64,000 bases of DNA from Leptolyngbya sp. FACHB-261 (lineage in GTDB: Bacteria; Cyanobacteriota; Cyanobacteriia; FACHB-261), in contig NZ_JACJPL010000031.1 in the NCBI RefSeq assembly GCF_014696065.1, positions 744,001 through 808,000 on the forward strand, given 5' to 3'. The notes under the pieces were generated by a model. That model was not told where the DNA came from. It saw only the letters and a list, made by a program, of their open reading frames with translations, and made no database searches. A program made the position numbers and the translations under genes. Positions 1 to 64,000 of the stretch are shown piece by piece. Every line of letters begins with the position of its first letter. Position 1 is the first letter of the stretch.

Positions 1-1473
1 ACCGCTCAAATCAGCATGGCTCAAGTAGGCATCGGTCAAGAGACTATCCCGCAGGTCAGCCCGGACCAGATTGGCATGACCTAAATCACAGTGTCTGAGG
101 TCGGCACCGCGCAGATTAGCTTGCAATAGACAGGCTTTGGTAAGAATTGAGCCAGACAGGAGCGCAGCTTGCAGAGCAGCCTGGGTGAGATTGCGCCCTG
201 CAAAATTGCGAACGCCCTTGGTGTAATCGTTGCGGACTGTGCGAGCTTCGCGCTCGGCATCATGCACCGGCGGTCGAGCCGAGGCCGCAATCACAATCGG
301 GCGCACCACAGCAGGCGTCAATTTCCCGGCTGAATTTGTGGTTGTCGCATTTTCAGCTCGGCGACGACGGATCGCCATCGCCAGTTGAGATAAGCCGGAG
401 GAGGTTTGGCTGCCGCTGTTGCCCTCTGAATTGCCCTGACTACCGGAGTGGCCTCCGGTCGTGGAGTTACCCTTGCGAAAGGCCGAGCGATAGGTAGGCA
501 CGGCTGGCTTGCTTGGTTGCTGGGCCATTAGACCTTGGGCCAGAGTTTGCAGATGGGGAGCCAGGTCTAGGTCCCGCAAAACCTCATTGGCAGAACGGTA
601 ACGCTGGCGGACCGAATCCTCCAGCATTTTCTTGAGAATGGCATCGAGATGAGGGCTCAGCACAACCTGGTCCTGCCAGATCACCTCACCGGTTAGTGGG
701 TCGTGGGCTAAGTGCTTGGGAGAACGCCCAGTTAGTAAGTATAAACAGGTCATGCCCAAGGCATAGATATCGCTGGCATAGACTGGGCGCAGAGCCATCT
801 GCTCAGGTGGGGCAAAACCAGCGGTGCCAATGGCAAAGGCAGTTAAGGCGGTTCGGTCAGATTCAGATAGGTCTGAGGCATCATTACTCACAACACCCGC
901 TTGCACCTGATGCTTAACAGCGCCAAAGTCAATGAGCACGAGCCGGCCATCTCGCTTGGCCCGGATTAAGTTGGCAGGTTTGATGTCTCGATGGATGACT
1001 CGGTTTTGATGCACAAATTCCAAAACCGGAAGTACTTCAATCAAGAACTGACGCACTTCCACCTCGTTAAATGCCCCCCGGCGCTCGACTTCTTGCTTGA
1101 GCGTCTCGCCCTCAACGTACTGCTGAACCAGATAAAACTCTTCATTCTCGCTGAAGTAGTCTAGAAGGCTGGGCACCTGCTGGTGAACGCCGACTTTAGC
1201 CAGGGTATTGGCTTCGCGCTCGAACAGTTCCTTCGCCATCTTCAGGGCTTGGGGAGCAGTCGCTACAGGACGCAGTTGCTTGACAACAAACAGCGGGAGT
1301 TCAGGTTGCGACTCGTCTTGCGATAGAAAGGTTGCTCCAAAGCCTCCGCGTCCCAGCGGCTCCACTGCACGGTAGCGCTCGTGCAATAGCAACTGATGGT
1401 TGCAAGCCTGACAAAAACGAGTATGGGTCAGATTTTCCGGATTCGGGCAAACAGGGTTGAAGCAATAACTCAT
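1..1473 (-). CDS. Ser/Thr protein kinase with zinc ribbon and C-terminal pentapeptide repeats (3' end outside window)
   Basis: Eukaryotic-type (Hanks) kinase; 491 codons lie in the window and the C-terminus continues past base 1. The N-terminus MSYCFNPVCPNPEN with later CxxC forms a short zinc ribbon (Cys 4, 9, 21, 24) typical of cyanobacterial kinases. The kinase domain follows: Gly-loop GRGGFGATF, FVVKQL lysine, catalytic HRDIKPANL, DFGAVK and APPEQ. A low-complexity Ser/Gly linker is followed by pentapeptide repeats (ANLRGADLRHCDL...) running off the edge. Start is the ATG at 1473; no longer ORF is plausible because homologues begin with this ribbon. Substrate is unknown. The pentapeptide tail probably acts as a protein-interaction stalk (inference). 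It is monocistronic as far as can be seen. Confidence 0.93.
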   Translation of the reverse strand, partial: MSYCFNPVCPNPENLTHTRFCQACNHQLLLHERYRAVEPLGRGGFGATFLSQDESQPELPLFVVKQLRPVATAPQALKMAKELFEREANTLAKVGVHQQVPSLLDYFSENEEFYLVQQYVEGETLKQEVERRGAFNEVEVRQFLIEVLPVLEFVHQNRVIHRDIKPANLIRAKRDGRLVLIDFGAVKHQVQAGVVSNDASDLSESDRTALTAFAIGTAGFAPPEQMALRPVYASDIYALGMTCLYLLTGRSPKHLAHDPLTGEVIWQDQVVLSPHLDAILKKMLEDSVRQRYRSANEVLRDLDLAPHLQTLAQGLMAQQPSKPAVPTYRSAFRKGNSTTGGHSGSQGNSEGNSGSQTSSGLSQLAMAIRRRRAENATTTNSAGKLTPAVVRPIVIAASARPPVHDAEREARTVRNDYTKGVRNFAGRNLTQAALQAALLSGSILTKACLLQANLRGADLRHCDLGHANLVRADLRDSLLTDAYLSHADLSG

Positions 1474-1829
1474 GGGGTCATACGCTCATGAAGGGCTACC
1501 CTGGCAAGGCAGGTGAATAGTGCACCGGTCAAGACCGCAGGTCGTCTCATAGAACTCGGACCCATGGTCCTTCTGGAATGAGTGAGCGGTTGCACATAGA
1601 GCAGCCAGCAGTTCATGCCACTTCAGGGTTGGGTTCGGGGTGATCCCAGTTTTCAAGATCTACGTTGCCAGGCGCAGCGGGAGTTCTACGGTTTTTACCT
1701 TGAAGAGTTGGTAAAGCCGACCCATTTTTGAGTCAAGGCCAGGTAAATACCCGCAATTTCCAGTAGATCTACTGATTTAGCGTGCTGATTTAGCGCTGGG
1801 TTCCAACGCTTTAGGTGAGAGGGAGGGAG
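1474..1829. other. Intergenic region, no gene seen
   Basis: Non-coding gap between two minus-strand genes. It should hold the promoter of the kinase gene, but I see no clear -35/-10 pair. Near its end, next to the DUF445 stop, is a two-copy 13-bp direct repeat (annotated separately). Confidence 0.5.
1771..1796. repeat. 13-bp tandem repeat, 2 copies
   Basis: actgatttagcgt and gctgatttagcgc lie head to tail and match at 11 of 13 bases. This is one of six intergenic loci in the window with a 13-bp tandem period. Confidence 0.7.
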
Positions 1830-3062
1830 CTAGGACTGAGCGAGTAGTAGCAGCGCCTGGACTACGCCCACTAGTACTCCCAAAACACCACCTAAGTTGA
1901 CGATCGCCTGCAACTCTTTTTGCACAATGCCTTGAATGGCTTCTTCTAAGCTGGCTGGTGTGGTTGCCTTGACTCGATCCACAATGACTCGGTCTAGATC
2001 GAGGATCGGAATCGCCTTAGCCACGATGGCTTCCAGGTCTTTTTCTAGATAGCGGTCTAGAATCAGGGCTAATTCCTGGCTGACCACTTCCAAGGAACTA
2101 TTAACCACAGTCGAATTGCGCAGACGGTTGAGCAGCAACACGGCTACCCCATTCCAATCCACTGTCTCGCTGAACCCCTGCAACAGCTCAGCTCCCTGTT
2201 CGCGGATGTAGGTACGCACACTCTCGCGCATCGCGCGGCGCAGCTGGCGCACAGTGGCAACCGGCAAGTTTTGTAGCGACAGGTTTTGCAGCAGCTCGAT
2301 CAGCCGTTGGCGTACCCCCAAAGCGAGGATGAGGTCAGCAATTCGCCGGTTGGCTTCACCCTGCTCTTCGATGCAAAAGGTCCTTAGCCGCTGTAGAGCG
2401 TTACGAGCACCAAATAGGTTAGCGACGACCCAATAGGTGCCGCTAGCTTTCTCCCGGAAGCCCTCATCAATGATCTCGATGTTGCGGTCAGTGAGGAAGC
2501 TGACCAGAGCGTCGCGCAGGTTGTCAGGCGGCAGCACAATGTCGAGCAACCATTCTGACAGTTGGCTGGCTTGGGCTTCGTTCAGCTGGAGATCCAGGAG
2601 AACCTGGTCAAAAATCTGGTTGAGCTGCGTTTCTAGAAAATCTTCACGACGAGCCAAGACCCGCAGCAAGCGAGGCAGAGATTGACTCAGCAGATCGCGC
2701 AAGATACCTGAGAGGATTCGGGCGGTCTTCTGCTCCGTATCATCACGAATCTGATCTAGGGCAACTCGCAATAACCACAGGATAGCCGCCTGCATGCGCT
2801 CGGTTGCCAGCAAGCGACGGGCCAGGTTTTGCAATTCTTCCGGGGTCAGCAGGGAGCCCAGAATCGCGTCAGCAATGCGTTGAGCCAGGCGCTCCTGGTT
2901 CTGGGGAATCAGCCCGGGTGTGAACGGCAGCTTGCGTCCGCCAATGTAGATGGCGCGATAGGGCCGAAACAGCATTCGGATCGCCAAGTCATTGGTAAAG
3001 TACCCGATGATGCCGCCAGCCACCGGGGAAATAAGCAGAGTCCAGTAGCTTGTTAGGGGCAA
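1830..3062 (-). CDS. DUF445 family membrane protein
   Basis: 410-residue protein of the DUF445 family (YheB/YjiN-like), function unknown. An N-terminal membrane segment ([20 protein letters not shown]) is followed by the family-typical phrase [21 protein letters not shown] long helical soluble middle has many Leu/Arg heptads, and a final hydrophobic helix ([20 protein letters not shown]) closes the protein, so both ends probably sit in the membrane. Length is normal for the cyanobacterial branch. It is divergent from the fibrillin gene at 3178, with 115 bp between the two starts. Family assignment is firm; the role is not known. Confidence 0.9.
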
Positions 3063-3177
3063 AAGACGCGCTCAAGCACAGAAGTCCATTTGCAATTCTA
3101 TCTCTGGCAGCTCCAGCCTGACCTGCTAGAGTTCTTTTGAGCCCCTACCAACTTATCCCCACTGCTCTGGTCGCCTC

Positions 3178-3762
3178 ATGATTGGCAAAAGTGCCCTGCT
3201 GGAACGTCTCGCTGGAATGAATCGAGGTTTGAACGCCGAGGAGCGCGACCGGCAGGCAATTCTGGTGGCCGCCGCCGCCCTAGAAGCTTACAACCCGACC
3301 CCGCGCCCAACCGAGACACCACAAAAGCTGGATGGCAACTGGCGCTTGCTGTACACCACGAGTGAGGAATTGCTCAATTTGGGGCGGGTACCAGCACTGA
3401 AATTAGGTCAGATTTATCAGTGCATCCGAGCCTCTAGTGGGCGCGTTTACAACGTGGCAGAAATTACAGGGTTACCCCTGCTAGAAGGATTAGTCAGCGT
3501 TGGTGCTCGCTTTGAAGTAGTGTCTGAGCGACGCGTAAATGTTCAATTTGAGCGATTTGTCCTAGGGCTACAACGGTTGATTAATTACACCGATGTTAAT
3601 AATTTTCTAGAGCGGTTTGAAGCGGGTGAGAAATTCCGCGCAGTTGATTTTGAAATTAAAAATCGCGAGCAGCGAGGCTGGCTAGAAGTTACTTATCTGG
3701 ACGATGATTTACGTATTAGTCGGGGCAACGAAGGGAGTTTGTTTGTGCTGAGTAAGTATTAA
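3178..3762 (+). CDS. PAP/fibrillin family protein
   Basis: 194-residue plastid-lipid-associated protein/fibrillin homologue. These are lipocalin-like proteins associated with thylakoid plastoglobule lipids and photoprotection in plants and cyanobacteria. The diagnostic core is LDGNWRLLYTTSEELL followed by GQIYQCI and a beta-rich C-terminus ending in LRISRGNEGSLFVLSKY. There is no signal peptide, so it acts from the cytosolic side. The ATG at 3178 gives the normal family length. It is 52 bp upstream of the glycosyltransferase gene on the same strand and may share its transcript. Confidence 0.9.
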   Translation: MIGKSALLERLAGMNRGLNAEERDRQAILVAAAALEAYNPTPRPTETPQKLDGNWRLLYTTSEELLNLGRVPALKLGQIYQCIRASSGRVYNVAEITGLPLLEGLVSVGARFEVVSERRVNVQFERFVLGLQRLINYTDVNNFLERFEAGEKFRAVDFEIKNREQRGWLEVTYLDDDLRISRGNEGSLFVLSKY

Positions 3763-3814
3763 AACCAGTATTAAAACTCCGCCACTATCCCGTCACCATC
3801 GAGATTCTGAGTCT

Positions 3815-4906
3815 ATGCCTCGTCCAGCGCTCTATGCAGCGATTACTAGTCATGGTTTCGGACATGCTACCCGTACAGCAGCCGTTTTAGCGGAGGTGCA
3901 ACGGCAGTGCCCAGATGTTCTGTTGGTGCTAACGACTAGTGCTCCTCGTTGGTTGCTAGAAGCCTATCTCCCAGGTCATTTCATTCTGCGTCCTCGCGAT
4001 TTTGAACCGGGCGTGGTCCAAGCAGACAGCTTGACAATGGATCAGCCCGCAACGCTTGAGAAGTTGAAGGCATTCCAAGCCCGACAGCAGAGTTTTATTG
4101 CTGCAGAAGTGGATTTTATCCAGCGCAATCGCATTCAGTTGTTGTTGATGGATATGCCTCCTTCAGCGGTGGCAATTGCGCAGGCAGCTGGAGTACCCAG
4201 CTGGGCCGTGAGCAACTTTGGTTGGGATTTTGTCTACCAAGAGTGGGGGGGAGAGTTTGCCGAGATTGCCAACAGCATTCGCGAAACGTATCAACACTGC
4301 GACCGGCTGTTCCGCTTACCCTTTCATGAGCCGATGAGTGTTTTTCCAGTGATTGAAGACATTGGGCTAACGGGGGGCTGGCCCCGGCACTCGGCTGAAG
4401 AGGTGCGCTTACGATTTCGGCTGCCTGAGGACCGCCCAATTGCCTTGCTGACTTTTGGGGGGCTGGGTCTGGGGGAGATTCCCTACCAGAATGTACTTCG
4501 CCATCCAGATTGGTTTTTTGTGACCTTTGACCGGCGCTGCCCGACTGACCTGCCTAATCTAATGCAGATTCAGGACCGAACTACACGCCCAGTGGATGTG
4601 ATGCCGCTGTGCAGCCGCGTTATTTCTAAGCCAGGCTATGGCACCCTCTCTGAGGCCTGTCGCGTTGGCGTGCCGGTTACCTGTCTGGAGCGTCAGGGCT
4701 TCGCTGAAGCTAAGGTTCTCCTAGAGGGCTTGCAGGACTACAGCGAGCACCAGATTATCCCGCCCGAGGAGTTTTACCAAGGCAATTGGGACTTCTTATA
4801 CCAAAAGCCACTAGCACCCCGGAGCAGCGAACCCATAACCAAAAACGGCAACGAAACACTCGCTGCCGCTATTGTGGCTTATCTGACCAACCTCACCAAT
4901 CAGTAG
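3815..4906 (+). CDS. GT28/MGT-like glycosyltransferase
   Basis: 363-residue GT-B-fold nucleotide-sugar glycosyltransferase-like protein. The N-terminal motif SHGFGHATRTAAV is the Gly-rich acceptor-domain motif shared with MurG/GT28 and with the N-terminal domain of plant L-arabinokinases. The C-terminal KPGYGTLSEACRVGVPVTCL matches the donor-binding region. Neither donor nor acceptor can be predicted. It is cytosolic, with no membrane helix. It probably shares a transcript with the fibrillin gene. Family is confident, substrate unknown. Confidence 0.82.
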   Translation: MPRPALYAAITSHGFGHATRTAAVLAEVQRQCPDVLLVLTTSAPRWLLEAYLPGHFILRPRDFEPGVVQADSLTMDQPATLEKLKAFQARQQSFIAAEVDFIQRNRIQLLLMDMPPSAVAIAQAAGVPSWAVSNFGWDFVYQEWGGEFAEIANSIRETYQHCDRLFRLPFHEPMSVFPVIEDIGLTGGWPRHSAEEVRLRFRLPEDRPIALLTFGGLGLGEIPYQNVLRHPDWFFVTFDRRCPTDLPNLMQIQDRTTRPVDVMPLCSRVISKPGYGTLSEACRVGVPVTCLERQGFAEAKVLLEGLQDYSEHQIIPPEEFYQGNWDFLYQKPLAPRSSEPITKNGNETLAAAIVAYLTNLTNQ

Positions 4907-4939
4907 TTGCCCGTTAGGGAGTTAGGCCAAGACCAGTGC

Positions 4940-5104
4940 CTAGACCAAGCCCATCCAATCCAGCAGCCCTTGGCCGGTCACATACTCAATCACCAAGGCC
5001 AAGATGAAACCGATCATGGCGGCGCGTCCGTTTAGGCGCTCAGCATAATCGTTGAAACCGAATTTGGGGTCTTCAACATTGGGGGTTTGGCTCGGCTCTA
5101 CCAT
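4940..5104 (-). CDS. High-light-inducible protein (Hlip, single-helix CAB-like)
   Basis: 54-residue protein. MVEPSQTPNVEDPKFGFNDY leads into the chlorophyll-a/b-binding core AERLNGRAAMIGFILALVIE (ERxNGRxAMxGF), then a short tail ending DWMGLV. Hlips bind chlorophyll and carotenoid in the thylakoid and protect photosystem II assembly intermediates under excess light. The length is complete for the single-helix class. It is divergently placed next to rpaB, whose product represses hli genes in other cyanobacteria (known regulation). I could not find a clean HLR1 direct repeat in front of it. Confidence 0.93.
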   Translation of the reverse strand: MVEPSQTPNVEDPKFGFNDYAERLNGRAAMIGFILALVIEYVTGQGLLDWMGLV

Positions 5105-5412
5105 GGTGGGCTACCTCGTTAGGGGAAGGAACAGAAAGACAGTTAGTACTTCTACATTAATAGCTTGCATTAGCATTTAGTATACTTCACAAAAGTTATT
5201 TCGTGTTGTTTCGAAAGTCAGTGGTTGTGGAGTTGGCTGAGGCGGTCAACAGCGAGACTAAACAGCTCCATATAGTGATCCCAGAGTTATATGAATTAGG
5301 ATTAGAACTGCTGCGAAGCGTAATGATTTCCTTCGATTTCGCGCAATAGCGCGATGTTAAAGTGAGGAAAAATTAATCTAATCCAATATTTCGACGTAAG
5401 GGAGTTGGCACC
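5105..5412. promoter_or_regulatory. Divergent Hlip/rpaB promoter region
   Basis: 308 bp between the Hlip and rpaB starts, AT-rich in the half nearest the Hlip gene. It contains the perfect palindrome TCGCGC-AATA-GCGCGA at 5339-5354 about 60 bp before the rpaB start, which could be an operator or leader hairpin. The RBS AAGGGAG precedes the rpaB TTG. Individual promoter elements are not clear enough to assign. Confidence 0.5.
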
Positions 5413-6144
5413 TTGGAGACTCACAAAGAAAAAATACTGGTAGTGGATGACGAAGCCAGCATTCGCCGAATCCTGGAAACTCGCCTATCAATGATCGGCT
5501 ACGACGTTGTAACCGCAGCCGACGGTGAAGAGGCGCTGGACATGTTTCGCAGCGAAATCCCTGACCTAGTCGTGTTGGATGTGATGATGCCCAAGCTAGA
5601 TGGCTATGGGGTTTGTCAGGAACTACGCAAAGAGTCTGATGTGCCGATCATCATGCTGACTGCGCTGGGAGATGTCGCTGACCGGATCACAGGTCTAGAA
5701 TTAGGGGCAGATGACTATGTTGTGAAGCCCTTTTCGCCTAAAGAGCTGGAAGCGCGCATTCGCTCCGTCTTGCGTCGGGTCGAGAAGACGGGCACTTCGG
5801 GCATTCCTAGCTCCGGGGTGATTTTTGTTGGCAACCTGCGCATTGATACCAATAAACGCCAAGTCTACAAAGGCGATGAGCGGATTCGGCTAACGGGTAT
5901 GGAATTTAGCCTGTTAGAGCTGCTAGTGAGCCGTTCGGGTGAACCGTTCTCGCGTTCGGAAATTTTGCAGGAAGTTTGGGGCTACACGCCAGAGCGCCAT
6001 GTAGACACGCGGGTGGTTGATGTTCATATCTCGCGGCTGCGGGCCAAGCTGGAAGATGATCCCAGCAATCCAGAGCTGATTCTGACCGCGCGGGGCACCG
6101 GCTATCTGTTCCAGCGGATCATTGAGCCGGTCGAGAACGAGTAG
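5413..6144 (+). CDS. rpaB: OmpR-type response regulator RpaB (Ycf27)
   Basis: 243-residue two-component response regulator. The receiver domain (residues 1-125) has KILVVDDE acidic pocket, phospho-acceptor Asp in DLVVLDVMMP, Thr in MLTALGD and Lys in DDYVVKPF. The winged-helix DNA-binding domain (about 145-240) has VWGYTPERHVDTRVVDVHIS. It is near-identical to cyanobacterial RpaB, an essential regulator of photosynthesis and high-light genes through HLR1 sites. The start is TTG at 5413, giving METHKEKILVVDDE in agreement with the family N-terminus; AAGGGAG lies at the correct distance and no in-frame ATG exists nearby. The cognate kinase NblS is not in this window. Confidence 0.96.
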   Translation: METHKEKILVVDDEASIRRILETRLSMIGYDVVTAADGEEALDMFRSEIPDLVVLDVMMPKLDGYGVCQELRKESDVPIIMLTALGDVADRITGLELGADDYVVKPFSPKELEARIRSVLRRVEKTGTSGIPSSGVIFVGNLRIDTNKRQVYKGDERIRLTGMEFSLLELLVSRSGEPFSRSEILQEVWGYTPERHVDTRVVDVHISRLRAKLEDDPSNPELILTARGTGYLFQRIIEPVENE

Positions 6145-6239
6145 GGTTGGCGTTGTGCTCTCCCTTAGAGGCGAGACTAGCTAAGCTTGGCCTTGTTGCA
6201 GTAGGATCTGAGCACTGCGCCTATTTCAAATTGGCGCGA

Positions 6240-6312
<73 letters not shown>

Positions 6313-6320
6313 TTTGAGTC

Positions 6321-6347
6321 GAGGTCAGGGCTTCTCCTGACCTCTTT
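6321..6347 (+). terminator. Hairpin terminator after tRNA-Arg
   Basis: GAGGTCAGG-gcttct-CCTGACCTC forms a perfect 9-bp stem with a short T run (TTT) starting 8 bp past the tRNA end. Confidence 0.75.
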
Positions 6348-7124
6348 GAAGTTGGGGATGCAGAAACCCACGAACTGGAGTCTGGGGCTAAACCAGTGAA
6401 ACCCGCACGGGCAGGTTTGATTGTCCTTAGTCATAAAGACTAGCCTTGCTGATGCAGCCGCGCTTTTATTTAACAGACATGGCATTAGCTAGGAGCTGGA
6501 TAAGAAGTGGGCCATCGCATTTCTATCTTTCCCAATTCGATGCCATCGAGGAAACAGCAATAGATGAGGGCAGATTGGCTCTCAATGGTCCCTTTGGCAA
6601 AAGCGATGAACGAGGCAGAGAAGATTAAACTCGTAAAAATTGAGGCTTCACAACGGGTTGATTGAGGCTTAATAAGCGATAAAGCTATGGTCGATCAAGG
6701 GTAGACTATCTTCTGCTAATTGAGTCGCGGTTAATGATCCTCATTCGCAGCGCTCTGGTATTTCTGGAGCAAGTGCAAGCCTGGAGTTTGGTGCCGCTAT
6801 CAATTTCCCAACCTGAATGTTCCAACTCGCCACTCCACATGAAACGACCAGGAGTATTGGCCCCTCCCCTTTTCAGCTTCACAACAACGTGACTCCCCCA
6901 GTAAAACCTGTCAAGTAAGACTGGTTCCCTTCAGCAAGGTTGTCAAACGTCTTGCAAGTTACCTCTCACACTTTTTGCCATATTTGTCTCAATGGTTAGG
7001 GCTGACAAACCGTGTTTAGGCGCGTTTTAATTGACACAATAGAACCTTGTAAAGAAATATAGCTTTAGACGGAGTGTTCTAACTAAACTGTTTGACACAT
7101 TAGTAACTGGGATAAGGGCTGACC
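6348..7124. other. Intergenic region without a convincing gene
   Basis: About 780 bp between the tRNA terminator and the lipid kinase gene. Short ORFs on both strands (for example 6446-6628) have no RBS and no recognisable composition. The last 100 bp are AT-rich and promoter-like. I see no structured RNA or mobile-element end. Confidence 0.5.
7031..7060 (+). promoter_or_regulatory. Candidate promoter for the lipid kinase gene
   Basis: TTGACA at 7031 is followed after 18 bp by AAATAT. A second TTGACA occurs at 7092 without a good -10. This is sequence match only. Confidence 0.35.
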
Positions 7125-7151
7125 TTGAGCACTGTTGGAGCTAATGCTGAC

Positions 7152-8114
7152 ATGAGCCGCCGCTCGGCCTGTTTGATTTACAACCCTGTTGCAGGGCAAG
7201 GCGATTCGGAGGCAGATCTCCAAAAGATTCGCGAATTGCTAGAACCAGAATTTGACCTTGACATTCGCTACACCACAGAAGAAACCGATGCCGATGAGCT
7301 GGCTCTAGCCGCAGTTCAGGAAGGGGTGGCAATGATTATTGCCTCCGGTGGTGATGGTACCTTATCAGCCGCCGCAACGGCTCTGGTCGGAACCAGCATT
7401 CCCTTTGGTGTCATTTCCCGGGGAACGGCTAACGCCTTTGCCAATGCCCTGGGCATTCCTGACACAATCGAAGAAGCTTGTGAAACCATCTTGACCGGCT
7501 CAGTTCGCGTAGTTGACGCAGCAACCTGTAATGGCAAGCCAATGGTGCTGTTAGCGGGAATTGGCTTTGAAGCTGAAGCAGTTGAGCGGGCAGACCGCGC
7601 CGCCAAAAACCGGTTTGGCATGCTGGCCTACGTCTTAGCTGGAGTGCAGCAGCTACGGCAACTGGAGATCTTTGAAGCGCAGATCGAAACTGACGACAAA
7701 GTAGTTACGGTGACTGCTGCCGCTGTGACCGTTGCCAATGCAGCCCCTTCCACTTCAATCTTGGCCCAAGGACCGGCAGCAGTTGTAGTGGATGATGGCA
7801 TGTTAGATATCACGATCGTGGCACCTTCGACTGCGACTGGAGCGATTGCGGCGGGCTTTCATCTGCTGCAAACAGCTTTACAGGGCGTCGCTGGTGAACG
7901 TCCTGATATTGGCTACTTGCGGTCTCGCTCCGTCAAAATCACCACCGATCCGCCTCAGAAAATTGCGTTGGACGGTGAAATTGTCGGCACCACACCTGTC
8001 GATATTCAATGCATTCCTGGTGGTCTGACAATTCTGGTACCTAAGCCCGAGCTAGAGCCAGAACCCACTGAAAAACTAGAGGGACTGCCGAATTTGCAAG
8101 TCAAGATCAAGTGA
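7152..8114 (+). CDS. YegS/BmrU-type diacylglycerol/lipid kinase
   Basis: 320 residues from the ATG at 7152. DAGK catalytic domain with LIYNPVAGQG (nucleotide-binding entry), ASGGDGTLSAAATAL (GGDGT ATP motif) and VISRGTANAFANALGI, then a beta-sandwich domain with LLAGIGFEAEAVERAD and ALDGEIVGTTPVDI. It phosphorylates a lipid such as diacylglycerol or sphingoid base; the substrate is not determinable. A TTG at 7125 preceded by AAGGG would add nine residues (MSTVGANAD). I prefer the ATG because homologues begin with MSR-ACLI, but the TTG cannot be excluded. Confidence 0.9.
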   Translation: MSRRSACLIYNPVAGQGDSEADLQKIRELLEPEFDLDIRYTTEETDADELALAAVQEGVAMIIASGGDGTLSAAATALVGTSIPFGVISRGTANAFANALGIPDTIEEACETILTGSVRVVDAATCNGKPMVLLAGIGFEAEAVERADRAAKNRFGMLAYVLAGVQQLRQLEIFEAQIETDDKVVTVTAAAVTVANAAPSTSILAQGPAAVVVDDGMLDITIVAPSTATGAIAAGFHLLQTALQGVAGERPDIGYLRSRSVKITTDPPQKIALDGEIVGTTPVDIQCIPGGLTILVPKPELEPEPTEKLEGLPNLQVKIK

Positions 8115-8214
8115 GAATCTGAGCTGAGATTGCTGAGATAGGCGTCAGGGATATCTCTAAAATTGGGTGGTTTAAGTACGTACCCGAGCCTGGATCGACA
8201 GGTATTGAGCAGTC

Positions 8215-9786
8215 GTGGCAAATTTGATCAAGAGTCAGTCCTTGCAGGGTAAGCTCGTCGGGCTTACCCGAACTAAGTTTTATAAACAACTCTCCTGGCT
8301 GACTTCGCCTAAAAATCTCTCCTGGCTTGCTATTGCCTTGGGAGTTGTATTTAGGCTGGTTCAATATGCATCTAATCGGTCCCTTTGGGCTGATGAAGCA
8401 GTTTTAGCGCTGAACATTATTGACCGTTCTTTTCTAGAACTGCTACAGCCTTTAGATTATGACCAGGGAGCCCCGGTCGGCTTTCTAATGATTGAAAAGT
8501 TGGCTGTTCAGGCATTGGGCAACCACGAATATGCGCTTCGGTTGTTTCCTCTGCTCACTGGCATTGCTGCTCTGTTTCTGCTTTATGAGCTAGCCAAGCG
8601 TTGTTTACCCTGGCAGGCAATTCCGATTGCTTTGTTGCTATTTGCCAGTTCAAAACACGTCATCTACTATGCATCAGAGGTCAAACAGTATTCTAGCGAT
8701 ATCGCTATTGCTTTACTCTCTAGTTTGCTGGCTACCAATTTGCTAGCTCAGAAGCTAAGGACAAGACAGCTACTCCTGATCTCTGTAGTAGGAGGTATCA
8801 GCATCTGGTTTTCCCATCCTGCCATTTTTGTTCTAGCGGGAGTGGGCACACTGGTGCTGCTGTTAAAGCTGGTTGAGGGTGAAAGAGAGAACGCATTAAA
8901 AATCTCAATGGTCCAAGGCACTTGGCTCTTGAGTTTTTTAGTTTGCTATCTGATTTCTCTGCGGGATCTCAGTAGCAATCAAGATTTATTAACCTCCTGG
9001 GGTGATGCATTTCCCGCCTCGCCCTTTGATCTGCTTTGGTTTCTGGATGCTCTGGGCAAGTTCTTCTATCAACCCCTTGGTTTTGCCGGCCCCTTTGATG
9101 TCCTAGCAATTCTGGTTTTTTTGGCGGGCTGTGCGTCTTATGGCAAGAAAAATTTAAAGACGCTGTTGGTCTTGCTATCGCCAATCTTGGTCACGCTTTT
9201 GGCTGCTTGTTTGCAGAAGTATCCGTTTCAGGCCCGCCTGGTTTTATTTCTAATTCCTTTCTTTATCCTGCTGATGGCTGAGGGTCTGACTTATCTCAGA
9301 ACCAGAAGATCCATGTGGCTGTCAGGAGTTGGGACAGTGCTGTTAGTGTGCCTCTTAGCTCCGCCGTTGCTGGATGCCAGCCAACTTCTGGTCAAACCGA
9401 AGTTGAGAGAAGAAATCAAGCCTGTCATCGCCTATGTGAGAGAACACCAACAGCCGGAGGATGTTCTGTATATTTTCCAACGAGGGGAGTATCAATTCAA
9501 ATATTACGCTGAGCGATATGGCTATCAGAAGGGTGACTACATCATTGGCGTGGACGACCTGGATCAGTACGATCAACAAAAAGAAGTTTCAGCTGCTGAA
9601 TGGAAGCGCTACCAAGCAGATCTAGACCAATTACGCGGCAATCCGCGTGTGTGGTTGCTGTTCTCCCACAGCTTGCTTAAACAAGAGAATGAAATGATCC
9701 AAACCTATCTAAATCAGATTGGACAAAGAATAGATAGTTTTGAACGTCCGGGAGCATTTGTCTATTTGTATAACCTGCAAAAATAG
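8215..9786 (+). CDS. GT39-family (PMT/ArnT-like) membrane glycosyltransferase
   Basis: 523-residue polytopic protein with about 10-12 hydrophobic segments. The first outer loop contains the GT-C acidic motif SLWADEAVLALN, as in ArnT/PMT-2-type enzymes that use polyprenyl-phosphate sugars. It ends in a soluble domain of about 130 residues (from VKPKLREEIKPVIAYVREH). The GTG start at 8215 gives a basic N-terminal tail before the first helix. It is the plus-strand edge of a five-gene GT-C locus (8.2-16.8 kb). Donor and acceptor are unknown; cell-envelope polysaccharide or lipid glycosylation is likely (inference). Confidence 0.8.
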   Translation: MANLIKSQSLQGKLVGLTRTKFYKQLSWLTSPKNLSWLAIALGVVFRLVQYASNRSLWADEAVLALNIIDRSFLELLQPLDYDQGAPVGFLMIEKLAVQALGNHEYALRLFPLLTGIAALFLLYELAKRCLPWQAIPIALLLFASSKHVIYYASEVKQYSSDIAIALLSSLLATNLLAQKLRTRQLLLISVVGGISIWFSHPAIFVLAGVGTLVLLLKLVEGERENALKISMVQGTWLLSFLVCYLISLRDLSSNQDLLTSWGDAFPASPFDLLWFLDALGKFFYQPLGFAGPFDVLAILVFLAGCASYGKKNLKTLLVLLSPILVTLLAACLQKYPFQARLVLFLIPFFILLMAEGLTYLRTRRSMWLSGVGTVLLVCLLAPPLLDASQLLVKPKLREEIKPVIAYVREHQQPEDVLYIFQRGEYQFKYYAERYGYQKGDYIIGVDDLDQYDQQKEVSAAEWKRYQADLDQLRGNPRVWLLFSHSLLKQENEMIQTYLNQIGQRIDSFERPGAFVYLYNLQK

Positions 9787-9817
9787 AGCTCTATTCGCGA
9801 CTTACTGTGAGTAATGA

Positions 9818-11533
9818 CTATGAGCTTGGCTGTGATTTTTCCAAAGCAGCATTCAAGCAATTGGCAGCTAACAGAGTAAATTCCTTCTGGCGCTGAACCG
9901 TGCAGGTTTTGACTAGGCGAGGCAGGATTAAGCGCCCCTGCCCAGAAGCTTGGGCCGTGAGATTGTTTTCTGCTGCTTCTGCCACCGCCTGGTACTGCCG
10001 GAGCCAGGAATTATGCTTCAAGTAGCTAGGCTTAAAGGCGTTGTCTTCAACCAACCAATAATCAACCTCGTAGCGGTTCAGAAAATTCTGTATCACGCTG
10101 GCATCAGTGGCATATTGCGCGGTAATTAGGTCAACAGTGCGTTGCCGCAGGCGTTGGTAATAACCCAGTTGATAGGGAATAGAGTACTCGCCAGACGTTA
10201 AGACAGAGCGCTGGGCAAAGCTAGGTAGATTATCCGCCTCAAGCGTCAGTGATGCGGTCAGCGTGTCAACAGGTGTCTGGCGCAGAAATTGGTAGATCTC
10301 TGGGATGGTTCCCGTCTTGACCGGATGTTGTCGGTAGGGACAAAGCCATAGAGACAGCAGGAGCAAGCCAATCACACCTGCTCCCTGCCACTGGCCTAAG
10401 CGTTCAATCAGAACGTAGATCGTGATAGCAGCAGCAATTGAGAGCAGCAGTGGCGTGGTGTACAACACATAGCGCACCGGTAAATGCAGGCGAAACAGCA
10501 GGGCATGGGACAGCAGAAATAGCCCTAATGAAGCGCCGAGCACCTGCACGAGCACAAGGCGAGCTGAGGTCATTTGCTTCAGCCGGGATTGTAGCCTTGG
10601 CCAACGGCTGCGTTGTAGCCACAGGAGCGGCAAGAGGAAGCCGAGAGCCAGTAAGGGAGGTCTGAGGTCGAACATCAGGCCACTACGTCCTCCCCCTAAC
10701 CAGTAGCGGGACCAACTCTTGGCAAAAAAGGACGAACGTCCCCCTGGCAAAAACTCAGGCATGGTTCGGGCCTGGGCGCCACTAACAATTGGCTCATAGA
10801 TGGCCGTATCGGCTTTGGCAAGCAAAAGCGCTGCCCCAACTAGTGCAAGCGCCCCAGCGAAGGCCAGCCAAGAGCGCATAGCGCGCGGCCCTCGACCTGC
10901 CCAAAGTCCGCTCAAAGCAAGAACGCCTAGGGCCAGTAATGCTCCCTGTGGGTAGAACAGGGCCAGCAGACCGGCCAACAGCACAGCGGGCATGAGCCGT
11001 TTGGCGGCCAAACAATCGAGAAACGGCAGAAAAATCGGATAAAAAAAAGCGCGAGGCGTTCCCGAAGATACATCATCGCTAAACCAGAGGGCCTGTTGCA
11101 CGAACAAAAAGCTGCCCAAGGTAGCAACCCAAGTGACAGGCAAAATGCGCCAGAACAAGCTGAAACAATAGCCTGCACTGATCAGAGCCAGCCCCAAGGG
11201 CAGCAGCTTGTTGAACTGCAAAGGCTTGAGCCCCAAGGCATTAGCCAGCTGGTATAGGCTGGTGTATCCCGGTGGGGCAACGGCTTGAAAATAGTCAGCG
11301 ATCCAGTCGTTGGGAAATAAGCCAGGTTGATCAAAGCGCAGCATCCAGAACACATGCTGACGGGCATCGTCTGGGATTGCCCAGGGATTATGCCAAAACT
11401 GCCACAGCCCCGGTAAACTGCCCAACAACGTAATCAGCAGTACCAATAGCAACCCCGTTCGTTGGCCACCACCATCAATCTTGTTGAACGCGGTCTGGCT
11501 AGGGCGCGGACTTTTGGCAGAAGACGAATTCAA
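9818..11533 (-). CDS. Large polytopic GT-C-like membrane protein, paralogue 1 of 3
   Basis: 571 residues with an N-terminal helix, then an outer loop with IPDDARQHVFWMLRFD and NDWIADYFQAVAPPGY, many membrane segments, and a soluble C-terminal domain containing EADNLPSFAQRSVLTSGEY and YYQRLRQRTVDL. The same landmarks in the same order occur in the genes at 11620 and 13334, so the three are paralogues. The DD in the first loop is placed like the catalytic acidic pair of GT-C transferases, but I recognise no named family. Start is TTG at 11533: GGGAG sits at RBS distance, and the nearby ATG (11547) runs straight into a stop. Divergent from 11620 with 86 bp between starts. Confidence 0.78.
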   Translation of the reverse strand: MNSSSAKSPRPSQTAFNKIDGGGQRTGLLLVLLITLLGSLPGLWQFWHNPWAIPDDARQHVFWMLRFDQPGLFPNDWIADYFQAVAPPGYTSLYQLANALGLKPLQFNKLLPLGLALISAGYCFSLFWRILPVTWVATLGSFLFVQQALWFSDDVSSGTPRAFFYPIFLPFLDCLAAKRLMPAVLLAGLLALFYPQGALLALGVLALSGLWAGRGPRAMRSWLAFAGALALVGAALLLAKADTAIYEPIVSGAQARTMPEFLPGGRSSFFAKSWSRYWLGGGRSGLMFDLRPPLLALGFLLPLLWLQRSRWPRLQSRLKQMTSARLVLVQVLGASLGLFLLSHALLFRLHLPVRYVLYTTPLLLSIAAAITIYVLIERLGQWQGAGVIGLLLLSLWLCPYRQHPVKTGTIPEIYQFLRQTPVDTLTASLTLEADNLPSFAQRSVLTSGEYSIPYQLGYYQRLRQRTVDLITAQYATDASVIQNFLNRYEVDYWLVEDNAFKPSYLKHNSWLRQYQAVAEAAENNLTAQASGQGRLILPRLVKTCTVQRQKEFTLLAANCLNAALEKSQPSS

Positions 11534-11619
11534 AGGGTGGCTCCCATATTATTCTAAATACGAAAGGCTACTAACTTTGTGGCTTTTAGTCTACAGAGTT
11601 TATCATTCCTGCCAAGGCC

Positions 11620-13383
11620 ATGCCCATTGCTCACCCACGCAAGTTTTCATTTTTTTCAGTCAATTTATTGCTCAAATCCCAACTTGAATTCTGGTTTGGC
11701 TTGAGTTTGGCATTCGCTCTATATTATTGCGTTTTGGCAATTGGGCAGGCATTTGGTAGTGAATATGTTGTCCAGGATGATGCGCGGGAATACGTGTTCT
11801 GGATGCAGCGTTTTTTGGATCCGGAGCTATTGCCCAATGACTTAATTGCTGATTATTTTCAATCGGTGACGCCACCTGGCTATGCTGCGCTGTTTCGGTT
11901 GATGGCAGGGGTTGGTGTTACACCATTGTTATTGAGCAAGCTACTGCCAGTTGCGCTGTGTCTAGTTAGCACAATCTATTGTTTTGGCTTTTGTTTGCAG
12001 CTGTTGCCCGTGCCAATGGCTGGCTTTATCACCACGGTTCTACTCAACCAAAGCTTGTGGGTTAAAGACGACTTAGCCTCGGCAACGCCTCGTGCATTTG
12101 TCTATCCTTTGCTTCTCGCTTTTTTATACTATTTGTCTCGTCGCTCCCTACTGCCCTGTCTGGCTTCACTTGCACTTTTGGGCCTGTTTTATCCGCCCTT
12201 AGTCTTTGTTGCGGCAGGAGTTTTGTGTTTGTCATTGCTGCGCTGGCAGGGCTGGCGTCCTCAATTGGATTCCAACCGCAGTAATGTTCGATTTTGTGTT
12301 TTGGGATTGGGCGTTGTGCTCCTGGTTCTGTTGCCCTACGCCTTGGGTTCCTCTCGGTTTGGGCCCATGATTAGCCTGGCCAAAGCCAAGCTGATGCCGG
12401 AGTTTGCAGCCAATGGGCGTATTCGTTTTTTCTCAGATAATCCCTGGTTTTTCTGGTTGGAAGGTCAGCATAGTGGCTTGCGCTTGACCTTCACACCGGC
12501 TCTGTATGCAGCCAGTTTTTTATTGCCAATTTTGCTACGCTATCCGGAGCGTTTCCCATTGGTGCGGCAGCTGCGTCCAGCGTTGGTCATTTTGCCTCAG
12601 CTTGTCCTAGCCTCGGTTGCTATCTTCTTGCTGGCCCATGCCACTTTATTCAAGCTGTTTCTGCCTAGCCGCTACACACAGCACAGTTTCAAAATTCTTA
12701 TGGCTGTCGCAGCTGGCATTGCTTTAACCGTGCTCCTGCATGCTCTGTTAACCTGGGGCAGCCGACGCTCTGAGCAGAATTTTAACCCCAAAAAAATCTT
12801 AGCTTTTAGCTTGGCTGGTCTTCTGGGAATGGTGCTCATTACCTATCCTAGCTTCTTAAAAAAGTTTCCCAGAACTGGCTATGTTACGGGTCATTTTCCA
12901 GAGTTGTATGAGTTCTTTGCCCAACAGCCCAAAGATAGTTTGATCGCCTCACTGGCAGAGGAGGCCGATAACTTACCCACCTTTGCGCAACGTTCCATTC
13001 TGGTCGGTCAGGAATATGTCTTGCCCTATCACATGGGCTACTATCGCCAAGTTCGACAACGCACTGCTGATCTACTCCAGGCTCAATACAGTTCCGATTG
13101 GGCAGTCATTCGTGATCTCATCCAAACCTACGGTGTTGATTTCTGGCTGTTAGATCGGGCTGCTTTTGAACCTGAATACATCACCCGCAAACGTTGGCTG
13201 CGGCAATTGCAACCCGAGACTTCTGAAGCGCTCAGTGCATTGAAGCAGGGAACGCCTGTTTTAGCCCAACCTCTAGACCGTTGTGAAGCTTTTGCCACTG
13301 AGAAATGGGTTGTTTTGCGAGCAGACTGCTTGCTTAACGCCCTGCCCGTTGGTAAATCGTCTGCGCTGGCACAATCGCCATAA
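11620..13383 (+). CDS. Large polytopic GT-C-like membrane protein, paralogue 2 of 3
   Basis: 587 residues, closest in sequence to the divergent neighbour at 9818. Shared landmarks: QDDAREYVFWMQRF, PNDLIADYFQSVTPPGY, DDLASATPRAFVYPL and, in the soluble tail, EEADNLPTFAQRSILVGQEY and GYYRQVRQRTADLLQAQY. About 10 membrane segments separate the N-terminal loop from the C-terminal extracytoplasmic domain. Codon use is more T-rich (many ttt, tta, ttg) than in the two minus-strand paralogues. The last 50 bp overlap antisense with the 3' end of paralogue 3. Function unknown; an envelope glycan transferase or flippase-associated enzyme is the best guess. Confidence 0.78.
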   Translation: MPIAHPRKFSFFSVNLLLKSQLEFWFGLSLAFALYYCVLAIGQAFGSEYVVQDDAREYVFWMQRFLDPELLPNDLIADYFQSVTPPGYAALFRLMAGVGVTPLLLSKLLPVALCLVSTIYCFGFCLQLLPVPMAGFITTVLLNQSLWVKDDLASATPRAFVYPLLLAFLYYLSRRSLLPCLASLALLGLFYPPLVFVAAGVLCLSLLRWQGWRPQLDSNRSNVRFCVLGLGVVLLVLLPYALGSSRFGPMISLAKAKLMPEFAANGRIRFFSDNPWFFWLEGQHSGLRLTFTPALYAASFLLPILLRYPERFPLVRQLRPALVILPQLVLASVAIFLLAHATLFKLFLPSRYTQHSFKILMAVAAGIALTVLLHALLTWGSRRSEQNFNPKKILAFSLAGLLGMVLITYPSFLKKFPRTGYVTGHFPELYEFFAQQPKDSLIASLAEEADNLPTFAQRSILVGQEYVLPYHMGYYRQVRQRTADLLQAQYSSDWAVIRDLIQTYGVDFWLLDRAAFEPEYITRKRWLRQLQPETSEALSALKQGTPVLAQPLDRCEAFATEKWVVLRADCLLNALPVGKSSALAQSP

Positions 13384-15052
13384 CATCTCGTAAACCACCG
13401 TCTTGAATTTCTTGCTGGATGAGCGGCTGTGCTTCTGCCAATTGCTGCAACACTGGCTTGGCACCAGCCGCAAGGTTCGCTTCTACCAGCGCCCGAGCAC
13501 GACCTGCAAAGGGCACAAACAAGCCTAAGCGCGCCCGAGACGGCGAGGACAAGCGATAAAGCGGTACCACGAACAGGTCAACCTTGTAGCGCTCTACATA
13601 GTCCGCCAAGACTTGGGGCGAAGGGGTGTAGAAAGCATTCAGCGTTTCCCAGAGCCGCTGCTCCATGGCCCGGTAGTAAGTGGGATGCCAGGCCAGCGCA
13701 CCTTCCATAGAGGCAACCACAGGCAGACCCGTCAGCAGAGGCAGGTTGCCAGCCTCACTGGGGTGAGAAGCCAACCGCGTGGTCGCAGGCTGGGCTCTCA
13801 AAAAGTCATAGATCTGATTGTATTGTCCAACTCTCAGGCCCATGGGCCACAGAGGCAGGTGAGCCAGCAGCAACGCCAAGCACAGCACTGCCGTCAACGT
13901 TGTTCGGGACCAGCCAGCCCAAGGTCGGGGGCAGAGTTCCAGCAATGCTGCAATTGCCACGCCACTAAACAAGGCACCGACAATTGGTACCGAGAAGGAC
14001 ACATAGCGGTTGGGATGATAAAGATGCAACAGCACCAGTTGCGCCAGCACGTAGGTTGCCAGCGACGCCCAAAACACTCGGCCCAGCAAGGTGACCCAAC
14101 CCGACCAACCCTTAAGGCTGCTCAAGCGACTGCCGTAGCGCCAACGCAGCACAGGCACCAATAAAGCAGGCAAAACACAGAGGGGATGCATGAGGGTTAA
14201 ACCCAGCCCTGTGCGTTTGCTAGTAATCCAGTAGCGGAGCGGGTCGGCTACGAACATTTCATTGCGACCGCCGTCGAGCAGGGCCGGATCGGTGAGGGCT
14301 TCGGCTTTGGTCAAGATAGGGCCAAACGGACCATCAATCAGCTGACCAGGGACTAGAATCGCGGCGCAAATCAGCGTTCCAACAATCAGCAGCCAGAGGT
14401 GACGTCGCCAGAGCCGGGAATTGAATTGAAACTCCGGTGCGACTCCAGGAATTAGCACAAAGGTCAGCACGGCCAGGGCCAGCACCACTACCGGCTGATA
14501 AAACACACAGCCCAAGACCAAACAGCCGAGCACAGCCCAGCGCCAACCCCGGCAGAGGGTGTATAGAAAGCCCAGGAATAGTGGATAGGCAAACGAGCGG
14601 GCAATGCCCGTGCTCAAGTCATCAGTAGTCCACAGTTGCAGCACAAACACCAGCGTTGCCCAGAAGGCCACCCGACGGTCGTTGAACAACCGTTCTGCCA
14701 GCAGAAACAACAACACTGCCGACCCTATCCCTAACAGAACCGGCAGGATCTTGTTGAACACAACCGGCGAAATCAGAAAACTGGCAGCCCAGTACAAGCC
14801 GTACACGCCCGGAGGCATTTGAGCGATGAAGTAGTCCGCCATCAAATCGCCACGAAAGCGGTTGGGGTCGGTGAATTGCCACATCCAGAAAATGTGCTGT
14901 GTAGCGTCATCAATGTAGGTATAGCGATCGCCCAGCATCACGGCTAGAAACCGCGTCACTGGAATCAGCTGGAGCAGCATCACTGCCCAGAAGTAACCGC
15001 TCTGCCATAGCGGACGTTGGGCTTTGCTGATCTGGGGCGGGGCGAACTGCAT
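13334..15052 (-). CDS. Large polytopic GT-C-like membrane protein, paralogue 3 of 3
   Basis: 572 residues and the most divergent of the trio: IDDATQHIFWMWQFTD, GDLMADYFIAQMPPGVY, DDLSTGIARSFAYPLFL, then membrane segments, and SEAGNLPLLTGLPVVASMEG in the soluble tail. The order and spacing of these motifs match the other two. It converges on paralogue 2 with a 50-bp overlap of coding 3' ends, leaving no room for a conventional intergenic terminator. It lies downstream of the GT39 gene at 15144 on the same strand, with 91 bp between them, and may share its transcript. No named family recognised. Confidence 0.78.
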   Translation of the reverse strand: MQFAPPQISKAQRPLWQSGYFWAVMLLQLIPVTRFLAVMLGDRYTYIDDATQHIFWMWQFTDPNRFRGDLMADYFIAQMPPGVYGLYWAASFLISPVVFNKILPVLLGIGSAVLLFLLAERLFNDRRVAFWATLVFVLQLWTTDDLSTGIARSFAYPLFLGFLYTLCRGWRWAVLGCLVLGCVFYQPVVVLALAVLTFVLIPGVAPEFQFNSRLWRRHLWLLIVGTLICAAILVPGQLIDGPFGPILTKAEALTDPALLDGGRNEMFVADPLRYWITSKRTGLGLTLMHPLCVLPALLVPVLRWRYGSRLSSLKGWSGWVTLLGRVFWASLATYVLAQLVLLHLYHPNRYVSFSVPIVGALFSGVAIAALLELCPRPWAGWSRTTLTAVLCLALLLAHLPLWPMGLRVGQYNQIYDFLRAQPATTRLASHPSEAGNLPLLTGLPVVASMEGALAWHPTYYRAMEQRLWETLNAFYTPSPQVLADYVERYKVDLFVVPLYRLSSPSRARLGLFVPFAGRARALVEANLAAGAKPVLQQLAEAQPLIQQEIQDGGLRDVMAIVPAQTIYQRAGR

Positions 15053-15143
15053 TCCCTCAACACCGTTACAAATTCAGCCCTTACTGTTGCACGCTGCTTG
15101 GTGCAATGCAATCGAGCTTGACTGACCGGCATAGCCAGCCCAA

Positions 15144-16754
15144 TTAAGTGCAAATCAAGTGATAGTAGCCCTCGCCGCTGACCTTAATGCGCTCCGGTTC
15201 GGCACTGCGGCAGGCTACGCCTGACCAATCAGCCGTTCTCAGGGCCCGTGTGACCCACAAATCCACCGGCAAGTTTAACTGCACTACCGCTGTCAGTTTT
15301 TGGAGGACAGCAGCGTTGCCATTGGCATCATTGACAAAGATGATCCGGGCTTGAGGATCCTGTCGCTGCAACTCCAGGCTGAGAGCCAAGCCCTTTGCCA
15401 CATCGTTGAGGTCGCTATAAGTCTGCGCAAATAAAATCGGGGTCTGACTTTGGCTGCGGATGCGGCTTGCCGTGGCTGCCGGTTCGCCGGTCTGTGCCAA
15501 GACCCAGCCCTGCACGGCCAAGCTGCTACTGACCAAACCGACTACCAAAAAGGCTGCAATCACCTGTTCTCTGACGGGGCGTTTGAGCCCACTGAGGCAA
15601 GCCGTTGCTACCAGCAGCATGCCAGGCAAGAAAATGAAGTTATAGCGAAACACGCTGGTCAAACGGCTTTGCTTAGCCCAGCCCAGCCCCACTAGCAGAG
15701 CCATTGCCATAATCACAAACAGCCCAGCCCAAGGCAGCGCTGCATCCCCAGACAAGCGCCCACCCCGCCACAAGTACCACGCTCCTGTGCCGATCAACCC
15801 CAATAAGAGCAAGACCAGGACAATCTGCAATTCACCCAACGCAGGCGACAGGGGCAGCATTACAAACAGAGCTGCTGTGCCTGGCAGAAGCATCACCACC
15901 TGAAGGACAGCATCTAGATTGCTCCAACCCCGGCTGATCCAGGCCACTTCGCCCCGCCCACTGTGCTCTAGCAGCGTTGGCAACCAGGGCAGCCAAACTA
16001 GCAAGACGCCGCCAAGGGCCAATCCCCAAGGTAATAACTGAGTGCGAGCCGAGTGCCAGGACCGGGCCAAAGCCAGAGCCAGAACCACTAGTTGGGCTAG
16101 CCAAGCCAGCAGATAGAAATAGTGCACATAAAGCCCGATGGCATTACTCAATGCCCAAGCCAGCAAAAGCATCAGACTGAGAGAACGGCCTTTGTGCAAT
16201 TCATCGAGCAGGGCGAACAGGGCCGTCAGCGCCCCAATTAAGCACAGAATCGCCAGACTGTAGTGCCGTGCCTCCTGCGCCAAGTACACGGCAAAAGGGG
16301 AAACCGCCACCAAAGCCGTTAGAAGCAGAGCCTTAGCCTGAGCGCCTCGGAACGCCACTCGCCCCAGAACGTAAATCGCCAGGATACCCAAGCTGCTAGT
16401 CAGCGCTGTAAACGAGCGCAGCCGCCAGGGCAAGTCTTGCAAGGATCCATTCCCCAGCAGCCTCAGCCACAGATGCGATAGATAAAAATAAAGCGGCGGA
16501 TGGGTCGAATCGGTTTTAACTGCTTCCGCGATGCTGCCTAGGCTAGCCTCTACATTGAGCTGGAACAGAGGCCGCAGATCAGCAGCCTCCAGCACTTGAT
16601 CAAGAGGCACATCCTGCAAGCGCTTGCCCAGGCTAAAGAGTGCGCTCAGCACCTCATCGGTCCAGAGGGGTTGGTCCCCCAGATGCCAGAAGCGCAGGCC
16701 CGTCCCCACTACTAGCAGCACCAGGAGGAGTTGGGATTTGGCCAGTCGAAACAT
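15144..16754 (-). CDS. GT39-family membrane glycosyltransferase
   Basis: 536-residue polytopic protein. The first loop has DQPLWTDEVLSALFSLGKR, the acidic motif of PMT/ArnT-type transferases, and STHPPLYFYLSHLWLRLLG matches the HPPLYF motif of this family. About 11 hydrophobic helices are followed by a short soluble tail. Its ATG follows the ilvE TAG stop directly (TAGATG, no spacer), so the two are translationally coupled. It probably transfers a sugar from a polyprenyl-phosphate carrier at the outer face of the membrane; substrate unknown. It closes the GT-C locus on the right. Confidence 0.85.
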   Translation of the reverse strand: MFRLAKSQLLLVLLVVGTGLRFWHLGDQPLWTDEVLSALFSLGKRLQDVPLDQVLEAADLRPLFQLNVEASLGSIAEAVKTDSTHPPLYFYLSHLWLRLLGNGSLQDLPWRLRSFTALTSSLGILAIYVLGRVAFRGAQAKALLLTALVAVSPFAVYLAQEARHYSLAILCLIGALTALFALLDELHKGRSLSLMLLLAWALSNAIGLYVHYFYLLAWLAQLVVLALALARSWHSARTQLLPWGLALGGVLLVWLPWLPTLLEHSGRGEVAWISRGWSNLDAVLQVVMLLPGTAALFVMLPLSPALGELQIVLVLLLLGLIGTGAWYLWRGGRLSGDAALPWAGLFVIMAMALLVGLGWAKQSRLTSVFRYNFIFLPGMLLVATACLSGLKRPVREQVIAAFLVVGLVSSSLAVQGWVLAQTGEPAATASRIRSQSQTPILFAQTYSDLNDVAKGLALSLELQRQDPQARIIFVNDANGNAAVLQKLTAVVQLNLPVDLWVTRALRTADWSGVACRSAEPERIKVSGEGYYHLICT

Positions 16755-17714
16755 CTAGACGCGGGCGAGCCAGTGGTCGTATTGAGGCAGTTGGCCGCGC
16801 ACAACTTTCGTGTAGAGTCCTTGAATCTGGCGGGTTAGGGCACCAATGTTGCCATCCCCGACTGGTCGATGATCAAAACGCGTCACTGGAGCAACTTCGG
16901 CCGCCGTACCTACCATAAACGCTTCGTCAGCCACATATAGCTCAGTACGGTCAATCGAACGAGCCACCACCTCTAGACCCAGCTCGGCCCGGACTAACTC
17001 CATCACCGTCGCCCGCGTAATGCCTTCCAGAATGTTGTCTGACACGGTGGGCGTAATTAGACAGCCATCACGCACCAGAAACAGGTTCATAGCGCTGCCT
17101 TCGGCAATATTGCCCTCCTGATTCAATACCAGCGCGTCATCGAAGCCGCACAGATGAGCATCGGTCTTGGCCAAAGCCGTGTTGACGTAGGCGCCATTGA
17201 CCTTGGCCCGCGCAGGGATAGCATTGTCATCTAGTCGCCGCCAGGAAGAGACCCCAACATGTAAGCCCTTGCGGGTATCAACGTACTGGTCCAGCGGTAA
17301 GGAGAACAGGCAGAAGTCGTCTTGAGTATTGGGTGCCAGCAGAATCGGGCCGATGCGCAAGTCGGTCTTGTAAACAATTGGGCGGATATAGGTGGGTCCC
17401 TGATGGCCGTTGCGCTTGACCAGGTCCAAAGTCAGAGCACCCATCTGCTCAGCGCTGAGTTCGGCTTTCAGGCGCAGAATGCGACAGCTTTGTAGAAGGC
17501 GCTGGTAGTGCTCCGCCATGCGAAACACTGCCATACGTCCTTCTTCAGGCAGCCAATAGGCTTTGATACCCTCAAAGGCAGCTGTGCCGTAGAGGAAGGC
17601 GTGGGTCTGGATGTTGATACAGGCTTGGTCGCTCGGGACAAATTCTCCACGCAGATAGGCAAATTGGGGACGCAGCTCCCCTTTTTCCTCCGCTGAACCT
17701 GTAGCCACAGACAT
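16755..17714 (-). CDS. ilvE: Branched-chain amino acid aminotransferase
   Basis: 319 residues, class IV PLP aminotransferase interconverting Val/Leu/Ile and their 2-oxo acids with 2-oxoglutarate/glutamate. Visible motifs: YGTAAFEGIKAYW near residue 43, the PLP-lysine segment PARAKVNGAYVNTALAK, EGSAMNLFLV and DNILEGITRATVMEL. The extra N-terminal residues are mostly polar and the length is otherwise normal. It is the first gene of a coupled pair with the GT39 gene. The pairing with a glycosyltransferase is not functionally obvious. Confidence 0.95.
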   Translation of the reverse strand: MSVATGSAEEKGELRPQFAYLRGEFVPSDQACINIQTHAFLYGTAAFEGIKAYWLPEEGRMAVFRMAEHYQRLLQSCRILRLKAELSAEQMGALTLDLVKRNGHQGPTYIRPIVYKTDLRIGPILLAPNTQDDFCLFSLPLDQYVDTRKGLHVGVSSWRRLDDNAIPARAKVNGAYVNTALAKTDAHLCGFDDALVLNQEGNIAEGSAMNLFLVRDGCLITPTVSDNILEGITRATVMELVRAELGLEVVARSIDRTELYVADEAFMVGTAAEVAPVTRFDHRPVGDGNIGALTRQIQGLYTKVVRGQLPQYDHWLARV

Positions 17715-17773
17715 TAAAGCCGTCCTTCCCGATTGGTATTGCCCTGCTGGTGTTGCCCGATCATACCGGATGC

Positions 17774-18271
17774 TTAGCGGCTGGCGGAGCCACGCGCGGC
17801 GCTAACCGCACGGTTGACCCGTTCTTTCAAACTGGTCTCACTGGGATAACGCTGCACAATCTCATTGAAGACATCGACGTCAACGCCGTTTTCCCGCAAG
17901 ATTGCAGTCGTCTCGGTGCGCAACGTTTGGCACAGAGTTGCACCCTGTGGCGGCAGGTCATTGACCATATTGCGGCACAGACTGAAATTGGGCTGGGTCC
18001 GGGCCTGCGTTTGAGCCTGCGCCATCAACTGGGGCATGCCCTCGACATTCTGCGCCTCACTTTGCAAACGAGCCTGTAGGGCTTCGATTTTGATATAGGC
18101 CCGGGCGAAGCGCTGAATCTGGTCATCGCTGAAAGTAGTTTGGGCCTGCACGATAGCTGCAAACGGAGTAGCAAGAATCAAGGCAGAGAACGCCATTGAG
18201 CTAATCACCCAGTTTGCAGCGAAGGGTAGCAGCCGTTGGCCCAAGCGCAATGGAAGTCTAGAAGTTGTCAT
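17774..18271 (-). CDS. DUF4168 domain protein, secreted or periplasmic
   Basis: 165 residues. Basic N-terminus and a hydrophobic stretch (LLPFAANWVISSMAFSALIL) ending AIVQAQ form a signal peptide or anchor. The DUF4168 domain begins FSDDQIQRFARAYIKIEALQ and ends DVFNEIVQRYPSETSLKERV. The family is widespread in cyanobacteria and of unknown function. Its stop is 59 bp before the ilvE start on the same strand. Confidence 0.88.
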   Translation of the reverse strand: MTTSRLPLRLGQRLLPFAANWVISSMAFSALILATPFAAIVQAQTTFSDDQIQRFARAYIKIEALQARLQSEAQNVEGMPQLMAQAQTQARTQPNFSLCRNMVNDLPPQGATLCQTLRTETTAILRENGVDVDVFNEIVQRYPSETSLKERVNRAVSAARGSASR

Positions 18272-18398
18272 AGCAGCAGAAAACGCAAATTGACCAGGAG
18301 TTCTGAATGATGTGAGTCATTTTAGAACCCAGAAGTTCCACGCGAAGCAATCCAGAGGGTATAAATACTGCTCAGTTGTCAAGTTGTCTGAGGCCAGC

Positions 18399-19385
18399 TC
18401 AGGAGCTGGCACAGAGTTGAGATAACTCTACAACGGCAGTTTGCAGAGCAGCCGTCTCTTCGGCACCCCGTTTGAGACCGGTTTCTAGCTTCAGCAGCAT
18501 CGGTAGAGCCTGAGTCAGTACCTGCGAGGATAGCTTCTCGACTTTCTTGCGTAGAAAGTAGATTTGCTTGGGGTTGCCAACTTCAGCAGCCTCAGCGATC
18601 TTCTTCTCGTCCCGTTCTCCGGCTTCCAGCATCAGCTTGACCCACAACCAGGTGCGAAATTGCCCGGTCAGAGTAGCAGAAATGCGCAGCGGGGCTTCAT
18701 TTTGCAGCAACAGCTCGGAGACCAAGCCCAAAGCCCGAGCGGTTTGGCCTTCTCGGATGGCGTCTGCCAGTTGCAGGCTGTTGTGAGCGGATGCCGTGAC
18801 CATTTGCAGCACCACCGCGCCATTGATTACAGGCTGACCTTGGCTGGCGTAGAGGCTGAGTTTCTCAAGTTCCATGGCAACGCGGCGGGAATCATTGCCA
18901 ACAGCTTCAGCCAACAGCTCAGCCGCTTCAGTGGTGAGCCTAACCTGAGCAACTTTGGCCATTTGCTGCACCTGTCGCACCAACTCGTCAGTCTTCCAGG
19001 GGGGAATCGGTGAGAATTCCTGGACGGTAGCGTACTTCTGCAAGACCTTAGTCGATTTAATCCGGCCATCGGGTTTGCCACGACTGGTCAGCAGCAGGTG
19101 GCTAGTTTCGGGCAGGCTGGCCAGAGTGCGCTCTAGTTCCCCCAATAGTTCTTCTGAGCAGCGCTGGGCCACGGTGGTTTCCGCTAGCCAGATCAAGCGA
19201 CTGCCTGGACCAAAGGGTGGCGTCATCGACTGGTTAAATGCTTGCACAATCTGTTCTGGATTGTCCCCAGCCAGTTTTTCGTAGTTGAACGACTCCCAAT
19301 CTGGATCGACTACTGCTTGACGCAAAGCTGTGACCGCCTGACTCAAGCGGTAATCATCTTCACCCCAATAGAAATAAGCGGGCAT
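18399..19385 (-). CDS. holA: DNA polymerase III delta subunit
   Basis: 328-residue clamp-loader delta subunit, which opens the beta sliding clamp. N-terminal MPAYFYWGEDDYRLSQAVTA is the usual cyanobacterial start. AAA+-like domain 1 carries HLLLTSRGKPDGRIKSTKVL; domain 3 carries NEAPLRISATLTGQFRTWLW and KIAEAAEVGNPKQIYFLRKK. As expected for delta there is no functional Walker A. GCCAGCTC/GAGCTGGC at 18393-18410 straddles the stop codon, a weak hairpin without a T run. The 106 bp upstream holds a six-copy 13-bp repeat. Confidence 0.93.
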   Translation of the reverse strand: MPAYFYWGEDDYRLSQAVTALRQAVVDPDWESFNYEKLAGDNPEQIVQAFNQSMTPPFGPGSRLIWLAETTVAQRCSEELLGELERTLASLPETSHLLLTSRGKPDGRIKSTKVLQKYATVQEFSPIPPWKTDELVRQVQQMAKVAQVRLTTEAAELLAEAVGNDSRRVAMELEKLSLYASQGQPVINGAVVLQMVTASAHNSLQLADAIREGQTARALGLVSELLLQNEAPLRISATLTGQFRTWLWVKLMLEAGERDEKKIAEAAEVGNPKQIYFLRKKVEKLSSQVLTQALPMLLKLETGLKRGAEETAALQTAVVELSQLCASS

Positions 19386-19401
19386 GCTGGATTCTTAACT
19401 T

Positions 19402-19479
19402 CAAATGTTTCTGGCAAATGTTTTTGGCAAGTGTTTTTGGCAAATGTTCCTGGCCAGTATTTCTAGCAATTGTTTGTGG
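19402..19479. repeat. Six-copy 13-bp tandem repeat
   Basis: Six exact 13-bp steps of the pattern CAAATGTTTCTGG, with a few substitutions per copy and a degenerate seventh start (gaagtg). It fills most of the 106-bp gap between the ABC permease stop and the holA start, so it lies in the leader of holA or in the permease-holA transcript. Same period as five other intergenic loci here. Confidence 0.9.
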
Positions 19480-19491
19480 GAAGTGACAGTC

Positions 19492-20385
19492 TCAATTCTC
19501 ATCGCCCCAAACCCGTAGTTGCAGAGCGACCAGCCCCAGCACCAGGACCAATAACACCATCGCCTCAGCCGCAGCATAGCCAAAATCAAACAGAGCGAAT
19601 GCCTGCTGATAAACGTCATAGACCAAGATATTGGTGCTATTGAGAGGGCCACCTCCCGTCACCACATACACAGGCTCAAAACTCCGGAAGGTGAAAATCG
19701 CCGTTGTTACAGTTGCAAAGACCAGGGTTGGCCGTAGCCCCGGCAGACTAATGTGCCAAAACTGCTGCCAGGCACCTGCCCCATCCAGTTCAGCGGCTTC
19801 ATAGCGGTTGCCCGGAATCGTTTGCAAGCCCGCCAGAAAGACCACCAGGTTGAAACCCAGTTGTTTCCAGATACTGAGCAGAATCAGAACGGGCATGGCC
19901 CAGGTTTCGCTGTTGAACCAAGCCGGTGGCTCAGCCACACCCAAAGCCAGCAATAGCTGAGTGACCGGACCATCAGGCTGAAACAGCCAACGAAAGGCCA
20001 AACCCGCAGCCACCAGCGAGGTAATTGACGGCAAAAAATAGGCTGTACGCAGGATATCCCGCCAGGCCACCACCCGATCCAGTAATACCGCTAGGGCCAG
20101 GGGCAGTACCAGTGATGGCAGCACTGTCCCGACTGTGAAGTAGAGCGTATTGCCCAAAACCTGCCAGAAATCAGGGTCAGTCAGCAACCGCCAGTAGTTC
20201 GCGAAGCTGACCCAACGCACACCCGATGAACCCAAATGACCAGCGCTGACACTCAAGAACAGCAGGTACAGCATTGGCCAAAATACAAAAGCCCCCAGCA
20301 GCAGGAGAGCTGGGGTCAAGAACAGCCAGGCTGTGAGGGTTTCGTTGTCAGTGAGTGGATCAGTGCGAGACTGGCCTGAGGCCAT
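19492..20385 (-). CDS. Sugar ABC transporter permease (MalF/UgpA type)
   Basis: 297 residues with six membrane segments. The binding-protein-dependent permease signature EAAELDGAGAWQQFWHISLP is the EAA loop that contacts the ATPase. N-terminal LTAWLFLTPALLLLGAFVFWPML is typical of the CUT1 first helix. The second permease, binding protein and ATPase are not adjacent, so the partners are encoded elsewhere. ATPase sharing (MsmX/UgpC-like) is common in this family. It is 18 bp downstream of a small conserved-looking gene at 20404. Confidence 0.92.
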   Translation of the reverse strand: MASGQSRTDPLTDNETLTAWLFLTPALLLLGAFVFWPMLYLLFLSVSAGHLGSSGVRWVSFANYWRLLTDPDFWQVLGNTLYFTVGTVLPSLVLPLALAVLLDRVVAWRDILRTAYFLPSITSLVAAGLAFRWLFQPDGPVTQLLLALGVAEPPAWFNSETWAMPVLILLSIWKQLGFNLVVFLAGLQTIPGNRYEAAELDGAGAWQQFWHISLPGLRPTLVFATVTTAIFTFRSFEPVYVVTGGGPLNSTNILVYDVYQQAFALFDFGYAAAEAMVLLVLVLGLVALQLRVWGDEN

Positions 20386-20403
20386 AGGGATGAAGGGAAA
20401 GCG

Positions 20404-20616
20404 TCAATCAATACCTGTCCACACACTGTACCCTTGCTCACCCTGAATCACAATCGAGCGAACATTTTGGTCAAGATAGGTTCGGCAGGTATGCACTGCT
20501 TGAGTTGCCCGTTCCACCGAGAAGTTGGCGCGTCTGATAAAGTTCCAGTTTCGGTAGGTTAAGTGATTCCGGGTTTCAGAAGCCAACTGGACATCGCGAG
20601 GTGACAGGATAAACAT
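20404..20616 (-). CDS. Small hypothetical protein
   Basis: 70 residues beginning MFILSPRDVQLASETRNHLT, basic in the middle (NWNFIRRANFSVERATQAVH) and ending GEQGYSVWTGID. A consensus AGGAGG at ideal spacing before the ATG argues that it is expressed. No signal peptide or membrane helix. I cannot assign a family. It leads the ABC permease gene by 18 bp on the same strand and is probably co-transcribed with it. Confidence 0.7.
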   Translation of the reverse strand: MFILSPRDVQLASETRNHLTYRNWNFIRRANFSVERATQAVHTCRTYLDQNVRSIVIQGEQGYSVWTGID

Positions 20617-20864
20617 GGTTTCCTCCTAGTAGCTACCTAGCGGCAGCTAGGACTGCAACACATGGGATGGGCAGATGAACCAAACCGTCAATCATCCAAT
20701 CATTTGTAGAACTATTGACGATAATCCCAACTCGGCCCTCACAGTGCTGTGATCTGCATCAGCATCAATATCAGCAACCGTCAACAGCAATCATTCACTG
20801 CCGGGTAGCTCCCCTCAGGGCTGAATTAGAAAATTAGGACTGAAAAACTAGAATTAGAAAACGA

Positions 20865-21830
20865 TTAGGAGCGCTGAGGGTAGAGCAAATGGTTGGAGCG
20901 AACTTGCTCCAGGTCTGCCCGACACGGCAGCGAGGCGTAGGCGCCCAGAACCGCTGTCGCTGCCGCCCCAGCAGCATTGGCAAACTCCACAGCTGAACGA
21001 ATTTCTTCACCCTCCGCTAGGGCTACGGCCAAGGCGCCTGTGAAAGCATCGCCTGCCCCAGTCGTGTCCACTGCCTCTACCCGGAAGCCTGGGACATGCA
21101 CCGGCGAAGGCTGAGTTCGGGTGGCAACCCAAGCACCCGCAGCTCCAGCCGTGACCACAATCGTCTCAGGCCCTAGTTCCAGCAGAGCTGAAGTTGCGGC
21201 GTCCGGCGCAGTTCGGCGGGTTAGAGTTCGGCTCTCATTTTGGTTTAGGACCAGAACCTGGACCAGGGCTAGCAACTCTGGTGGTAGCGCTTGAATCGGC
21301 GAGGGATTGAGAATCACCTGCGCTCCAGCTTGATGCGCCAGTTGGGCTGCCTCCACCACACCTGATAGCGGAATTTCCAGTTGCAGCAGCACAGTATCGG
21401 CGCCAGCAAAAGTGCCTGCGGCCCGATGCACATAGGCTTGGTCTACCCCCTGGTTAGCGCCAGACACCACCACAATTGTGTTCTCGCCCTGTTGATCCAC
21501 CGTGACTAGAGCTAGCCCCGAACGATGTTGGTCGGAGATACTCAGGACACTGATATCGATGTTGTCGCGCTTCAGGCCTGCTAGCAGCTGAGTACCGGCT
21601 TCGTCTTGCCCCACTTGGCCTACTAGGGTCACCTGAGCACCCAACCGGGCTGCCGCCACTGCCTGATTAGCCCCTTTGCCACCGGGACAATATTGATAAT
21701 TGCTACCCAGCACTGTTGCACCACGTTGAGGCAATTGAGGAGCCTGGACCACCAGATCCATATTGATGCTGCCAACAACAACGACTCTAGGCACAGAACT
21801 CAGAGGGTGGGCTCGGCTAAGGGCTGACAT
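20865..21830 (-). CDS. rbsK: Ribokinase (PfkB family)
   Basis: 321-residue PfkB sugar kinase, ATP plus D-ribose to ribose-5-phosphate. Signature 1 is CPGGKGANQAVAAARLGA and signature 2 is DTTGAGDAFTGALAVALA with the catalytic Asp in GAGD. SINMDLVVQAPQLPQRG near the N-terminus is the sugar-binding segment. Length is normal. It lies 25 bp downstream of rnz on the same strand, probably an operon. A related PfkB substrate cannot be ruled out. Confidence 0.9.
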   Translation of the reverse strand: MSALSRAHPLSSVPRVVVVGSINMDLVVQAPQLPQRGATVLGSNYQYCPGGKGANQAVAAARLGAQVTLVGQVGQDEAGTQLLAGLKRDNIDISVLSISDQHRSGLALVTVDQQGENTIVVVSGANQGVDQAYVHRAAGTFAGADTVLLQLEIPLSGVVEAAQLAHQAGAQVILNPSPIQALPPELLALVQVLVLNQNESRTLTRRTAPDAATSALLELGPETIVVTAGAAGAWVATRTQPSPVHVPGFRVEAVDTTGAGDAFTGALAVALAEGEEIRSAVEFANAAGAAATAVLGAYASLPCRADLEQVRSNHLLYPQRS

Positions 21831-21855
21831 CTCTACTCACAGCTTTCGGGCTTGA

Positions 21856-22812
21856 TCAAACGCGGGCAACAGCCTCGGGCAACTGACGACGAGGTACCTC
21901 GTAGTTTAAAAAATCATGAGCAATCTCAGTAGACGGGAAGATCATGCGAGCTTCTTGCAAGAGATCGTTAATCTTCACGGGGTTGCCAGGCGCATAACGA
22001 GGGCTAAAGTGAGTTAGAAACAAGCGTTTCACACCGGCTCCAAGCGCGACCTGAGCCGCCATAGTCGAGGTTGAATGCAAGCGTTGGTAGGCTAATTCTG
22101 CATCTTGGTGGGCGTAAGTCGCCTCGTGGATCAGCACATCAGCGTCTTTAGCTAACTCAACTGCACTGTCGCAATAAACAGTGTCAGTACAATAAACCAC
22201 CTTGCGCCCCACTTCAGGCGGCGCACAAAATTCCGCGCCATTGATGCACCGACCATCGGGCAGGGTGACGGTTTCACCTCGTTTTAGCTTGCCGTAGAGT
22301 GGCCCAGAGGGGATGTTTAAGGCGGCTGCCTTTTCCACATCAAAGCGACCGGGTCGGTCTTTCTCAACAATGCGGTAGCCAAAGGCAGTGACCCGATGCT
22401 TGAGCGGCGCGCAGAGAATTTGAAAGTGCTCGTCCTCAAAAACCAGACCCGGTCTGACCACGTGAACTTTAATTGGGTAGCCCAAGCGAGTCTGCGAAGG
22501 ACGCAACACCCCTTGCAAGTAATCCTCCAAGTCAGAGGGACCATAAAGGTCGATGCGGCTAGGGTTACCGGCCATGCCAGCACTGGCCAACAGCCCCGGT
22601 AGCCCGAAGATGTGATCCCCGTGTAAGTGCGTTACAAAGATGCGGGTGATTTGGCTAATCCGGACATCGCTGCGCAGAATCTGGTGCTGAGTACCCTCAC
22701 CACAGTCGAACAGCCAGGCTTCGCTACGCTGTGGCAATCGCAGCACCCAACTGGAGACATTGCGAGAGCGGGTAGGAACGGCGGAACTCGTTCCAAGAAA
22801 CGTGATCTGCAC
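21856..22812 (-). CDS. rnz: Ribonuclease Z (tRNA 3' endonuclease)
   Basis: 318-residue metallo-beta-lactamase-fold tRNase Z, removing 3' trailers from tRNA precursors lacking an encoded CCA; the window's tRNA-Arg lacks [23 protein letters not shown] start, zinc motif [13 protein letters not shown] (HxHxDH), further ligands in [10 protein letters not shown] and LTHFSPRY, and the HEATYAHQD motif. Full length. It precedes rbsK by 25 bp and is divergent from the SpoIID gene. Confidence 0.95.
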
Positions 22813-22923
22813 AGTAATCGGAGGCTAAATCAAGCCTTAGGAGTTAAAGACTCCCAAACTATAACAGTCACACCCAAGCCTGGATGCGCAGCGACCAGGA
22901 CCTCATAGGCTTTGTGTTTGCTT

Positions 22924-22949
22924 TTGTGATGACTACTTGTGGTGACTAC
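22924..22949. repeat. 13-bp tandem repeat, 2 copies
   Basis: ttgtgatgactac and ttgtggtgactac lie head to tail and differ at one base. Confidence 0.75.
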
Positions 22950-23089
22950 ATTTGTGGTTGCTCTGGTCAAGCAAATCTGAGGCCCAGCAGAGCTGTGTTA
23001 ATTTGTCGTTGATTTGTCTTTGTGCGGCCCCGACAGGCTGCAAATTCAAGCGCGTGTGGCAACATTCTCTGGAGTGCGAACTCAAACAC

Positions 23090-23131
23090 CAGGTTTGTGT
23101 AGGAGTAGGGCAGGTTTGTGTAGGAGTAGGG
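23090..23131 (+). repeat. Perfect 21-bp duplication carrying the RBS
   Basis: Two identical 21-bp copies (start caggtttgtg, end taggagtaggg) abut the GTG start at 23133. Each copy contains a TAGGAG Shine-Dalgarno-like element, so the gene has two stacked candidate ribosome-binding sites; the proximal one is very close to the GTG. Confidence 0.85.
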
Positions 23132-23132
23132 T

Positions 23133-24359
23133 GTGAAGACAAGACAACTAGGCCAGTGGCTAACTCTCCGTTTCCACAGTCGCCCTTTCTACAATCGTTG
23201 GCGGCAGCAGGTCTTACTCTCCTTGGGGCTAGCGCTGAGTTGGCAGGTAGCCCTTCCCGTCCAAGCAGCACAAAATGAGTCGAAAGCTCTAGAACTACGG
23301 GTGGCCGTTGAAGAGCAAAGCAATCGTCTGTCAGTTGGCAGCTCAACCCAGGCCAATGTGAAGGACGAAGCAGGTCGCAGCTTGGGGCAAATCAGTGCCA
23401 TGCAATCCTTCACCGTCCAACTCTCTAGTGGAAGCTTGAGGCTTGGGCCTTGGAGCCGTCGCCGCTTGCGCATTGAGCCGCAGAATGGGGGCTACATCTT
23501 CATCGACGATCAGTGGTATCGGGGCCAGGTAGAGCTAATTGCCACATCCAGCGGTATTTTGGCGGTCAATCGAGTTGATTTGGAGCAGTATCTCTACAGT
23601 GTTGTGGGAGCAGAAATGCCTGCCAACTGGCCGCTTGAAGCCCTTAAAGCGCAAGCCATCGCCGCCCGCTCCTACGTGCTTTTTCAGCGCCAGAGCCGAG
23701 CTAGTGCTCACTACGATGTCGACGATAGCCAATCCTCACAGGTTTATAAGGGGCTAGAGAGTGAGGCTCTCTCAACGCAGCAGGCAGTGCGAGCTACGGC
23801 TGGACAAGTGCTGACCTACAACGGACAGATTATCGAGGCCGTCTTTCACTCCTCTTCCGGCGGCCACACCGAGAATGTGGAGGACATTTGGGTAGAAGCC
23901 CTGCCCTACTTGCGAGGAGTGCCAGACTACGACGCAGGCGCACCAGTTTACACCTGGAACACTCGCGTCTCTCAGGCTCAACTGCGCACCCTGCTGCCAG
24001 GCCTCGGCAACGTGCTTTACATGCTTCCCCTACGCATGACCCCTCAGGGACGGGTGGTCATGATGCGCATCGTAGGCGAACGTGGCAACCGTGATATCAA
24101 CGGCAACCAACTGCGTACACTCTTGAATCTACGCAGTACGCTGTTCTCGGTGATGCCTCGGTTTAGCCCAATCGCCAGCCTAAAGCCAATGGCAACCCCT
24201 CCCACCAACTTTGAGATCAGCGGACGCGGCTTCGGCCACGGCTTGGGTTTAAGCCAATGGGGAGCTCACAACATGGCGAGCCGAGGTTGGACCTACCAGC
24301 AGATTACGGCCTATTACTACCAGGGTGCGACTTTGGGCAAAATTGCCCTTATTCCCTAA
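23133..24359 (+). CDS. SpoIID/LytB-domain secreted protein
   Basis: 408 residues. N-terminal basic segment, hydrophobic VLLSLGLALSWQVALP and VQAAQ give a cleavable signal. The SpoIID domain follows: NRVDLEQYLYSVVGAEMPANWPLEALKAQAIAARSYVL is its hallmark region, then HSSSGGHTENVEDIW and the C-terminal GRGFGHGLGLSQWGAHNMA. SpoIID-type proteins are lytic transglycosylases of denuded glycan strands; the cyanobacterial role is envelope remodelling (inference). Start is GTG 23133, just after the duplicated TAGGAG. Confidence 0.92.
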   Translation: MKTRQLGQWLTLRFHSRPFYNRWRQQVLLSLGLALSWQVALPVQAAQNESKALELRVAVEEQSNRLSVGSSTQANVKDEAGRSLGQISAMQSFTVQLSSGSLRLGPWSRRRLRIEPQNGGYIFIDDQWYRGQVELIATSSGILAVNRVDLEQYLYSVVGAEMPANWPLEALKAQAIAARSYVLFQRQSRASAHYDVDDSQSSQVYKGLESEALSTQQAVRATAGQVLTYNGQIIEAVFHSSSGGHTENVEDIWVEALPYLRGVPDYDAGAPVYTWNTRVSQAQLRTLLPGLGNVLYMLPLRMTPQGRVVMMRIVGERGNRDINGNQLRTLLNLRSTLFSVMPRFSPIASLKPMATPPTNFEISGRGFGHGLGLSQWGAHNMASRGWTYQQITAYYYQGATLGKIALIP

Positions 24360-24983
24360 TCTGGACACTAAATCCGTCAGAGCTATCAGCCGCAGGCACC
24401 GCTATCGCAGCCGTTTCACCCGAACCTAAGCACCGATTGCCCAGACCAGGCAAGAACTCCGTACTAGAGCCGATCGCTCGGCGGATCCTGATGTCAACAA
24501 GCTGAGCCTTAAGAGTGCTGCTTTCTAACGCTGTTTTTCCGGGTAGGGGCAGACTTCGAGCTGCAACAGTCCGACTTCATGCCTCTATATCTACGTATAA
24601 ACCCGTAGACGCAGCAGAAATTTACTGCCCTAATTCAGTTGGCTCTCGGATTAATATCAGGTTCAAAGCGATCATTCTAGAGGAGTAGCAACTGACTGGG
24701 GTCTACCAATGGTTGGATTTCTTCTGATTATGTTGACAGGCAGCGGCTTGATCTTCGCGACTGAGCGCTTGCTGGCGAAGGTAGGTTTCTGAAGCTGTTC
24801 CAGAGCGGTGGGCATTACATTCCTCAAGTCACATTCCTCAAGTCGCAGTATTGGCACGCCTGAAATGACCACCCTGGAATGACCAGTACGAAAAGGGCAC
24901 ATCGCCTTTGACCACCTGTAAACCAAACCCCAGCCGCGAGCTGGGCAACCCTTAACCTCCCCAGTGGGCCAGTAGGAGCACTC
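24360..24983. other. Intergenic region, no gene seen
   Basis: About 620 bp. It contains a perfect 14-bp tandem duplication (acattcctcaagtc twice, 24817-24844). Short ORFs on both strands lack RBSs. No terminator with a T run is evident after the SpoIID gene. Confidence 0.5.
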
Positions 24984-25415
24984 ATGACGGACGCATTGAA
25001 TCACGCCACCACTCTAGACTCCGCTATCAAGGTCGCAACCGTGGCGTCTGTGTACCGGCAGGAGTTCCCTGGATCAGCTGTCTGCTTCACACCTGAAAGT
25101 GAGCAGTTCGGCTCAGACTGCTGTGAGATTGTGTTCCAGTTTGACTACCCTTTGATGCCGGGCTTTGTCATTCTGGCAGTCGTCTTTAACAACGACACCC
25201 GTGAGCTAGAGAGTGTTGACATCGGTTGCTGGGCCTCGGAAGCCGACCTGGATTGGGATCCCAGCTTCTACATCTATGAGCAGGATGGCGGCTATTGGCT
25301 GGGTGCAGTTGCACCTCTCTACGCCAGCCAGTTCGTACGCATTGCTCAGCGAGTGTACCAGTTATTCGAAGGTTTCCGCCTACCGGTGCAGATGGACGAA
25401 GTAGAGCAGTCCTAG
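24984..25415 (+). CDS. Hypothetical acidic protein
   Basis: 143 residues, soluble and acidic, with a central beta-rich segment (CEIVFQFDYPLMPGFVILAV) and WASEADLDWDPSFYIYEQDGG. Two Cys in CCEI. GGAG lies nine bases before the ATG. No recognisable family; no signal peptide. Followed by a strong hairpin at 25499. Confidence 0.7.
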   Translation: MTDALNHATTLDSAIKVATVASVYRQEFPGSAVCFTPESEQFGSDCCEIVFQFDYPLMPGFVILAVVFNNDTRELESVDIGCWASEADLDWDPSFYIYEQDGGYWLGAVAPLYASQFVRIAQRVYQLFEGFRLPVQMDEVEQS

Positions 25416-25498
25416 CTCTGTAGTAGCTAGCTAGGTCATTAGTTGATTGGTTGATCACAACTAAGCTGTTAAGCCGTGGGATCATTACTCAAAAAGTC

Positions 25499-25539
25499 AA
25501 ACACCTCTGGAAGTTCTCTCAACCAATCCGGAGGTGTTT
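25499..25539 (+). terminator. Hairpin terminator
   Basis: AAACACCTCTGG pairs with CCGGAGGTGTTT (12 bp with one G-T) around a 17-nt loop. It lies between convergent genes at 24984 and 25630; the A/T-flanked stem could serve both strands. Confidence 0.7.
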
Positions 25540-25563
25540 AGTTATGTCTCTATCCCTGCATTA

Positions 25564-25602
25564 ACTGCAATAGTTGACTGCAATAGTTAGCTGCAATAAC
25601 AG
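25564..25602. repeat. 13-bp tandem repeat, 3 copies
   Basis: actgcaatagttg, actgcaatagtta and gctgcaataacag follow one another with no spacer, between the terminator and the stop of the gene at 25630. Confidence 0.8.
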
Positions 25603-25629
25603 AGACTTTTGTTGTTAGTAGCTCAAGCG

Positions 25630-26511
25630 CTAGCTTAACCAGAACCGAAGGTTAGCGCCCTCCACAACAATTTCACCGACCGATGTGTTGATGTGCAGTT
25701 GACCTTGGTGAAACTTTACAACGGCATTGAGGTTGCCGGGCAAAGACAAATCAAATGGGGTCTCAGCAGTGCGGTCTCGAACAATTCCACCTAAGAAATG
25801 CTCTGAAGCTTGGCGCAGCTTAGTATACGGCGAAGATTTGACCGCATGGCTGCTGCCTGAGTTGGGCTGTTTTGCTGCTGGGTTTGCTTTGGCAGGGTCG
25901 AGGCCCACCGTTTGAGCACCGGCTTGATTAGGGACTTTATCCGGAGAGCCTTGTTCACTCTCTGGCTCCGAATCGCGGGGTGGAATTTTGCTTAGCCAGA
26001 CCACATAGTCTGAGCTTTCTAAGCGGAGCTCTGTATTATTATTCGTTTTGATGAAGAAGAGACCCGGGTTCCAACTAATGTCTTGAATCAATTCCCAAGC
26101 GCCTTGGGAAAAGATATATAAGCTGGGGTTAGGTTGACGATAGTGTTGACCTCGTCGAGCTAGCCACCAAGCCTTCCAGAGAAAGCGAGCTTCAGTACAA
26201 TGCATCCGGTACCCTGGTGGTAACTCGTACTGGTCATATTTCAGAAATCCCCGGCGTGTACTCTCGCCCATAGGCACAAAGCCATTGTCTTGTAAGGCTT
26301 GGTGCATCAATTCCCGATAACCGGACTCGTTTCTAACTAGAGCGGTGCGAATCTTACCTGCGAGCTTGACTGAGGCGATCAACTCGCCTTTTTTAGCAAC
26401 TAACTGCTGGGCATTGAAGATCGACTCTACTCGCAGGTTTTGATTGGCTAACAGATCTGCCTTGCCGGTCAGGAAGCTCTGGATCAAGGCTTTATCATCA
26501 AGTGTAGTCAT
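25630..26511 (-). CDS. Hypothetical protein
   Basis: 293 residues. An N-terminal half of mixed alpha/beta (GYRELMHQALQDNGFVPMGE, ARFLWKAWWLARRG, LYIFSQGAWELIQDISWNPG) is joined by a long Pro/Ser/Gln/Asn-rich linker (about 180-235) to a C-terminal beta segment (QLHINTSVGEIVVEGANLRF). No signal peptide. The two-domain form with a disordered linker suggests a cyanobacterial lineage-specific protein. I do not recognise the family. Confidence 0.7.
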   Translation of the reverse strand: MTTLDDKALIQSFLTGKADLLANQNLRVESIFNAQQLVAKKGELIASVKLAGKIRTALVRNESGYRELMHQALQDNGFVPMGESTRRGFLKYDQYELPPGYRMHCTEARFLWKAWWLARRGQHYRQPNPSLYIFSQGAWELIQDISWNPGLFFIKTNNNTELRLESSDYVVWLSKIPPRDSEPESEQGSPDKVPNQAGAQTVGLDPAKANPAAKQPNSGSSHAVKSSPYTKLRQASEHFLGGIVRDRTAETPFDLSLPGNLNAVVKFHQGQLHINTSVGEIVVEGANLRFWLS

Positions 26512-27059
26512 AACACGAAGTCCGGGGGAAAACGACGCTGCCTGAAATCTAGAATTTGGCTTTGTAGTGCACCCAGCATTCGCCTTAGAGCAAGCGGCAC
26601 AGCAAGAGGGAGTTGCTAGGCTCGATAACTCGGATCATCCACTGAGGGATTCAGCCAGAACTGGCTCATTCCGGAGCAAAACTATGAAACAGAGGCGAAG
26701 TCGCTGCTGAGTCTGTAAAGCTATCTAGAAGTCGCTATGTGCCCGCAACGCCTGACCGACAAGCAAGTTGGGTTAAGAGCCCTAGTCCATTTGACCGGTA
26801 CTCGCTCAGTCTTATGCTATTGGCTAAGCACTGTTTTTTTAGTTCTCTTCTGAGCTTTATAAGCTAAATAACCAGCCATTAAAAAAGATAAGCAGCTAAT
26901 AATATTTGTGTTTTCTAGCTTATTTCTTGTGCAGTAGCGAATGCTTCATCTGGTTAACCCAGGCTGGGATTATTGGCCGAGCAGCGTTGCTTGCCCCGGT
27001 GGTTCCTGGGGACATCTGTGTGTCAAAATTTTAAGGTTGATCACTCAGCAGCAAGATTC
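26512..27059. other. Intergenic region upstream of pdhB
   Basis: About 550 bp between divergent genes. The 150 bp before pdhB are AT-rich. An open frame runs from 26973 into pdhB, but its extra residues do not resemble the E1-beta N-terminus. No other feature is supported. Confidence 0.5.
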
Positions 27060-28043
27060 ATGGCAGAGGTCCTGTTCTTCAACGCACTTCGGGAAGCCAT
27101 TGACGAGGAGATGGCCCGTGACTCTAATGTCTTCGTTCTTGGCGAAGACGTTGGGCTCTATGGCGGCTCCTACAAAGTCACTAAGGGTCTGTACGAAAAG
27201 TACGGCGAGCTACGCGTCCTAGACACCCCTATTGCAGAGAATAGTTTTACGGGGATGGCAGTTGGCGCAGCGATGTGTGGTTTGCGGCCCATCATCGAGG
27301 GCATGAACATGGGTTTTCTGCTGCTAGCCTTCAACCAGATCTCCAATAACGCTGGCATGCTGCGTTACACCTCAGGGGGCAACTTCAAAATTCCTTTGGT
27401 GATTCGCGGACCCGGAGGGGTAGGTCGTCAACTTGGGGCTGAGCACTCTCAGCGGCTAGAGGCTTACTTCCAAGCCGTGCCAGGTCTCAAAATTGTGGCC
27501 TGTTCTACGCCCTATAACGCCAAGGGCTTGCTGAAGGCAGCGATTCGAGACGATAACCCAGTTCTCTTCTTCGAGCATGTTCTCCTTTACAACCTCAAGG
27601 AGAATCTGCCCGACCATGAATATGTGCTGCCTCTAGATAAGGCTGAGGTGGTTCGTCCTGGTAAGGATGTGACCATACTCACTTATTCTCGTATGCGCTA
27701 TCACTGCCTTAAGGCTGCTGAGACGCTAGAGAAAGAAGGCTACGATCCTGAGATTATCGACTTGATCTCGCTTAAGCCACTAGACTTCGACACTATTGGC
27801 GCTTCTATTCGCAAGACCCACAGAGTGGTGATTGTTGAAGAGTGTATGCGGACTGGCGGTATCGGCGCTGAGCTTACAGCCTCGATTAATGATCGCTTAT
27901 TCGATGAGCTCGATGGCCCTGTGTTGCGTTTGTCCTCTCAGGACATTCCCACGCCTTACAACGGCACATTAGAGAACCTGACCATTGTTCAGCCCCAAGA
28001 TATTGTGCGCGGCGTAAAAGACATGCTGGCAGTTGCAGCATAA
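27060..28043 (+). CDS. pdhB: Pyruvate dehydrogenase E1 component, beta subunit
   Basis: 327 residues, the beta chain of the thiamine-diphosphate E1 that decarboxylates pyruvate and feeds acetyl-CoA synthesis. [20 protein letters not shown] start, [57 protein letters not shown] and [19 protein letters not shown] are the family landmarks. The frame is open to 26973, but the ATG at 27060 gives the family N-terminus. pdhA is not adjacent, as is common in cyanobacteria. A perfect terminator follows 17 bp after the stop. Confidence 0.96.
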
Positions 28044-28059
28044 ATTCAGCCGATTACAG

Positions 28060-28092
28060 ACTGGGGTAGCTTATTGCTACCCCAGTTTTTTT
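28060..28092 (+). terminator. Rho-independent terminator of pdhB
   Basis: ACTGGGGTAGC-ttatt-GCTACCCCAGT is a perfect 11-bp stem with a 5-nt loop and seven T. Confidence 0.95.
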
Positions 28093-28419
28093 AGCGCCTT
28101 TTTAATCTCAAATTTCAAGTTGCTTTTAGATAAGACTTTCTAAACAGTTTGAGTTGAATATTCTGCGCTTACTCAGAAACATCAGATAACTTTGCAAAAC
28201 CTCTCATAGATGCCATTTGAGGCTATCTAGTCAGGGATCAAGCGGTTTTGGCCGGGGATCATGCAGGTGGAGGCAATAGGAAAATCTACCCTAAAGGAGA
28301 AAATCTAGAGCTAGCAGTTTGTTAGATCAACAGAGGCGCGTGGGCAAATGCTCTGTTTTATGAGCTTATTGTCCTGCTTTGCCTTTGGTGTATCTTCCTT
28401 TCGGTAGTCATTAATTTCA
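28093..28419. other. Intergenic region, promoter side of rlpA
   Basis: About 330 bp, AT-rich. No gene, repeat or recognisable RNA. It presumably holds the rlpA promoter. Confidence 0.45.
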
Positions 28420-29265
28420 ATGTTGTGTCCCAAACTTGTTTTGTTTTTGTCAGCAGTATCTTGGGTTGGTCCTACTCCTGCGACGTTGACTAATGACACC
28501 TCAGCGCTCTGCAATCTATCAACTTCTCAAGCTTCATCAGTGTCTACACTAATGTCTCAAGTTGTGGAGATGGCTCCTTCTTTGCAGTCACGTTTAGCAG
28601 ACTTCCCCCGAGTTCAAGCCAGCAGTTCAGGCACAACTCAAGTTCTAGTGAACGAGCGTCCGATTCTTAAGTTACGGGACCGCGAACGAGCCGAGGTTAT
28701 CGCCGACCAAATTGGTTTAATGTTAGTGCTTAATCCCGAGCTTAACGCCGACCAAATTCGCCCAGCCTTAGTAGCGGATGTGCCTGTTGTTCGGTTTCGA
28801 GAGCGGGTGCTATTTACAATTGACCGCAAATTAGCAGCAGCACAAAAGCGGAATAGTGTCTCGCTTCTACAAGACAGCCTTAATCGACTGCGGACCGCTC
28901 TCGGTGAACGTCCTCTCTCTATGGTTGAAGTGCAAGCCGATCTTTATAACCTGAAGGCTACCCGCCAACGGCTCAAGGGTCTAGCCTCCTGGTACGGTCC
29001 TCGTTTTAACGGAAGGCCCACGGCTTCAGGCGAAACCTTCGAGCAACGGGAGTTCACCGCAGCGCATCCCACCCTGCCCTTCAATACCTTCCTCCAGGTC
29101 ACCAACCGCCACACTGGCTCCTCGGTCATCGTGCGGGTCAATGACCGAGGGCCTTACGTTAAACCACGCATGCTGGACCTATCCCGGGCAGCTGCCTACG
29201 CCTTGGGCAGCACTCACCCCGGTGTGGTGCCAGTTGAGGCAGTGGTGATGAAACCGGGTTCATGA
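28420..29265 (+). CDS. RlpA-family septal/envelope lytic transglycosylase-like protein
   Basis: 281 residues. A short hydrophobic N-terminus (KLVLFLSAVSWVGPTPAT) serves as signal or anchor. A helical region with an ILKLRDRERAEVIADQIGLM repeat-like segment follows, then the double-psi beta-barrel RlpA domain from GLASWYGPRFNGRPTASGET to AVVMKPGS. RVNDRGPYVKPRMLDLSRAA carries the conserved Asp. RlpA cleaves naked glycan strands in Proteobacteria; here only fold and location are secure. The start is uncertain because no good RBS precedes the ATG. Confidence 0.88.
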   Translation: MLCPKLVLFLSAVSWVGPTPATLTNDTSALCNLSTSQASSVSTLMSQVVEMAPSLQSRLADFPRVQASSSGTTQVLVNERPILKLRDRERAEVIADQIGLMLVLNPELNADQIRPALVADVPVVRFRERVLFTIDRKLAAAQKRNSVSLLQDSLNRLRTALGERPLSMVEVQADLYNLKATRQRLKGLASWYGPRFNGRPTASGETFEQREFTAAHPTLPFNTFLQVTNRHTGSSVIVRVNDRGPYVKPRMLDLSRAAAYALGSTHPGVVPVEAVVMKPGS

Positions 29266-29338
29266 GCCCTAGTGCCTCTAAACCCAGAACCAGAAGTCCG
29301 ACGCCTTGGAGCCCAAGCGCTGACGCTTATCGCCGAGG

Positions 29339-30034
29339 CTAAGACCAGATGCGATAGGCATAGTAGGTCACCATCGGAATCAACACGGCAGCGAGCAGCA
29401 GAAAGCCAACTAGCTTAGCTGCATCTCCTGTATCCGTCTCGCCCGGAAAAGTTGCAGTAGGCGCAACCGCTTGGGTGACTTGAGGCGGCCCCGGATCGTC
29501 TAAGCCGGAGAGAACAGCACTGAGACGGCTGGCTCCGGCTAGCAACGCCTGATTCAGGTTGCCTTCTCGGATCTGTGGTGCCATCGTCTCGTTGGTGATG
29601 CTCTCAACCAAGTCGTCCGGTAGTAGAGCCTTGATTTGTTCCCCCACCTGGAGAGCGGCCTCGCGACTGCGGGTATCCAGTAGAAGCAGAGTTTGGTTAG
29701 CCTGCTCAGCTGGGGTTTGGAACCATTGCTCAAATAGACCTGAGGCAACAGCGGCAGATGTATCGCCATAGTCGAGATGGCGTAGCGTGACAATGCGAAC
29801 TGACTTACCCGTCGTACGCTCTAAATCATCCAAGACCCGATTCAGACGACCCTCTGTATCACGGCTAAGCACATCAGCCAGGTCTCTAACCCAGGTGCGA
29901 TCGCCAGCCACTAGAGCTGGAACGTCCTCCAGTTCGATAGCATGGGCAGGCAGGGTCATGAACTGGGTCAGTGCAATCAGCAGAGTAATCGCTAGCACGA
30001 CACGCTGCACCAACTGCTTCAGGCGTTGTTTCAT
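29339..30034 (-). CDS. TPM-domain thylakoid protein, Psb32-like
   Basis: 231 residues. Signal peptide VVLAITLLIALTQFMTLPAHA, TPM domain (about 40-165) with WVRDLADVLSRDTEGRLNRV, GKSVRIVTLRHLDYGDT and NQTLLLLDTRSREAALQVG, and a C-terminal membrane helix (LVGFLLLAAVLIPMVTYYAY). This topology matches cyanobacterial Psb32, a lumenal, membrane-anchored protein that protects and accelerates repair of photosystem II. Convergent with rlpA. Confidence 0.87.
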   Translation of the reverse strand: MKQRLKQLVQRVVLAITLLIALTQFMTLPAHAIELEDVPALVAGDRTWVRDLADVLSRDTEGRLNRVLDDLERTTGKSVRIVTLRHLDYGDTSAAVASGLFEQWFQTPAEQANQTLLLLDTRSREAALQVGEQIKALLPDDLVESITNETMAPQIREGNLNQALLAGASRLSAVLSGLDDPGPPQVTQAVAPTATFPGETDTGDAAKLVGFLLLAAVLIPMVTYYAYRIWS

Positions 30035-30145
30035 CCCCTGTACCTCAGGACTCGCTCTCCAGGATTTTATCAGTCCGGAGGAGTACCTCAGCTTGAAGGT
30101 ATGATGTTGCGTCTGTGATTGCTCCTTGGCTGACTCTCAATTCCT

Positions 30146-31861
30146 ATGCGTCAAATCCTCACAGGGCTCTTGGGAACCGTCCTGATGCTGAATAGCGGGC
30201 TAGTACCTGCTACGGCTCAGGGTTCTCAAATCACGCCACCACGGCCTCAACCGGTTGGCCAACCGGCTAGCCAACCAGCGATCCAAACCGCACCTAGCCT
30301 GACGCCACCGACTAGCTCACCTAACCCACCTAGCTCAGCGATAGTGGCTCAGCCTGGAGTCCCTTTTTGTCAGCTAGAACCCAGTCAAAGCGCAGCTCTA
30401 GCGCAAGCCCGAACTCAGGCGATCGCTTGGCTACGCGCCGACCATGCCAACTTCAAGGTGGACGAGTTGCCCAAGTTGCTGCAACAGCGCAACGACGCAG
30501 CCCGAGCTTATACGGACGCTCTCAATCAAGTTCAGGCTCAGCTGAAAGCCAATTGCTTTGAGCGCAGCCCTTTGCAAAAGCGGGGGATGTGGTTGCGGGC
30601 TTACGCCTGCGACGGCCAATCTCTAGCAGCCCTGGAGGTGATTGACCGTCTGCTAGTGCTGGGGATTACTGATGTCTATTTAGAAAGCTTCTACACCGGG
30701 CGAACGCTCTACCCTAGCGGGTCTTTTGCCTCCCACTGCAGCCAAGACCAGGGCAACCTGTTACGGCTCTACACTCAGCTCGCCCATGCGCGGGGCATTC
30801 GGTTACATGCCTGGATCCGAGCCACGGACTTTGGCCCCGACTACAGTAGCCGCTATCCAGAGCGCCGCTTACGCAATGGCTTTGGTCAGATCGCTAATCT
30901 GCGCAACAGTCTCGGCGATGGCAATGCCAGTTTCCAGGCCAGTGCACTCTATCCTGGCACCCGCAGCACCGAGGATTTTCACTGGTTTGTGGACCCAACC
31001 CACCCGGCGGTGCAAAAAGATCTACAGCAAGTCGTGCGCGAGGTGGCGGAGCAGGGGGTGGATGGCGTCATGTTGGACTACATTCGCTACCCCGTGGTCA
31101 GCTGCACTCAAAGCCCTGAGATCCAGCAGGGCTGCTTAAACCGCGACCCCAGGCTTTTTTGGCTGTTCAGTGAGCAGGGTTTTGCTCGGTTTCTAAGCTA
31201 TTTACGGCGTCAGCGCCCGGATGTGTCTCCCGCTCAAATCGATGCCTGGCTGAATCCGCGCGCACGTCGAAATCAGCCCTTCGACCCAGCCCTAGCCCAA
31301 GAACTAGAAGCACTGGCTGTGACTTACATGCGCGACAGCGTTACGGAGTTAGTGCGCCAGAGCGCTGGTACGTTGCGTTCGTTCCGACGCCGCTCGATCC
31401 AGCTCTCCGCCGCTGTCTGGCCAGATGGCAACCGCGACAACCCTGTCGATCCACGCCTGCAAGCCTATCAGACCTTTCCGCTGAGCTCAGGTGGGCTATC
31501 GCCAATGCTCTATGCCTATAACTTGACCTGCCCAACCACACCTGCTGCAACTTCTACGACCGCCACGGGTAGTGAAGCCAGCAAATGTGTTTTGGCAGAG
31601 TTTGACCGGGTGCTGAGCGCTCGCCCTAAAGCCGACTTCTGCGCCAACCTAGCAGCGGACCCACCCTACGCTCGGGCCAACGGTCCTCGCCACGCTCCCC
31701 TTGAGCAGCAAGCCCCTGCCTTGTTGAGCTACGCCCGTAGTCGTGACTTGAATCTGACCTGCGTCAATTACTTTGCCTACGGTTGGCTATTTCCGCAACA
31801 TGATCAGCAGCGCAAAGCAGCTTGTGAAACAGGCCTACCGGCTCGGCCCAAACAAAATTAG
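30146..31861 (+). CDS. Secreted GHL10 (DUF187) glycoside hydrolase-like protein
   Basis: 571 residues. Signal peptide (LTGLLGTVLMLNSGLVPATAQ), Pro/Gln/Ser-rich linker (about 28-75), then a TIM-barrel of the glycosyl-hydrolase-like 10 family: KRGMWLRAYACDGQSLAALE, GITDVYLESFYTGRTLYPSG, RGIRLHAWIRATDFG and GVDGVMLDYIRYPVVSC with likely catalytic acids near the barrel strands. Relatives act on peptidoglycan-like or other glycans; no substrate is proven here. The last residues fall in a low-complexity basic tail. Confidence 0.86.
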   Translation: MRQILTGLLGTVLMLNSGLVPATAQGSQITPPRPQPVGQPASQPAIQTAPSLTPPTSSPNPPSSAIVAQPGVPFCQLEPSQSAALAQARTQAIAWLRADHANFKVDELPKLLQQRNDAARAYTDALNQVQAQLKANCFERSPLQKRGMWLRAYACDGQSLAALEVIDRLLVLGITDVYLESFYTGRTLYPSGSFASHCSQDQGNLLRLYTQLAHARGIRLHAWIRATDFGPDYSSRYPERRLRNGFGQIANLRNSLGDGNASFQASALYPGTRSTEDFHWFVDPTHPAVQKDLQQVVREVAEQGVDGVMLDYIRYPVVSCTQSPEIQQGCLNRDPRLFWLFSEQGFARFLSYLRRQRPDVSPAQIDAWLNPRARRNQPFDPALAQELEALAVTYMRDSVTELVRQSAGTLRSFRRRSIQLSAAVWPDGNRDNPVDPRLQAYQTFPLSSGGLSPMLYAYNLTCPTTPAATSTTATGSEASKCVLAEFDRVLSARPKADFCANLAADPPYARANGPRHAPLEQQAPALLSYARSRDLNLTCVNYFAYGWLFPQHDQQRKAACETGLPARPKQN

Positions 31862-31992
31862 GAGGGCTTCTATAAAATCAATTGAAAAATCAACTGGGGA
31901 CAAAGCTGTCACTTTACTGAACCCGCTCGGCGCGCTGGAATCACCAAAACAGGGGTGATGCTGGCTCCACAGAAATCGAGTAGGCTGAGTCC

Positions 31993-33480
31993 GTGAAAAA
32001 ACTGCTGAAGTCGCCCTATCTCTGGCCGCTGTTGGGGGTGCTGGTTGCCTCCCGGCTATTGGTTCTGCTGTCGATGCTCTGGTTGGCCCCCAATGTGAGC
32101 ATTGCTTACCTCAATCTTCAACAGCCGCACAGCTTGGGCGTCAGTGATTTGATGGGGCGACCCGTGGTCGTAGAGGCGCGTAGCCCAGACCATCAGCCCC
32201 ATTCCCTGAGCTACACGTTCGCGGGCTGTCCCTCGGCAACGATTGAGGTGACGGGACTTCGGCAGTACGAGCTGCGTAGCTGCCCTCAGGCTGAACAACC
32301 TCGGCAGCTTACGCTTGAAGTCGCGCCCAAGCTGCAGGTGTTTTACGCTGGCTTGGCGGCGATGGGCGCCGGTCAGGGCAATTTGCTCTGGCTGCAATTT
32401 GCCAAGCTGGATCTCCAAAGTCAAGCGGCGGTGCATACGCTCTCGCTGCATGAACTGAAGCCTTTGGAGCGGTTGCTGCACAGCGTCTACAACTGGGACG
32501 CTCGCTGGTATCTCAGCATTGCTCGCTTCGGCTACTTCTACAACGAACGCCTGCTGGGTGCGCAGCAATATACCAATGCCGCCTTTTATCCATTGCTGCC
32601 GTTTTTGGGTCGCGGCCTGGCGTTCCTGACTGGCTTACCGCCCGAGCTCACGCTGCTGGGGATGGTGCAGGTCTTGGCTGTGGTGGCTGGAGTATTGCTA
32701 TTTCGGTTAGCGCTGTTAATGCGGCTTCAGCCCTCAGCAGCCTTTGCTTCAGTGGTTCTCTATGCCCTGTTTCCCACTTCGTTTTTTCTGTCGCTGCCCT
32801 ATACAGAATCGCTCTACATCACACTGTCGCTGCTGGTTTTTCTAAACTTAGAAAATCGCTGGGCGCCTCTGGCTGCAGCCTTATCGGTATTGGCCCGCTC
32901 CACCGGCATCGTGCATATGCCAGTTCTATTACTTCAAACGCGAGGCGATTGGCGGCAGCGTTTGCAGCGAGGGTTGGTGGCAGGATTGGGACTAGTCGCT
33001 TTCGCAACCTGGCTGGGCGCGACTGTGAAGGATCCTCTAGCGTTTGTGCATGCGCAACAAGCCTGGAAGGAGCCGATGCGACCGGGTAATCACTGGCAAC
33101 ACCTGCTAGATGCCTTGCTGCTGGGGCCGGTCGTGCGCTTAGGCAACTGGATCCAGCACTCTCCCTGGAGCTGGGCCAGCCTTAATCTGGTAGTCGCTGT
33201 GCTAGTTTTAGTGACTCTATTCACAGGCTATCAGCTCATTCCCAAGCCGCTGCGACTGTATACCCTCTTGTCGCTGGCACTGCCCTATTTCACCTTTGCT
33301 TCTAGCCGAGTTGAGATGTTGTCCTTTGGCCGGTTTGCGTTAGCCGCCTATCCGTTGTTTCTAGTTTGGGGTCAATGGCTGAGCCCTCATCCCCGTTTGT
33401 TGGCGACACTGGTTGGTCTGGCTATTTTGTTATTGGCCAGACTAAGCGCCGATTTTGGTGCCGGGGCATTTCTAGGCTGA
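31993..33480 (+). CDS. PIG-V-like mannosyltransferase, polytopic
   Basis: 495 residues with about nine membrane helices. HSVYNWDARWYLSIARFGYF places the DxR/W motif of the PIG-V (GPI mannosyltransferase 2-like) GT-C family in the first outer loop. NAAFYPLLPFLGR and ARSTGIVHMPVLLLQ are also family-like. An extracytoplasmic insert (about 45-150) with paired Cys (AGCPSATIE, LRSCPQAEQ) precedes the catalytic loop and may hold a disulfide. The start is GTG at 31993. Donor is probably a polyprenyl-phosphate hexose (inference). It is 112 bp upstream of the moxR operon. Confidence 0.82.
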   Translation: MKKLLKSPYLWPLLGVLVASRLLVLLSMLWLAPNVSIAYLNLQQPHSLGVSDLMGRPVVVEARSPDHQPHSLSYTFAGCPSATIEVTGLRQYELRSCPQAEQPRQLTLEVAPKLQVFYAGLAAMGAGQGNLLWLQFAKLDLQSQAAVHTLSLHELKPLERLLHSVYNWDARWYLSIARFGYFYNERLLGAQQYTNAAFYPLLPFLGRGLAFLTGLPPELTLLGMVQVLAVVAGVLLFRLALLMRLQPSAAFASVVLYALFPTSFFLSLPYTESLYITLSLLVFLNLENRWAPLAAALSVLARSTGIVHMPVLLLQTRGDWRQRLQRGLVAGLGLVAFATWLGATVKDPLAFVHAQQAWKEPMRPGNHWQHLLDALLLGPVVRLGNWIQHSPWSWASLNLVVAVLVLVTLFTGYQLIPKPLRLYTLLSLALPYFTFASSRVEMLSFGRFALAAYPLFLVWGQWLSPHPRLLATLVGLAILLLARLSADFGAGAFLG

Positions 33481-33592
33481 GGCAGTATGCTGGCAGCAGA
33501 GGATGTATCAAAGGCGACTTGTGGGCGAATACCTGTGGGCGAGAGCGCCTGCGGGCGAGCAGTGAACCAGCATAGGTAGAGGACACTGGGGC

Positions 33593-34615
33593 ATGAGGGA
33601 GGCAGCTGACCCGAAGGACAACAGCGCATCGCCAAGAGAGAGTAGCGTGCTGATGGTGCAGGCACTACGGCAGAACGTGGCCTCAGTGCTGAAGGGCAAA
33701 TCGGCGGTCATAGACCTAGTTCTAGCGGGATTTTTGGCACGGGGACATCTGCTGTTAGAAGATGTGCCTGGTGTGGGCAAAACCTTGCTAGGGCGAGCCC
33801 TGGCCGGTTCGATTGCGGGTCAATTCAAGCGCATCCAGTTCACGCCAGACCTGCTGCCCTCAGACATCACCGGCGTATCCATCTACGAAGCTAGCCATCA
33901 AGAGTTCCGCTTTGTACCGGGGCCTGTGTTTGCCCAAATTGTCCTGGCGGACGAAATCAATCGAGCCACACCGCGCACCCAGGCAGCCCTACTCGAAGCG
34001 ATGGGCGAGGGCCAATTAAGTGTTGATGGCGTCACGCGGCCTTTGCCCCAACCGTTTCTGGTGATTGCGACCCAGAACCCGGTGGAGTACCAGGGCACCT
34101 ATCCTCTGCCTGAAGCTCAGCTTGACCGCTTCGCCCTGTGTCTGCAGATGGGCTATCCCGACCGCAGTAGTGAACTGGCAATGATCTTTGAGCCACCCCA
34201 GACCAGCTCCTTGAGCGCCTTGCGGCCAGTGATCTCCCCGGACCAGATGCGCTATCTCCAGGCCCAAGTCGCAGGGGTTCATCTGGAGCGCAGTCTGGCC
34301 GACTATGTGCTGGACATTGTCGCCGCCACTCGTAGCCACAAAACTCTCAAGCTGGGAGCTAGCCCACGGGGGACACTGTCCCTGGTGCAGGTCGCCAAAG
34401 CTTGGGCCCTCACTCACGGACGCGATTATGTCGTTCCAGATGACATCCGGATGCTGGTGGGGCCTGTCTTGGGTCATCGCATCCTGCCGCAGGTGCCCAT
34501 GTCCCTTACCGATCCGCGTCGCGCCGAAATTCTCAACAGCATTCTCAACAGCATTCAGGTGCCTCCGGTCAACCTGAGCGGTCCCAACTATTCCACCCCG
34601 TTCTACCGTGGCTAA
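33593..34615 (+). CDS. MoxR-family AAA+ ATPase
   Basis: 340 residues. Walker A VPGVGKTLLGRAL, Walker B IVLADEINRATPRTQAALLE, sensor IATQNPVEYQGTYPLPEAQL and C-terminal lid with ASPRGTLSLVQVAKAWAL. MoxR ATPases act as chaperones for VWA or DUF58 partners. The stop overlaps the DUF58 start by 8 bp, so the two are translationally coupled. First gene of a MoxR-DUF58-DUF4129 operon, a widespread conserved trio of poorly known envelope-associated function. Confidence 0.94.
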   Translation: MREAADPKDNSASPRESSVLMVQALRQNVASVLKGKSAVIDLVLAGFLARGHLLLEDVPGVGKTLLGRALAGSIAGQFKRIQFTPDLLPSDITGVSIYEASHQEFRFVPGPVFAQIVLADEINRATPRTQAALLEAMGEGQLSVDGVTRPLPQPFLVIATQNPVEYQGTYPLPEAQLDRFALCLQMGYPDRSSELAMIFEPPQTSSLSALRPVISPDQMRYLQAQVAGVHLERSLADYVLDIVAATRSHKTLKLGASPRGTLSLVQVAKAWALTHGRDYVVPDDIRMLVGPVLGHRILPQVPMSLTDPRRAEILNSILNSIQVPPVNLSGPNYSTPFYRG

Positions 34616-36098
34616 ACCCCGGCCTCGTCCAGTCAACCGCTCCTGGACGACAGCGGTTGGGCGGGGCGTGTTGCTGGTTGGACTGCTGGCCTGTGCGCTA
34701 CTGATTGCCAACCGCAATGCCACAATCCTGGCACTGCTCATTGGCGCAGTTGCCTTCTGGCTGACCGGGACACTTTTTGACCGTCAGACTTTTAGCCCGA
34801 GCCACCTTAGCCGCAATGCTCCCAGTTGGGTGATCGAAGGGGGGACGCTGACCGTAGCGCTGGATCTGCGCCTGAACCGTCCTCTGGCCGGAGCCCTACT
34901 GGAAGAGATCTTCCCCAACCAGTGGATCAATCTGCGCTTCCTAAAAGCTGGGAACCACTTGTTGCACTACAGCCTCACGGCCCCGCGACGCGGCTTCTAT
35001 AGTGCTGAGAGTTTACGCTTGCGCCAGCGCGACCGGCTGGGCTTGCGCGAACACCAGACCGAACTGCCGGTTGGCGCCAAGGTGCTGGTGCTGCCCCGCA
35101 CTGAAGTTCTGGATCACTGGTCAACCTTGAGCTGGCTGAACTTGGGCCAAGGGCTCTATAGCGATCCTTTTGCTATCGGCGCTGGCGAGGAATTCTATCG
35201 GGTTCGCGAATACCGGCCAGGCGACCCCTTGCGCAGCATCGACTGGAAAGCCACGGCGCGCAGCCGCAGCCCGATTGTGCGGGAATTTAGCCGCACCCGG
35301 GCCGACAGCGGTATGACCCTACTGCTGCATCTAGGTACACAGGCGCTCTGTGCTGGGCGGCAAAGCGAAACCAACGTCGAAGCCGCGATTCGGGCCGCAG
35401 CAACCTTGGGCCGCCATTGCCTGGAAAATCAGCAACGGCTGCGCTTGGTCAGTGCCAGCCGCGCAGTTGACCAGGCAGGCTTGCGCTGGCAGTCGGACTG
35501 CTGGGAAGGGTCGCTGGCGGTGGAGCCTTTTCTGTCCCGTTTGGCATTCCTCGAACCCGGTTCTCAGATGGTCAGCCTGGACCAAGCACCACTGGCCGCA
35601 GATGACGGCCAAATGGCCGGTCCAATCGTCTGGATCGATGCCGCCCCCAATCACTTGAGCCTAGAAGTGCTTCTAGAAGCCAGCGGACGAGGCCAGCCGC
35701 TGGCGGCCATTCTGGTCGATTGGGCCAGCTTTTGGGCCTTGGAATTCTCGGCTGAAGCAGGCAGCTTGACCCTGCTCAACCCGGAAGCAGCCGAGGGCGA
35801 ACCCCGCTTTACGCGCATTGTGCATGAGCTGTCGGCCTGCCTGCCGGGTTTGCCGCAGGTGAAAGCAACCCAACTGGTGCAGCAGGTCTACTGCCAGGGT
35901 CAGGCTGCGCTCAGTCTTCTGCCCGGACAGAAACCAGAACGGCTGAGCCAAAGCTTGAATCAACGGGGCCTGCGGGCGGTGCTAGATCCTGAACTGGCCG
36001 GACCCGATTTTCCGGCCCTGCGTCAAGTTGGGGTGCCCCTAGTGGTTCTGCGGCCCGAGCAAAGCTTTGCGCAAGCACTCACCAACGCCAGGCTCTAA
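34608..36098 (+). CDS. DUF58 domain protein
   Basis: 496 residues. Two N-terminal membrane helices (GVLLVGLLACALLIANRNAT, LALLIGAVAFWLTGTLF), a beta-rich region, then the DUF58 core YRPGDPLRSIDWKATARSRS with REFSRTRADSGMTLLL, which leads a VWA-like fold. GTG start at 34608 lies within the moxR 3' end. It is the presumed client of the adjacent MoxR ATPase (established pairing of the families). Confidence 0.9.
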   Translation: MAKPRPRPVNRSWTTAVGRGVLLVGLLACALLIANRNATILALLIGAVAFWLTGTLFDRQTFSPSHLSRNAPSWVIEGGTLTVALDLRLNRPLAGALLEEIFPNQWINLRFLKAGNHLLHYSLTAPRRGFYSAESLRLRQRDRLGLREHQTELPVGAKVLVLPRTEVLDHWSTLSWLNLGQGLYSDPFAIGAGEEFYRVREYRPGDPLRSIDWKATARSRSPIVREFSRTRADSGMTLLLHLGTQALCAGRQSETNVEAAIRAAATLGRHCLENQQRLRLVSASRAVDQAGLRWQSDCWEGSLAVEPFLSRLAFLEPGSQMVSLDQAPLAADDGQMAGPIVWIDAAPNHLSLEVLLEASGRGQPLAAILVDWASFWALEFSAEAGSLTLLNPEAAEGEPRFTRIVHELSACLPGLPQVKATQLVQQVYCQGQAALSLLPGQKPERLSQSLNQRGLRAVLDPELAGPDFPALRQVGVPLVVLRPEQSFAQALTNARL

Positions 36099-36119
36099 AA
36101 CCTAATTCCTTTCTGGCTC

Positions 36120-37370
36120 ATGCATCAGGCTCAGTATTTTCGCCTTGCCGTCCTCACCCTGAGCAGTCTGAGTGGGCTTTTTCTGCTGGCCCGCATTGCC
36201 CTGCTAGACCCCAGCCGCTTAGCTTCTCTGGCCGTGGTTCTGGGGATCTTGAGCCTGGGCTGGGTTGGCGTCGTGCTTCAGGCGGGTCAAAGCACCTGGC
36301 TACAAACTTGGCAAAGGCTCTGTCAACGGGGATTGGCTGAGTTCAGTGGCCCTTGGCGTTGGGGCTATCGTGCCGGACTAGGTGGTGGCCTGCTGCTCTT
36401 GCTGGGGTTGCTGCGCGGCTTAGGCCCAAGCTGGCCGTTGGTGCTGCTGCTGCTCCTACCCTTGCTGTTGGCGCTAGACCAGGCCCGCTTGGTTAACCAG
36501 CGTCACTATTGGCAACATTTGGTCTGGCCTGCGGTCACGATCCTGCTTGCCTTAGTGCTGGAGGGGGTTTGGGGTTGGAGCTTTCTGGTGCTGGCGGGGT
36601 TGGGTGGCGTTGCTGTCCTGGTGATGGCTGAACAGGCTCGTCAAGAGACCGTAGGCGTGGCGCAGAGCATCGGGCAATTTGCTACGCGTCGTCGCTTGCT
36701 GCAAGCTGCGCTGATAAGTCTAGTCCTGGCAACATCAGGTTGGCAAGTTCTCAGCCCCCTGGCTCAGTTCAAGCCTCCCGAACCGCCGCCCTCCCAAGAA
36801 CCGCCACAACCCAACAACTCCCCTCCCCCAGACTCGCAACTTCAGCCCGATTCACCACCACCAGCCAATCAGCCACCACCTCAGCCGCCCCCAGGCGAAC
36901 AGGGCTCAAGCACCGGTCAAGCCAATGCCCCTGCCACTGCCGAGCCACCCCAACCGCCTCGTTTTCCTTGGCTGTGGGTGCTGCTGGGCCTGTTGACCAG
37001 TGGGCTCAGCGCTTGGTGGATTTTGCGCCGACGCAAGCTAGACCCGCCTGCTGCGCAAGCCACAGCAGATAGCTGGCCCGGAGCCGACTTAGATGAAGTC
37101 AGCAAGCTCTACTGGCAGGCCCGAGGTGAGGCAGAGGGGCCTACATTGCGGGCTGACACTAACCGTTCGCCGGGTCAGTTCTTATTAGAAGTGCAACGGC
37201 AGCAACCAGAAGTCGCGGCGGACTGGCAACGGCTGAACGACTTGTATCTAGAAGCTCGCTTTAGTCAACGGGTAGCCGATGACCACCAAATTCAGCAGGC
37301 TCGCCTTTTGAGAAAACGGCTGGCTCGTTACCAACGCCTCAATAGTCCGACCAAAAACTCTCGACGCTAG
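36120..37370 (+). CDS. DUF4129 domain membrane protein
   Basis: 416 residues. Six or so N-terminal hydrophobic helices (to about 205), then an extracytoplasmic Pro/Gln-rich tract of about 60 residues, one more helix (FPWLWVLLGLLTSGLSAWWI), and the C-terminal DUF4129 segment (EVSKLYWQARGEAEG through LRKRLARYQRL). DUF4129 proteins, some fused to transglutaminase domains, accompany MoxR-DUF58 pairs. Begins 21 bp after the DUF58 stop; last gene of the operon. Confidence 0.85.
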   Translation: MHQAQYFRLAVLTLSSLSGLFLLARIALLDPSRLASLAVVLGILSLGWVGVVLQAGQSTWLQTWQRLCQRGLAEFSGPWRWGYRAGLGGGLLLLLGLLRGLGPSWPLVLLLLLPLLLALDQARLVNQRHYWQHLVWPAVTILLALVLEGVWGWSFLVLAGLGGVAVLVMAEQARQETVGVAQSIGQFATRRRLLQAALISLVLATSGWQVLSPLAQFKPPEPPPSQEPPQPNNSPPPDSQLQPDSPPPANQPPPQPPPGEQGSSTGQANAPATAEPPQPPRFPWLWVLLGLLTSGLSAWWILRRRKLDPPAAQATADSWPGADLDEVSKLYWQARGEAEGPTLRADTNRSPGQFLLEVQRQQPEVAADWQRLNDLYLEARFSQRVADDHQIQQARLLRKRLARYQRLNSPTKNSRR

Positions 37371-37543
37371 GCTTCATTTGACTTTGTTCTCAGAGCTGGG
37401 TTCAGCCTCAGGTTCTGAGCTGATCACCTGAGGCAGTTGGGAAATAACTTTGCCGAATCTGGCAACAGCTTTGCAGCGCAGGACAATGCGCCACCCCAAT
37501 TATTCTCGGTAGGGTGTGAACAGTTCGAAGCGCAAAGAAAGCG

Positions 37544-37583
37544 CGGGCCATTAGAACGGGCCATTAAAACGGAGCCATTAAAA
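37544..37583. repeat. 13-bp tandem repeat, 3 copies
   Basis: cgggccattagaa, cgggccattaaaa and a 14-bp cggagccattaaaa are contiguous, with a fourth start (cggacc). It lies just upstream of the small gene at 37597 and probably in its leader. Confidence 0.8.
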
Positions 37584-37596
37584 CGGACCTAGTTAT

Positions 37597-37827
37597 ATGC
37601 ATAGCCACTCTGAGAATTTATTCAATATTCTTTTAGAAAAAGTGTGGCCAGTTGCTCTGACCTTTGTCGATGACTTGCTGATGCTGGTGCTGTCCAATCT
37701 GGGCCTGCAAGTTCCCGGTTTGCAATGGCTTTCGCCCTTATTGATGGCTTTCACCCTGGGCTATTGGCTCAGCCAATTTCTGCGCCATCACAGCTGGTTT
37801 CAAGGTTGGTTTCAAGCAAAGTCTTAG
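37597..37827 (+). CDS. Small membrane protein, unknown
   Basis: 76 residues with one or two hydrophobic helices (VWPVALTFVDDLLMLVLSNL; LSPLLMAFTLGYWLSQFL) and an aromatic/basic C-terminus (HHSWFQGWFQAKS). No clear RBS; the leader holds a 13-bp tandem repeat. No family recognised. It may be real because composition is membrane-protein-like, but the evidence is limited. Confidence 0.5.
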   Translation: MHSHSENLFNILLEKVWPVALTFVDDLLMLVLSNLGLQVPGLQWLSPLLMAFTLGYWLSQFLRHHSWFQGWFQAKS

Positions 37828-37972
37828 CACTTTGACCAGCGTATTTCAGCGCAGCAAAATCTCATAAAATACTCGAAAACTAAGAATTCTCTGTCAGAAA
37901 TTCCTCACAAGGTAAGCTTCGCTATCATAGAAGCCTCGTTCCTTTGGGTTGGGAACTTGCATGAGGCAGGCT

Positions 37973-39076
37973 ATGAATTTTGGCAGTGATAATGTAACAG
38001 GTGTAGCACCTGAAATTATGGCGGCGCTGGTAGCAGCCAATGAAGGATCGGCAACATCCTACGGCAATGACGAGATCAGCCAGAGACTCACCGCCCACTT
38101 TTCTGAATTATTCGAAACTGCGATTACGGTTTTTCCAGTCGCCACCGGCTCAGCCGCCAACGCCCTAGCGCTATCGGTGCTGACGCCGCCTTATGGCTCT
38201 ATCTACTGCCACAACCAGGCCCACATTGAGGTCGATGAATGTGGCGCACCGGAGTTTTACACAGGTGGCGCGAAGCTAGTCCTCCTACCAGGGCAGCACG
38301 GCAGAATTCAGGCAGCAGACTTGACCGCAGCTCTGGCCAATGCCGGCACAGGCGTTGTGCATCATGTGCAGCCAGCAGCGCTGAGTTTGACTCAGGCAAC
38401 CGAGGCCGGAACCGTCTACACACCTGAAGCGGTGAGCGAGCTGGCCGAAATTGCCCATGCCCACAATCTGGGCGTACATATGGATGGGGCGCGCTTTGCC
38501 AATGCCGTGGTGGGATTGAACTGTAGCCCAGCAGATATTACCTGGCGAGCGGGAGTAGATGTGCTCTCGTTTGGCGCGACCAAGAACGGTGCCATGGCGG
38601 CTGAGGCTGTGGTCTTCTTTAAGCCAGAATTAGCCGCTAGCTTTGGCTATCGTCGCAAGCGGGCGGGCCATCTCTTCTCTAAAATGCGTTATCTCTCAGC
38701 GCAACTCGAAGCCTATATCACTGACGATTTGTGGCTGCGCAATGCCACTCGCGCTAACGACATGGCGGCTAAACTGGCGGCTGGTTTAGCAACCTTGCCA
38801 GGTGCGGCCTTGAAGCACCCAGTTGAAGCTAACGAAATTTTCGTCTCCTTGCCTGAGACCGTGGTTGACGGGCTATTAGCTGACGGTTTTCACTTCTACC
38901 GCTGGGACCGGGATAGCATCCGCTTGGTCACTGCCTTCAATACTCAGGTGGCTGATGTCACGGCTCTGCTAGAAGCGGCTCAGCGCTACAGCCAGATTGA
39001 TCATCAACTTGATAGTCAAATGGATCAAGTTAATAGCCAAACCGGTAATAGCCAAACCAGTCTGAGTGTTGCCTAA
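37973..39076 (+). CDS. ltaE: Low-specificity L-threonine aldolase
   Basis: 367 residues from the ATG at 37973. Fold-type I PLP enzyme cleaving L-threonine/allo-threonine to glycine and acetaldehyde. NFGSDNVTGVAPEIMAAL start, ATGSAANALAL, HNLGVHMDGARFANAV (Asp contacting PLP) and VLSFGATKNGAMAAEAVVFF with the Schiff-base Lys. Upstream in-frame ATG (37961) and TTG (37949) exist; GAGG sits best for 37973, which also matches the family N-terminus. The C-terminus ends in a Gln/Asn/Ser-rich, repeat-like tail (QLDSQMDQVNSQTGNSQT) not part of the fold. Confidence 0.92.
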   Translation: MNFGSDNVTGVAPEIMAALVAANEGSATSYGNDEISQRLTAHFSELFETAITVFPVATGSAANALALSVLTPPYGSIYCHNQAHIEVDECGAPEFYTGGAKLVLLPGQHGRIQAADLTAALANAGTGVVHHVQPAALSLTQATEAGTVYTPEAVSELAEIAHAHNLGVHMDGARFANAVVGLNCSPADITWRAGVDVLSFGATKNGAMAAEAVVFFKPELAASFGYRRKRAGHLFSKMRYLSAQLEAYITDDLWLRNATRANDMAAKLAAGLATLPGAALKHPVEANEIFVSLPETVVDGLLADGFHFYRWDRDSIRLVTAFNTQVADVTALLEAAQRYSQIDHQLDSQMDQVNSQTGNSQTSLSVA

Positions 39077-39110
39077 TAGGGCTTCTGGAGGGGCAGTGTC
39101 TTGTGCCTGC

Positions 39111-39150
39111 TCTAATCAAACCTAACCAGACCTAATCAGACCTAATCAAA
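39111..39150 (+). repeat. 10-bp tandem repeat, 4 copies
   Basis: tctaatcaaa, cctaaccaga, cctaatcaga and cctaatcaaa are contiguous and run directly into the left arm of the following hairpin. Confidence 0.85.
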
Positions 39151-39197
39151 ACAAACTAGGGGCAACCCGTAAGGATTGCCCCTAGTTTGTTTTGATT
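39144..39197. terminator. Bidirectional terminator, perfect 22-bp stem
   Basis: Left arm 39144-39165 (begins AATCAAAACAAACTAGG) and right arm 39176-39197 are perfectly complementary over 22 bp with a 10-nt loop. The A-rich/T-rich ends supply a U tract for both strands. It sits between convergent genes, and the right arm reaches the first base of the minus-gene stop codon. Confidence 0.92.
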
Positions 39198-39682
39198 TAA
39201 CCATTGGCCGACAGCAGAGGAATCCTTTCTGTCACTGGATCTTCAGCTGGGATGCCGCGTTTGAGTGCCCAAAATTGGCTGAGGAAATGAATCTGGCGAA
39301 AGCCCACGATTAGATTCAGGCCGGGCACAAACAGCCACCAAACGCTTAGGGGTTCTTTTAATCCTTCCTGGCGATACAGTGCGTTTACAGTGCGGTAGAG
39401 CTTGAACTGCACGATGTAGATCCAGACAATGCCCAGCAGCGACAACCAGGGAAACCAACTTGGTACATCTGGGTCGAGGCGCAGCGCTTGAGGAACAGCA
39501 ACGCCCAGCACGAAGGGCAACAGAGACACAGCACCCGACCAACCGGAGCCGGTATAACTCCGCAACTCGTCCTGGATGACCCATTTGTAGTAGCCGTAAT
39601 AAAGCAGGCCACTGACAGCAGATAAAAGAATCACAGACAGCAGAGGACGGGGCTTACCCAGAGGCGGTGTGGCGGTATTCAT
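39197..39682 (-). CDS. Multi-pass membrane protein, unknown (DUF4234-like)
   Basis: 161 residues with four hydrophobic segments (LLSVILLSAVSGLLYYGYY; AVSLLPFVLGVAVPQAL; WLSLLGIVWIYIVQF; WWLFVPGLNLIVGFRQIHF). YYGYYKWVIQDELRSY near the start resembles DUF4234-type proteins, but I am not sure of the family. The stop codon abuts a 22-bp perfect inverted repeat. Confidence 0.7.
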   Translation of the reverse strand: MNTATPPLGKPRPLLSVILLSAVSGLLYYGYYKWVIQDELRSYTGSGWSGAVSLLPFVLGVAVPQALRLDPDVPSWFPWLSLLGIVWIYIVQFKLYRTVNALYRQEGLKEPLSVWWLFVPGLNLIVGFRQIHFLSQFWALKRGIPAEDPVTERIPLLSANG

Positions 39683-39852
39683 TGCGTGGGATGAGGGGAA
39701 GGGGATGAGCGGCTGGCTTTACATTTCGAAATATATCAGAATGCACACGGCTCAATAGGGGGAGATTTGGGCGGTGGGCAGTTCTCCCATCTGATAGACG
39801 TGCCTACCCAGGCTGAGGCCAGACACTGGAGGTGTTGCATGAAGTCTGAGTT

Positions 39853-40449
39853 ATGGCCCGCGAGCGAGACGATAGGCCCGACCCCCAAGTTGAAACCAAC
39901 ACTGAGCTGCTGTTGGAAAACAATGGGGAAGGGGGAGAAATCGACACCACGGAAACCCTCGATACTGACCCTGAGATTTCCGATAACGAGATTCATGCGG
40001 TGGTGCGACGGTTGCGCGACATGCGGGCCTACACACTGACGAAGCCCTTCACCGAACCGAATACCGAAGAGCTTCTAGACACCGATGGTGTTGAGACCGA
40101 GGCAGAAATAACTGCTGCTGGCGAAGCCGTCTCGGCAGATGTTCGGACTGAAGTTGAGGCTCTGTATAAGAGCTTCCTCTCCGAGTACAGCTACGTCAAA
40201 GAGGCCAACGACAAGTTTTTGGCCACTCTGGAACAGGCGCTAGACGAAGATCCCATCGACCAGGAAGAGATCGAGGCGATTCGCAACTACGCTGAGAGCC
40301 TACTGCTTGACCCGGTCAACCAGCGCATGGTCTATACCGAATACGACCAGGAAGACATCGTAGATGAAGCCTTAGACCTCACCAATCGGGAAGCCTGGAT
40401 GGACGTAGACATCCAAAACGAGAACAATCGCGACGACGTTGATGCTTAA
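39853..40449 (+). CDS. Highly acidic hypothetical protein
   Basis: 198 residues, strongly acidic at both ends (ETLDTDPEISDNE; EYDQEDIVDEALDL; ENNRDDVDA) with a helical middle (DVRTEVEALYKSFLSEYSYV). No membrane helix or signal peptide. Probably a soluble, partly disordered protein. No family recognised. Confidence 0.65.
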   Translation: MARERDDRPDPQVETNTELLLENNGEGGEIDTTETLDTDPEISDNEIHAVVRRLRDMRAYTLTKPFTEPNTEELLDTDGVETEAEITAAGEAVSADVRTEVEALYKSFLSEYSYVKEANDKFLATLEQALDEDPIDQEEIEAIRNYAESLLLDPVNQRMVYTEYDQEDIVDEALDLTNREAWMDVDIQNENNRDDVDA

Positions 40450-40527
40450 GTAAGGGCGTAAGTAAAGGCTTGAGTAGATCAACTCAAAAAAGGTCAATAA
40501 AGGCCTGAGTAGGCAAAGAAAAGAAAA

Positions 40528-40579
40528 AAGAAAAAGGTGCTTAGGGTCGCCAGCGATCGACCATTAGCACCTTTTTCTT
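40528..40579. terminator. Bidirectional terminator overlapping a 3' coding end
   Basis: AAGAAAAAGGTGCTTA (40528-40543) pairs with TTAGCACCTTTTTCTT (40564-40579) with one mismatch. An inner GGTCG/CGACC extends the stem. The right arm and loop are coding sequence for the last residues (about GKKKVLMVDRWRP) of the minus-strand gene, so the gene's own stop lies inside its terminator. Confidence 0.85.
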
Positions 40580-41749
40580 GCCTCGCCGCCCCTTGCTTTG
40601 GTCCTGATTTTGGCCCTTATTTCGATTAGGCTGGCGCTTGAACTTGCCGAAGGTCAGCAGGTTGAAGATCAGGCCCGGTACCAGTAGGAGCAGGCAAGCG
40701 GCCAGCAAAGCAAGTAGGCTCCACCAAGGCAAACCGGCAAGCGCTGCCACTAGTGCCGCTAAAGCGGTGAGCAAACCAGCCATGCCGTACTTTTTAATCA
40801 CCTTGACCAGGCGAACTAGGGGCGCAATTTGGCTGGCTCGTTGCGAAACACGCAGCAGGCCACGGGCAACTGCCGGTTGACGCTTGAACAGGGTCATGGC
40901 TTTGGCTTCGCCCAGGTTGCGGGTGAGACGTAGAGCATCACCACCCTCCAGCAGCAGCAAAGTCTTGCCACTGTTGCCGTAGGTTTCGGTTAGACGAGCG
41001 GCGGCTTTGAGGTCATCAACTGACTTGAGGTTGCCGCTGATTTTGACGAAGGTGGGCATATCTAAACCCACGCCTCGAAACAAGCGCCAGCCCGAATCTG
41101 CAAGCTCTACCGCAGAGCGCGAATTGCGAATGGCCGCAGGGTTGGTTGCCAGAGTGCCCAGTTCATCAAACATTCTGCGCAACACGCTGTCGGGCACAAC
41201 TTTGCCGGTGCCTCGGGCAAAGCGCCAACCATTCTTGGCAACTGAGGTGCCGGCATCGACGGTGACGCCTACGCCGGTTAGCTCGGCGGCGGTGGTGGCG
41301 ACGCCAATACCGGACAAGGCTGTGATTAAAGGGTCAACCGATAGACCCTGTTGGTAGCGCCAGCTCTGGACTGCCAGATCGCGCAAGTCGCCAATTACCA
41401 GCAAATCGGAACCGATAGCGCCAATCGCACTCCAAGCATCAACAACGTTGCCGGTCACCGCTCCCTGCGCCACGGCCCAAGCTTTTTCTTGAGAAGTGTA
41501 TTCGTAGCGTTCACGAGCGGCAGCAAGAACCCCTGGATCGGCCAAGTTCTGCTCAGCCGCAAAGTCCAGTATTTGCAGGGCCTCACTGCGACCAGCTTTG
41601 GGGTCAGCAGCAACCGCCTGCCCAGCTAACTGAATGGGGTCGAACTCTCCTTGCCAGCGAGCATAACCAGCGACGGCGACTACTGCCATCAAAACCAGAG
41701 CAGTCAGACGACTGGCGGAGCGCAGGAGCCACAGAAGCAGGGTGAGCAT
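40541..41749 (-). CDS. Membrane protein of unknown function
   Basis: 402 residues. N-terminal helix (LLLWLLRSASRLTALVLMAV), a long soluble middle with alternating Gly-rich and Val/Ala helices (AIGAIGSDLLVIGDLRDLAV, LSGIGVATTAAELTGVGVTV), then a double helix (GLLTALAALVAALAGLPWWS; LLALLAACLLLLVPGLIF) and a very basic tail (KGRRGKKKVLMVDRWRP). The AIGAIGSDLLVIGDLRD region recalls toxin-delivery or pore-like proteins only in composition; no family assigned. Confidence 0.7.
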   Translation of the reverse strand: MLTLLLWLLRSASRLTALVLMAVVAVAGYARWQGEFDPIQLAGQAVAADPKAGRSEALQILDFAAEQNLADPGVLAAARERYEYTSQEKAWAVAQGAVTGNVVDAWSAIGAIGSDLLVIGDLRDLAVQSWRYQQGLSVDPLITALSGIGVATTAAELTGVGVTVDAGTSVAKNGWRFARGTGKVVPDSVLRRMFDELGTLATNPAAIRNSRSAVELADSGWRLFRGVGLDMPTFVKISGNLKSVDDLKAAARLTETYGNSGKTLLLLEGGDALRLTRNLGEAKAMTLFKRQPAVARGLLRVSQRASQIAPLVRLVKVIKKYGMAGLLTALAALVAALAGLPWWSLLALLAACLLLLVPGLIFNLLTFGKFKRQPNRNKGQNQDQSKGRRGKKKVLMVDRWRP

Positions 41750-41780
41750 GGCAGGTCAGAAGTTGGGTGAATGGTAAGGA

Positions 41781-41865
41781 CCTAACCCCCCAGCCCCCTT
41801 CCCTGCGAGGGAAGGGGGAGTAAGATTCTCTTTCTCCTCTCTCCGTGTCGGGGAGGGGCTGGGGG
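41781..41865. repeat. Nested C/G-rich inverted repeat
   Basis: CCCCCTTCCCT-gcg-AGGGAAGGGGG (41794-41818) is a perfect 11-bp hairpin. An outer pair CCCCCAGCCCC (41787) / GGGGCTGGGGG (41855) encloses it. This layout matches a palindromic interspersed repeat common in filamentous cyanobacterial intergenic DNA. Confidence 0.75.
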
Positions 41866-41985
41866 TGGAGTCCAGGCATTGGGGAGGGCGAAAATTGTTC
41901 CCTCACTAGAATAGGTGGGCATAGAGTTGCGTGGGCAGACTAAGCCTTTTTCTGATTGTTTTCTGAGTTGTTTAAGGAGATTAGG

Positions 41986-42321
41986 GTGAAGAAATTACTG
42001 GTGTTGGTTGCTGGCGGGCTGTTGTTGGTTGGCGGTGTGGCGGAGGCTTCTTCGCCGGAGGCTTGGACACAACATGAACGGGAAGTCAGGTCTAGATGTC
42101 TGGCGCTGAGTGGTTTGCGCAATGCTCAGGCGGTGGGGGAGATTGTTGGCTTTGATGATCGGGTGGGGTACGATGCGCTGCTGGTGCGGGGCAATTATGC
42201 TCAAGCTCAGATGAATAACCAGACGGGTCAGGTGCTGTGCCTATTTGATAGACGGACGCGCAGGGCCTATATCAGTGACGCGGAAAATTTGATGCAGCCG
42301 CGCAGGCCACAATCACCATAG
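41986..42321 (+). CDS. Small secreted hypothetical protein
   Basis: 111 residues from the GTG at 41986, which has AAGGAG at ideal distance; a TTG 30 bp upstream lacks an RBS. Signal peptide KKLLVLVAGGLLLVGGVAEA, then a mature domain of about 90 residues with two Cys (RSRCLALSG, GQVLCLFDRRTRRAYISD), probably one disulfide. No family recognised. Confidence 0.75.
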   Translation: MKKLLVLVAGGLLLVGGVAEASSPEAWTQHEREVRSRCLALSGLRNAQAVGEIVGFDDRVGYDALLVRGNYAQAQMNNQTGQVLCLFDRRTRRAYISDAENLMQPRRPQSP

Positions 42322-42382
42322 GCTTTGGCCCGCTGAGACCCCCAACCCTAGGGCCCCAATTCTGGAGGAAACTGGAGTTGGG

Positions 42383-42462
42383 CTTTTGATCTGCTCTTTT
42401 AATCTGCTCTCTGGGTTTGCCCGCTTGATCGGCTCTCTTGATTGGCCCTCTTGATTTATGGG
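42383..42462. repeat. 13-bp tandem repeat, 5 copies in two blocks
   Basis: cttttgatctgct, cttttaatctgct, a 15-bp divergent unit, then cttgatcggctct, cttgattggccct and cttgatttatggg. It lies between the stops of the convergent genes at 41986 and 42477. Confidence 0.8.
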
Positions 42463-42476
42463 CTTAGATTGCTGCA

Positions 42477-42797
42477 TTAGGGGACTCGGTCGCTGTTGTG
42501 TACAGTGCGGAGCAGGTTGGGCGAGAGGCTATAGAGCGGAATAGTGGGGCCGCCACCTTCGGGATGGACGGTGACTTTGCGAACTAAATCGCGGGCTTCG
42601 AGGCTGAGCAGTAGGGGCTGGAGGTTTTGGGGTTCGAGGTTGCTGTCGCGGCTGAGCAGGACGAGACTGACGCGGGAGTGTCCGCCGTTGGGTTCGAGGT
42701 AATTGGCGATGGTGAGCAAGATCAGTTTGAGCGGGGCGGCCAGGTTGAGGCGGCGGGTGATGTGGTCCCAGAGGGCGAGGCGAAGGTTGGGGCTCAT
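42477..42797 (-). CDS. Winged-helix DNA-binding-like protein
   Basis: 106 residues from the ATG at 42797. LKLILLTIANYLEPNGGHSR, SLVLLSRDSNLEPQNLQPLL and LSLEARDLVRKVTVHPEGGG follow the HTH_36/replication-initiator winged-helix pattern (helix, Gly-turn, recognition helix, beta wing). The open frame continues upstream through a 21-bp repeat array (GTG at 42863 would add 22 residues; neither start has a clear RBS). The array just upstream resembles iterons, so an origin or operator-binding role is possible (inference). Confidence 0.6.
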   Translation of the reverse strand: MSPNLRLALWDHITRRLNLAAPLKLILLTIANYLEPNGGHSRVSLVLLSRDSNLEPQNLQPLLLSLEARDLVRKVTVHPEGGGPTIPLYSLSPNLLRTVHNSDRVP

Positions 42798-42837
42798 GGT
42801 GAGTACAGGGGTTGGGAAGGGTTTTGTAAATGAATTA

Positions 42838-42983
42838 CTTACCAATGCCGTAACGTTTGCCACTAACGTCGTAACGTTTGCCAGTAATTGGTAGTTTTTG
42901 CCACTAACGTCGTAACGTTTGCCACTAATGTCGTAGCGTTGGTCAGTAACTTCGTAACGTTTGCCACTAATGTCGTAGCGTTT
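42838..42983. repeat. Seven-copy 21-bp iteron-like array
   Basis: Units of about gccactaacgtcgtaacgtt: 42838, 42859, 42880 (20 bp, degenerate), 42900, 42921, 42942 and 42963. Each has the half-palindromic core TAACGTCGTAACGTT. It lies between the stop of the gene at 43001 and the start of the winged-helix gene. On the minus strand the period of 21 gives a heptapeptide frame (SGKRYDV-like) open into the downstream gene. Confidence 0.9.
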
Positions 42984-43000
42984 GCCACCTCACAGGTTTG

Positions 43001-43381
43001 TTACTGGGCTGGAAGAAGAGAGCTGGCTAAGTCTTCCTGTAGAGCTTTCAACTGCTGCCGTCGCTGTCGCCACAGGTGCCGCCAATACCTCAACACATCG
43101 TCGGGGTAGGCGTAGCGCTGGATTTCGGTTTTGATGACTTCGCCAACCCAGTCGAGCAGGTGCAGGTCGTTGCAGGCTTGGATGGTTAGAGCACAGGCGG
43201 AGAGCCACTGGTTAAATTTGCGATAGCTGAGGAATTGCCCACCCCGATCGGCACGATGGACAAACAGCACGTGCAACCAGTGTTCAATACGGCAAATGAG
43301 CGATTCGGGAATGCCTAAAAACCGGGCAACTTGAGACAAGGGAATGCAAAGCTGCGGCTGCAACACCTGAGTAAGGTGCAT
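43001..43381 (-). CDS. Unknown protein with HTH-like N-terminus
   Basis: 126 residues from the ATG at 43381 (GGAG ten bases upstream; a TTG at 43396 would add five residues). The N-terminal IPLSQVARFLGIPESLICRI reads like a helix-turn-helix. The rest is helical and basic/aromatic (LRYWRHLWRQRRQQLKALQE). No family recognised. Its stop is 18 bp from the 21-bp array; the neighbouring winged-helix gene lies beyond on the same strand. Confidence 0.6.
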   Translation of the reverse strand: MHLTQVLQPQLCIPLSQVARFLGIPESLICRIEHWLHVLFVHRADRGGQFLSYRKFNQWLSACALTIQACNDLHLLDWVGEVIKTEIQRYAYPDDVLRYWRHLWRQRRQQLKALQEDLASSLLPAQ

Positions 43382-43396
43382 GGGAAAGTGCTCCAA

Positions 43397-44258
43397 AAAT
43401 TTGAGGGCAATAGAGCCTTTGACCCCTATTCAGGGTCGAGAAAGGCAAGTGCTAAACTGCCCCCTAGCCGCCAGGTCGCGTCTAACGACCTGAGCGGTTA
43501 GTTCCCCAGAGTTTGTATAAGACCCTGGGGGACGCCTAGGGGCCAGTTGCCTGAGTTGGAAATTACCAGGGACTTGCCGCTGGAGTCAAGTAGGCAAAGA
43601 AAAATTGTTTTGGTCTACCGACTGCGGGAACCAGTGGCTATCCTAGGATGAACTCTACTCACTGCCGAAAGATAAGAACAAGGAACAGCACTCAGGTGTT
43701 CAAGTGTACTGACCTCTGTTATCAGCTCCTTCCACCTGATAGAGAAAGAGGGAATTCGTGTGTTTATCAAATACAAATACTCACACGGTCCATGTTTTTA
43801 AGTATTACCTGCGAACCTGCGAAACATAATGTAGTAATGAATTTGCTGAACATTTCTTTACTCGGTACGATAGGAATAAGATGTATCCTCAACTTAGTCA
43901 AGCAGTTTTAACAAATGCTGAGCTTCCTAATTGTTGCCTTAGCCAAGGGTTAATATACAAATAGCCTGCGCAGGAATGGTCTAGTTGATCTAGTTGTCAA
44001 AATCAGAAACTAGCTTAAAAAAGTCATACAAGATGGTGGACTAGAGAATAGCAGACTAAAAGAGAGCTACTCTAATAATGGAGCTAGCCAATTGGGTTTC
44101 AAGAAGGAAGCTATTGTGAGGTTGCTCATTAGTTTCCAAAGTCAATGAAATTGCGAGATTATTTATGATCGGAGTTTGTGAAAAGACTAGACGGTTCAAT
44201 GATTAAACACTCTAGGCAGTGAAGCCAGGCTTCATACAAATTAGTGAAACTACAAATC
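43397..44258. other. GC-to-AT transition zone
   Basis: About 860 bp. The left 150 bp are GC-rich and strongly structured (see the junction element at 43444). From about 43600 the sequence becomes AT-rich and remains so to about 51.5 kb. An 87-codon ORF at 43648 has no RBS and odd composition; I do not accept it as a gene. No integrase or att site seen. Confidence 0.5.
43444..43551. other. Three-way-junction inverted-repeat element (possible structured RNA)
   Basis: Closing stem CCCCTAG (43461)/CTAGGGG (43536) extended by AACTG/CAGTT and GGC/GCC. Inside, hairpin A CCGC-CAGGTCG/CGACCTG-GCGG (43468-43497) and hairpin B GTTCCCCAG/CTGGGGGAC (43501-43533). The arms account for most of the 108 nt. 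Strand and function unknown; could be a ncRNA, leader or recombination-type DNA structure. Confidence 0.55.
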
Positions 44259-44771
44259 ATGGAAATTTTAGGCGTACTCATCGGAACCATTGTAGGAGGA
44301 CTTATAACTTGGTTCACAACTGCCCATTGGAATAGGCTACAAACGACGTTTGATCTACACCGCGAATTTGACAGTGATGTCATGCATGAATCGAGAATGA
44401 GTGCAGACCAGCTCATCAAGGGAAATCCTCACGATACATTGGGTGAGATATACAAGAAAGATCCTGAAAAATCACGTTACTTATGGCAGTTAATAAACTT
44501 CTATCGGCGTTTGTCACTTGCAATCAAATATAATCAGGTTAATCCTGATCTGATTCCAGAACTATTCGGTGAAATATTCACTTGGTGGTACATCGTTTGC
44601 TTTGAAAACCAGCTACTCGCAGATGAAAAAAATTATTTTTCCCCATCTCGAAAGCAGATTTTTTGGCTAAAGAAGTGGCTTGATACTCACGCAAATAAAA
44701 CCGAACTCTCTAAATGGACTGCAAATGCTTTAGATGACTTACAGAATTACAGGCAGGGAAATTTTATGTAG
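44259..44771 (+). CDS. Membrane-anchored hypothetical protein
   Basis: 170 residues from the ATG at 44259 (an in-frame GTG at 44244 would add five). One N-terminal membrane helix (ILGVLIGTIVGGLITWFTT) is followed by a cytosolic helical domain (FDLHREFDSDVMHESRMSAD; LWQLINFYRRLSLAIKYNQV; FTWWYIVCFENQLL). The layout resembles DUF4760-type proteins, but I do not assign it. AT-rich, in the accessory island. Confidence 0.65.
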   Translation: MEILGVLIGTIVGGLITWFTTAHWNRLQTTFDLHREFDSDVMHESRMSADQLIKGNPHDTLGEIYKKDPEKSRYLWQLINFYRRLSLAIKYNQVNPDLIPELFGEIFTWWYIVCFENQLLADEKNYFSPSRKQIFWLKKWLDTHANKTELSKWTANALDDLQNYRQGNFM

Positions 44772-45079
44772 GAATTTCTAAAGTTACTCCCTGGTGGTTG
44801 TATGCAGACCTCATTGTTTTACCTACCTAAAGAATGCAGTTTGATATAAGCCACTGCACCAGAACATTCATGTCGCTATCAGTTGGCAAAGGCAATCTGT
44901 GCTCGGTAGATAGATCCGTTATACAGCTTCACTTCTTGGTAGATGAGAGCAGAACAGAGGCGTCAGGATGTTTCCTACTTTTATCGTATATCCACTGTAA
45001 AAGTTTTTACAGTAGATCGTTTGCAGGCCAACTTATACATTGAAACTTTGAACAAAAAAAGAGATCTCTAACATTAAAC
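44772..45079. other. AT-rich intergenic region, no gene seen
   Basis: 308 bp. A 69-codon ORF (44834-45043) is probably chance. No clear promoter or terminator. The 40 bp before the nuclease gene are A-rich. Confidence 0.4.
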
Positions 45080-46621
45080 ATGAATTTCAAAAACTTCTCT
45101 GAGTTACGTGAGTTTATTCGCCGCTACAATTCAACTTCAGTCTTAGAGACTGGGGCTAAAAGATGTTGGCAAAAGTGGGAAACTCAATACTCAAATCCCT
45201 TAGATTGGTTGAAGGGCAATACAGAACGCAATCTTGCTATCCGGCTCATGTTACTAGCTAGCGCCGGTAATCCCTATCGACGCGAGAATATTAGTATTCG
45301 GACGTTTGATAATTTGATTAATACTTACTATAACTGGGGTGGGCATACTATTTCAGACACTCATCTTCTCAGGGAAGAATTGAAGGTTCTATCAAGCTCC
45401 ATCCTACGCTGGGAAATCGACAATGAGAATAAAGTACGCAACTGGTCATTGAAGCTGAGTAATATTTTGGATTTAGAAGTAATTCGTTCTCATATAACTG
45501 GTTTATTCGTACAACGTTTAGTGGCTTTCCAAAATGCAGGCTTTGGGTCTCCAGTTTCTCGCATAAATCGAACAATCAAACTAATTGAGGTATTGGACAA
45601 TCTATCTAACAAAGAGTTTTCAGCTGTTTCTCCAAATCATACAGGCTTGAACCCAATAAGTTACTTTAGGCAGTTTTTAGCCTGTTTGGTTTTGTTTAAC
45701 CGGTTTTCTGACAGAAAAGGATTTTGTAATTTTTCTCAGCTTTCTAATATGGATGGCGAACTTCAGAAATTGGATGTTACTTCAGAGAGCCTAAAAGTAT
45801 TTATCAAACAAAATAGTGCACTTTTCTCTGCGCAAACTGATACTTCATTCCGTAGCAAGACCAGCGGAACTCTTAATAGTGTTCCTGACTACTATCAGCC
45901 GTTTTTTTTCAACCATTTTCTGGAGATTCCCTTTGTTGAATTGAGTAATGAAGAATTCTGTTTGCCAGATCCTTTTTCTTTTACTGAGTCCTGTTGGAAT
46001 CAAGTGAGAGGTTTTGTTTTTAAGGGCAGCCATAGAAGAAAACCAGAACAATTATTAAGTCGCGCATTTGAACATTATCTTGAAAATGTACTATTCCCTT
46101 TTATTTGTCCTAACTCTTTTGAGAGAATTACTGAAGTCAAAAATCCTAGTTCTAGTAAAGATAAGCGTGCTGATTTTCTCATTAAAACCTCAAACTCCTA
46201 TATTGTAATAGAATGCAAAAGTAGTGTTATGTCTTCTGATACAAGTGCTTATTTCCAGGCTGATAAACTTGCGGATCTTTGGTGCCGTATTCACTCTGCA
46301 TCTGAGCAAATTGGTACAACAGTAGAAGCTCTCAATCTCTATGACAAGCCAGTGATTCCTCTCATTATGACTTTCTATGACAGTGTTGCTGCATCCACAG
46401 TGTTTGAGGGGATGGTAAGGCAAACTGATTATTGCTCTAGTGTAGGGTTGAATATGCCACCACTTGTACATTCCTTACATGAATTTGAGCATTGGACTTC
46501 TGATAGAAGCCTCAATAATTGGTCAGATTTAATTCTCTCGAAACAAAGTACCTATCCTCCTGTACGAGCCGACAACAAGGGACATAATTATGAGCACTTA
46601 AATGATATTTCTATTTTTTAA
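45080..46621 (+). CDS. Putative PD-(D/E)XK nuclease with large helical N-domain
   Basis: 513 residues. The C-terminal part (from about 330) has the restriction-endonuclease-like fold signature: KPEQLLSRAFEHYLENVLF helix with Glu, beta-hairpin ADFLIKTSNSYIVIECKSS giving D365, E378 and K380 (D-x12-ExK), then QADKLADLWC. The first 330 residues are helical and unassigned. Such proteins are typically anti-phage or mobile-element nucleases, but catalysis is only predicted. AT-rich and unlike its neighbours, it is the core of the accessory island. No methyltransferase partner is present. Confidence 0.72.
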   Translation: MNFKNFSELREFIRRYNSTSVLETGAKRCWQKWETQYSNPLDWLKGNTERNLAIRLMLLASAGNPYRRENISIRTFDNLINTYYNWGGHTISDTHLLREELKVLSSSILRWEIDNENKVRNWSLKLSNILDLEVIRSHITGLFVQRLVAFQNAGFGSPVSRINRTIKLIEVLDNLSNKEFSAVSPNHTGLNPISYFRQFLACLVLFNRFSDRKGFCNFSQLSNMDGELQKLDVTSESLKVFIKQNSALFSAQTDTSFRSKTSGTLNSVPDYYQPFFFNHFLEIPFVELSNEEFCLPDPFSFTESCWNQVRGFVFKGSHRRKPEQLLSRAFEHYLENVLFPFICPNSFERITEVKNPSSSKDKRADFLIKTSNSYIVIECKSSVMSSDTSAYFQADKLADLWCRIHSASEQIGTTVEALNLYDKPVIPLIMTFYDSVAASTVFEGMVRQTDYCSSVGLNMPPLVHSLHEFEHWTSDRSLNNWSDLILSKQSTYPPVRADNKGHNYEHLNDISIF

Positions 46622-46696
46622 GTTTTATCTAGATCAACTTAAATAAACTGGTAATGAGTGCAGCAGACTATCCTTGATGAAAGAGTGGTTAACTGC

Positions 46697-46976
46697 ATGA
46701 CTCTTCAACAACTTCAAAACCAGCTACTTGCCCTATCCTCCGCCGAAAAAGCTCAGGCGATCCAAATCTTGGTTGCCAGCCTGAGTGGAACCCGGATCGG
46801 TATTGAAAAAACACCAGGAGTGATGGGGGGTGATGCCTGTATCCGTCAAACCCGCATTCCTGTCTGACTACTGGTCAGCCTGCATCAACAGGGAGCCAGC
46901 GAAGCTGACTTGCTCGGAGACTATCCCAGCCTCACTGCCAGTGATTGCAAACGCTTGGCTCTATGCAGAAACTTAA
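46697..46976 (+). pseudogene. DUF433 antitoxin-like gene, two lesions
   Basis: Reads MTLQQLQNQLLALSSAEKAQ..., GVMGGDACIRQTRIPV, then TGA (46865) where the family has TGG (Trp), followed in frame by LLVSLHQQGASEADLLGDYP. A one-base deletion near 46946-46950 then shifts the frame: ANAWLYAET-stop (46974) reads only in the next frame. The family is normally about 75-110 residues and pairs with a PIN-like DUF5615 toxin. No toxin is visible downstream. Confidence 0.85.
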
Positions 46977-47044
46977 CCTGATAAAATCAGTGCCGTAATT
47001 CAGTGTCAAGAGGCTGCCCACCTGATATTTAGGAAAAATAATTG

Positions 47045-47479
47045 ATGGAGAATGATAGAGAATACGAGATACTACTCAAGCTCCTTGAGATTGACCAAAA
47101 CAGGATTAGCGCTCTTGATGTTACTAGCTTCACCATAAAAGGTTGGGCTATAACTCTAGTTTCAGCCCTCATTGGTTTTGCCATTCAGCAACACGACAAG
47201 CGCTTTCTGGGCATTGGAATTGCTGCCATCACATTTTTTGCCTACTTTGATTTTCGGTATAGAAAAGTTCAACTAAGTCACGTTGAAAGATCGAGCAGCA
47301 TCCAGAAGCACTTCAAACAATACTATCTAGATCAAGGTTCAAGCCTGAGTGGCGAGCTTGAAAATATATTCAAGTCCTCTCCGAGAAAAGATTTTTGGAC
47401 ACAGTATTTCTTCTCTGTATTCTTATTGTATATATGCATAGAGATCACATTAATTCTTCTCATGTTCGTAACAATATAG
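47045..47479 (+). CDS. Two-helix-hairpin membrane protein, unknown
   Basis: 144 residues. A soluble N-terminal helix (YEILLKLLEIDQNRISALDV) precedes two close membrane segments (GWAITLVSALIGFAIQQ; FLGIGIAAITFFAYFDF). A basic helical loop and a C-terminal membrane segment (YFFSVFLLYICIEITLILLMF) follow. Layout resembles SLATT-like or other small effector proteins in defence loci, but no signature is decisive. Start is ATG 47045. Confidence 0.6.
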   Translation: MENDREYEILLKLLEIDQNRISALDVTSFTIKGWAITLVSALIGFAIQQHDKRFLGIGIAAITFFAYFDFRYRKVQLSHVERSSSIQKHFKQYYLDQGSSLSGELENIFKSSPRKDFWTQYFFSVFLLYICIEITLILLMFVTI

Positions 47480-47575
47480 GCTGGTTGGGAGGCAAGTCAT
47501 TGTGGACGAGGTAAGCTGTGTACACCTACTCGTACCAGTAAGAAGGCCACCGTTTAGAAAAATCGAGAAGTGATT

Positions 47576-47806
47576 ATGGAACAAATCGCCAAACTACACA
47601 TCGAGAAACTGCCTGAAGGAGTCTACCTGGCTACCTCAGACGATATTCCAGGCTTGGTTGCGCAAGGACGTATCGTTGCTGAAACCATTGAAATTCCTCG
47701 TGATGTCGCGAAAAAGCTAATTGGAGCTCAAACCGAGCGCCAAAGTACAGTCAGCCTTACCAACATCGAAGATTCATTTGACTACCCGCTGATTCTGGGG
47801 GTTTGA
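47576..47806 (+). CDS. HicB-like antitoxin (DUF1902 type)
   Basis: 76 residues, MEQIAKLHIEKLPEGVYLAT then SDDIPGLVAQGRIVAETIEI, the partial RNase-H-like fold of HicB/DUF1902 antitoxins, with RDVAKKLIGAQ. Its TGA overlaps the ATG of a truncated hicA reading frame by one base, the usual antitoxin-toxin coupling. The antitoxin appears intact. Confidence 0.82.
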   Translation: MEQIAKLHIEKLPEGVYLATSDDIPGLVAQGRIVAETIEIPRDVAKKLIGAQTERQSTVSLTNIEDSFDYPLILGV

Positions 47807-47892
47807 TGGGGCAGCCGGCAGGTCTCAAATATCGAGAAATTGTCAAACGGCTAAGTAGACTGTTCACCATCGCTGAAGCGTATAATACTTAG
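47806..47892 (+). pseudogene. Truncated HicA-like toxin remnant
   Basis: ATG at 47806 (overlapping the HicB TGA) gives MGQPAGLKYREIVKRLSRLF, matching the HicA first helix, then leaves the family and stops at 47890 after 28 codons. HicA is usually 60-75 residues with a catalytic His in the second half, which is absent. The toxin is therefore lost and the antitoxin orphaned. Confidence 0.72.
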
Positions 47893-47915
47893 AATTTAAA
47901 AAACCATAGGAATAT

Positions 47916-48641
47916 ATGGCTGGTGAGATCTTCAATCTCGTCTCAGGAGCAATAGGAGGTGGACTAGTAGCAGCAGGATTGAGAGTTTTTGAAAACTACT
48001 TTCTTGCTCCTCGTCTAGCCGAATCAGTTGAAGCTCGAAAAAAAATACTCCTCTACAGCAAACCTCTTTGGCGAGCTTGCCATGACCTCCATTACCGTTT
48101 GTTCTATATCAAAAAGAAAATGCATAGCCCACGAGCTACTCTTGCAGCATCACCCCAAGACGCCGAATCACTACAGTGGTTTACAACCAGCGAAGGAAAC
48201 TATATTACCTCTGCCGCGTATATGATAGCGACGGTCGCTTGCTGGATTGCCCTTTATGAGCGAGACGCAGTCTTCTTACAATTCGGCCAAAGGTCACTAA
48301 CCGCTCAATTTTTACTGAAAACTGAAAGCTTCAAACAAAGCATCTCCTCAAACAAAAGCATCCTATGGTTCAACTATGTAAACGGAATTGGGGAACAGCT
48401 AATCCAAGAAGAAACAAATAGGCCCGTCACCTTTTCTAGCTTTTGTCAAAAACTATTGAGAGACCAAGACTTCCGAGACTATTACACTCAACTATTCTGT
48501 TTTTTGAACGAGGTTAATCAAGGCAAGTTCGAGGCCAGCATTGAAAACACTCTTGTTGCTCTAGATGACATTAAAAAGTTCCTTGTCTCAAACGGCATAG
48601 TTGTGGAGATGCCAGAAGAGTTCGGTCCCAAATGGGACTAA
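47916..48641 (+). CDS. Hypothetical protein with N-terminal hydrophobic helix
   Basis: 241 residues. The first 30 (FNLVSGAIGGGLVAAGLRVF) form a Gly-rich membrane or amphipathic helix. The rest is helical (KKILLYSKPLWRACHDLHYR; ITSAAYMIATVACWIALYER), ending acidic (VVEMPEEFGPKWD). Family not recognised. It follows the HicB/HicA remnant in the same direction. Confidence 0.65.
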   Translation: MAGEIFNLVSGAIGGGLVAAGLRVFENYFLAPRLAESVEARKKILLYSKPLWRACHDLHYRLFYIKKKMHSPRATLAASPQDAESLQWFTTSEGNYITSAAYMIATVACWIALYERDAVFLQFGQRSLTAQFLLKTESFKQSISSNKSILWFNYVNGIGEQLIQEETNRPVTFSSFCQKLLRDQDFRDYYTQLFCFLNEVNQGKFEASIENTLVALDDIKKFLVSNGIVVEMPEEFGPKWD

Positions 48642-48984
48642 AGATGAATGCGACGATAGAACAAAACCTAAATACTGGATTACAGAGAAGATCGATAGAA
48701 ATCAGAAGACACTAAGCTGCCACAACTTGATTTGATAGATCTCCGAACAAACGGCGCTACATAAACGACTAGTTTGGGGGCCTTGCTCAAAAGGCAAGCT
48801 GGTACCTGTAAATGAATCTTGAATACCACAGTCACGGCTTTACTGGCTGGCACCAAGGCCCTGTCGTCTTGCTTTGAATTTTTGGGAACTCTATAAATTA
48901 TAGCAGTGGAATCTGAACAAAACGCGCTTTTGGCAATTCAGCTGCCGTTATAACTGCTACCTCAGCTTATTTGGAGAACGACTT
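48642..48984. other. Intergenic region, no gene seen
   Basis: 343 bp. A short stem CTTGC-tcaaaag-GCAAG lies around 48780-48800. TATAAATTATA-like AT-rich DNA at about 48895 may serve as promoter for 48985. Confidence 0.4.
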
Positions 48985-50265
48985 ATGGCAAGACCTTATC
49001 CATTTAAAGGTGGCAATATATCAGATTACGAGACGTTTATTGGCCAAGCAGGTACTTACAATACACGTTATATTCCAACTGGTCAGACTGTTCCATGTAT
49101 TCAACCATCTGGTGGCTTTACATCTCCCTCTCAGCTACTTGATATAAACATGCTTTCAATTGCTAGTCTTGCGCTTGGTGTACTTAATTTGGGTGTTGGC
49201 GTTTATAACGCCTTCCAATTGCAGAAAACTCAGAAAAAGTTAGATCAAAATCATGAGCAGATTCGGGCATATTTTGGAAGCATTCAAAACGCTCTCAATG
49301 CTCATCAACGCACCCTTGAAGTTTTGGTCAGCAGCCAATATGGCTTGTCTCAGCAAATGAACATTCTTCGTGAGGAGATGCGTTCAGATTTTCAACAAAT
49401 AGTCCGGGAAATTCAAGGGGTAGAAGCGCGCAGGCGAAGAAAGGAATTCTATGCTAATACTTATGAGCTAATGGAAGTCTATAAACGTTTTATTGACCAC
49501 CTACCCGATCTATCAGAAGCGGATCGATTAATTGATAGAGCAGAGAAGTTAGAGGCATGGCTGCTAGCTGAACTTGATCAAGTTAGTATGGGTAAGCCTG
49601 AAAGACTACCACTAGTGGTAGCATTATTTTTCAGTGTTAGAGCAAAGGCCGATGCGTTTGAGGCTAAGGGGGGAAAATATATGGCTTCTGCTGACAAGGC
49701 TCTCAATAAACTGAAGAAGCAAATCCAGAGAGAAGCATATGCTCTTTGCAATGGTCGTAGCCTTTATACTCTTGGTGTAGAAATACCAGAGATTGTCTAC
49801 CAGTACGCTCTCTTGCAACGCAGCCTTGCTAAAGGAATTGAGTTGAGATTAAATCCTAAAGCAGAGCTTGCATTCCTTCCGGAAGAAGTCGCCTGGAAGG
49901 ATGGCTTAGATGACTTCAGAAAAATTTTTGAGCAAAAACCAGAAAGTACCGTTAAAGACACCGTAAAAATCAACGAGAAGACAGTGATTCATTTAAAAAC
50001 TCTAGCAGACTGCGATTGGTATATTCGCTTTTCCGGCGAAGACCCTTCAACCTTCGATGTCCACTCTCGTCAATCAATACGACTCAGTGATTTGTTTAGG
50101 GAAATAGGTCACCCTAATCCTACTGAAGGCATACTATACAAGAGTGATTTGTATGCTTTGATGTTATTTTCTTTGCCCGAAGCTTGTAATAAATTCGCAA
50201 GTCGTATCCAGGAGGAGTTCAGTTGGGAAGAACACCCTAAGATTTCCGGTTCTTCATTCCAGTGA
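48985..50265 (+). CDS. Transmembrane coiled-coil hypothetical protein
   Basis: 426 residues. Disordered N-terminal 55 residues (Gly/Pro/Thr), one hydrophobic helix (IASLALGVLNLGVGVYNAF), then a coiled coil of about 90 residues (QLQKTQKKLDQNHEQIRAYF through MRSDFQQIVREIQGVEARR), a helical middle and a C-terminal mixed domain (CDWYIRFSGEDPSTFDVHSR). GGAG precedes the ATG. Architecture suggests a membrane-tethered sensor or pore-like effector (inference). No family recognised. Confidence 0.68.
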   Translation: MARPYPFKGGNISDYETFIGQAGTYNTRYIPTGQTVPCIQPSGGFTSPSQLLDINMLSIASLALGVLNLGVGVYNAFQLQKTQKKLDQNHEQIRAYFGSIQNALNAHQRTLEVLVSSQYGLSQQMNILREEMRSDFQQIVREIQGVEARRRRKEFYANTYELMEVYKRFIDHLPDLSEADRLIDRAEKLEAWLLAELDQVSMGKPERLPLVVALFFSVRAKADAFEAKGGKYMASADKALNKLKKQIQREAYALCNGRSLYTLGVEIPEIVYQYALLQRSLAKGIELRLNPKAELAFLPEEVAWKDGLDDFRKIFEQKPESTVKDTVKINEKTVIHLKTLADCDWYIRFSGEDPSTFDVHSRQSIRLSDLFREIGHPNPTEGILYKSDLYALMLFSLPEACNKFASRIQEEFSWEEHPKISGSSFQ

Positions 50266-50373
50266 GGTTGATTAAGCAATTTCAGCTCTAAAGCTCACTC
50301 ATCGTAAGTAACTCTGCATCCTTTGGTTGACTATACATCATGATAATAGGGTCGATAGTTCTGAACTGACAAG

Positions 50374-51447
50374 ATGGCTGACAGACGCCCCAAACGAAGA
50401 AGCTTGAAATCCCTACTCTTCGAGACTCTACTTAAGGAGTGGGGGGTTTGGCTTACGATTGTTATTCTTCTATTGGCAACACTACTATTCTCTACTCAGC
50501 TTGCCACCTGGTTAGAGAAAGCAGCCTTTATCAAGGTTCTCGACTCTCTCAGCAAACTCGGCTTACTGATCGCTATCATTGCCTTTTTAAGAGAAATCCC
50601 AAAGTGGGAGGAAAGAGCGGCAGAAGAAGCAAAGCGAAGACAATTCGAGTATTGGAAAGCAATTGACGCAGCAAACGCAGCTAGGGAATCTTCACCTGAT
50701 GGACGCTTCACCAGTTATGCCTTGACAATAGCGCTTGAGAACTTAGCACAAGAGCATGACGAGAAAGGCAACCCAATCAAAATGCGCAATGTCGATCTTT
50801 CAGGAGCGAACTTAGAAGACGGCATCAAGCTTTCCAGGATAGATCTCAGTCTTTGCAAGTTTAGATACGCCAATCTTAGTGGAGCTGATTTTAGTCAAAG
50901 CAGCCTACGCAGAGCCAATTTTGCAAGAGCAAGGCTGTTCGGAACCAACTTTTATGATGCTGATCTCGGGATTGCTGGAACAAGAACCATTTTTAAACAA
51001 GCTGTATATGATGAGAGAACCATATTTCCAGCAGGGTTTAATCCTGAAGAGGCAGGAGCATTTAAGATAGCTCCTGAAGTTTCTCTCAAAAACGCTCCCT
51101 TAACCAAAGCCCTTCTATGGGACGCCGATCTTGAGAAAGCCGACTTAGATGCGGCTGACCTCGAAAGAGCAACACTTGATGGCTCAAACCTTAAAGAGGC
51201 TAATCTCCGAGAAGCTAATCTTCAGGAAGTTAAGGCTAGAAACGTTAATTTTCAAGGAGCGGATCTTTCCAAAGCTGACTTACGGGAAGCCAATCTTTTT
51301 GACGCAATCCTCGACAACGCAAACATTCGAGAGACGAACTTTGAAAATGCAGAACACATAACCGTAGAGCAAATTAAATCGGCTCAGAACTGGGAACAAG
51401 CAATATACGATGATAACTTCCGTAAGAAGCTAGGACTAAACCCATAG
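50374..51447 (+). CDS. Membrane-anchored pentapeptide-repeat protein
   Basis: 357 residues. Two N-terminal helices (WLTIVILLLATLLFSTQLAT; LSKLGLLIAIIAFL) with a charged linker, then pentapeptide repeats in two blocks (VDLSGANLEDGIKLSRIDLS... and KALLWDADLEKADLDAADLE...) separated by a short non-repeat insert (about 205-240). The quadrilateral beta-helix faces the cytosol if the helices are a hairpin. Common in cyanobacteria; function unknown. It is the last gene of the AT-rich stretch. Confidence 0.85.
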   Translation: MADRRPKRRSLKSLLFETLLKEWGVWLTIVILLLATLLFSTQLATWLEKAAFIKVLDSLSKLGLLIAIIAFLREIPKWEERAAEEAKRRQFEYWKAIDAANAARESSPDGRFTSYALTIALENLAQEHDEKGNPIKMRNVDLSGANLEDGIKLSRIDLSLCKFRYANLSGADFSQSSLRRANFARARLFGTNFYDADLGIAGTRTIFKQAVYDERTIFPAGFNPEEAGAFKIAPEVSLKNAPLTKALLWDADLEKADLDAADLERATLDGSNLKEANLREANLQEVKARNVNFQGADLSKADLREANLFDAILDNANIRETNFENAEHITVEQIKSAQNWEQAIYDDNFRKKLGLNP

Positions 51448-51658
51448 GTTAGAGCCCATTATCAGCGATCTGAAGCAGATGAACGCATAGCTCTGCATTC
51501 ATGATCTTTGCCTTCTCCACAGGTATAATGTTACATCGCAGGCAGTATTTGTATTGCGCTTACCATAAGCACTGCAGTTGCGGATTCAGAGCAGGATGCT
51601 GCCCTTTAAAAGCATAGAGTTTGTAAGGGCAATCCCTGCTAGTTGCCTTCATCCTTAG
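51448..51658. other. Intergenic region at the right edge of the AT-rich island
   Basis: About 210 bp of intermediate composition, no gene or repeat seen. It precedes a coding-like fragment at 51659. Confidence 0.4.
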
Positions 51659-51814
51659 CAGAGCAGGCAAAGACTCGACTCAACAGAATTCATCGCCCTG
51701 GTATTGACCGATGCCAAAATTTCTGGCGCTGAACCAGTACCACTTGCCAGCAACTATAAAATGACAGAGACTGCTGCTCAGCTGTTCACAGAAATGAAAA
51801 GGTATGAGCCATGA
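51659..51814 (+). pseudogene. 3' fragment of an unknown gene, coupled to ohr
   Basis: An open frame of 51 codons bounded by TAG (51656-51658) has protein-like composition (EFIALVLTDAKISGAEPVPL, ETAAQLFTEMKRYEP) but no start with an RBS. Its TGA overlaps an ATG at 51811 that is in frame with ohr (ATGA), the signature of operon coupling. Probably the tail of a deleted upstream partner; identity unknown. Confidence 0.4.
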
Positions 51815-51870
51815 CCTCTAATACTGAGAAACTGCTCCAAGAACTAGGGCAACAATACGAGGGAGCCACG

Positions 51871-52305
51871 ATGCAACCTCTGTATACAGCTGTAGTTACA
51901 GTAACCCCTGGGCCAGAGGGACACGCCCGACTATCCAGTCACGCCCGCAGTTCTGATGGGCTACTAGATCTGAACTTAGCATTTCCAGCTGAGCTAGGGG
52001 GACACGGCCAAGGAACGAATCCCGAACAACTGTTTGCAGCTGGCTATGCAGCCTGTTTTCATGGCGCACTTGCCCTAGTTTCTAGAAAAGCAGGCGTTGA
52101 TGCCTCTAAAGCAACTGTCACCTGCTCTGTAACGATTGGCAGAGATCCTACAGACGGTGGCTATATGCTTGCGGCTAAGTTAACAGTCGAGATTCCGGGT
52201 GCAGACCACGCGAAAGCCGAGCAGGCAGTTGCTCAAGCGCACCAGCTTTGCCCCTACTCAAAAGCGATTCGTGGCAATGTCGATGTGCAGGTGACCGTAG
52301 TTTGA
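51871..52305 (+). CDS. ohr: Organic hydroperoxide resistance protein
   Basis: 144 residues, OsmC/Ohr thiol peroxidase that reduces organic peroxides with its reactive Cys pair: GYAACFHGALALVSRKAG and HQLCPYSKAIRGN. LYTAVVTVTPGPEGHARLSS is the family N-terminus. Start chosen at ATG 51871 (AGGGAG five bases upstream, family length). An in-frame ATG at 51811, overlapping the stop of an upstream fragment, would add 20 residues. No ohrR nearby. Confidence 0.92.
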   Translation: MQPLYTAVVTVTPGPEGHARLSSHARSSDGLLDLNLAFPAELGGHGQGTNPEQLFAAGYAACFHGALALVSRKAGVDASKATVTCSVTIGRDPTDGGYMLAAKLTVEIPGADHAKAEQAVAQAHQLCPYSKAIRGNVDVQVTVV

Positions 52306-52410
52306 TTTGCCTGTGGGTTATACTATCGGTCCCATACCAGAGCAACAAGTGAGTCAACAGAGCAGCTGCGAGATAGTGGCAACTAATTCTATGTCTTATC
52401 TATTGATGCG

Positions 52411-53517
52411 ATGAATCAAAAATCGTTGCAGAAGCGCAGCCTCTATCGCTCTGAACCTGTTGCCTATTTGCTGATTGAAAAGCTACATCTCTCTCCCTTC
52501 AGTCTTGGGCTACTTTCAATCGTGCTCGTCGCGGGGCTTTATTTAATTGCAGCTTGGGTGAGCAACACCTTATGGTCCAAGCCAGGGCAGGTAGGCTTAC
52601 TTCAAGACTGGTTTCCCTGGTTTTGGATCCTGTTCATCAATCCAGTGGTTTCGGGATATTATTTGTGGAGTTTTCAAGCCATTGACCATGTTGTTCAGGA
52701 GCTTGAAGCATCTGATGTGGTGGAAACCGATCAATCAGAAATTGATCAGATTATTTTCAGCTTCTACCACCAAAAATGGCGCAAGCTTCTGGCCTTGGCT
52801 ACTGCAGTTGGTTACAGTACCTTCGTTTTCGTCACCCAATCTAGCTTAAAAAATAATTGGTATGGTTCCGGACTCCTGCCAAATTTGGCTGTCACCATTG
52901 CCACATTTGCCGTAGTGTACACGGGCGCTGTGCTGGTCTTGAACCTTATTACTAATCTCCGGGTTCTGCATCGTATCCTCCAAGAAAAACAGCTTAATAT
53001 CAATCCTCTGCATCCAGACCGTTGCGGTGGGCTTCAACCACTAAGTGACTATTCCCTAAAGACTGCATATTTAGCTGCTGTTTTAGGCATAATGGTTGGG
53101 CTCATTGAATATCAGTTCATCAGTCAAGGAGTTGATCGGGTTTATTGGTTTGTCCATCTCATCATCCCACTCCACATTGCTTTATCAATCGCCTGTTTCT
53201 ATGGCCCTCTACTAGCGGCCCATAGGGGAATGAGAAAAGCGAAGGAAGATCTCTTACACAAGATTGCTCGACAGTTTCAAGCGGATTACTCTCAGATTCA
53301 TACCAGCCTGACCGGAGACGCAGAGGTTCTTAAGAAGGGTAGCGAGAAAATTAAGGAGCTTCGTGCTTTCTACACCCTGACTGACGAATTTCCCGTGTGG
53401 CCCTTCGATGTTCAAACTTTCCGCCGGTTTCTGCTGACTGTGCCTAGCCCTCTCCTACCTCTACTACCAAAGCTAATAGGAATTCTGCTCAAAAAGTGGG
53501 GCATTGAGATTGGCTAA
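52411..53517 (+). CDS. Multi-pass membrane protein, unknown
   Basis: 368 residues with six to seven hydrophobic helices (LGLLSIVLVAGLYLIAAWVS; FPWFWILFINPVVSGYYLWS; ALATAVGYSTFVFVTQSSL; TIATFAVVYTGAVLVLNLIT; VYWFVHLIIPLHIALSIACF). A cytosolic basic/acidic helix follows (GMRKAKEDLLHKIARQFQAD), then a Pro-rich tail. No motif recognised. Confidence 0.72.
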   Translation: MNQKSLQKRSLYRSEPVAYLLIEKLHLSPFSLGLLSIVLVAGLYLIAAWVSNTLWSKPGQVGLLQDWFPWFWILFINPVVSGYYLWSFQAIDHVVQELEASDVVETDQSEIDQIIFSFYHQKWRKLLALATAVGYSTFVFVTQSSLKNNWYGSGLLPNLAVTIATFAVVYTGAVLVLNLITNLRVLHRILQEKQLNINPLHPDRCGGLQPLSDYSLKTAYLAAVLGIMVGLIEYQFISQGVDRVYWFVHLIIPLHIALSIACFYGPLLAAHRGMRKAKEDLLHKIARQFQADYSQIHTSLTGDAEVLKKGSEKIKELRAFYTLTDEFPVWPFDVQTFRRFLLTVPSPLLPLLPKLIGILLKKWGIEIG

Positions 53518-53598
53518 TTCAGAATCCAGAATGAACAGAGGAGTGACCACCTAGAATTAGTCAGAAAAAATAGCTTTATGCTCTCATTTACACCCTCA

Positions 53599-53641
53599 CA
53601 AGCCAAGCCCGATAGTTCAGGAAACTACCGGGCTTGGCTTG
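53599..53641. terminator. Long hairpin terminator between convergent genes
   Basis: CAAGCCAAGCCCGATAGTT (53599-53617) pairs with AACTACCGGGCTTGGCTTG (53623-53641), 19 bp with one G-T and a 5-nt loop. It separates convergent genes at 52411 and 53745. Confidence 0.9.
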
Positions 53642-53744
53642 ATGGGAAGATAGAAAACTTCGCTTTCAGCAGTTATATCTAACGCCTCTAAAACTGATCT
53701 CAACTCCCCATCATGCAGCTCATGGTGCAGACACAAGCCGACTG

Positions 53745-54791
53745 TTATCGATTAGCAGTTGCCACTTCTTGCTGGAGCTTGCTCTTGGCCGCTTTGAACT
53801 CGCTAGCCATTTGCTCTTTCTGCTCGCTGCTGCAATTCTTATCGATTGACGCGAACATCGTGCTTTCCTCCTGGCGGATGTGGTCACCCACCATTTCCAT
53901 AAGATCCTTGACCTTAGATCTGAACTCGTCCGCTGAAGCAGGGTCAATTGCCTTGATCTCGTCAAGCATCCGCTTCATTTCGGCTTGCTCATCGTACAGC
54001 TCTTGCGTGTCCCCCTCGCCGTAGAACGGGCGAACTTTCGGGTAGACAACTTCTTCTTCAGCCTGGGCATGGACCAATAGATCTTTGTAAAGCTGGCTGA
54101 AATACTCTTGGAGCTTCTGAGGATCTTTCGTCGCTCCGATTTCGGTGAAGATGGTATTCACCTTGTTGTGGTCCAGCCGGATCAGGGTCTGAATGTTCAT
54201 GTCCTGCTTGTCTGTGTTCTGGGTAATCACGCTACCCGCAACACCCGACAGGGCAGCAACTGCATCCTGCACGCGCGCCCAAAGCCCTTGCTTGGCTTCT
54301 TTGCCGGTCATCTCACGGACACCCACCTGTTCCAGCACACCCTTGAGCTGTTCTTGGTGAGCACGGCCCTCGAAGTTGACCGTATTCAAAGGCGTAATCG
54401 CCACTTCAATATCAGCCCCTACTACCTGAGCGGCTTTGTGGATCATGATTCCACTCATCGCCTGACCATGCTTCATCAGTTCGTGATGCATGAGTTTCTG
54501 GTAGAACGTAAACTCATCGCCCGACATCATCTGCTCGAACTGCGGAATAAATATGTTGGTCGCAGCACTAGGTTCAGATTGAATGCCGTATTGAACGATC
54601 ACGGTCTCTATAATGCCTAGGTTTTTGCGGTCATCCTCAAGCATGTTCTGAAGACGCTCACGGACATCGTCGTAAGGGCAGACGTCGATGAGCTTTTGAT
54701 CATTCGAGATAATCAAATTTTGAAAAGCCTTAAGATCTGCCAATCTCTCGCCGATGGCAAGCCGTTTGGTATCGTCTAGTGTTGTAGCCAT
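53745..54791 (-). CDS. Hemerythrin-like HHE protein with ferritin-like N-domain
   Basis: 348 residues from the ATG at 54791 (GTAGGAG upstream). C-terminal hemerythrin HHE domain with iron ligands in LIRLDHNKVNTIF, LLVHAQAEEEVVYP and DHIRQEESTMFASI. The N-terminal half (RLADLKAFQNLIISNDQKLI; QKLMHHELMKHGQAMSGIMI) is a second helical, His/Glu-bearing domain, possibly another HHE or ferritin-like bundle. A TTG at 54824 would add 11 residues. Oxygen, iron or NO handling is likely (inference). Confidence 0.85.
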   Translation of the reverse strand: MATTLDDTKRLAIGERLADLKAFQNLIISNDQKLIDVCPYDDVRERLQNMLEDDRKNLGIIETVIVQYGIQSEPSAATNIFIPQFEQMMSGDEFTFYQKLMHHELMKHGQAMSGIMIHKAAQVVGADIEVAITPLNTVNFEGRAHQEQLKGVLEQVGVREMTGKEAKQGLWARVQDAVAALSGVAGSVITQNTDKQDMNIQTLIRLDHNKVNTIFTEIGATKDPQKLQEYFSQLYKDLLVHAQAEEEVVYPKVRPFYGEGDTQELYDEQAEMKRMLDEIKAIDPASADEFRSKVKDLMEMVGDHIRQEESTMFASIDKNCSSEQKEQMASEFKAAKSKLQQEVATANR

Positions 54792-55569
54792 GCTGGATGC
54801 TCCTACAAAGAAGTAAAGTGACAAAAATGCTTGAATACCTTGATCCTGGCGGTGAACCCGTTCTCGTCCACCCGACCAAAGTTAGATGTTTTGATTGAGC
54901 CCACAGGCAGCTAGCCGCCGAGGAAGACCTATAGTAGAGCGCAGTTGTGATGGCCAAGCGTTACAGAGCCCCTGGTTTGAGAGCCAGTTTTATGTTCTGA
55001 CCTGTCTGTCGTTGGCAAGTGCGTTACGGCATTGCTTTAGAACTAATCAATAAGCCTCTAGCAGAAGTGCCTTAGCTAAAACCTTAAGAGCTCTGTTATC
55101 ACTGCCTTATTGAGCAAGCTACAGGACAAAATACGAGTTTTAATGCCTTACTCGTTGGAATCCTAGTTCTGTATATAGCCCTATAAAGTAGACTGCATCA
55201 GAAACAAGCTTTAATTTCAAGGGCTAGTGACACTGGGGTTTAAGGCCTATGGGGCAGTCTGTATCTGCCTAAATCACTACTGGGCAGCCCAGCACTTTGT
55301 TCAGGTTTCAGTTGTCCGGGCAATGTCCGGGCAGGAGAAGTGACGCCAGTAGAAGTGGGGGAGGAAACCTCACTCTGAGCTGAGGATAGTGCCCTGCTGG
55401 GACCGTTGCTTCAGCGGAGCGGCAGACAGCGGACAAAGTCGGAAACCCAGAGGGGAAGACGTTGATAAAACTTTTTCAAATCAACACCCCACTCAGGTAT
55501 TAGAGCAAACTGGCACCTGCCCAGTCAAAGCTCTATGGTGCTGGTAATGTGTGTGAGGAGGTACGAAGC
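54792..55569. other. Long leader/intergenic region with GC-rich structured segment
   Basis: 780 bp between divergent genes. 55310-55460 is GC-rich with repeated GTCCGGGCA (two copies), GGAGG-aaa-CCTC and CGGAC pairs, and may fold as an RNA leader; a TTGAT/ATCAA hairpin lies at about 55463. I see no match to a known riboswitch class. Confidence 0.45.
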
Positions 55570-57384
55570 ATGAACAAAATGTGGTGTGAGTCCCGCCTCA
55601 GTAGAACGGTTAGACGGTGGGCCACGCTGGGTGGTTTCACTTTGAGCAGCCTGCTCCAGGCAGCCCCACTTCTGGCACAAACGCCCTTACCATCAGCAGA
55701 ACTTTGCCCGACCGGCACCGTCGTCAACGCCTCTGAAACCGAGCAGAAGTCAGGCGGCAACCTGGCCATGCTGCCCTCGGAGCTGGCGCGGGGTTTAGAC
55801 CAACAGATCAGCACAGCAATGGGACTATGGGAACGTCTCAACCGCAACCTGGCACCCTGGCCTGGAATTGCCGAGAGCGCCCGCATGGCCCGTGTGCCAG
55901 TTCTGATGTATCACGACATCACGGATCAGCCTGAAGTCTTCTTTGATGTCACGCCAGAGCAATTCGAAGCTCGGTTAGAAGAAATCCGAGAAGCAGGCGC
56001 AACGCCGATCAGCATGACCCGTCTGGTGCTTAACCTGCGTTTTGGCGTACCTTTACCGCCCAAACCGGTGCTGTTGAGCTTTGACGACGGCTATGCAGGC
56101 CACTACAAGTTTGTCTTGCCCCTGCTGAAGCGCTACAACTACCCAGCGACTTTCGCGGTTTATATCGGTGCCCTGGACAAGCAAACTCAGGCTGATGCAG
56201 CAGGTAAGGCCGTCCCCGGTCGCGCCCACATCACCTGGGACCAGCTACGCGAGATCGCCAACAGTGGTTTGGCCACGATCGTCGCTCACTCCGTCTCTCA
56301 CCCCGAAGACCTCACCAAGCTGGACGACGCGCAACTCCAGGCGGAGATTCTGACCTCTAAGCAACGCCTAGAGCAGGAATTGGGCCTGCCTATTCCCTAC
56401 TTTGCCTACCCGGCAGGGCACCACGATGAGCGAGTGGTCGCGCAAGTAGCCGCAGCAGGCTTCCAAGCAGCGCTGACCATGAGCAATGACGAAGAGGAGG
56501 AGACCTTTGCCGGCAATTCCACGACGCTCCTAGCAATTCAACGTTTCGGTCAGTCTCGCCTCAGAGAAGTCCTACCTCAAGCTTGGGCAGGACCGCCCTT
56601 CAGCTTGCCGAGCGGCGGCATCACCTTCAATACACCGGTCGCGGTCAACAATGTTGACTCGGATGGACTTGCCCTAACTCTGATTAGCGGTGGACGCCCT
56701 CGCACCTTCCATGCCGACACTCGTTATCAAGTCGCTGACATCCTGGCGCAATCGGGAGCGACGGCCGCTGTGGATGGTGGTTTTTTCTCTCTAGAACACA
56801 TCGATTCCAATCAAATGATTGGTCCTGTGCTCAGTCAGAACACTGGGCAATTCATCCCAGACTCCATCAACGATTTGAAGAAGATGGGCGGGCGGCCTCT
56901 GGTGCTGATTGGCCCTCGCAGTGTACGGTATGTGCCCTTTAACGGTCAAAAGCACAACAGCCTGGAGGGGATTCAGGCCGAGATGCCAGATGTCACCGAT
57001 GCTTTTGTCGCTGCTGCTTGGTTAGTAAAAGCAGGAGTGGGTCAGCCCTCCAGCAGCTTCCGTGACCTCTACGGCTTCGACGCCATGCGGCAGCGAGCCT
57101 TTTGGGGCATTAACGAGCAGGGGCAACCGGTGGTCGGCGTGAGCCATGACCGAGTTGACGCGGTTGCCTTGGGACGGGCCCTTGCAGCAGCGGGCTTGCG
57201 CGAAGCGGTGATGCTCGACTCTGGAGCGAGTACCTCCTTGGCCTACCGCAACGAGTCACTGGTGAGTTATCTGCCTCGTCCGGTCCCCCACGCGGTCACT
57301 CTGTCTGACCAGACGCAGCCAACGCTTGCCAACTGCGCCCCACTGAATACAACCAGCACAACCAGCAGCATCAACCGTCAGTAG
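55570..57384 (+). CDS. Polysaccharide deacetylase fused to phosphodiester glycosidase (NAGPA) domain
   Basis: 604 residues from the ATG at 55570 (GAGGAGG upstream). Signal region (FTLSSLLQAAPLLA). NodB deacetylase domain (about 95-320): RVPVLMYHDITDQ, LLSFDDGYAGHY with metal Asp, HSVSHPEDLT, FAYPAGHHDERV. C-terminal NAGPA-like domain (about 360-600): AAVDGGFFSLEHIDSNQMIG, GGRPLVLIGPRSVRY, VMLDSGASTSLAY. The fusion suggests stepwise trimming of an N-acetylated envelope glycan (inference). Confidence 0.92.
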   Translation: MNKMWCESRLSRTVRRWATLGGFTLSSLLQAAPLLAQTPLPSAELCPTGTVVNASETEQKSGGNLAMLPSELARGLDQQISTAMGLWERLNRNLAPWPGIAESARMARVPVLMYHDITDQPEVFFDVTPEQFEARLEEIREAGATPISMTRLVLNLRFGVPLPPKPVLLSFDDGYAGHYKFVLPLLKRYNYPATFAVYIGALDKQTQADAAGKAVPGRAHITWDQLREIANSGLATIVAHSVSHPEDLTKLDDAQLQAEILTSKQRLEQELGLPIPYFAYPAGHHDERVVAQVAAAGFQAALTMSNDEEEETFAGNSTTLLAIQRFGQSRLREVLPQAWAGPPFSLPSGGITFNTPVAVNNVDSDGLALTLISGGRPRTFHADTRYQVADILAQSGATAAVDGGFFSLEHIDSNQMIGPVLSQNTGQFIPDSINDLKKMGGRPLVLIGPRSVRYVPFNGQKHNSLEGIQAEMPDVTDAFVAAAWLVKAGVGQPSSSFRDLYGFDAMRQRAFWGINEQGQPVVGVSHDRVDAVALGRALAAAGLREAVMLDSGASTSLAYRNESLVSYLPRPVPHAVTLSDQTQPTLANCAPLNTTSTTSSINRQ

Positions 57385-57393
57385 GGACAAGAC

Positions 57394-57426
57394 AAAGTAA
57401 GGGCGAGGAAACCTCGCCCTTACTTT
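57394..57426 (+). terminator. Rho-independent terminator
   Basis: AAAGTAAGGGCGAGG-AAA-CCTCGCCCTTACTTT, a perfect 15-bp stem 9 bp after the deacetylase stop. Confidence 0.93.
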
Positions 57427-57508
57427 ATGTGGCTTTAGTACAGTCTGGTAGGGGTGGGGTCTCCCCACCCACTTACCACCTATCCCGTGTCCTTTCTGTC
57501 CTGTGCCC

Positions 57509-58783
57509 TTAGCTTGCGTGCTTGCGGAACACCAGCGTGACGTTGTGACCACCGAAGCCGAAAGAATTAGAAAGCGCTACATCTACAAGCTGTTCACGAC
57601 TGACGTTGGGCACGTAGTCCAAGTCGCAACCTTCATCAGGGTTTTCCAGGTTGATCGTGGGGGGGACGCGGTCATTGGCCACAGCCATTGCCGTTGCCAC
57701 CGCTTCGATGCCGCCGGAGCCGCCCAGCAGGTGCCCGGTCATCGACTTGGTGGAACTCACCGTTATGCGGTGGGCATGGTCACCGAGCGCTTTTTTAATG
57801 GCTAAGGTTTCCGTGGGGTCATTCACAGGCGTGCTGGTGCCGTGGGCGTTGATATAGCTCACCTGATCTGGGGTGATGCCTGCATCCTTCAGCGCCATCT
57901 GGATTGCGCGGGCTGCCCCATCCCCACCCGGCGTGGGCGAGGTCATGTGGTAGGCATCGCAGGTAACGCCGTAGCCCAAGATTTCAGCGTAGATTTCGGC
58001 GCCCCGACTGAGCGCATGCTCCAGTTCTTCAAGAATCAGGATGCCTGAGCCTTCACCTAAGACGAAACCGTCACGGTCTCGATCAAAGGGCCGACTGGCG
58101 TGGGCAGGGTCATCGTTACGCGTAGAGAGCGTGCGAGCTGAGGCAAAGCCTGCCACGGCTAAGGGAGTGATCGCCGCTTCTGTACCGCCACAGATCATGG
58201 CTTGGGCCAAACCCCGCTGCACAAAGCGGAAGGCATCACCTACGGCATTGGAACCTGCGGCGCAGGCGGTGACTGGGCAGGAATTAGGGCCTTTGGCTCC
58301 GGTGTGAATGGCAGTCAGACCGGCAGCCATATTCGCGATCATCATGGGGACCATGAAGGGGCTGCAACGGTCTGGGCCACGGTTCATCAGCACTTCGTGC
58401 TGGTCTTCCAGCACCTTCAGGCCGCCGATGCCAGTCCCGATGATGACGCCGACCTGCTCAGCATTCAGGTCCGTGATCTCCAATTGGGCATCTGCTAAAG
58501 CTTGCTTGCTTGCGGCAATTGCAAATTGCGCAAAGCGATCCATGCGCTTGGCCTCTTTGGCAGCCATGTGGTCTTGGGGATTGAAGCCCTTGACCTCACC
58601 CGCGATTCGGCAGTCGTGACGAGAGGTGTCAAATTGGGTGATCAAACCAATACCATTGCGGCCTGCCATCAAGCCCGTCCAGTAGTCTGCCAGGGTATTG
58701 CCTAGGGGAGTGATGGCTCCCATACCCGTAACAACAACACGCTTCAACACGGAGCTTCGCTCGGACAAATCGAGGTTAGACAT
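57509..58783 (-). CDS. fabF: Beta-ketoacyl-ACP synthase II
   Basis: 424 residues; condenses malonyl-ACP with acyl-ACP in fatty-acid elongation. VTGMGAITPLGNTLADYW start of the thiolase fold, nucleophile Cys in VTACAAGSNAVGDAF, active-site His in YINAHGTSTPVND and KSMTGHLLGGSGGIEAVA. Family-normal length. Last gene of fabG-acpP-fabF, 45 bp after acpP. Confidence 0.96.
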   Translation of the reverse strand: MSNLDLSERSSVLKRVVVTGMGAITPLGNTLADYWTGLMAGRNGIGLITQFDTSRHDCRIAGEVKGFNPQDHMAAKEAKRMDRFAQFAIAASKQALADAQLEITDLNAEQVGVIIGTGIGGLKVLEDQHEVLMNRGPDRCSPFMVPMMIANMAAGLTAIHTGAKGPNSCPVTACAAGSNAVGDAFRFVQRGLAQAMICGGTEAAITPLAVAGFASARTLSTRNDDPAHASRPFDRDRDGFVLGEGSGILILEELEHALSRGAEIYAEILGYGVTCDAYHMTSPTPGGDGAARAIQMALKDAGITPDQVSYINAHGTSTPVNDPTETLAIKKALGDHAHRITVSSTKSMTGHLLGGSGGIEAVATAMAVANDRVPPTINLENPDEGCDLDYVPNVSREQLVDVALSNSFGFGGHNVTLVFRKHAS

Positions 58784-58828
58784 GGATCGGCTTGCAAGAA
58801 CCTTAAAAGAAATTCAATCGAAGCAGGA

Positions 58829-59071
58829 TCAGGCCGCAGCTTTCTTTTTATCGATGTAATCTACTGCGCTTTGAACGGTAGCAATCCCTTCTGCATCTTC
58901 GTCAGGAATTTCCAGTTCAAATTCTTCTTCTAGGGCCATAACCAGCTCTACGGTGTCTAAGGAGTCAGCCCCCAAGTCGTTGGCGAAACTGGCTTCCGGC
59001 TTGACTTCGGCCGGATCGACACCCAGTTGTTCAGCCACGATTTTCTTGACTTTTTCGTACGTCTCACTCAT
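58829..59071 (-). CDS. acpP: Acyl carrier protein
   Basis: 80 residues. [20 protein letters not shown] carries the Ser that receives phosphopantetheine; four-helix acidic protein. It carries the growing acyl chain for FabF/FabG encoded on either side. Confidence 0.97.
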
Positions 59072-59141
59072 GGGGACTGTTAGCTCCTTGAAAACTGTTC
59101 AGTAGTAGACATCCTTCCAATCTTATCTGAAAGGGGCACAC

Positions 59142-60215
<1,074 letters not shown>

Positions 60216-60240
60216 ATATTGGCAGCCCTGACATTGAAAG

Positions 60241-60392
60241 CCCAAGCTTGCCAGCCCAACATCGCGAACCCAAGCTTGCCAGCCTTGTCGCGTAGTCAAA
60301 GCCTAAACAGCAGTACACCTGTTGAGACTTGGGGGCCTGACTTGGTTGGGACTTACTTAGTTGGGACTTGTAGGGGCATGGCAATGCCATGC
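60241..60392. repeat. Short direct and inverted repeats
   Basis: cccaagcttgccagcc occurs at 60241 and 60269; gttgggactt occurs twice around 60345-60370; GCATGGCA-a-TGCCATGC (60376-60392) is a perfect palindrome of a kind found dispersed in cyanobacterial genomes. It lies between convergent genes at 59955 and 60407. Confidence 0.6.
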
Positions 60393-60406
60393 TCCATGAA
60401 GCGTCC

Positions 60407-61408
60407 TCAGGCAAATCGCAATTGCTGACCAATGCCCATTGCTCGAGCTTTAGTCAGCAGAGCGTGACCTAGAGCAATATCACTGGTCGATAAGCCGCGA
60501 TGCCACAGCAGGATCGTTTCGACGTCGCTGGTCCGACCGGCTTTGTGGCCTGTCACAATCTCGCCCAGTTCAGCGTAAAGAGTCTGTTCGCTTAAGCGGC
60601 CTGTCTCGACATGGGCACGCAGAGAGCCGAACTTGCCCTGTTTACACTGGCCCCAGTCATCAACCACGATTTTGCTCATGAGATCAGTTAGCGACAGTTC
60701 GACCGCGCTCATCGTGCCATAGGGCGCCACGAAGGCACCGGGCTGGATCCATTCGCTTTTTAGGAGTGGTGTGGGGGCGTTCAAGCGGGAGGCCTCGACT
60801 ACGATGTCGGCCCCGCGCACGCAGGACTCCCAGTCATCGGTGGCGATCACTGGCTTGCCTAGATCTTCGGATAAGCGAGCGGCAAACGAGTCTCGGCTCT
60901 CGGGACGGCGCGAATGGACCCGGATTGTCGAGAAGTCAAAGAGGTGGTCGAGCAAACGAACGTTCCAGTAAGCGGTGCCCCTTGCGCCGATGTGGGCGAG
61001 CACGCGACTGTTGCGTCGAGCCAGATATTTAGCGCCAATCGCAGTCACAGCGCCCGTTCGCATCTCGGTAATCGCCGTGGCATCAAGCAGGGCAACGGGT
61101 ATTCCCGTTCGCGGATCGAACAGATTCAGCAGCGCCATCTCCGAGGGCAGGCCGCGCTGGTAGTTCTCCACGTAGTCGCCGACAATCTTGACGCCAGCCA
61201 GTTGAAGCGGCGCAATGTAGCCTCGCAGAATATTGAAATGTCCCTGAAAAGCGGGATCCGGCTCCAGATGCACACGGGGCTCAATGACAGTTTCACCAGC
61301 GCCTTGCGCCCGTAGCCCCTCCTCGACTGCGGCCAGGATTTCGTCATTGGTCAGAGCGAGAGCACTGACATCGAGGCCATTGAGGTAGGTGAAGTAAATG
61401 GGATCCAT
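60407..61408 (-). CDS. Ornithine cyclodeaminase/mu-crystallin family protein
   Basis: 333 residues, NAD-linked OCD/alanine-dehydrogenase-type fold. TNDEILAAVEEGLRAQG, PSEMALLNLFDPRTGIPVAL, DATAITEMRTGAVTAIGAKY (signature), VLAHIGARGTAYWNVRLLDH (variant Rossmann Gly motif), ADIVVEASRLNAPTPLL. Family members act on ornithine, imino acids or other amino acids; the exact activity is uncertain. It lies near the hut genes, hinting at amino-acid use. The 21-bp CTC-N6-GAG array lies upstream of it. Confidence 0.85.
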   Translation of the reverse strand: MDPIYFTYLNGLDVSALALTNDEILAAVEEGLRAQGAGETVIEPRVHLEPDPAFQGHFNILRGYIAPLQLAGVKIVGDYVENYQRGLPSEMALLNLFDPRTGIPVALLDATAITEMRTGAVTAIGAKYLARRNSRVLAHIGARGTAYWNVRLLDHLFDFSTIRVHSRRPESRDSFAARLSEDLGKPVIATDDWESCVRGADIVVEASRLNAPTPLLKSEWIQPGAFVAPYGTMSAVELSLTDLMSKIVVDDWGQCKQGKFGSLRAHVETGRLSEQTLYAELGEIVTGHKAGRTSDVETILLWHRGLSTSDIALGHALLTKARAMGIGQQLRFA

Positions 61409-61507
61409 TGAGTTGTTTTAGGAGTGGTTCGGTAAAAATGTTTTGTGGCTCATCAGTTCCCCCACCGCAGGCGTCAGGTTCTGCTGCTCTTGCACGGACT
61501 GTAAAGA

Positions 61508-61603
61508 CTCATCGTCCAGTTTCCGAGGCTCGTGAATGAGAATTGAGGACTCGTGCGCGAGATGTTAAATCTCATTGACGAGGATCAAAGACTCGCCCAC
61601 GAG
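61508..61603. repeat. Five 12-bp CTC-N6-GAG elements at 21-bp spacing
   Basis: CTCATCGTCCAG (61508), CTCGTGAATGAG (61529), CTCGTGCGCGAG (61550), CTCATTGACGAG (61571) and CTCGCCCACGAG (61592), with 9-bp spacers of unrelated sequence. Four of five have CTC...GAG ends; the first ends CAG. It lies 100-195 bp upstream of the OCD gene start and just downstream of the hutF stop. Confidence 0.85.
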
Positions 61604-61636
61604 TTCTAAAGCCTGGCCGCTGATTCATAACCAGTC

Positions 61637-63010
61637 TCAACTCAAAAGCTCTGCCAGAACAGCGCCATAGCAAGCCTGGATGGGCTCCTCTAGCACATGC
61701 CGACCTCCTTGAACTACCCAGCGGCCACCGACCATGACATCGCGCACGCAGCGGTTATCGCCGGAGAAGATCAGGCCATCTAGGAGCTGCGTTTGATCAC
61801 GACCGAGTAAAGCCGGATGCTCGGAGTTGAGGACGACCAGGTCAGCCCGACAGCCGGGAGCCAGCTTACCAATTGGCCGCTGGAGCGCTTGAGTGCCACC
61901 GGCTAACGCCCGCCGATACAGAAACTCGCCAACCGAAGGGATCTCAGCGCTGCATAGGAGATTGCGACGTTGGTGAAGCAGGCGCTGGCCGTACTCCAAC
62001 CAGCGCAACTCCTCAATCGGGTTGACGGAGATATGACTATCCGAGCCGATGCCGATCTGGCCTCCCTGCCGCAGAAAGTCAACAGCGGGAAACAGACCGT
62101 CGCCCAGATTGGCTTCCGTGGTCGGGCATAGTCCAACCACAGCGCCACTAGCAGCCAAACGCGCCGTCTCGTCTGGGCTCATGTGAGTCGCATGCACCAG
62201 GCACCAGCGAGGCGAGAGGGGCATGTGATTCAGCAACCACTCCACGGGCCGCAAGCCGCTCCAGGCGATGCAGTCATTAACTTCCTGCATCTGCTCGGCC
62301 ACATGGATATGGATCGGCGCTTTGGCATCGCGGCTGTCAATCGCAGCTAGCACCTCCTGCAATAGCTCCGGTGCCACTGCCCGCAACGAGTGCGGGGCAA
62401 CCCCCAAGCGGAGTTGAGGATCATCCGCGCAGGTTTTCGCCAGTTCGTCCCACAAGCTCAAGAAACTTTCAGCGTCATTGAGAAACCGTCGCTGCTTGGG
62501 AGCCGGGTCTATTCCCCCGAAGCCGCTGTAACTGTAGAGAACCGGCAGCAGTGTCAGACCGATACCTGTGGTTTGGGCCGCTCCAATCACTCGGCTAGCG
62601 AGTTCACTGCGTTGGGCATAGGCAGCACCCGTGGGGTCATGGTGCAGGTAGTGAAACTCGCCGACTGCCGTGTAACCGGCCTTGAGCAGCTCAACATAGA
62701 GTTGGGCCGCAATCGCTTCCAATTGCTCCGGCGTCAGCCGATCCACAAAGTCGTACATCAACTGTCGCCAAGTCCAGAAGCTATCCTCTCCTGTTGCTCC
62801 TCGCTCGGTCAGACCCGCCATCGCCCGCTGAAAGCTGTGGGAGTGCAGATTGGGCATCCCTGGCAAAACCGAACCGGCCAGCCGTTCCCCCTCGCCGGTT
62901 TGCGCATTAGAAGTCACGGCTGAGATCAAACCCTTGTCATCGATCTCTAAACGCACCTGAGGCGCCCAACCATCCGGCAGCAGTGCGTAGGGAGCCAGCA
63001 CACTAAACAT
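61637..63010 (-). CDS. hutF: Formimidoylglutamate deiminase
   Basis: 457-residue amidohydrolase of the HutF type, converting N-formimidoyl-L-glutamate to N-formyl-L-glutamate and ammonia. Metal site [20 protein letters not shown] (HxH), [21 protein letters not shown] and [32 protein letters not shown] is the C-terminal signature. Divergent from hutI, 24 bp between start codons. hutH/hutU are not in the window. Confidence 0.93.
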
Positions 63011-63034
63011 AGAACGCCTCTGGAGCGCAGGGTC

Positions 63035-64000
63035 TTGAGCAAGTGGGATGCAATTTGGTTAAACGCACAACTGGCGACCATGCAGGCAGGACGGCCCTAT
63101 GGTCTCATCCAAGATGGAGCCATTGGGGTCAAGGCGGGCACGATCGCCTGGGTTGGCAAGCGGACCGAGCTGCCCGGCTCGCCTGAAACCCTTGCCGATG
63201 CAGTTTTCGAGGCTGGAGGCTGCTGGATCACGCCGGGTCTCATCGACTGCCACACGCACCTAGTCTATGCGGGTAATCGAGCCCGAGAGTTCGAGCTACG
63301 CCTGCAAGGCGCTAGCTATGAAGAGATCGCTCGGGCCGGAGGTGGCATTCGCTCAACTGTTGCCGCAACCCGAGAGGCCAGCCCAGAGCTTCTAACCGCT
63401 ACCGCCGAGCGCAGGCTCAGGGCCTTGCGTAGTCAGGGCGTCACCACCGTTGAGATCAAGTCTGGCTACGGCCTGGATCTGGAAACCGAGGTCAAGATGC
63501 TGCGGGTGGCCCGGTCTTTGGCGGAGCATCAGCCAGTTACGATTCGCACGACCTTCCTCGGCGCTCACGCGCTGCCCGTAGAATTTGAGGGCCGCAGTGA
63601 CGCTTACATTGATTTTGTGTGCGCCGAGGTTTTGCCGGTCGTTGCTCAGGAGGGCTTGGTGGATGCGGTCGATGCCTTTTGCGAGGGGATTGGCTTCTCA
63701 CCAGCTCAAACCGTCCGCGTCTTCGAAGCGGCCCAGCGCTGGGGTTTGCCCGTGAAACTGCATGCCGATCAGCTCTCAGATTTGGGCGGTGCGGCCCTGG
63801 CAGCCCAGTTTCGGGCTCTGTCCGCCGAGCATCTGGAATACACCTCAGTCGAAGGCGTGGCCGCAATGGCGTCGGCAGGCACCGTAGCCGTTCTGCTACC
63901 GGGCGCGTTTTACTTTTTGCGGGAGACCCAACTACCGCCGGTGGCGCAATTTCGTCAGCATGGCGTGCCTATGGCCATCGCTACAGACTGCAATCCGGGC
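63035..64000 (+). CDS. hutI: Imidazolonepropionase (3' end outside window)
   Basis: 322 codons in the window; opens 4-imidazolone-5-propionate to formimidoylglutamate, the HutF substrate. [20 protein letters not shown] (HxH zinc site), [51 protein letters not shown] and ATDCNPG are HutI landmarks. The start is TTG at 63035 ([17 protein letters not shown]), with AGGG close upstream; no earlier in-frame ATG. Pairs with hutF in pathway and location. Confidence 0.93.

Follow-up and report, generated by a model that had tools for sequence, protein, structure and literature searches.

The 21-bp tandem repeats located between two small genes in the 64,000-nucleotide stretch of DNA analyzed here (hereafter, the window) are part of a multi-copy chromosomal element of cyanobacteria that sits where core DNA meets accessory DNA and consists of a structured leader RNA (R1), small HTH genes, and an array with a period of about 21 bp. 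In the copies that carry an array, the period remains close to 21 bp or a multiple whereas the sequence of the repeated unit varies. The explanation that appears best compatible with these observations, and that is put forward tentatively, is that the array is a helically phased, locus-specific row of predicted protein-binding sites that might regulate the element itself and the neighboring accessory genes. The combination of RNA, HTH genes and arrays is absent from the libraries searched (Rfam, Pfam, PHROGs, and collections of plasmids and phages), and a literature search, mainly of open-access papers, identified no published description of such an RNA or of such arrays.

The repeat array and the island edge

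On the minus strand of the window, the structured RNA, gene A, the array and gene B follow one another in this order (Table 1). An earlier note, made from the letters of the window, described seven 21-bp direct repeats with the core TAACGTCGTAACGTT, and this description is borne out. The core is found in the array, for which Tandem Repeats Finder reports a period of 21 with 6.7-7.0 copies and 76% matches and, with the period of 42, 82% matches and a score of 213; the units are not all exactly 21 bp long, one step being 20 bp. The self-identity of the A-B interval at lag 21 is 0.538, compared to 0.396 for the best of lags 5-63 across 2000 shuffles, so that the array is confirmed as real, far above the shuffled sequences. 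Directly 3' of gene B (42386-42455), the window also contains an imperfect 13/26-bp repeat, TTGATCTGCTCTC, and an intergenic 13-bp tandem array, other than the 21-bp type, is present at 19402-19479 (CAAATGTTTCTGG, six copies).

Table 1. Features of the element and of the adjacent island in the window
Feature	Position	Strand	Remarks
Gene B	42477-42797	-	106 aa, single winged-helix protein
Tandem array	42844-42988	-	roughly seven units of 21 bp (minus-strand sequence GTGGCAAACGYTACGRCRTTA); one 20-bp step; alternating 42-bp super-period
Gene A	43001-43381	-	126 aa, small HTH-like protein
Structured leader RNA R1	43441-43539	-	covarying hairpins P1 and P2; conserved CTRACC and GGCTR motifs; 93 bits, E 3.6e-24
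Possible promoter	43560-43589	-	TTGACT-N18-TAATTT, just upstream of the RNA; inferred
AT-rich island	~43900-54800		upstream of the element; boundaries approximate
DUF4760 gene	44244-44771		first gene in the island; transcribed away from A
Gene with a weak match to a restriction-enzyme-like N-terminal domain	45080-46621		transcribed away from A

The position at the edge of an AT-rich island, also pointed out in the note, is a general property of the array-bearing clade because 13 loci of this clade are AT-rich upstream of the element (GC content of 0.43, compared to 0.54 downstream) and carry accessory genes there. In the paralogous loci, the genes upstream of A are mostly divergent and accessory, and include those for type I restriction methylase, DUF4238, DUF6602, DUF5677, Phd antitoxin, and DUF4760.

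The structured RNA and its linkage to the arrays

About 220 nucleotides upstream of A are conserved among the close copies, and an RNA core of about 98 positions recurs at nearly all A loci and ahead of lone B genes; at nine A loci of the Symploca type, the RNA is likewise located upstream of A. In an alignment of 26 sequences, the 22 pairs of the RNA give 87.4% standard pairs, shifting the pairing partner lowers this value to 26-46%, and both sides of a pair are changed in 104 cells, compared to 39.5 in shuffles, none of which (500 in all) reaches this number. A search of Rfam 15 with R1 detects no family above the gathering score. The model of this RNA identifies 73 copies in this genome and has matches in 89 of the 390 genomes of the cyanobacterial class, this genome included (e.g., 64 copies in G182 and 22 in G065). 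The TTGACT of the possible promoter is invariant in 15 close copies, with the promoter as a whole scoring under the threshold of a sigma-70 scan. Long CRISPR-like arrays with the unit GTCGCAAAGAACCTAAATCCCTTTGAGGGATTGAAAC are present near the RNA copies C26:15562 and C26:538855 (L261, i.e., G000:C26:1-20000, and L285), and several RNA copies (L306, L060, L293) are immediately preceded by long repeats of the coding type, with units of 126 or 120 bp that look WD40-like by eye.

An array was assigned to an RNA locus if it had a period of 20-22 bp or a multiple thereof and was located outside longer ORFs and within 1.5 kb. By this definition, 34 of the 73 RNA loci possess an array, a few of which (L053 at -879, L059 at -1367, and L293) may be coding; at the other 39, none was detected. 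The array positions cluster either upstream of the RNA, between -139 and -327, or between A and B (or A and C), from +453 to +973. Control DNA, 800 kb selected so as to avoid the known A/B loci, contains five such arrays, three of which adjoin RNA copies, leaving two unlinked. The density of ~21-bp arrays at the RNA loci is about 70-fold above that in the control, compared to only about 4-fold for arrays with other periods, and Fisher's p for the array-RNA linkage is ~1e-23, a figure uncorrected for relatedness that paralogy makes weaker. In other genomes, arrays are found at -112, -162, and -168 in G065 (two of these show lags of 41/61/20, that is, a period of about 20.5) and at about -110 and -758 in G033, and many RNA loci, e.g., in G182, have no array. 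The position of the array relative to the RNA varies between clades, upstream of the leader in some and between A and B in the clade of the window, and some arrays sit at RNA loci that have neither A nor B.

Genes A, B and C

To judge from the paralogues, which differ mainly at third codon positions (for L035 and L036, 2/0/21 differences at positions 1/2/3 of A and 10/6/23 in B), A and B are real genes, both under purifying selection. The 6.95-Mb genome contains 47 matches to A and 45 to B. Relatives of A are present in Symploca, Microcoleus, Moorena, and other cyanobacteria. B, searched for in 389 further genomes of the class, gives a single weak match there and is otherwise not found. Translation of B from the conserved ATG yields the 106-aa protein, and the longer GTG start at 42863, which would run into the array, is probably not used. 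At L032 (2595-2777), a second, truncated copy of B lies about 1.3 kb downstream of the intact gene.

The structure predicted for B is a single winged helix (pLDDT 87.6) that appears to be of the MarR/TFE type, although sharing this fold shows no function. Of the designation "HTH_36-like" given in the note, the winged helix stands but the family label is weak: HTH_36 matches 5 of 16 B members, with the best E of 0.0013 and none above the Pfam gathering score, and the B protein of the window has no HTH_36 match at E up to 1. For A, the note's small HTH-like gene, a real gene is confirmed and a confident model has an HTH-like N-terminal part; Pfam HTH matches among the A members are weak (the best is HTH_23, 0.0022), and no clear solved relative emerges (nothing below E 0.13 in Foldseek; best VIA-align Z of 6.6); A might still adopt a known fold. 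In most of the other genomes examined (L209-L227), the RNA is followed by a small protein C (..VLLIGSxxGVxxTIHxLHxRGFAExGAWS..), which belongs to no Pfam family. At L059, the order is RNA, A, array, and then a C-like protein.

One period, many unit sequences

A search for the array beside the homologues, as the note proposed, shows that a ~21-bp array accompanies the majority of close paralogues and many further RNA loci; the possibility, raised in the same note, that homologues are never accompanied by repeats is thus false. In the A-B intervals, the unit is GGCAAACGTTACGACGTTAGT in the window and L044, TTCAAAGCACCGATGTCGCAG in L033 and L034, CCATCAACGGACCCATTCACT in L035, L036, and L037, CACTTCATTTCGGTCCCCGAC in L038, and of the type AAATTTCGCTAATTCTAAGC in L040, L042, and L043; further unit families occur in other close paralogues, and at L059 the unit CCAAGCTTCTGATTTAGCTCC is found twice, between A and another gene. 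These unit families are unrelated whereas the strongest self-lag of every array-bearing A-B interval is 21 or near a multiple (20, 41-43, 62-63). A length of 20.5 to 21 bp corresponds to two turns of B-DNA. No array is present between A and B at L031, L032, and L041, and two unit types also stand alone, with neither A nor B (L071, L072, L178). Given that B proteins that are 84-89% identical (the window and L031-L034) go with quite different arrays or with none, recognition of the unit sequence by B in all of these cases is unlikely. Dyads beyond chance are found in 3-4 of the 21 consensus units, most units being non-palindromic, and palindromic operators were rejected on this ground.

Between paralogues, the A-B intervals change less than the third codon positions of the genes. 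Their substitutions are spread about evenly over the three phases, one gap or none occurs in the 382-390 nt compared, and no reading frame has a synonymous excess. Between L035 and L036, 16 of the 382 interval positions are changed, compared to 21 of the 124 third positions of A; between the window and L044, the interval is 84% identical, with 3 gaps, compared to 70% for gene A and 68% for gene B. These values indicate that the interval evolves as constrained non-coding DNA, selection being the simplest reading, but the high conservation among the paralogues could result from gene conversion instead.

Interpretation of the array

Under the favored explanation, the array would act as DNA, with putative protein sites that recur every two turns along the same side of the helix, and each locus, or each small group of loci, would have a unit sequence of its own. 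We infer that the HTH proteins of the element, one of them or both, would bind the array cooperatively, and that the levels at which the RNA-A-B transcript and the divergent accessory genes are expressed would be set in this way. The lone arrays of the same unit types are as expected of targets in trans. This explanation is favored by the shared period of unrelated units, the linkage of arrays to the RNA, the constraint on the interval, the winged helix predicted for B, and the AT-rich upstream side; weighing against it are the near-identical B proteins next to differing arrays or none, the scarcity of palindromic units, the clade-dependent position of the array, and the 39 RNA loci at which none was detected. 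The autoregulated operator array suggested in the note as one of two possibilities fits better than the other one, a replicon: the array is non-coding and constrained, with the proviso on gene conversion given above, although co-evolution of the unit sequence with the DNA-binding protein, here B, is not observed.

The main rival is a two-turn duplication of local sequence, that is, a by-product of recombination in which an integrase or a repair process at the edges of the element would copy any sequence it meets there over about two turns of the helix. Such a process, which we consider unlikely, accounts for unrelated unit sequences sharing one period and fits the position beside the element and the island edges, the 42- and 63-bp super-periods, and the lack of an array in L031 and L032. 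However, the element encodes no integrase or nuclease, one unit type can be found at several loci, and both the near absence of gaps among diverged paralogues and the excess conservation of the interval over the genes in the comparison of the window with L044 suggest constraint.

A role of the array as RNA within the A-B transcript, via folding, protein binding, or control of stability, seems improbable. In other clades, the array lies upstream of the RNA leader, outside the arrangement between co-directional genes that makes this role conceivable in the clade of the window. The arrays of L033, L035, L036, and L039 fold better than shuffles, but those of the window, L044, and L059 do not, and the excess, where present, is mostly seen on both strands; RNA folding was rejected as an explanation that is inconsistent from locus to locus.

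Plasmid origin, random minisatellites and coding heptads all fit poorly. Iterons consist of direct repeats in tandem, each spanning roughly two turns of the helix, that adjoin a winged-helix gene and differ in unit sequence from replicon to replicon; the array resembles them in having direct repeats in the 17-22 bp range, a locus-specific sequence, and an adjoining winged-helix gene. Nevertheless, the replicon remnant proposed in the note, i.e., an iteron origin of an integrated plasmid with A and B as a split initiator, is very improbable and is not supported by the searches. Among 72,556 plasmids, neither A nor B has a match, and 50,697 phage records contain none for B, so that no Rep initiator gene with plasmid or phage relatives in these collections lies beside the array; a B paralogue matches phage replication-initiation families very weakly (E 0.064 and 0.29). 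No exact copy of the DnaA box TTWTNCACA is present within 4 kb of the array, and the 3 copies in the whole window, against 3.85 expected, are at the chance level. Furthermore, B is a single short winged helix, the genome contains 45-47 chromosomal paralogues, of which the near-identical L031 and L032 have no array, and arrays occur also at RNA loci lacking both A and B.

That the arrays are ordinary cyanobacterial minisatellite noise, independent of the element, is barely credible given the difference between the 70-fold and 4-fold enrichments, although the surroundings of A relatives in other cyanobacteria often contain tandem repeats, mostly with heptanucleotide units. The least credible reading takes the unit as seven codons, with a translated heptad repeat that would form the N-terminal end of B or belong to a small ORF of its own. 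It is suggested by 21 being divisible by three and by an open frame upstream of B that extends across several arrays, partly or completely; it is largely refuted by the substitution pattern, with a synonymous excess in no frame, and by the period of about 20.5 in G065, which is incompatible with seven codons and fits B-DNA, and it also conflicts with the units of 20 and 22 bp and the stops in L040, L042, and L043.

Returning to the phased protein-binding array, a broader and slightly more speculative proposal is that of a widespread element that comprises a structured RNA not described so far, small genes that can be swapped (A plus B, or C), and an array in which the two-turn spacing is selected while the unit is free at each locus, and that could serve as an addressable control module for accessory and conflict genes at island edges. 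If so, a large class of cyanobacterial chromosomal modules, up to 73 per genome, joins folded RNA, small HTH proteins, and phased arrays, and might explain how accessory islands in these cyanobacteria are controlled or marked. The rule of constant spacing and variable sequence raises the question whether a protein reads geometry over sequence or a process with a two-turn step builds the arrays.

Comparison with known systems

Like R1, the Downstream-peptide motif (RF01704; PMC2864571) is a cyanobacterial structured RNA found ahead of short ORFs without an assigned function, but R1 is tied to HTH genes and 21-bp arrays and has no match in Rfam. The MarR/TFE-type winged-helix proteins share the fold predicted for B (VIA-align Z of up to 11.3, rmsd of 4.2 over 97 residues), from which B differs in its small size of 106 aa and in having no family-level sequence match. 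Iteron plasmids (reviewed in PMC4980987) have in common with the window the tandem repeats of about two turns, the winged-helix neighbor, and the locus-specific unit; unlike these, the element is chromosomal, occurs in tens of copies without replicon relatives or DnaA boxes, has its array upstream or downstream of an RNA, and encodes a single short winged-helix protein. In the operator arrays of autoregulated HTH regulators, repeats likewise lie next to HTH genes, between divergent or co-directional genes, whereas here the units are not conserved even among near-identical paralogues and the spacing alone is. The TAACTGA direct repeats of Beggiatoaceae (PMC4679880) similarly form many intergenic sets per genome and have been proposed to be regulatory, but they keep a constant unit sequence, whereas the present element keeps the spacing and changes the sequence.
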